Virus record (IMG/VR): IMGVR_UViG_3300036985_000313
Span: 1-22,499 of that record
Length of the DNA stretch: 22,499 bases
From: a virus
Strand: one strand, 5' to 3'
The translations under genes were made by a program, and so were the position numbers. Below the pieces are notes generated by a model. It was not told the origin of the DNA and did no database searches. It saw only the letters and a list, made by a program, of their open reading frames with translations. Position 1 is the stretch's first letter, and every line of letters starts with the position of its first letter. Below are positions 1 to 22,499 of the stretch, in pieces.

Positions 1-41
1 GTCCTATTGAGATCCAGATGAGTTGGGCGGAACCTAAGTGA
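1..41 (+). CDS. 3' end of an upstream phage gene (partial)
   Basis: Reading from base 3, the frame gives PIEIQMSWAEPK and then TGA at 39-41. The other two forward frames stop at 8-10 and 19-21, so only this frame is open to the window edge. Its TGA overlaps the ATG of the next gene at 41 (TGATG), the same coupling used at many junctions further on. Only 12 residues are visible, so function cannot be stated. In this position, just before the terminase block, a small terminase subunit or another packaging gene would be usual, but that is only a guess from gene order. Confidence 0.4.
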   Translation, partial: PIEIQMSWAEPK

Positions 42-361
42 TGGCTTACAGTCGCAATGAGATGCTGCAAAACCAGTTTGCACAACTACAAGCCAAACCT
101 AAGACCAATCAGAACATGGGCCAGCAGCTCATGCCCAATAAAACCACGGCGGATATGGATGGCGTGTCGCCCTATGCGTTGGATAATCCGGACCCGCAGA
201 TGCCGCAAATGATGCCAACGATGCCGCAGCGTGACCCGGCTCCTGTGCCGGCTCCGCCGGTGGGCATGAATCCGCGTCCTATGGGTCAGCCATACCAACC
301 TAACCAAATGAAACAGATGTACCCTGGCATGTTTGGAATGGGTCAGCGTCGAGGCTACTAG
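41..361 (+). CDS. Met/Pro/Gln-rich small phage protein of unknown function
   Basis: 106 residues from the ATG at 41; a GTG at 38 would add one residue, but the ATG overlaps the upstream TGA and is preferred. The first 30 residues look helical and polar. The rest is low-complexity and rich in Met, Pro and Gln, with repeated PQM/PM groups, and it ends in a Gly/Arg-rich tail (GMGQRRGY). No enzyme motif or membrane segment is seen. The gene abuts the terminase (stop 359-361, next start 362), so the two are probably co-translated. A disordered accessory protein of packaging or virion assembly is plausible. I do not recognise the family. Confidence 0.7.
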   Translation: MAYSRNEMLQNQFAQLQAKPKTNQNMGQQLMPNKTTADMDGVSPYALDNPDPQMPQMMPTMPQRDPAPVPAPPVGMNPRPMGQPYQPNQMKQMYPGMFGMGQRRGY

Positions 362-1699
362 GTGGCAGTTCGTGAAGTAACGCTAAACTATGCGCCTCGT
401 AGGGCGTTTATGCCGTTTCATAACCGTAAGCAGCGGTGGGCGTGTTTGGTGGCTCATAGGCGTGCTGGAAAGACGGTTGCGGCTGTTAACGAGGTTATCA
501 AGGCTGCGGCGTTGTCTAAGGGGCCAAACCCGCTTTATGGGTATATTGCGCCGTTTCGTAGTCAGGCTAAGAGCGTAGCTTGGGACTATATGAAGGACTT
601 TGCGCGTCCGATTATGAAGTCTGCCAATGAGGCGGAACTTACCATTGAGCTTTTGAACGGTGCCAAGATCCGTCTGTTTGGGGCGGATAACGCTGATGCC
701 ATGCGTGGTCTTGGCTTTGATGGCATTTATATGGATGAGTATGGGGATTTCAGGCCGAGTGTCTGGGGTAACGTTATTCGCCCTACGTTGTCGGATAAGC
801 AGGGGTGGGCGGTATTTGGGGGTACGCCGAAAGGTAAGAACCAGTTCTGGGATGTGTACCAAACGGCTCGGTTGGACCCGAACGAGTGGTTTAGTTTGAC
901 GCTGAAGGCCAGTGATAGTGGCTTGTTGGCGGATGAAGAGCTGGAGGCTGTTAAGCGCCAGATCTCTGAAGACCAGTACATGCAGGAGTACGAGTGCAGC
1001 TTTGAGGCGGCGATTCTGGGGGCGTACTACGGCGTTGAGATGCGTCAGGCGACCGAACAGAACCGCGTTAGCAGGGTGGAATACGACCCTAGTTTGCCGA
1101 CCTATACGGCGTGGGACTTGGGCTACCGCGATGATACGGCGATCTGGTGGTATCAGGTGCTACGCAACGAAGTGCATGTGATCGACTTCTACGCGGTGTC
1201 TGGGGCGGACATTGATAAGCTGTGCAAGAAGATCAAGAGCAAGCCGTATCACTATGAGCGGCATTTCCTGCCGCACGACGCCAAGGCTAAGACGCTGGCA
1301 GCGCAAGGTAAGAGCATCATTGAGCAGTTAGGCGCTCAGTTGGGCATTGAGAACATGGCTATTGTGCCGGATCTTGGTGTGCAAGATGGCATCCAGGCGG
1401 TGCGGACAACGCTTACGAAATGTTGGTTTGACGAGGAACGGTGCCGCGATGGCATTGAGGCTTTGCGCCAGTATGAGCGGGAATACGACGAAGATAAGAA
1501 GTCGTTCAGATCGACGCCAAAACATAATTGGTGCAGTCACCCGGCAGATGCGTTTAGAATGCTGGCAGTTGCATGGCAAAACGCGCCAGTTTCGAACCCA
1601 GCTAACGCATATCGCCCACTTATCGTTGGCCCTGGGAACGAAGCCACTCTAGAGGATATGTGGGCTAGTAATAAGAGAGCGCGGAGAACAAGGCTATGA
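362..1699 (+). CDS. terL: Terminase large subunit (DNA packaging ATPase/nuclease)
   Basis: 445 residues, starting at a GTG directly after the upstream stop. This is the motor that pumps DNA into the prohead and cuts the concatemer. The N-terminal ATPase has a Walker A-like AHRRAGKT at residues 31-38, a Walker B IYMDEY at 122-127 (catalytic Glu after Asp) and a coupling-type segment VFGGTPKGKN at 151-160. The C-terminal RNase H-like nuclease begins with WDLGYRDDTAIWW at 251-263 (first acid D252). Later candidates for metal binding are PHDA near 304 and HPADAF near 393-398. The length is normal for compact terminases of the Terminase_6 type. It overlaps the next gene by ATGA, and the portal lies four genes on, a classic packaging order. 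Confidence 0.95.
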   Translation: MAVREVTLNYAPRRAFMPFHNRKQRWACLVAHRRAGKTVAAVNEVIKAAALSKGPNPLYGYIAPFRSQAKSVAWDYMKDFARPIMKSANEAELTIELLNGAKIRLFGADNADAMRGLGFDGIYMDEYGDFRPSVWGNVIRPTLSDKQGWAVFGGTPKGKNQFWDVYQTARLDPNEWFSLTLKASDSGLLADEELEAVKRQISEDQYMQEYECSFEAAILGAYYGVEMRQATEQNRVSRVEYDPSLPTYTAWDLGYRDDTAIWWYQVLRNEVHVIDFYAVSGADIDKLCKKIKSKPYHYERHFLPHDAKAKTLAAQGKSIIEQLGAQLGIENMAIVPDLGVQDGIQAVRTTLTKCWFDEERCRDGIEALRQYEREYDEDKKSFRSTPKHNWCSHPADAFRMLAVAWQNAPVSNPANAYRPLIVGPGNEATLEDMWASNKRARRTRL

Positions 1700-2019
1700 G
1701 CGGCGTAAATAACCCATATCGCTATTTTTATGAGCATGTTGCAGCCAGTCAAACTGCGCAGGTGCTTGGCACTACGGGCGCGGTTGGCGATTACCTGCAC
1801 CGTATTGTTTGTACCGTTACGACTGGCGCAACGGGCAACGTTGTAATTGTAGACGGCAGTGGAGCGGGCATTCTGACGCACACGGTTGTCCCTGCCAGTG
1901 CGTCCTTGGTTCCAGGTGTTTATAACGTCGAGCTGAACGCGGTTTCGGCTAACGGTGCGTGGAAGATTACGACCGGGGCCGGCGTTGAAGTCATGGCTCT
2001 CGGCATCTTTACGGCTTAA
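1696..2019 (+). CDS. Small beta-rich phage structural-type protein, unknown function
   Basis: 107 residues; the ATG overlaps the terminase stop (ATGA), so translation is probably coupled. The sequence alternates small and beta-branched residues (Thr, Val, Gly, Ala) with little charge, as in beta-sandwich virion proteins. It opens with NNPYRYFYEHVAASQTAQVLG and closes with a segment around WKITTGAGVEV. I recall similar short proteins in many phage and prophage genomes of alphaproteobacteria without known function; this is memory, not a search. A head decoration or fibre-associated role is possible. Its place between terminase and portal is unusual for a structural protein. Confidence 0.75.
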   Translation: MSGVNNPYRYFYEHVAASQTAQVLGTTGAVGDYLHRIVCTVTTGATGNVVIVDGSGAGILTHTVVPASASLVPGVYNVELNAVSANGAWKITTGAGVEVMALGIFTA

Positions 2020-2023
2020 TGCA

Positions 2024-2173
2024 ATGAGAAAGCCCGGTCTGTATGCCAACATTCTAGCGAAGCAAGAGCGGATCAAAGCTGGCTCTGGCGAGCGTATGCG
2101 TAAGCCAGGTGATCCCGGTGCGCCGACTGCTGGTGCGTTTAAGGAATCCGCGAAGACTGCAAAGAAGGACTAA
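2024..2173 (+). CDS. Very small basic conserved phage protein
   Basis: 49 residues from the ATG at 2024, four bases after the previous stop. The frame is open back to 1955, but that stretch is already coding in the upstream gene, so the later ATG is chosen. The protein is rich in Lys, Arg, Gly and Pro (KPGLYANILAKQERIKAG and a later MRKPGDPGAPTAGAFK). It has no hydrophobic core of note and may be disordered or nucleic-acid binding. Similar KPGLYANI-type miniproteins occur between terminase and portal in other environmental phages as I remember them. The next gene starts one base after its stop, so these two small proteins form a tight pair. Confidence 0.7.
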   Translation: MRKPGLYANILAKQERIKAGSGERMRKPGDPGAPTAGAFKESAKTAKKD

Positions 2174-2174
2174 G

Positions 2175-2462
2175 ATGCCCGCTGCCTGGACACGCAAGGA
2201 AGGTAAGAATCCCGCTGGTGGCCTAAACGCCAAGGGACGCGCTTCCTATAAAGCTGAAACAGGCGGAACTCTAAAGCCTCCGGTTAAGGCGGGCGACAAT
2301 CCCAGGCGTGCGTCTTTTCTAGCGCGTATGGGCGGTATGCCCGGTCCAATGGAGAAGAACGGCAAGCCTACGCGGTTGGCGTTAGCTTTGAGGGCGTGGG
2401 GCGCGTCTAGCAAAGAAGATGCAAAATCTAAGGCTGCGGCGATTTCCAGCCGCAATAAGTAG
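2175..2462 (+). CDS. Small basic conserved phage protein (possibly DUF6321 type)
   Basis: 95 residues from the ATG at 2175; an earlier GTG at 2109 would lie inside the previous gene and is rejected. The protein is strongly basic and Gly-rich, with WTRKEGKNPAGGLNAKGRAS near the N-terminus, NPRRASFLARMGGMPGP in the middle and an Ala/Lys-rich helix (SSKEDAKSKAAAISSR) at the end. This pattern recurs in many phages and some bacteria and may be the family catalogued as DUF6321; that name is from memory. No catalytic motif is visible. Charge and place suggest nucleic-acid contact during packaging or head assembly, which is inference. Confidence 0.75.
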   Translation: MPAAWTRKEGKNPAGGLNAKGRASYKAETGGTLKPPVKAGDNPRRASFLARMGGMPGPMEKNGKPTRLALALRAWGASSKEDAKSKAAAISSRNK

Positions 2463-2479
2463 TTAAGAACGGACATCTA

Positions 2480-4753
2480 ATGGCTTACGACACGCAAAAG
2501 GTGCCGACCGTTCAGAAATGGCTAAATGTCATTTCTAGCTACAATGGCGAGTTCAAAAAGTGGGAAGCGCGGACGGTCAAAATTATCCGCCGCTACCGCG
2601 ATGACCTGCGTAACAGCGGCACGACGGGCTATGAAGCGGCTCGGTTTAACATCCTGTGGTCAAACGTGCAGACCTTGGTGCCGGCAGTGTTTTCGCGGAT
2701 GCCCAAGGCTGATGTAAGCCGCAGGTTTAGCGATAACGACCCTGTTGGCCGGGTGGCGTCCCTGCTCATTGAGCGGGCTTTGGACTACGAAATTGAGCAT
2801 TACCCCGATTTTCGGGCTGCTATGAAGAACTCGGTTGAAGATCGGTTTCTTGGCGGGCGCGGTGTGGCCTGGGTGCGGTACGACCCGCACATTAAGAAAC
2901 AAGACATGCCAGAAAACGGATGGCAGATCACTGAGGACGTTGAGGAAGAAGATTACGGCGACATCCAGAACCAGACCGCTGGTATGGAAGAGGAGCCTGA
3001 AGAAATTGAGTACGAATGCGCCCCCACTGACTACGTTCATTGGAAGGATTTTGGGCATACGCCGGCACGCACCTGGGAAGAGGTAACGGCTGTCTGGCGC
3101 TGGGTCTATATGTCCCGCGAGGCGCTTATTGAGCGGTTTGGCGAAGAAGTTGGCCGCAAGATCCCAACCAATGAAAGCCCCGAGGGCCTGACCAAGTACG
3201 GTCAAACGGGCAAATCTAACGACAAAGCCAAGATTTGCGAGCTGTGGGACAAGGAAACCGGCAAAGTCTATTGGATCAACGAATCCACGCCTGAATTGTT
3301 GGATGAGAAAGACGATCCGCTGGATCTGGACGGGTTCTTCCCCTGCGCCAAGCCACTTTACGCCACAACGACCACCGACAACCTAATTCCGATCCCTGAT
3401 TTCATTCTGTATCAGGACCAAGCCAACGAACTAGACATCCTGACCGACCGTATCGACGGTTTGATCAAGGCGCTTCGCGTTCGCGGTATTTATGACGCCA
3501 GCCAGCCCGCTTTGCAGCGTTTGCTGACCGAAGGCGACAATAACACGCTGATTCCGACCGATAAATGGATGGCATTCAGCGAAAAGGGCGGTCTGAAAGG
3601 CTCAATTGACCTGCTGCCTCTTGATACCATCGCTAGTACGTTGATCCAGTGCTACCAGGCGCAATCTAACGTTAAGGGCCAAATCTACGAAATTACGGGC
3701 ATTTCGGACATTATTCGGGGCCAATCGGCTGCGTCTGAGACGGCTACAGCCCAGCAGATCAAGGGCCAATACGCGGGCCTACGGCTTGGTGCGATGCAAG
3801 AAGGCGTAGCAATGTTTGCTACGGAACTGCTGCGTCTGAAGGCTCAGATCATCTGCGGCAAGTTCCAGCCGGAAACAATCCTGGCTTACGCCGCCGCGCA
3901 ACAAATGAGTCCAGAGGATCAGCAATTGATCCCGCAGGCTATGGAACTGCTCAAGAGCGAGCCGCTGCGTGCGTTCCGCATTGAGGTTGCGTCTGACAGC
4001 CTGGTGAAGCTGGATGAGCAGCAAAACAAGCAAGAGCGCATGGAGTTCATTGGTGCGTTCTCCAACTTCTTGCGTGAGGCTGTAACGGCTGGTCAACAGG
4101 TTCCTGAGCTGACGCCGCTGATTATGCAGGTGCTGAAGTTTGGCGTGGCTGGCTTCAAGGCTGGTCGCCAGATTGAAGGTACTATTGATGTTGCGATGCA
4201 ACAGCTTGTTCAGAACCAAACGCAAGCCAAAGCTAACCCGCAACCCGATCCAGAAGCCGCCAAGATGCAAATGGAGCAGCAGGCAGCTCAAATGGAACTT
4301 CAAGCCAAGATGCAGATGGAGCAGGCCAAGGGCCAAGCTGATATGCAGATTGAGCAGATGAAGGCTCAAATGACGGCGCAACTAGAGCAGTCGCGCCAGC
4401 AGCATGAAGCCCAGCTCAAGATGCAGGAACTGGCTACCAAGGAGCAATTTGATCGCTGGAAGGCGGATCTGGACGCGGCGACCAAGATTATGGTGGCGCG
4501 TATCTCGTCTAACCCTGGCGCAGATATTCCGCTTTTGGAAGTACAACAGGCTGCGGCTGATACGTTGACCAACGAGCTTGGCGATAACGTTCGTAACGCT
4601 ATGGGCCAGATGGCTGAAGCGCATAACAACATGGCGAACATGCACGGTGAATCTATGCAGAAGCTGCAAGAGACGATTCAAGCCCTATCAGCGCCCAAGC
4701 GTATTATTCGTGGGCCGGATGGCCGTGCAGCCGGCGTAGAAATTCAGACGTAA
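2480..4753 (+). CDS. Portal protein (P22-like, long C-terminal helical region)
   Basis: 757 residues from the ATG at 2480. Portal proteins form the dodecameric ring at one head vertex through which DNA enters and leaves. Support is the position after the terminase block, a length close to that of P22-type portals (about 725 residues), a mixed alpha/beta core with an acidic stretch around residues 150-175, and family-like passages such as EITGISDIIRGQSAASETATAQQIKGQ near residue 410. Residues about 595-657 form a Met/Gln-rich coiled coil (repeats of MQMEQ, QAKMQMEQ, EQMKAQM), comparable in place to the C-terminal barrel helices of P22 portals. The next gene begins three bases after the stop. 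Assignment as portal is firm; the exact family is inferred. Confidence 0.88.
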   Translation: MAYDTQKVPTVQKWLNVISSYNGEFKKWEARTVKIIRRYRDDLRNSGTTGYEAARFNILWSNVQTLVPAVFSRMPKADVSRRFSDNDPVGRVASLLIERALDYEIEHYPDFRAAMKNSVEDRFLGGRGVAWVRYDPHIKKQDMPENGWQITEDVEEEDYGDIQNQTAGMEEEPEEIEYECAPTDYVHWKDFGHTPARTWEEVTAVWRWVYMSREALIERFGEEVGRKIPTNESPEGLTKYGQTGKSNDKAKICELWDKETGKVYWINESTPELLDEKDDPLDLDGFFPCAKPLYATTTTDNLIPIPDFILYQDQANELDILTDRIDGLIKALRVRGIYDASQPALQRLLTEGDNNTLIPTDKWMAFSEKGGLKGSIDLLPLDTIASTLIQCYQAQSNVKGQIYEITGISDIIRGQSAASETATAQQIKGQYAGLRLGAMQEGVAMFATELLRLKAQIICGKFQPETILAYAAAQQMSPEDQQLIPQAMELLKSEPLRAFRIEVASDSLVKLDEQQNKQERMEFIGAFSNFLREAVTAGQQVPELTPLIMQVLKFGVAGFKAGRQIEGTIDVAMQQLVQNQTQAKANPQPDPEAAKMQMEQQAAQMELQAKMQMEQAKGQADMQIEQMKAQMTAQLEQSRQQHEAQLKMQELATKEQFDRWKADLDAATKIMVARISSNPGADIPLLEVQQAAADTLTNELGDNVRNAMGQMAEAHNNMANMHGESMQKLQETIQALSAPKRIIRGPDGRAAGVEIQT

Positions 4754-4756
4754 GCA

Positions 4757-5110
4757 ATGGCACTCGGCGGCTGGGATACTGGCATTTGGGATATTGCCGT
4801 TTGGGACGGTCCCCTATTTACGGTCAGTGATGACACCCATGACGGCAAATATCTAAAAAAACAGTTTGACGAAGAAAAGCGCCGTTATGACCAGCGCCGT
4901 AAAGACATCATCGCGGCCTATGAGCGGGTTGTTGAGGGTAAGCCTGATGTTGCCGAAGAGATTGTTAGGCCGTTTGTAAAAGCGGCAACGGAAAAGGTAT
5001 CCAGTCCGCAAATTGATTTTGATAAGCTGCTCGCCAACGTTGATGAAGTTGAGCGCCTGTGGGCAACTTTCCTAGAAATGGATGACGAAGATATTTTGGT
5101 GATGATGTGA
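4757..5110 (+). CDS. Hypothetical protein with triple Trp-Asp motif
   Basis: 117 residues from the ATG at 4757. The N-terminus carries a repeated pattern, GGWDTGIWDIAVWDG at residues 4-18, with Trp-Asp every five residues. A charged helical region follows (KKQFDEEKRRYDQRRKDIIAAYERV, about 31-58), and the protein ends with an acidic tail. A similar Trp-Asp string occurs near the end of the hub protein at 11912-13477. The position between portal and scaffold suggests a head or connector accessory role, but I do not recognise a family. Its TGA is overlapped by the GTG of the next gene (GTGA). Confidence 0.7.
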   Translation: MALGGWDTGIWDIAVWDGPLFTVSDDTHDGKYLKKQFDEEKRRYDQRRKDIIAAYERVVEGKPDVAEEIVRPFVKAATEKVSSPQIDFDKLLANVDEVERLWATFLEMDDEDILVMM

Positions 5111-5466
5111 GCAAATACAAAGCCATATTTGATAAACAGGGCCTTCTGGCAGAGTTTGAAAACGGGGAAATGGTCTATCTGCGAGAAGACTACAGCCCGC
5201 CCGAAAAGTCAGATTTGGCCTCCCCAATGATTATGCGGGACATTGAGCCTTATCAGAACATGATCAACGGCGGCATCATCACAAGCCGCAGCGAGCATCG
5301 TGAATTGCTCAAAAGGCATAACTGTGTTGAAGTCGGCAATGAAAAGATGCAAACGAAGGTAACCGCTCTACCAAGCAAGCGCCGCGAAATCATATCAAGG
5401 CAGCTTGGCGACATGAGTGACAAGCAAGCTAACAAGGTTCTGAAGCAGCTAAAAAATGGCATTTAA
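5107..5466 (+). CDS. Conserved small phage protein between portal and scaffold, unknown function
   Basis: 119 residues starting at a GTG that overlaps the upstream stop (GTGA). The central part reads SPMIMRDIEPYQNMINGG then IITSRSEHRELLKRHN and CVEVGNE, a layout (short beta strands, 'SKSEHR'-like helix, VEVGNE) that I recall from many phage head-module proteins with no assigned role. The C-terminus is a basic helix with LPSKRREIISRQLGDMSDKQ. Only one Cys is present, so a zinc ribbon is not supported. Co-translation with its neighbours points to a role in head assembly. Confidence 0.75.
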   Translation: MSKYKAIFDKQGLLAEFENGEMVYLREDYSPPEKSDLASPMIMRDIEPYQNMINGGIITSRSEHRELLKRHNCVEVGNEKMQTKVTALPSKRREIISRQLGDMSDKQANKVLKQLKNGI

Positions 5467-5469
5467 GGA
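5465..5469 (+). promoter_or_regulatory. Shine-Dalgarno AAGGA that decides the scaffold start
   Basis: AAGGA directly abuts the first ATG at 5470, leaving no spacer, but lies six bases before the second in-frame ATG at 5476. Normal SD spacing therefore favours 5476 as the real start of the scaffold-like gene. Confidence 0.6.
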
Positions 5470-5475
5470 ATGACT

Positions 5476-6414
5476 ATGGACACCCAAGAGTCAGCCGAAT
5501 TCTCTGAGGAAAAGGTTGATCGACGCGACCTGCTTTCTGAGCAGTTTGACGAAATCGGAAGTCAACCTTCCGAACCAGTAATCCAAGCCGAAGCTGCCGA
5601 AGAACAAGAAGAAGAACCTATTTGGTCAAAGCCGCCTTCTAGCTGGAAGCGCGACTACCACGAACCCTGGCAGAGCGTAGATCCCAAGGTCCGCGAATAC
5701 GTTTGGCAGCGCGAAGAAGAAATGCGCTCCGGCATTGAGCCTATGAAGGCCAAGGCTCAGTTTGCTGACCAAATGAATAAGGCAATGGAGCCTTATCTAC
5801 CCACCATTCAGGGGCTTGGTATTGACGCCCCTACCGCTATCCAGGCGCTTATGCAGGCGGATTATACGCTGCGTAACAGCCCGCCTAACGAAAAACGAGC
5901 CTATCTGGCACAGCTTGCAAGCCAGTATGGTATCAATCTCGGTGATGTCGAATATGACCCACAAGTCAATCCGATTGACCCGGCGATCTACGAACTCAGA
6001 AACGAACTCAATAACGTTCGTGGAGAAGTCGTAGGGTGGAAAAGGCAGCAGGAAGAAGTCCAGAATCAGACTCTGCTGTCTGAAATTGAACAATTCGCCA
6101 CCCAAGCGGATTATTTTGAAGATGCACGCCCCACCATGATTCAGCTTCTAAACGCTGGTATGGCTACGGATCTTCAAGACGCATACGAGAAAGCAATTCG
6201 CTTTGATCCGAACCTTTCTGAGCAAGTGCAGCAAAGCCGACAAGCTGAAGCTGACGCAGCTAGAAGGAAAGCCAATAATACAGCGGCTAAATCGGCCAAA
6301 GCGGCGGCGGTTAGCGTAAGAAGCTCCACACCCGGATTTCAACCGACTACCAAAGCGCAAGACAGGCGTTCCATGCTGCTCGAACAATTCGACAGTGTGA
6401 GTGAACGCTTTTGA
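5476..6414 (+). CDS. Scaffold-like head assembly protein
   Basis: 312 residues from the ATG at 5476, chosen by SD spacing over the ATG at 5470. Scaffolding proteins guide capsid shell assembly and are then lost. Support is its place directly before the major capsid gene, high charge, predicted helices and Glu/Gln-rich segments (for example EEQEEEPIWSKPPSSWKRD, about residues 37-55), with Ala/Lys-rich helices near 255-285. A short motif occurs twice: DRRDLLSEQFDEI at 15-27 and DRRSMLLEQFDSV at 296-308. No protease motif is seen, so a fused prohead protease is not supported. Scaffold is the best call by order and composition, but sequence alone does not prove it. Confidence 0.7.
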   Translation: MDTQESAEFSEEKVDRRDLLSEQFDEIGSQPSEPVIQAEAAEEQEEEPIWSKPPSSWKRDYHEPWQSVDPKVREYVWQREEEMRSGIEPMKAKAQFADQMNKAMEPYLPTIQGLGIDAPTAIQALMQADYTLRNSPPNEKRAYLAQLASQYGINLGDVEYDPQVNPIDPAIYELRNELNNVRGEVVGWKRQQEEVQNQTLLSEIEQFATQADYFEDARPTMIQLLNAGMATDLQDAYEKAIRFDPNLSEQVQQSRQAEADAARRKANNTAAKSAKAAAVSVRSSTPGFQPTTKAQDRRSMLLEQFDSVSERF

Positions 6415-6426
6415 TGACCCCTTGAT

Positions 6427-6432
6427 AAGGAG
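6427..6432 (+). promoter_or_regulatory. Strong ribosome binding site of the major capsid gene
   Basis: AAGGAG lies six bases before the ATG at 6439. This is one of the best SD matches in the window, as expected for the most abundant virion protein, and it supports the short exon 1 as the true start of the capsid gene. Confidence 0.65.
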
Positions 6433-6438
6433 CTAACT

Positions 6439-6519
6439 ATGGCTTTTGCCAACAGCTCGATCAGCGACATCATTGCGACTAATATCCAAAGCCGCACTGG
6501 TGAGCTGGCCGACAACGTT
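6439..6519 (+). CDS. Major capsid protein, exon 1 (codons 1-27)
   Basis: The frame starts at ATG 6439 after a strong SD and encodes 27 residues beginning MAFANSSISDIIATNIQ and ending GELADNV. It then meets TAA at 6520-6522. Joined to the frame that resumes at 7253 it reads ...LADNV-TNNNALLRRL..., which matches the N-terminal region of related phage capsid proteins as I remember them. The exon end CAACGTT (6513-6519) pairs with intron bases GACGTTG (6530-6536), with the last T opposite G. This is the standard 5' splice signal of a group I intron. Splicing would give a 333-residue capsid protein. Confidence 0.85.
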
Positions 6520-7252
6520 TAACATAAGGGACGTTGCTAAATCGGGTGAACTCGGTGAACGCTGAAAGGCCAATACCGAGCCAAGCCAAGAACGGACGGG
6601 GAATCCCTGAGGGTCTTGGAAGGTGTAACGACTAGGCAGTGACGAAAGAATAATCTGCCCACGAGCGCCCGACACACGTTTTGAACCGCTAAAGAGGGGA
6701 ATCCCGAATGGCAACAATCTACGGACTTACTTGTACAGCTACCGGCAAGGTTTACGTCGGCTGCACATCAAAGGTAGCGAAACGGATGCGAGAGCATCTT
6801 TCTCTCCTAAGACGCGGCCTACATGCCGAGCCAGACCTACAGAAGGATTTCACGGCCTACGGTGAAGCCTCCTTCCGCATCTTTCCTCTGAAAGAAATTC
6901 CAGAGGCAAGCCTGCTACAAAAGCGGGAAGCGGAGTTGGGATGGATGGACGCCTACGCCAACCTGGGTCTGCTGTACAATCGTAACCGGACTTCGTTTGC
7001 GCCAACCAAAGACGCCATCGCAAAGGGTCAACCCCGCGCAACGGCTACCGAGGGACGCAAACGGTCAACGGAAGCGAACCAGAAACGTAGATTGGCTCAA
7101 CTTGGAAAGCCTAAGGGCCACGGCGCTAAGATCAGCGCTACCAAACGAGCAAAACGTGTGATGAGATAGTCTGCTCTGCATCAAACAAAAAGATGCAGGA
7201 GCCTCGGATAAAGAGCCGGGGACGACGGGTCGAAAGGCCCCGAAACAAAAGG
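6520..7252 (+). ncRNA. Group I self-splicing intron in the major capsid gene
   Basis: 733 nt between two in-frame halves of the capsid gene. Pairings that can be read: P1, 6513-6519 with 6530-6536, including the T-G wobble at the splice site; P3, TCGGGTG 6542-6548 with CGCCCGA 6666-6672 (one wobble); P4-like, CTCGGT 6551-6556 with ACCGAG 6575-6580; P6-like, CCAAG 6586-6590 with CTTGG 6615-6619; P7, GACTA 6630-6634 with TAGTC 7167-7171; an extra hairpin GGCAG 6635-6639 with CTGCC 6655-6659 between P7 and P3, typical of subgroup IA; P8, CACACGTTTT 6673-6682 with AAAACGTGTG 7151-7160; and P9-region hairpins, CTGCATC/GATGCAG near 7176-7198 and GGGTC-GAAA-GGCCC near 7227-7240. The intron ends in G at 7252. 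The homing endonuclease sits in the P8 loop. One alternative (6519-7251) gives the same protein, but P1 favours 6520. Confidence 0.9.
6708..7169 (+). CDS. GIY-YIG homing endonuclease (intron-encoded)
   Basis: 153 residues from the ATG at 6708, with an AGAGGGGA SD at 6693-6700. Such enzymes cut intronless copies of the host gene so that the intron is copied in. The N-terminal GIY-YIG domain shows TIYGLTCTATGKVYVG at residues 3-18 (the first Gly of GIY is Thr), R26 and H30 in KRMREH, an acidic residue in QKREAELGW (about 71-79) and N91 in LYNRN. By comparison with I-TevI these cover the catalytic set. Residues about 116-150 (GRKRSTEANQKRRLAQLGKP and a second basic repeat) look like NUMOD3-type DNA-binding motifs. 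The coding end is also intron core: P8 3' strand at 7151-7160, and the TAG stop lies in P7. Confidence 0.9.
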   Translation: MATIYGLTCTATGKVYVGCTSKVAKRMREHLSLLRRGLHAEPDLQKDFTAYGEASFRIFPLKEIPEASLLQKREAELGWMDAYANLGLLYNRNRTSFAPTKDAIAKGQPRATATEGRKRSTEANQKRRLAQLGKPKGHGAKISATKRAKRVMR

Positions 7253-8173
7253 ACGAACAACAACGCCCTTCTGCGGCGTTTGAAAGACCGGGGGAACGTG
7301 AAAACGTTCTCGGGTGGTAACGTGATTTTGCAAGAAATCATGTACAACGACTCGACCACGAACAACACGAATAGCTACAGCGGCTATGAAGTGCTGAACG
7401 TGTCCCAAAACTCGCCTATCTCTGCGGCGCAGTTCTCCATCACGCAGTACGCTTCGGCGGTGACCATCTCCGGTCTGGAAATGATCCAGAACACGGGCAA
7501 GGAAGCCATCATTGACCTGCTTGATGGGCGTATGAACGTTGCAGAAGCCCAGCTTGCCAACCGTATCGGTGGCGACATCTATCTGGACGGCACCGGCAAC
7601 AGCGGTAAGAACATTACCGGCCTGGCTGCGGCTGTTCCTGATGCGCCGTCTTCCGGTACTTATGGCGGTATCAACCGTGCGACCTTCACGTTCTGGCAAT
7701 CCGTTTCTTTTTCGGGCCTGACAAACGGTGGTTCAGCTACTTCTGCCTCGAACATCCAGCAGTATATGGATTCCGTGGCCGTCCAGCTGATCCGTGGTAC
7801 TGACAAGCCGGACCTTATCGTTGCGGACAACAACTACTACCGTCTGTACCTTCAGTCGCTGCAATCCATCCAACGCATCTCGGACTCCGGTTCGAGCATG
7901 GCTGGCGCTGGCTTCGCTTCGCTGAAGTATTACGGTGCTGGTATGGCGTCGGACGTTGTGCTTGATGGTGGTATCGGTGCTGCCTCCACGGCGAACCACA
8001 TGTGGTTCCTGAATACCAAGTACCTTCAGTTCCGGCCCCATGTGGACCGCAACTTCGTGCCAATTGGCGGTGAACGCCAAGCGGTTAACCAAGACGCCAT
8101 TGTGAAACTGATTGGCTGGGCGGGTAACATGACCTGCTCGGGCGCTCAGTTCCAAGGCGTTCTGATCGCTTAA
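7253..8173 (+). CDS. Major capsid protein, exon 2 (codons 28-333)
   Basis: Exon 2 supplies 306 residues beginning TNNNALLRRLKDRGNVKTFSG. A frame reading back to 7193 exists, but 7193-7252 is intron 3' structure, so this is not a separate gene. The protein forms the icosahedral shell. Support: position after the scaffold and before a decoration-like gene; the phrase SGYEVLNVSQNSPISAAQFS followed by a long segment with a helix NTGKEAIIDLLDGRMNVAEAQ; and a C-terminal region with NQDAIVKLIGWAGNMTCS typical of phage capsid proteins of this group. Total spliced length is 333 residues. The fold is probably HK97-like, which I infer from family memory rather than from a motif. Confidence 0.88.
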   Translation, partial: TNNNALLRRLKDRGNVKTFSGGNVILQEIMYNDSTTNNTNSYSGYEVLNVSQNSPISAAQFSITQYASAVTISGLEMIQNTGKEAIIDLLDGRMNVAEAQLANRIGGDIYLDGTGNSGKNITGLAAAVPDAPSSGTYGGINRATFTFWQSVSFSGLTNGGSATSASNIQQYMDSVAVQLIRGTDKPDLIVADNNYYRLYLQSLQSIQRISDSGSSMAGAGFASLKYYGAGMASDVVLDGGIGAASTANHMWFLNTKYLQFRPHVDRNFVPIGGERQAVNQDAIVKLIGWAGNMTCSGAQFQGVLIA

Positions 8174-8188
8174 GGGGAGCATAGGAAA

Positions 8189-8725
8189 ATGGCTTATACT
8201 TTTGACGAACCCAAAGCCGGCCTGCTCCAAATCGCTAACACCGATACTGGTGTTACGATGGCGAACGGCTCCTCGGCTATCCCGACTCCTCCTGCCGTTC
8301 TCGGCATGGTGTGTCGGGCTTTTGACCCGACTTACGGCGAAGGCGAATTTATCCTTCTCGTAGGTGTTGCCTCTACGGTTGTCGGTTCTCTAGTGACCTA
8401 CAGCACCACAACTTACCAAACTGCGCTTTCGCCCAACACGGCGAACCAAGCGCAGCCGGTAGCTGTGGCAATGGCGGCAAATACCGCTGGCCTCTTTGGC
8501 TGGTATCAAATTGAGGGTCTTGCCGTTGTGAAGAAGACTGCGGTTGCGGTTAACGCCAATGTCGCTGTTTACCAGTCAGCTACCACTGGGCGCATTATGC
8601 CCACTGTGGCTTCTGGCAAGCAGCTCCTGGGCGCTCGTAGTGCTAACTTGGCTACGGTTGCCTCTGGCGTTTCGACCGTTATCGTGTCGATTAACCGTCC
8701 GCACATGCAAGGCCAAACCACCTAG
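8189..8725 (+). CDS. Putative head decoration protein
   Basis: 178 residues from the ATG at 8189, 15 bases after the capsid stop. The composition is Ala, Thr, Val and Gly with few charges and many predicted beta strands. It contains a pattern of 'VAVAMAANTAGLFGWYQIEG' and 'VAVNANVAVYQSATTGRIMP', resembling proteins that sit on the capsid surface (DUF2190-like or similar). The place right after the capsid gene supports a decoration or cement role. There is no signal peptide or enzyme motif. The stop TAG overlaps the GTG start of the next gene (TAGTG), so the downstream enzyme is expressed at about the same time. Confidence 0.7.
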   Translation: MAYTFDEPKAGLLQIANTDTGVTMANGSSAIPTPPAVLGMVCRAFDPTYGEGEFILLVGVASTVVGSLVTYSTTTYQTALSPNTANQAQPVAVAMAANTAGLFGWYQIEGLAVVKKTAVAVNANVAVYQSATTGRIMPTVASGKQLLGARSANLATVASGVSTVIVSINRPHMQGQTT

Positions 8726-10077
8726 TGATTCTATCGTCAAACCTTGATGAGAAAATTCCAATCGTGTGTAACACGGAGGATGATGTCATTTTCAGCAACA
8801 TAACTGCTGCTGTAAAACGTCATTTTCCGTGGCTTGGGATGACCGAGCCTCACGACAAGGTGGCTGTAATAGTAGGGGGAGGTCCTTCCATGAAGGGCCT
8901 CCTTCCGCTTATCTCAAAGCACAAATCCTCTGGGCATACCGTCTTTGCCGTTAACGGGGTTATTCCAAGCCTTTTGAGCGTAGATGTTACGCCTGACTAT
9001 TTTGTCCTTTTGGACGCCAGGGAAGACAATCTTTCCTTTTTGCACCCTGACCTACCAGTTCATAACCTGATCGCTTCCCAGTGCCCTCCCAGCGTCTTCA
9101 AGGCACTAGAGAAACAAGAAATTACGCTTTGGCATCCTGCCTACCCTGGAATTGCAGATTACATTGGTGATCGTGAGTGCGCCCTTATAGGCGGCGGGAC
9201 TACGGTTGGCCTTCAGGCCATGAGCATTGCCTTTGCAATGGGCTATCGCCAGATCCACCTATTTGGTTTTGATTCCAGCTATTCCCACGTTGGGGAAGGC
9301 CATGCCTACGCGCAGTCGGTTAACGACAATGACCCTCGCAACACATACAGGGTTGGCAAACGCGAATATGTTGCAGCGCCCTGGATGGCTCGCCAAGCCG
9401 TAGAGTTTCAAGAAGCGGCTCGCCAATTGGCTGATGCTGACGCTGAGATTTACGTTCACGGTCACGGGCTTCTGCCGGCAATCGCACGCGCCATGTCACA
9501 GCCACCAGAGGAAATCTCTGAAGTGGATAAATACAAGGCGATGTGGGGCATTGACAGCTACAGAACCGTAGCTCCTGGCGAAAACTTTGCCGACGAATTT
9601 ATTGACATATCCCGCATTGGGTCTGCCAACAGCGTTATTGATTTTGGCTGTGGCTCTGGTCGCGGCAGCAAAAAGATCTACGAAACTACCGGCTGTCAAA
9701 TAATGCAGGTAGATTTTGCGGAGAATTGCCGCGATGCAAACAACGATTTGCCGTTTGAAGTTGTTGATCTTTGCGAACCCATAATTGGCTTAAAAGCAGA
9801 TTTTGGCTATTGCACCGATGTTTTGGAACATATTCCAACCAACAAGGTCCCTGATGTCATTAGGAACATCATGGCTTGCGTGGATCAATGCTTCTTTAAG
9901 ATCGCCATGTTTCCAGATAATATGGGCGCGTTGATTGGGCATTCGCTTCATTTGTCGGTTTTTCCGATGGAATGGTGGGAAAACCAATTTTCAGATTATA
10001 AGGTTTTGCATGGGCAATGTGACAGGGACACCCCTTTCCCGTATGCCACGTTTTATATTAAACGAAACTTGGCTTAA
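8725..10077 (+). CDS. DUF115/MptE-like domain fused to a class I SAM methyltransferase
   Basis: 450 residues, GTG start overlapping the previous TAG. Residues about 40-255 look like DUF115 (6-hydroxymethylpterin pyrophosphokinase MptE-like, also found in Maf flagellin glycosylation proteins): VAVIVGGGPSMKG at 46-58, FVLLDARED at 93-101, LIGGGTTVGLQAM at 154-166 and HLFGFDSSY at 178-186. Residues about 275-450 form a Rossmann methyltransferase with motif I VIDFGCGSGRGS at 304-315 and CTDVLEHIP at 363-371. Substrate is unknown; DUF115 proteins act on nucleotide-linked or nonulosonate-type groups, and the methyltransferase could finish such a product. It sits between two structural genes, so it is an insertion in the head operon. 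The domain calls are good; the joint reaction is inference. Confidence 0.82.
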   Translation: MILSSNLDEKIPIVCNTEDDVIFSNITAAVKRHFPWLGMTEPHDKVAVIVGGGPSMKGLLPLISKHKSSGHTVFAVNGVIPSLLSVDVTPDYFVLLDAREDNLSFLHPDLPVHNLIASQCPPSVFKALEKQEITLWHPAYPGIADYIGDRECALIGGGTTVGLQAMSIAFAMGYRQIHLFGFDSSYSHVGEGHAYAQSVNDNDPRNTYRVGKREYVAAPWMARQAVEFQEAARQLADADAEIYVHGHGLLPAIARAMSQPPEEISEVDKYKAMWGIDSYRTVAPGENFADEFIDISRIGSANSVIDFGCGSGRGSKKIYETTGCQIMQVDFAENCRDANNDLPFEVVDLCEPIIGLKADFGYCTDVLEHIPTNKVPDVIRNIMACVDQCFFKIAMFPDNMGALIGHSLHLSVFPMEWWENQFSDYKVLHGQCDRDTPFPYATFYIKRNLA

Positions 10078-10091
10078 AAAGGACATTTAAC

Positions 10092-10475
10092 ATGGCTATT
10101 CCTTCTCGCGTTCTGGCTTCCGGTAACTCTGGCCTGGCTACTATTTCCATCTGCGGTGACGGCGCTACGGGCCTTGTTGCCGTTGGCACCACCCAAGCGA
10201 CGGCTCTTCAGCTTTCGGCTGTCTTCAATGCAATCACCACCTCTTCCGCTTCTACGGGCCTAAAACTGCCTCCGTGCGAAGCTGGCGCTATGGTGTACAT
10301 CTATAATCTTAGCGGCCAAACCCTTCAAGTTTACACCAATGAAACCACTGGTGTGACGATGAACGCGGCTGTTGCTGGCGCTACCGGGGTTGCCGTGGGC
10401 AACACCAAGACTGCAATTTGTTTTGCTACTTCCGCAACGACTTGGGCGGTCACAGCCGCATTGAGTTCAACGTAA
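10092..10475 (+). CDS. Small Ala/Thr-rich virion-type protein
   Basis: 127 residues from the ATG at 10092, preceded by AAAGGA about eight bases upstream. Low charge, rich in Ala, Thr, Gly and Val, predicted mostly beta strand. It contains EAGAMVYIYNLSGQTLQVYT and a run VAGATGVAVGNTKTAICFA. I recall similar short proteins near capsid or fibre genes in other phages with no assigned function. It is likely a minor head or decoration component. Nothing suggests an enzyme. Confidence 0.7.
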   Translation: MAIPSRVLASGNSGLATISICGDGATGLVAVGTTQATALQLSAVFNAITTSSASTGLKLPPCEAGAMVYIYNLSGQTLQVYTNETTGVTMNAAVAGATGVAVGNTKTAICFATSATTWAVTAALSST

Positions 10476-10484
10476 GGATTAAAA

Positions 10485-11060
10485 ATGCTTGATAGCGATC
10501 TCTCAAATGCAGATGCCCATCTGCATGTGGATTTTTACGAATATGATCGCGACCCCTACAAGGGTCAGCCGTTCGTAAGAATTATGGTCCCTGGCGACAA
10601 AACGAACGTCATCGACCAGCCTGTTCGAGATCATCATAAAAAGCGATTCCCTCGTCAGTGGCTTGCCTATCAGATGAAGGATCAGATCGACACTCCTCTG
10701 ATTGGCACGCCGCTTGAAAAATGGAATGCCGAACAGCCTGACGCTTTTGATGAAATTCAAATGCGTGAGATGCAGATCCTGAAGTTTCAGACCGTTGAGC
10801 AAATCGCTACAGCGTCTGATGCACAGCTTCAACGGGTTGGCATGGGAGCGGCTGGACTTCGCGAGAGAGCGCGTGGATACCTTACTGGTAAAAACACTAG
10901 CCAAGCCGCTAAGGATTTGGAACAGACCCGCAAGGAGCTAGACGAACTCAAGGCTCAAATGGCTGAATTGCTGGGGCAGCGTAAACCGCTTGGACGCCCG
11001 CGAAAAGAGGACGTGAATGTCAAGTACGATGCTGCAACTGGTGACGCAGGTCACCAATGA
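10485..11060 (+). CDS. Conserved head-module protein with helix-hairpin-helix-like segment
   Basis: 191 residues from the ATG at 10485; SD AAGGA at 10474-10478. The N-terminal half has HVDFYEYDRDPYKGQPFVRI then IMVPGDKTNVIDQPVRDHHK and KRFPRQWLAYQ, a layout I remember from a widespread phage family found beside the adaptor gene. Residues about 100-130 (TVEQIATASDAQLQRVGMGA and following) resemble a helix-hairpin-helix or SAM-like fold. A charged coiled coil follows (LEQTRKELDELKAQMAELLG), then a basic RKPLGRPRKED tail. The end overlaps the next gene by 44 bases in another frame. A connector or DNA-contacting head role is inferred. Confidence 0.72.
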   Translation: MLDSDLSNADAHLHVDFYEYDRDPYKGQPFVRIMVPGDKTNVIDQPVRDHHKKRFPRQWLAYQMKDQIDTPLIGTPLEKWNAEQPDAFDEIQMREMQILKFQTVEQIATASDAQLQRVGMGAAGLRERARGYLTGKNTSQAAKDLEQTRKELDELKAQMAELLGQRKPLGRPRKEDVNVKYDAATGDAGHQ

Positions 11061-11922
11061 GTTAGGCGTTCCTACACCGACTTCGGTTGCTGGGAATCCA
11101 AATCAGGACGTGGTACAGATCCTGGCGCTTATGAACGCCACTGGGTATGAACTTCTGCGTAAGGCTGATTGGCGCGAACTAACTAAGCCGTACTCGTTCT
11201 TCACGGACTACACGACGACCACGGGGACTTACAGCACATCTTCCCGTGCCATTACGGGAATCCCGTCCACAACCGGCCTTGACACGACGTACATGGTGGT
11301 TGGGACGGGATTCCCGAATGCGACGTTCATTGAGAGCGTTGACTCTTCAACGCAGGTTACGACCACCAATTTTTCAACATCTAACGTCACCAATGGAACT
11401 GTCTATTTCCAAAAGGTGAAGTACGATTTCCCTTCCGATTACGATTCCATCGTGCCTCGCACCCAATGGGATAAATCGAAGCATTGGGAGATGCTCGGCC
11501 CTGAAAGCGCCCAACAATGGGAATGGCTCCTAAGCGGGTTTATCAGCACCGGCCCACGCATTCGGTGGCGGCTGTTTGGTTCGTATTTTCAAATCTGGCC
11601 GGGGTATTCCAACGCGGAATTTCTAGGCTACGAGTATCGCAGCAAGGGTTGGGCAACAGCGTCTAACGGCACTGTTAAAAACAGTTTTACGGCGGATAGC
11701 GATACCTGCATCTACCCTGACCGCCTGATGGTTCTCAGCACCAAGCTAAAATACTTCCAAGCCAAGGGCTTCGACACCACCGCGCTTTATCGCGATTACA
11801 TTACCGAATTTGAAACGTCGGTGGCGCAGAACACGTCTGCGGCCAACCTGTCTTTTGCTCCGCGTCCTGGTGCTGTTTTGATTGGCTGGGATAACATCCC
11901 TGATAGTGGTTATGGCAGCTAG
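11017..11922 (+). CDS. Head-tail adaptor (P22 gp4-like)
   Basis: 301 residues from the ATG at 11017, inside the end of the previous gene; a second ATG at 11029 is possible. Adaptor proteins form the ring that extends the portal and receives the tail hub. The N-terminal helix pattern TMLQLVTQVTNELGVPTPTS, then a helix DVVQILALMNATGYELLRKADWREL, is what I recall for gp4-type adaptors. Residues about 62-130 are a Thr/Ser-rich beta insertion. The C-terminal half has WPGYSNAEFLGYEYRSKGW and a helix with LSTKLKYFQAKGF. Gene order (portal, scaffold, capsid, adaptor, stabilisation protein) matches P22-like phages. No lytic motif was identified. Confidence 0.75.
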   Translation: MSSTMLQLVTQVTNELGVPTPTSVAGNPNQDVVQILALMNATGYELLRKADWRELTKPYSFFTDYTTTTGTYSTSSRAITGIPSTTGLDTTYMVVGTGFPNATFIESVDSSTQVTTTNFSTSNVTNGTVYFQKVKYDFPSDYDSIVPRTQWDKSKHWEMLGPESAQQWEWLLSGFISTGPRIRWRLFGSYFQIWPGYSNAEFLGYEYRSKGWATASNGTVKNSFTADSDTCIYPDRLMVLSTKLKYFQAKGFDTTALYRDYITEFETSVAQNTSAANLSFAPRPGAVLIGWDNIPDSGYGS

Positions 11923-13477
11923 ACGAAACGCGCTGGTTCAACGTGCGGCGGCTGATGTTCAATCGCTGCCGGCACCCGTAGGCGGCTGGAATGCTCGCGA
12001 TTCACTTGCGAACATGGAGCCGACAGATGCCGTTGTGTTGGAGAACATGTTCCCAACGGTGTCGAGCGTCGTCTTAAGGGGCGGCTACACCAAATGGGCG
12101 ACTGGCATGGGGGGCCAAGTCCAGACCATTATGATCTATTCTGGCGGTAACACGACAGAGGTCTTTGCCATAACAAACGGCGGGGCTTTGTACGATGTTA
12201 CGGTCACTGGACCTGTTGGCGCACCCATTCTGACCGGGTTTTTAAGCGGCAAATGGGAATACACCAATATCGCTACGTCAGGCGGTAACTTCCTGATGGC
12301 GGTCAATGGCGCTGATTACGCCTTGTTGTATGACGGCACATCGTGGTCATCCATAACCAGCGTTTCTACACCGATTGCCATTACCGGCGTTGATACCCGC
12401 GACCTTCACAACATTGTCCTGTTCAAGAACCGCATCTGGTTTATCCAAAAGGAAACGCTGAAGGCTTGGTATCTGCCTACCAGCTCCGTTGGCGGTGCGG
12501 CAGAGCAATTCAGTTTGCAATCGGTTGCCAGAGATGGCGGCTATCTTGTCGATCTGGATGCGTGGACCATTGATGCTGGCTACGGCGTTGATGACAATCT
12601 GGCTTTTGTCACCGACTCCGGCGAAGTCATTATCTATCGCGGCACCGATCCAGCCAGTGACGCTACCTGGGCGCTGATCGGCGTCTGGAAACTTGGCGCT
12701 CCTGTCGGTGAGCGGTGTATGTTGAAGTGGGGAGGGGATCTTTTGATCCTCACCTACGACGGCTTGGTGCCTATGGCCGCGTCCCTGCAAAGCTCCCGGC
12801 TAGATCCTCGCGTATCGCTGTCCAACAAGATTCAGGGGGCCATTACAGCCGCTACGACGGCCTATGGATCTGCTCCGGTTGGCTGGGAGATCGTTTACAA
12901 CGCCAAGACCAATGCGCTCTGGATCAACGTTCCCGTAGCTGTGGGAAGCCAGCAGCAATATGTGATGAACACCATCACGAAGTCATGGTGCAACTTTACG
13001 GGCTGGTCAGCGAATTGCTGGGCTATCGTAAACAACGATCCGTACTTCGGTAGTAATGGCTATATAGGCAAAGCGTGGGATGACAGCTACGCTGACGACA
13101 ACACCAATATCGCGACAAACACCCTTCAAGCGTTCAACTATTTTGGTTCTAGGGGCGTCAAAAAGTACTTTACCCGCGCCAGAGCCAGCATCTTTACGGA
13201 TGGCATCCCAGAAATCTTTGTTGGCATGAACGTTGACTTTGATACCGCCAACACGACTGCGCCCCTAGCGTTCATCCCATCCGCCACCGGGCTATGGGAC
13301 ATTGGCTACTGGGATGACGCGATCTGGGGCGCTGGAAATATCATTACGAACACCTGGCTGGGCATCACCGGGATCGGATATTGCGGCGGGATTCAGATGG
13401 TAACTGGAAGCCAGCAAACTCAAATTGAATGGGCTTCAACAGATGTGGTATATCAAAGCGGATGGGCGGGCGTATAA
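11912..13477 (+). CDS. Packaged-DNA stabilisation / tail hub protein (P22 gp10-like)
   Basis: 521 residues from the ATG at 11912, overlapping the adaptor stop by 11 bases; a TTG at 11882 is less likely. In P22-like phages gp10 plugs the connector and joins the tail needle and spikes. The N-terminus has LPAPVGGWNARDSLANMEPT and AVVLENMFPTVSSVVLRGGY, a beginning typical of this family. The rest is beta-rich with repeats of short strands that look propeller-like. Near the end GLWDIGYWDDAIWGAG recalls the Trp-Asp string of the gene at 4757. The position after the adaptor supports the call. Its last 16 bases overlap the acetyltransferase gene. Confidence 0.75.
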   Translation: MAARRNALVQRAAADVQSLPAPVGGWNARDSLANMEPTDAVVLENMFPTVSSVVLRGGYTKWATGMGGQVQTIMIYSGGNTTEVFAITNGGALYDVTVTGPVGAPILTGFLSGKWEYTNIATSGGNFLMAVNGADYALLYDGTSWSSITSVSTPIAITGVDTRDLHNIVLFKNRIWFIQKETLKAWYLPTSSVGGAAEQFSLQSVARDGGYLVDLDAWTIDAGYGVDDNLAFVTDSGEVIIYRGTDPASDATWALIGVWKLGAPVGERCMLKWGGDLLILTYDGLVPMAASLQSSRLDPRVSLSNKIQGAITAATTAYGSAPVGWEIVYNAKTNALWINVPVAVGSQQQYVMNTITKSWCNFTGWSANCWAIVNNDPYFGSNGYIGKAWDDSYADDNTNIATNTLQAFNYFGSRGVKKYFTRARASIFTDGIPEIFVGMNVDFDTANTTAPLAFIPSATGLWDIGYWDDAIWGAGNIITNTWLGITGIGYCGGIQMVTGSQQTQIEWASTDVVYQSGWAGV

Positions 13478-13905
13478 AAAGCGGCGATGAGGTTGGTCAC
13501 TGGGTGGCTGACAAACTGAGGACGGTTTATTCCCCAGAAAGTTCTGCTGCAATTGGCTTGATTAAAGACGATAAAATTGTTGCCGGAGTCATCTACGAGA
13601 ATTGGAACCGCAGATCGGTAGTGACGCATATAGCAATTGAGGGAAGGCTAACTCGCTCTTTTCTTTATGCTATTTTTCACTACCCGTTTGTTACCTGCGG
13701 GGTCAACAAGATCATATCTGCCGTTAACGACACGAACACCAAGAGTGCCTTAATGGTTACAAATATGGGATTCATAGCCGAGGGCAGACTTAAAGATTGT
13801 TCTCCAGACGGAGATATAATCCTTTACACAATGCAGAAATCGGATTGCAGGTTTCTAGGGAAACGATATGGGCAAGAAAACTCCGAAGCCTCCAGCGCCA
13901 ATTGA
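13462..13905 (+). CDS. GNAT-family N-acetyltransferase
   Basis: 147 residues from the ATG at 13462, overlapping the hub gene by 16 bases; a further 11 codons upstream to 13429 would lie deeper in the hub gene. The fold markers are an N-terminal helix DEVGHWVADKL, strands AAIGLIKDDKIVAGVIYENW, a central VVTHIAIEG, a helix with LYAIFHYPFVTCGVNKI, then ISAVNDTNTKSALMVTNMGF, which is the typical acetyl-CoA-binding end of phage GNAT proteins. Target is unknown; protein amines or sugars are possible. It lies between hub and fibre genes, and I recall GNAT genes in this place in other phages. The stop lies 38 bases inside the next gene. Confidence 0.78.
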   Translation: MGGRIKSGDEVGHWVADKLRTVYSPESSAAIGLIKDDKIVAGVIYENWNRRSVVTHIAIEGRLTRSFLYAIFHYPFVTCGVNKIISAVNDTNTKSALMVTNMGFIAEGRLKDCSPDGDIILYTMQKSDCRFLGKRYGQENSEASSAN

Positions 13906-15583
13906 CTACACTGCTGCGGCTACCGCGCAAGGGCAAGCCAACTTGGCTTCGGCCCTTCAAACCTCATATTTAAGCAACCCTAACATTGTCAATCCGTATG
14001 GCTCTTCTACGACGACGTTTGGAGAAGCCAGGGACGCCAGTGGCAATGTAATTCCCAACGCAACACAAGCCACTGTCAGGCAAGAGTTAAATCCTGCCTC
14101 TGCGGCTGCGTTGGCATCTCAACAAGAGGTCGAGAAGCAACTTGCCGCCCTAGCCCTTCAAGGTGCAGGCGTAGCTACAAAACAGCTTGGCACGCCATTT
14201 AGTTACGATCCGTCCAAGTCGTTTCTGAACACGACTGGTGCCGAGGCTCGAACCTACACACCTTCTGCCGCTCTAGGCGCGTTGAACTACGGGCCTAAAG
14301 TTGGCGAATATGGCATGGCCGCTGGGATTAATGCCGATGATTACGGCAGAGCTGCCAGCATTAACGCCGGTGCTTATAACGCCGCCGGGATTGATGCCAA
14401 CGCTTATGGCCAAGCTGGCGGGATTAATGCTGGCGATTATGGTCAAGCTACGGGCCAATTAGATTTGTCCAACGTAGCCAGAATGCCTGTAAACGCTGGC
14501 ATAACAGGGCAGAACGCTATCCTGTCTCGCCTTGCTCCGCAGATCCAACAATCAGAAGCGGCCACTGCGCAACGCCTTGCCAATCAGGGCATTACGCTAG
14601 GCGGTGAAGCCTATCGCAATGCAATGCGTAATCAGGGCCAGCAGTTTAACGACCTTTACACCCAAGCCGCGCTGCAAGGCATCAACCTAGATATAGGCGC
14701 AAACCAGCAGGGTTACGGCCAAGCCCTATCGTCTGCTGGCCTTTATAACCAAGCTATTGCCCAGAACTATGGTCAGGGTCTGTCGGCTCAACAACTTACC
14801 AACCAAGCTATTGCCCAAAAATTCGGTCAAGGGCTTTCAGCTCAACAAATTGCCAACCAAGCTGCCAGCCAAAACTTTGGGCAAAATCTTTCGGCTCAAG
14901 AACTTGCTAATGCATCTATTGCCCAAAACTTTGGTCAAGGCGTTACGGCTCAACAGCTTTCCAACGCGGCTATTGGACAGAACTATGGTCAAGCTGCTGC
15001 GTCAGCGGGCTTTCAAAATGCTGCACAGGCGCAAGCGGCTAATCAGCAAATGGCGCAAGAATCTGCCAATCGAGAAGCCCAGAACCAGATCTTCAACCAA
15101 CAAATGTCGTCGGCCAATTTCCAAAATGCAGCGCGTCAGAGCGATCTGCAAATGCAGCTTGGCCTCTACAACCAGCCCCTGAACCAAGTCAACGCGCTGA
15201 TGGCTGGCTCGCAGATCCAGAACCCGACCTTCCAGGCTTACACTGGTGCCAACGTTAATGCGGCTCCTGTGTTCCAAGCTTCGCAGCAAACGGGCCAAGA
15301 TGCTCAACAAGCTTATGCACAGCGGGTTGGAATGTATAACGCTGGCATGGGCGCTATTGGAGCCATTGGTGGAGCTGCAACAGCAGCAGCAATTAGCGAT
15401 ATCCGCCTGAAGTCCAAGATCGTCCGCGTTGGAACTCACCCGCTTGGGATTGGCATCTACGAGTACGACATTGATGGCCGTCGCGAGCGTGGCGTCATCG
15501 CTCAAGAAGTTGAGCGCGTGTTGCCGTCAGCGGTTATCGAACATCCCGATGGCTACAAAATGGTTGATTACGGAGCCTTGTAA
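13868..15583 (+). CDS. Repeat-containing tail/virion protein with C-terminal S74-like chaperone domain
   Basis: 571 residues from the ATG at 13868. The N-terminus (MGKKTPKPPAPIDYTAAATA) and the segment SRLAPQIQQSEAATAQRLAN through ITLGGEAYRNAMRNQGQQFN belong, from memory, to a large phage family found beside ejection genes. Residues about 151-193 carry four 10-11 residue repeats (INAxxYGQ type). Residues 294-383 carry 18-residue repeats (NQAIAQNYGQGLSAQQLT type). The last 62 residues start with SDIRLKSKI at 510 and resemble Peptidase_S74, which trims and trimerises fibres. The usual long helix after VDY is missing, so the domain is short. The protein is Ala/Gln rich. It could be a fibre or an internal protein. 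The stop overlaps the next ATG (TAATG). Confidence 0.75.
   Translation: MGKKTPKPPAPIDYTAAATAQGQANLASALQTSYLSNPNIVNPYGSSTTTFGEARDASGNVIPNATQATVRQELNPASAAALASQQEVEKQLAALALQGAGVATKQLGTPFSYDPSKSFLNTTGAEARTYTPSAALGALNYGPKVGEYGMAAGINADDYGRAASINAGAYNAAGIDANAYGQAGGINAGDYGQATGQLDLSNVARMPVNAGITGQNAILSRLAPQIQQSEAATAQRLANQGITLGGEAYRNAMRNQGQQFNDLYTQAALQGINLDIGANQQGYGQALSSAGLYNQAIAQNYGQGLSAQQLTNQAIAQKFGQGLSAQQIANQAASQNFGQNLSAQELANASIAQNFGQGVTAQQLSNAAIGQNYGQAAASAGFQNAAQAQAANQQMAQESANREAQNQIFNQQMSSANFQNAARQSDLQMQLGLYNQPLNQVNALMAGSQIQNPTFQAYTGANVNAAPVFQASQQTGQDAQQAYAQRVGMYNAGMGAIGAIGGAATAAAISDIRLKSKIVRVGTHPLGIGIYEYDIDGRRERGVIAQEVERVLPSAVIEHPDGYKMVDYGAL
14318..14446 (+). repeat. Short tandem repeats (33-bp type) in the tail/virion protein
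   Basis: Four units encode AAGINADDYGR, AASINAGAYN, AAGIDANAYGQ and AGGINAGDYGQ, three of 11 residues and one of 10. The DNA copies differ at many third positions, so the repeat is old or kept at protein level. Confidence 0.7.
14747..15016 (+). repeat. 54-bp tandem repeats in the tail/virion protein
   Basis: Units start at 14747, 14801, 14855, 14909 and 14963, each 54 bases. Unit 1 encodes NQAIAQNYGQGLSAQQLT; unit 2 differs in three residues; unit 3 and unit 4 differ more; unit 5 diverges in its second half. All are in frame, so copy number can change without breaking the gene. Confidence 0.85.
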
Positions 15584-16617
15584 TGCCTGACATTAGCCTC
15601 ACAGATTATAGCTCCCAGCTTGCCGCCAATGCGCGGCAACAGAGAATGGCTGAATTGCTCCAACAGCAGTCTATGGAGCCTATTCAAGTGATGACCGCTG
15701 GCGGCGCTCAAGTTCCAATTCCGTGGACGGCTGTGCTGGCTAAGGTGCTGCAAAGCGGGGCCGGCGCGTATGCGTCTAAAAAGGCCGAGAAGAAAGAAGC
15801 CAAAATCAAGGCTGCTCAAGGAACCGAAGCTAAGGATTATATTAGAGGCACAAGAACTGGTTCTCAAATTAGCTTACCCGGCGTTACAACGCCTGCCGAT
15901 CTGAATCGGTCTGCCGCTAATTTGGATACCGATCCAGGTCTTAAATATAAAATTGCAGCCATGCTAGATCGGGGCAATCCTGCGGTGCAAGGCGGTCCTG
16001 CGCCTCAAGGCACTCCTGCAATGCCTACTCCGCCCATGCCTACGCAACTCGCTATGCCTGCTCAAACGCCTATGGGTGGGCAACCGCCTATGCCTGCTCA
16101 ACCAACTATGAGTATGTTTCCTCAATCGGGTCCTCGTGCGCCTTTGATTGCTCCGCAATTGACTCGCGACATAACGACGGAAGAACAAGAGGCCCGGTAT
16201 GAAGAAGCTGCTAACAGCGACAATCCACGTCTAGCAGCTTGGGGTCAGCGCAATCTTGATGAAATTGACACCATCAAGGCTGAAGGACGCAAAGTAATTA
16301 CACTTAGCGCCGGAGAAAAAGCTGGACGAATAACGGGCAAAGGATTTGAAGAATTAGCTTCAGCTCCCTTACCGCCTAAAAGAAAAAGCGCATATGATTC
16401 ATTTGGAAATGTCATTGTTAGTTGGGAAGAACCCCTAGAAGGGGGAATTACTGATCCAACGACGACTCCAATTCCAGAAATTGGATCTCAAGGCGATCAA
16501 CCGCCTACCGTTATGTTTCCAGAAGATGCTCAAAAACATCCAGATTCAAGATATCTAATGCGTGGAGATGTCAATCCTCCGAAATTAGTTACCAATCCAT
16601 ATTATAAAGGTAAATAA
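15583..16617 (+). CDS. Probable internal virion protein, unknown function
   Basis: 344 residues; ATG overlaps the previous stop (TAATG). The N-terminal helix has ANARQQRMAELLQQQSMEP then a short Gly/Ala stretch SGAGAYASKKAEKKEAKIK at about 58-76. A Pro/Met/Gln-rich linker follows (about 130-180), and the C-terminal third is charged and without clear motif. The beginning (helix, QQQ, EP, GG, P.. then 'SGAGAYASKKAEKK') is like proteins I remember just upstream of ejection proteins in environmental phages. It may be packaged and ejected with DNA. No enzyme signature is seen. The last 400 bases are clearly more AT-rich than the head genes. Confidence 0.65.
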   Translation: MPDISLTDYSSQLAANARQQRMAELLQQQSMEPIQVMTAGGAQVPIPWTAVLAKVLQSGAGAYASKKAEKKEAKIKAAQGTEAKDYIRGTRTGSQISLPGVTTPADLNRSAANLDTDPGLKYKIAAMLDRGNPAVQGGPAPQGTPAMPTPPMPTQLAMPAQTPMGGQPPMPAQPTMSMFPQSGPRAPLIAPQLTRDITTEEQEARYEEAANSDNPRLAAWGQRNLDEIDTIKAEGRKVITLSAGEKAGRITGKGFEELASAPLPPKRKSAYDSFGNVIVSWEEPLEGGITDPTTTPIPEIGSQGDQPPTVMFPEDAQKHPDSRYLMRGDVNPPKLVTNPYYKGK

Positions 16618-16619
16618 TT

Positions 16620-17561
16620 ATGCCTGATTGGAGCGAATTTAAACCAGTTGTTAGAACTCCGCCTCTTCGCCAACAACAAGCTATTCAAGGGATGGCTGCT
16701 CAACGCGTAACTATGGATCAAGGCCAAGCTAATTTGGCTCAAGCTCCGGTTGATTTGGCTGCGGCTCAAACTAGACTTGCGCAGGCACAACGAGACCTTC
16801 AAAATACTCCTAATGCGCCAAAGCTTACGGACGCTCAATCAAGCAATAGATCATTTTTTGACGCTATGACTTATGGTGAAGCAGCATACAATAAAGCCGT
16901 AGCTCAAGGTTACGATCCAGGAACCGCTGAAAATATAGCTGCTACTATTTTAGATAAAATGTTTGGTGGAATAATTGATAGCCCAGGAGATATATTTCGA
17001 AATTCGGCTTCTAAACTTGGGGTAACCGGTAAAGCAAGGTTTATGGAGGGCTACAAAAGGCCTCTATCGGGAGCGGCTGTCGGAGAAGGAAAACAATCAA
17101 CTGAGAAGCAGGACATGCGAACATCTGTTTTTCCCGGTCCATTTGCATCCAAAGATGAACAGCTTGCACTTGACGATGCTCAGTATCGGCAAGCTTTTAG
17201 AAGGACTATGGGGGCAGCCGGCGCAATGCCATTTAAATCAGCTAAACCCGTTCAAGTTGGAGTTACTGACGAAGCGTGGGAAAAAGCAGCTGAAATTTAT
17301 AATTCTGCTCCAAAAGGTTCCAACAGGTCTAGGGGTAGCAAATACAATCCTATTATCCCAAGGAATAAAGCGGATTATTCCGCCATTCAACCTGGGCAAT
17401 ATTTTGTTAATGAAAAAGGCAATTATGGGGTAATGCCGGCTTCTTCTGGCGCTGCTGCCTCAACAACTAAATCCGTTGGTCGCGCACCTTCAGGCGTAGA
17501 TCAAAAGGTGTGGGAAGCAATGACGCCACAAGGGAGAAGCCTATGGCCGACCTCACGTTAG
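16620..17561 (+). CDS. Probable internal virion protein with N-terminal coiled coil
   Basis: 313 residues from the ATG at 16620, two bases after the previous stop. Residues about 18-62 form an Ala/Gln-rich heptad-like helix (QQQAIQGMAAQRVTMDQ, then LAAAQTRLAQAQRDLQN). The middle has a globular segment around EAAYNKAVAQGYDPGTAENI. The end, VDQKVWEAMTPQGRSLW, is like a W..MTP..R.LW tail pattern I recall from other phage ejection-block proteins. No catalytic motif is seen. It lies between two other likely internal proteins and shares their low GC. The last 19 bases overlap the next gene. Confidence 0.65.
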   Translation: MPDWSEFKPVVRTPPLRQQQAIQGMAAQRVTMDQGQANLAQAPVDLAAAQTRLAQAQRDLQNTPNAPKLTDAQSSNRSFFDAMTYGEAAYNKAVAQGYDPGTAENIAATILDKMFGGIIDSPGDIFRNSASKLGVTGKARFMEGYKRPLSGAAVGEGKQSTEKQDMRTSVFPGPFASKDEQLALDDAQYRQAFRRTMGAAGAMPFKSAKPVQVGVTDEAWEKAAEIYNSAPKGSNRSRGSKYNPIIPRNKADYSAIQPGQYFVNEKGNYGVMPASSGAAASTTKSVGRAPSGVDQKVWEAMTPQGRSLWPTSR

Positions 17562-19468
17562 AACAAAGACGTGCAATTGCCGTTGCTGAAGCCAAGGTGG
17601 CAATGGGGAGGGAACGTGTTTCTACCCCTCCCGCACGCGAACCTTCCTTCCTAGATCGCCACGGTAGGTCTATAGCTGTCGGGGCGGGAGGCATTGTAGG
17701 CGGCGCTTTAGCTGCTCCGTTTGCGCTGGCTTCTGCGCCGTCACTTGTTGGCCCCGTTGCCATTGAAGCGGGCGGGATTGGTGGCGGCGCTGCAATTGGC
17801 GGTCAAATATACGATTTAGCCACGCAAAAACGCCAAACGTTAGTGGATCAACTAAAGTCCATTGGCGGCGATTTTTTGGGGAACGCGCCCTGGGCAATGG
17901 CTGGACCTATTGCCGGAGCGGCAATTAAACCAGCCGCAACTCGTATAGCGTCTTTTTTAAATGCGGGGAAAACCGCTAAATCCACAGCGGCTCAATCCGA
18001 AGCTGCGTTAACTGCTGCTAAAGACGCTGGCGTTCAATATCTGCAACAAGCTAAAACGGCTGCGGGGGCTACCAGAACTAGACAAGCCACTTTAGCCGCA
18101 ACGCTCGCCAAACGCGGTGAAACTGCCCAAGCTGCGTCCGTTCCGCCCAAGCCTCGGATTGGCACCCGCGCTCAATTGTCTGACATTGGCGACGTTGTGC
18201 GCACGCCGGCGCAAGCCAACGAAATTGCTATCAACACTCAAATGAAGCAAGCGGATAATACTTACAGAACGGCAATGAATCAAGTGGCTGCGGATCGGGC
18301 AGCAATAGGAATTGGTGCTTCAGATACAAATGCCGCTAAAGAACAAATTAAACAATCTAGAAAAATGGTTTACCCCGACCCAGTAACTCGCCCCAGCGTA
18401 GGATTTGTGCCTGCGGATTCAGCCGGCGCAAAACTTCATAAAATGGCTTTAGAGGTACTAGAACCTAAAAAGATTCCGTTAACAGAAGCTCAAGAAATCC
18501 AATTAAGAAAACAAGGCGTAAAATTGGTTGTTGAGGAAGGGCAAACTTATCGAATTATTAAACCTAAAATTAAAGACGTTGATGATTTTCGTCGTTTTGT
18601 TGGAGAAGTTATAAAAGGAAAAATTGAAGGCTATGGGGCAGTAAATATTATTGAAGCCAAAAATATATATAGCAATTTTTCTAAAATTATTGACGAGTTG
18701 TCCGAAGGTGCCAGCGCCTCTGTTCAAGCCAATTGGAAAGCCGGTAAAGACGCGCTTAAGCCATTTGAAAAAGTTAAGGCTGGCAAAACGTTAGTTGGCA
18801 CTCAAAAGGGAACTGACGTTGAAATGGTGCCGGCGTCCGCTATTCCAGGGCGAATGGTAGGCGGCGGTCGAGATACCTTCCAACAAACAACTGCGGTAGC
18901 CGGCCCCGAGGCGACAAGCCAAGCCCTACGCAGCACCGTTCAAAACAAACTGTTGGATGCTTCTGGAAATCCGGTCACGTCGGCAAAGGCAAATGAATTG
19001 CTCGCGCCCGATACTCCATTGGCAGACATAGTAAGCCGAGATCCCGCATTGTCTGCGGAGGTACGTCGATATATCACCCAGCTTCAAGACGCGGAAATGG
19101 CTGGGGTGGAAGCTCCGAAATTTTTTGCACGCGCTACCACTGCACAAGCGGCTTCAAGCGCAGCCCAAACAGAACGTGCTACGCTTGCAGCTGAATTGCG
19201 TGGGTTAAAAAGCGAAACAAACTTATCAAAAGCGTTTACCACAACTGATGCAATAGTTATGCGACTTGCTAAAAACGAAAAAATTACTTCTGCGCAACAA
19301 CAATCTTATTTAGATATTAAAGCAACAGCAGACGCAGCAATTAAAGCTGCTAAAACAGCGGCTGAAAGAAAAGCTGTGCAAGATAGTTTTGTTAGAAAAG
19401 TTGGCATTACTATAGGAGCAGGAGCCGCAGGAGTTAAAGCCTTAGACATAGTTTTTGGCGATAATTAA
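17543..19468 (+). CDS. Large Ala-rich internal virion / DNA ejection protein candidate
   Basis: 641 residues from the ATG at 17543, which overlaps the upstream gene; a GTG at 17510 is less likely. Residues about 43-90 and 111-130 are Gly/Ala-rich and hydrophobic (for example VGAGGIVGGALAAPFALAS), able to enter a membrane, and the C-terminus has another such piece (GITIGAGAAGVKALDIV, about 621-637). Long Ala/Lys/Thr-rich helices lie between. Large alpha-helical proteins with these features are typical of podovirus ejection proteins that build a channel through the cell wall. No lysozyme or transglycosylase motif was found. The last 1.2 kb is markedly AT-rich compared with both flanks. Confidence 0.65.
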   Translation: MADLTLEQRRAIAVAEAKVAMGRERVSTPPAREPSFLDRHGRSIAVGAGGIVGGALAAPFALASAPSLVGPVAIEAGGIGGGAAIGGQIYDLATQKRQTLVDQLKSIGGDFLGNAPWAMAGPIAGAAIKPAATRIASFLNAGKTAKSTAAQSEAALTAAKDAGVQYLQQAKTAAGATRTRQATLAATLAKRGETAQAASVPPKPRIGTRAQLSDIGDVVRTPAQANEIAINTQMKQADNTYRTAMNQVAADRAAIGIGASDTNAAKEQIKQSRKMVYPDPVTRPSVGFVPADSAGAKLHKMALEVLEPKKIPLTEAQEIQLRKQGVKLVVEEGQTYRIIKPKIKDVDDFRRFVGEVIKGKIEGYGAVNIIEAKNIYSNFSKIIDELSEGASASVQANWKAGKDALKPFEKVKAGKTLVGTQKGTDVEMVPASAIPGRMVGGGRDTFQQTTAVAGPEATSQALRSTVQNKLLDASGNPVTSAKANELLAPDTPLADIVSRDPALSAEVRRYITQLQDAEMAGVEAPKFFARATTAQAASSAAQTERATLAAELRGLKSETNLSKAFTTTDAIVMRLAKNEKITSAQQQSYLDIKATADAAIKAAKTAAERKAVQDSFVRKVGITIGAGAAGVKALDIVFGDN

Positions 19469-19498
19469 TAAGTTGTTAAATATGGATTGGAACTAGCT

Positions 19499-19927
19499 AT
19501 GCCTTTCAACGGATCTGGTACGTTTGTCGTTACAACGAGCGGTATACCCGTCGTAACGGGCACGGTCATCTCATCGACCATGTTCAACAGCCTGATGACG
19601 GAGCTGTCTACCGGGCTTTCGTTGACGCTGACCAAGGATGGGCAATCCACGCCAACGGCGAACATCACCCTGGGCGGCTACAAGCTGACCAATGTCGGGG
19701 TTCCAACGCTCACTTATGACGCGCTCAGTTTTGGGCAGGTAGCGACGATCTCAACGCTCACCCTAACGAACGCGCTCACAGCGGGGAATGGTGGTACTGG
19801 ATTGACCTCTGCCGGTGCAATAGGGAATGTGCTAACGAGTAATGGAACAACGTGGGTATCTTCTGCTAATGCCGGCGCACCGGCTGGTGCTTCGATCTAC
19901 ACAGCTAACAACTTTGGAGGCTTCTGA
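19499..19927 (+). CDS. Tail fibre/collar-like protein
   Basis: 142 residues from the ATG at 19499; the frame is open back to a TTG at 19487, which is less likely. The central part, LGGYKLTNVGVPTLTYDALS, and the later GNGGTGLTSAGAIGNVLTSN are repeats common in phage tail fibres, where they form short beta strands in a trimer. The protein is short and lacks a receptor-binding tip, so it may act as an adaptor or N-terminal part of a larger fibre. It begins where GC rises sharply again. The stop overlaps the next start (TGATG). Confidence 0.72.
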   Translation: MPFNGSGTFVVTTSGIPVVTGTVISSTMFNSLMTELSTGLSLTLTKDGQSTPTANITLGGYKLTNVGVPTLTYDALSFGQVATISTLTLTNALTAGNGGTGLTSAGAIGNVLTSNGTTWVSSANAGAPAGASIYTANNFGGF

Positions 19928-20373
19928 TGGCCGTTACATCCACCCCGATCTTCGCGCAGACGCCATATGCTAAGTCGCTAACGCTGGCCGCGCAGACCGC
20001 ATCTACGACTCGCGCTCCAACCGCTACGGCAGGCTTGGCTGCGGCTAACATTGTAGCCTTCGTGCCTGTCTCGACCAACGGACTGCGGATTGACAGCATC
20101 CAGGTTAACAACGTTGGCACCGGCATTTCGACCGCCAACGCTGCCCAGCTTGTTGATATTTGGCTGTGGGACGGCACGACGGCGTTCCTGATCGCTGAGA
20201 TCCCGGTGCTTGCCACGACGCCTAGCACGACCGCTGCGGCGTTCAACACGACCTTCACCTTCCCGCAGCCGCTGAACCTGCCTGCTGCGTTTGCTCTGTA
20301 TGCCAGCACGACGGTTACGACCACGGCGGCGGGTACGGCGCTGCAAGTGACGGCCTACGGCGGGGCGTACTAA
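19927..20373 (+). CDS. Small Ala/Thr-rich structural-type protein
   Basis: 148 residues, ATG overlapping the fibre stop. The sequence is rich in Ala, Thr, Val and Asn, low in charge and predicted beta. It includes NGLRIDSIQVNNVGTGISTA and AQLVDIWLWDGTTAFLIAEI, as in beta-sandwich virion proteins. I do not recognise a named family. By place it is a fibre-associated or decoration protein. Stop and next start overlap as TAATG. Confidence 0.65.
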   Translation: MAVTSTPIFAQTPYAKSLTLAAQTASTTRAPTATAGLAAANIVAFVPVSTNGLRIDSIQVNNVGTGISTANAAQLVDIWLWDGTTAFLIAEIPVLATTPSTTAAAFNTTFTFPQPLNLPAAFALYASTTVTTTAAGTALQVTAYGGAY

Positions 20374-20828
20374 TGACAACGGCGGCGGCGGCTTTTGATT
20401 ATCACACGATTATCAGCCCCAGCCTTGTTGGGGCTACGCTAAGGAATGCCGTTGAGCCGACTACGGTAACCACTGTGGCGGCGACCGGGACCATCATCTA
20501 CGAGATCAACAACCAGTCGGTGGTGTACTCGACGGCCAGTGCCACGGCCAACTGGACCCTGAACATCGTCTATTCCAAGGCGATGCCGCTCAATGCGTAC
20601 TTGAGTATCGGCCAGAGCGTGACGATTGCGCATATGGTTACGCAGGGCGCGACGGCCTATTACAACAGCGTGGTGCAGATCGACGGTGTGACGGTCACGC
20701 CGAAGTATCAGGGCGGTACGGCCTACGCTGCGGGCAATGCCAGCAGCATCGACGTTTACACTTACACGGTAACCAAGACGGCAGATCGGACGTACACGGT
20801 CTTCACGTCGCAGACAAAGTTTGCTTGA
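20373..20828 (+). CDS. Small beta-rich structural-type protein
   Basis: 151 residues, ATG overlapping the previous stop. Thr/Ala/Val/Tyr-rich with alternating pattern, for example TIIYEINNQSVVYSTASATA and a C-terminal VYTYTVTKTADRTYTVFTS. No catalytic residues or membrane segment are seen. It resembles the two genes before it in composition and is probably made together with them. Function is unknown; a fibre or decoration component is the likely class. Confidence 0.65.
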   Translation: MTTAAAAFDYHTIISPSLVGATLRNAVEPTTVTTVAATGTIIYEINNQSVVYSTASATANWTLNIVYSKAMPLNAYLSIGQSVTIAHMVTQGATAYYNSVVQIDGVTVTPKYQGGTAYAAGNASSIDVYTYTVTKTADRTYTVFTSQTKFA

Positions 20829-20833
20829 GCCGC

Positions 20834-22499
20834 ATGGAACTGCACTTTCTCGCTGGACTGCCCCGTTCGGGGTCTACCCTTCTAGCTGCCATTCTCAACC
20901 AGAACCCAGCGGCTAGAGTCAGTTCCACCAGCGAGTTAGTGAACATCCTAGACGTGCTGGCGAACCTATGGGCGCAAGCGCACACCCTTAGCATCCGCGA
21001 TCCAGAGCGCACGCGGCTAATCGAGGTCATGCGCGGCGTCATCAATGCCGAGTACAAAGACGCGCCGGCAGTCGCTATTGACAAAAGCCGGGAGTGGCCG
21101 CGACCGGACATCATGCAGTCTATGCCCCTGGTGCTGGGGCGTCCCATGAAGATTATTGCGACTGTGCGCGACGTGCCGGATTGCGCTGCCTCGTTTGCGC
21201 GGATTGCCAAGCCAGAAGACCTCAACTCGTTCCTGGTGGACAGCAGCTTCATTCAGCATCTGCAAGGCTCGTATGTCAGCCTGCAAAACGGCTATACGGC
21301 CTACCCAGAGGCGTTCCTGTTTGTCGAGTACGAAGACCTGTTGGCCGACCCGCAGGCGCAGCTTGATCGCGTCCACGCCTTTCTAGACCTGCCGCCCTTT
21401 GCCTATGACTTCGAGACTATTGACGGCAGCACGGTGGCAGAAGACGACGCGGCGCTTTGGAACGCGCCAGGGCTACACGACGTGCAACCTAAGCTAGAGC
21501 GGCAGCACAACCAGAGCGCCCGCGACGTGCTGGGTAAGCGATATGCCCAGTTCGCGCAGCCCGCGTTCTGGCGTGCGGATCCAGGTCAGCCGGAGATACA
21601 CACCCTTGACCTACAACTCGCAGCGTCTCGGGTAGGCAACTTTGCCGAAGCGTGGCAGCTCTCGGAGCAGCTTGCGGCGGAAGAGCCTGAGAACGACCGC
21701 GCCGCCTATAACCGGGGCTGGTATCTGCTGCGGCAGGGCAAGCTGCAACAGGGCTTTGCGCTGCTAGATCGTGGCCGCAAAGAAGGCGTATTTGGTAATC
21801 GTAACCCCGGCACGCCGCAGCCGCTGTGGGATGGCAAGTCCCAGGGCACGGTGCTGCTATACCTCGAAGGCGGGCTAGGCGACCAAATCCACCAAGTCCG
21901 CTACGCCAAGTATATCGCGGCACGGGGCTGCAAGGTGGTGGTGGCCTGCTCGGATGCGCTGGTGTTCATGCTGAACCAGGTCAAGGGCTTGTCTGCCATC
22001 GTGACCCATGACTCGGTTCTTGGGGTTTACCACGACTACTGGACGCCGGGGATGAGCGCCTTGGTGCCCCTGGGATACGAGTACAGGAATGTGTGCGGCA
22101 GCGCCTACATCCCCAAGCCCTTTGTCGAGCGTGGACCTCGTAAGCGGATCGGCCTGCGCTGGTCCGGTAATCCTAGGTTTGAGCATGAGCAGCACCGCGT
22201 CTTCCCGCCGGAGCTTATGTTCGAGGCCGTGAAGGGTGTGGACGCTGACTTCGTCTGCCTCCAGCGCGACAACGACATGGAGGTGTGCCCAGATTGGGTG
22301 CGCCAGGTGCCGTTGGACGACTGGCTAAAGACCCAAGAAGCCGTCGCCTCCTGTGACCTGGTGATTACCTCTTGCACGTCGGTGTCGCACCTAGCTGCTG
22401 CGATGGGTATTGAGACGTGGGTCGCCCAGCCGATCATGCCGTACTACCTGTACGCAAGGCCGGGAGACAAGACTGCATTTTATGATACGATGCGTCTGT
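20834..22499 (+). CDS. Sulfotransferase - TPR-like - glycosyltransferase fusion (3' end outside window)
   Basis: The frame is open from the ATG at 20834, six bases after the previous stop, to the window edge: 555 residues so far. Residues 1-245 are a PAPS-dependent sulfotransferase: 5'-phosphosulfate loop GLPRSGSTLLAAIL at 8-21, TVRDVPDCAASFAR at 110-123 and VEYEDLLADP at 164-173. Residues about 258-318 look like TPR helices (AEAWQLSEQLAAEEPENDRA and following). Residues about 329-555 are GT9/heptosyltransferase-like: PLWDG at 330-334, LEGGLGDQIHQVRYAKYIAA at 344-363, RIGLRWSGNP at 438-447, and DLVITSCTSVSHLAAAMG at 508-525. The enzyme could add sulfate and sugar to a surface glycan or virion protein. 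GC is higher than in the genes before it. Confidence 0.85.
   Translation, partial: MELHFLAGLPRSGSTLLAAILNQNPAARVSSTSELVNILDVLANLWAQAHTLSIRDPERTRLIEVMRGVINAEYKDAPAVAIDKSREWPRPDIMQSMPLVLGRPMKIIATVRDVPDCAASFARIAKPEDLNSFLVDSSFIQHLQGSYVSLQNGYTAYPEAFLFVEYEDLLADPQAQLDRVHAFLDLPPFAYDFETIDGSTVAEDDAALWNAPGLHDVQPKLERQHNQSARDVLGKRYAQFAQPAFWRADPGQPEIHTLDLQLAASRVGNFAEAWQLSEQLAAEEPENDRAAYNRGWYLLRQGKLQQGFALLDRGRKEGVFGNRNPGTPQPLWDGKSQGTVLLYLEGGLGDQIHQVRYAKYIAARGCKVVVACSDALVFMLNQVKGLSAIVTHDSVLGVYHDYWTPGMSALVPLGYEYRNVCGSAYIPKPFVERGPRKRIGLRWSGNPRFEHEQHRVFPPELMFEAVKGVDADFVCLQRDNDMEVCPDWVRQVPLDDWLKTQEAVASCDLVITSCTSVSHLAAAMGIETWVAQPIMPYYLYARPGDKTAFYDTMRL

Follow-up and report, generated by a model that had tools for sequence, protein, structure and literature searches.

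A group I intron in a phage major capsid gene with an endonuclease gene whose 3′ end forms part of P8, J8/7 and P7 of the ribozyme core

The link between translation of an intron-encoded endonuclease and splicing of its intron is an established idea, described for the td intron of phage T4; the original paper on loss of the td hairpin and splicing is reportedly that of Gibb and Edgell. The end of the td ORF forms part of P6a, P6.0 and P7, and unscheduled translation of the endonuclease reduced splicing, which was lowered by loss of the hairpin hiding the ribosome-binding site of I-TevI (PMC2988022, PMC3073962). Core creep was predicted by Edgell and colleagues (PMC3073962), and the same paper tabulates overlaps of ORF and core for several introns, among them that of Synechococcus lividus, with an ORF in P8 and an overlap of 81 nt. 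Overlap of an ORF with the core was also described for the Bastillevirinae phages (PMC11878797). Splicing of the capsid intron of mycobacteriophage LittleE was demonstrated by RT-PCR (PMC3706429).

The window analysed here, that is, the whole stretch of DNA considered, is a virus record of 22,499 bases. Its major capsid protein gene is split by an intron, and the latter carries an endonuclease gene:

6439..6519, + strand, 5′ exon of the major capsid protein gene, 27 codons, the last of them …GAC AAC GTT
6520..7252, + strand, group I intron of 733 nt (RF00028); its 5′ U-A-A is an in-frame stop for the 5′ exon, and its 3′ end is G
6708..7169, + strand, GIY-YIG homing endonuclease ORF of 153 aa in the P8 loop (PF01541, PHROG)
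7253..8173, + strand, 3′ exon of the major capsid protein gene

Joining the exons across 6520-7252 yields an in-frame product of 333 aa, which aligns without interruption across the joint to major capsid proteins (11 records, coverage being 80% or more in 10), among them those of Stenotrophomonas phage BUCT555 and Myxococcus phage Mx8, and has E 1e-102 against PHROG 9953, 'major head protein'. In relatives whose upstream flank was inspected, the intron sits at an identical or almost identical junction in the capsid gene, GA(C/T)AACGTT with TAA or TGA directly after it. The junction is slightly different in three loci (L005, L011, L012), where the 5′ splice junction is apparently displaced by about one codon. 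The borders, U at the end of the 5′ exon and G at the 3′ end of the intron, follow the group I pattern. The endonuclease ORF matches the GIY-YIG domain PF01541 with E 1.5e-7, above the cut-off, as well as PHROG homing endonuclease families; its relatives in the phage collection are all distant, with less than 60% identity. Close relatives of the whole intron are absent from the phage collection searched, where the matches are pieces of the capsid gene and one 51-nt segment. The latter (6538-6588, the P3-P5 region) has 86.5% identity to a sequence found at the DNA polymerase genes of K1F-like phages, which suggests an intron lineage that may be common to another host gene.

In a permissive Rfam covariance search of positions 6400-7400, RF00028 was aligned to 6510-7198 over the full model length with E = 4.1e-7. 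This alignment and the covariation of P8 and P7 demonstrate a conserved group I core from P3 to P8, including the AUAGUC of J8/7 and P7. Its elements are as follows:

6542..6548, + strand, P3 5′ strand UCGGGUG (RF00028, folding)
6630..6634, + strand, P7 5′ strand GACUA (RF00028, covariation)
6635..6659, + strand, P7.1 hairpin GGCAG...CUGCC (sequence, folding)
6666..6672, + strand, P3 3′ strand CGCCCGA (RF00028, folding)
6673..6683, + strand, P8 5′ strand (RF00028, folding, covariation)
7150..7160, + strand, P8 3′ strand, encoding residues 149-151 and the last two bases of codon 148
7161..7166, + strand, J8/7 AUGAGA, encoding the final two residues, M152 and R153
7167..7171, + strand, P7 3′ strand UAGUC (RF00028, covariation); its first three bases, UAG at 7167-7169, are the ORF stop

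The intron, having P7.1, is probably of the IA type; subgroup IA2 is defined by P7.1 and P7.2 between P7 and P3 (PMC3428280), and of these two it is P7.1 that is recognised here. The P8 3′ strand AAAACGTGTG (7151-7160), in which codons 149-151 (K R V) follow the third base of codon 148, is perfectly complementary to CACACGTTTT (6673-6682), and G6683-C7150 adds an eleventh pair. The end of the ORF can be written as G[CA AAA CGT GTG][ATG AGA][TAG TC…], where the brackets enclose the parts of P8, J8/7 and P7, respectively. The earlier note had described this end of the coding region as doubling as the ribozyme core; its coordinates proved correct, as did the placement of the TAG stop in the P7 3′ strand, and P8 is one pair longer than claimed there.

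The RF00028 score, 35.2 bits, is lower than the curated gathering cut-off of 50, so that Rfam at the gathering threshold gives no match, and one could argue from this that the structure is mispredicted, with P8 or P7 located elsewhere and the overlap accidental. The insertion of about 480 nt in P8 may explain the reduced score. We regard misprediction as extremely improbable, as the RF00028 alignment places P8 and the AUAGUC of P7 at the same bases as the layout backed by covariation, energy folding of 6522-7252 with the ORF in place recovers P8 with pair probabilities of 0.88-1.0, and P8 and P7 both covary, no alternative structure having shown better covariance.

The covariation was assessed in relatives of the intron. 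Searches with the endonuclease, as a single sequence and as an alignment, produced 45 and 78 viral loci, respectively (many contigs being common to both), and two bacterial MAG loci. The family sample is formed by 78 loci including the window; 76 of them were parsed and represent 52 distinct proteins, and the other two, L240 and L241, run off their contigs. We left out L004, identical in sequence to L003, the truncated L046 and L243-L245, and L285 with an unrecognised P7; repeated contigs were counted once.

For the first seven positions of P8 in 30 haplotypes, 198 of 210 cells are paired in register. None of 20,000 re-pairing permutations reaches this value (mean 124, maximum 151), and slid registers give 50-62 pairs out of 120, compared with 113 out of 120 in register. 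These figures are for unfiltered loci; a biased set, prefiltered for at least four P8 pairs, gave 179 of 182. The lowest haplotypes are those of L005 (3/7), L177 (4/7) and L011/L012 (5/7); inspected by eye, L005, L011 and L012 pair if additional unpaired bases are allowed at the foot of the helix, and L177 if a single base is bulged out. One P8 pair is U-A in L027, U-G in L006 and C-G in L037. As the P8 3′ strand belongs to the reading frame in these loci, the covariation links the end of the coding sequence with bases roughly 450-560 positions upstream. In P7, among introns with a recognised short P8, GACTA co-occurs with TAGTC in 76 of 83 cases and GACCA with TGGTC in 4 of 8, while 79 and 27 further loci, respectively, could not be parsed. 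The 11-mer covering J8/7 and P7 is identical in 41 of 52 cases, J8/7 being mostly AUGAUA or AUGAGA. In related introns that have no ORF, P8 is closed by a short loop and J8/7 is the same.

Termination within the core or shortly beyond it is common to all 76 parsed ORFs of the family: measured against the start of the P7 3′ strand, their stops lie between -8 and +51 nt. Counted from the first base of this strand to the first base of the stop, the positions in the 52 proteins are 0 (21 proteins), -5 (17), -8 (8), +5 (3), +51 (2) and -7 (1). Judging from this sample, the overlap is a family trait and no accident of the window, and the stops at -8, -7, -5, 0, +5 and +51 are the variable 3′ extension into the core by which core creep is recognised. 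Outside the family, the core contains the end of 8 of the 18 P8-loop ORFs that could be parsed, a rough count in which L080, and possibly L285, were given a wrong downstream P7; since it is only these 8, the overlap is not forced.

Several loci of the sample have peculiarities of their own. In L045:2501-3001, L176, L196, L235 and L246, the C-terminal part after the ISATK motif is longer (an LGQ.PS.EA stretch), a tail of a different kind that still ends in the core. Four contigs, L087, L088, L099 and L098, contain many closely spaced group I cores (nine pattern matches each in L087 and L099) with near-identical P7.1 segments reused, and are apparently intron-dense regions of large phages. A second group I core, without an ORF, is situated near the capsid intron in L131, L006, L010 and L017, the P7 5′ strands in L131 being 884 nt apart.

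The stops themselves come from the core. Because the P7 5′ strand is GACUA, the 3′ strand must be UAGUC, and UAG is there for pairing; in addition, the core has UGA in J8/7 and often UGA just 3′ of P7. We considered 14 nt, formed by J8/7, P7 and the next three bases, in 100 ORF-less introns that were chosen by the core pattern, J8/7 and TAGTC being required by the parser. In 54 introns, no frame stays open through these 14 nt; two frames are closed in 43 and one in 3, which makes 97 of 100 with at least two frames stopped. Among shuffled 14-mers, a three-frame stop occurs in 0.65%. Hence an ORF that loses its own stop would usually be capped in the core, as most frames are stopped there. The P7 of L011 and L012 is GACCA/UGGUC, a compensated UA to CG change that converts UAG to UGG and keeps the pairing. 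Beyond the place of the old stop, their ORF has 17 additional codons, which take it through P9 to an end near the 3′ splice site; this fits the published prediction of core creep (PMC3073962). L005 has an extended ORF of the same kind, but its P7, GACCA/UGGCC, contains one A-C mismatch.

The ending of every parsed family ORF in or just beyond the core, along with the hairpin over the ribosome-binding site described below, could also mean that selection has made the P7 stop a switch, with intron folding timed by termination at exactly this place. We consider this very unlikely. The stop shifts among five places in the core and is far beyond it in L005, L011 and L012; moreover, the ORF-less relatives have the same stops, and thus the core stops exist for ribozyme reasons.

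On the protein side, most positions of the ISATK motif GKPKGHGAKISATK show 96-100% conservation; directly after it, where P8 begins, the value drops to 31-59% at most positions, with 0.90 at one alanine. The 49 proteins bearing the motif have 28 distinct tails after it. A maximum-likelihood tree of the 52 proteins, built with the tail left out and with 24 of 49 forks starred as weak, requires at least 10 changes in the phase of the ORF relative to P7 and at least 11 in the position of the stop. The clearest and a well-supported case is L019, with the stop UGA in J8/7, which is the sister of the L018/L021 clade, with the stop UAG in P7 (support 95/88). Compared to L019, L018 and L021 have one extra T between the ISATK motif and P8; ACTTGCGATGAGATAGTC is identical, and the bases of P8 and the core are unchanged. 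The structure model has a pLDDT of about 95 for the catalytic domain; from residue 91 onwards it is 51-70, with 64 and 56 in the last blocks.

An overlap of this kind might be a case of true dual coding, with C-terminal basic residues needed for DNA binding and both the protein and the RNA constraining the same bases. The window tail RAKRVMR is indeed basic, and many tails of the family retain some K or R. The few differences seen in the overlap at close range include synonymous ones: CGT/CGC at 7157 between the window and its nearest relative L002 (endonuclease 98% identical), which breaks one P8 pair, and TTG/TTA between L006 and L027. These are small hints that there may be a coding constraint at short range. 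However, the frame changes, the diversity and low conservation of the tails, and the low confidence of the tail in the structure model make dual coding unlikely as the explanation. The earlier note had placed the same bases under two constraints, a basic protein tail and the catalytic RNA core; the RNA part holds, since the bases are kept, and the protein part is not supported, given the frame changes and the variable tails.

The start of the endonuclease gene has a structural element of its own:

6696..6705, + strand, 3-bp hairpin GGG-GAAU-CCC over the Shine-Dalgarno-like GAGG (6694-6697), directly before the endonuclease start

It is contained in the conserved endonuclease leader gAGGGGaauCCCgaAUG (6694-6710). 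Among the 52 proteins, the hairpin is of the GGG/CCC type in 33, GGA/UCC in 16 and UGG/CCA in 2, with a shorter-loop form in 1, the loop being usually of 4 nt. Paired replacement of the strands is seen in 51 of 52 proteins; the type changes at least 10 times on the tree, and forms with only one strand altered do not occur. The hairpin is weak, from -1.6 to -4.8 kcal/mol, and a permutation test, with five distinct strand pairs to permute, was not significant, 488 of 5,000 permutations reaching the observed value. The paired replacements suggest that the hairpin may restrain translation of the endonuclease. It is a possible counterpart of the td hairpin that hides the I-TevI ribosome-binding site.

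A ribosome completing the ORF must open P8 and P7, the end of the ORF being part of P8, J8/7 and P7; the earlier note had seen here a possible link between endonuclease translation and splicing. By analogy with td, we infer that translation of the endonuclease would block splicing of the window intron, whose anatomy appears compatible with coupling of the td type.

In our preferred explanation, which we consider probable, the insert in the phage capsid gene is a mobile group I intron whose P8 loop houses the gene for a GIY-YIG homing endonuclease. Comparison of the relatives shows that the ORF grew or slid into the 3′ half of the core, namely the P8 3′ strand, J8/7 and P7, where the invariant core provides its stops, the UGA of J8/7, the UAG of P7 and often a UGA after P7. 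Selection maintains the RNA helices, and the frame and the few residues encoded there drift. A ribosome ending at the UAG at 7167 is expected to keep P8 and P7 open, so that one RNA could be translated or spliced, not both at once; the weak hairpin over the ribosome-binding site would then limit translation, allowing most transcripts to fold and splice.

A more tentative extension, in our view rather doubtful, is that the core acts as a near frame-independent translation stop: ORFs in P8 could slide in frame, and ribosomes would be halted before P9 and the 3′ splice site, which together with the start-site hairpin would make a two-part safeguard of splicing. The family of capsid introns, with its change of UAG to UGG in P7, is a natural series in which core creep can be traced stepwise.

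Overlap of an ORF with the core, and the conflict of translation and splicing, is a known arrangement; what evolution keeps here is the RNA structure and not the protein tail. In the open-licence literature, we found no report of the capsid-intron family or of the compensated UAG-to-UGG change in P7. The introns described in earlier papers share different features with the window. The DNA polymerase intron of SPO1 has its ORF inserted in P8 and overlapping P8 (by 9 nt, PMC3073962, Table 1), but it encodes an HNH endonuclease, the overlap is given for P8 only, and the host gene differs from the capsid gene. The DNA polymerase intron of Pf-WMP3, of subgroup IA2 and encoding I-PfoP3I, is likewise a phage intron with P7.1 and with an ORF contributing to P7, although this is an HNH ORF that extends from P6a across P7 (PMC3428280). 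In mycobacteriophage LittleE, a probable group I intron and an endonuclease gene are also found in the major capsid gene; unlike the window, the endonuclease is of the HNH type, its gene is on the opposite strand, and the phage belongs to a different group (PMC3706429). The T4 td intron with I-TevI resembles the window in having a GIY-YIG ORF with the 3′ end within the core, including P7, and a hairpin at the ribosome-binding site (PMC3073962, PMC2988022). On the other hand, the td ORF is in the P6 loop and its last 20 nt are in P6a, P6.0 and P7, whereas the ORF of the window lies in the P8 loop and supplies parts of P8, J8/7 and P7. The capsid-intron family is a useful comparative case for core creep, a published and largely unexamined hypothesis, as it offers dozens of relatives at one insertion site or a few related variants of it, a frame that shifted repeatedly while the catalytic bases stayed the same, and a lineage in which a compensated change in P7 abolished the stop codon. 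Unlike a single intron such as td, this series separates the RNA constraint from the protein constraint.
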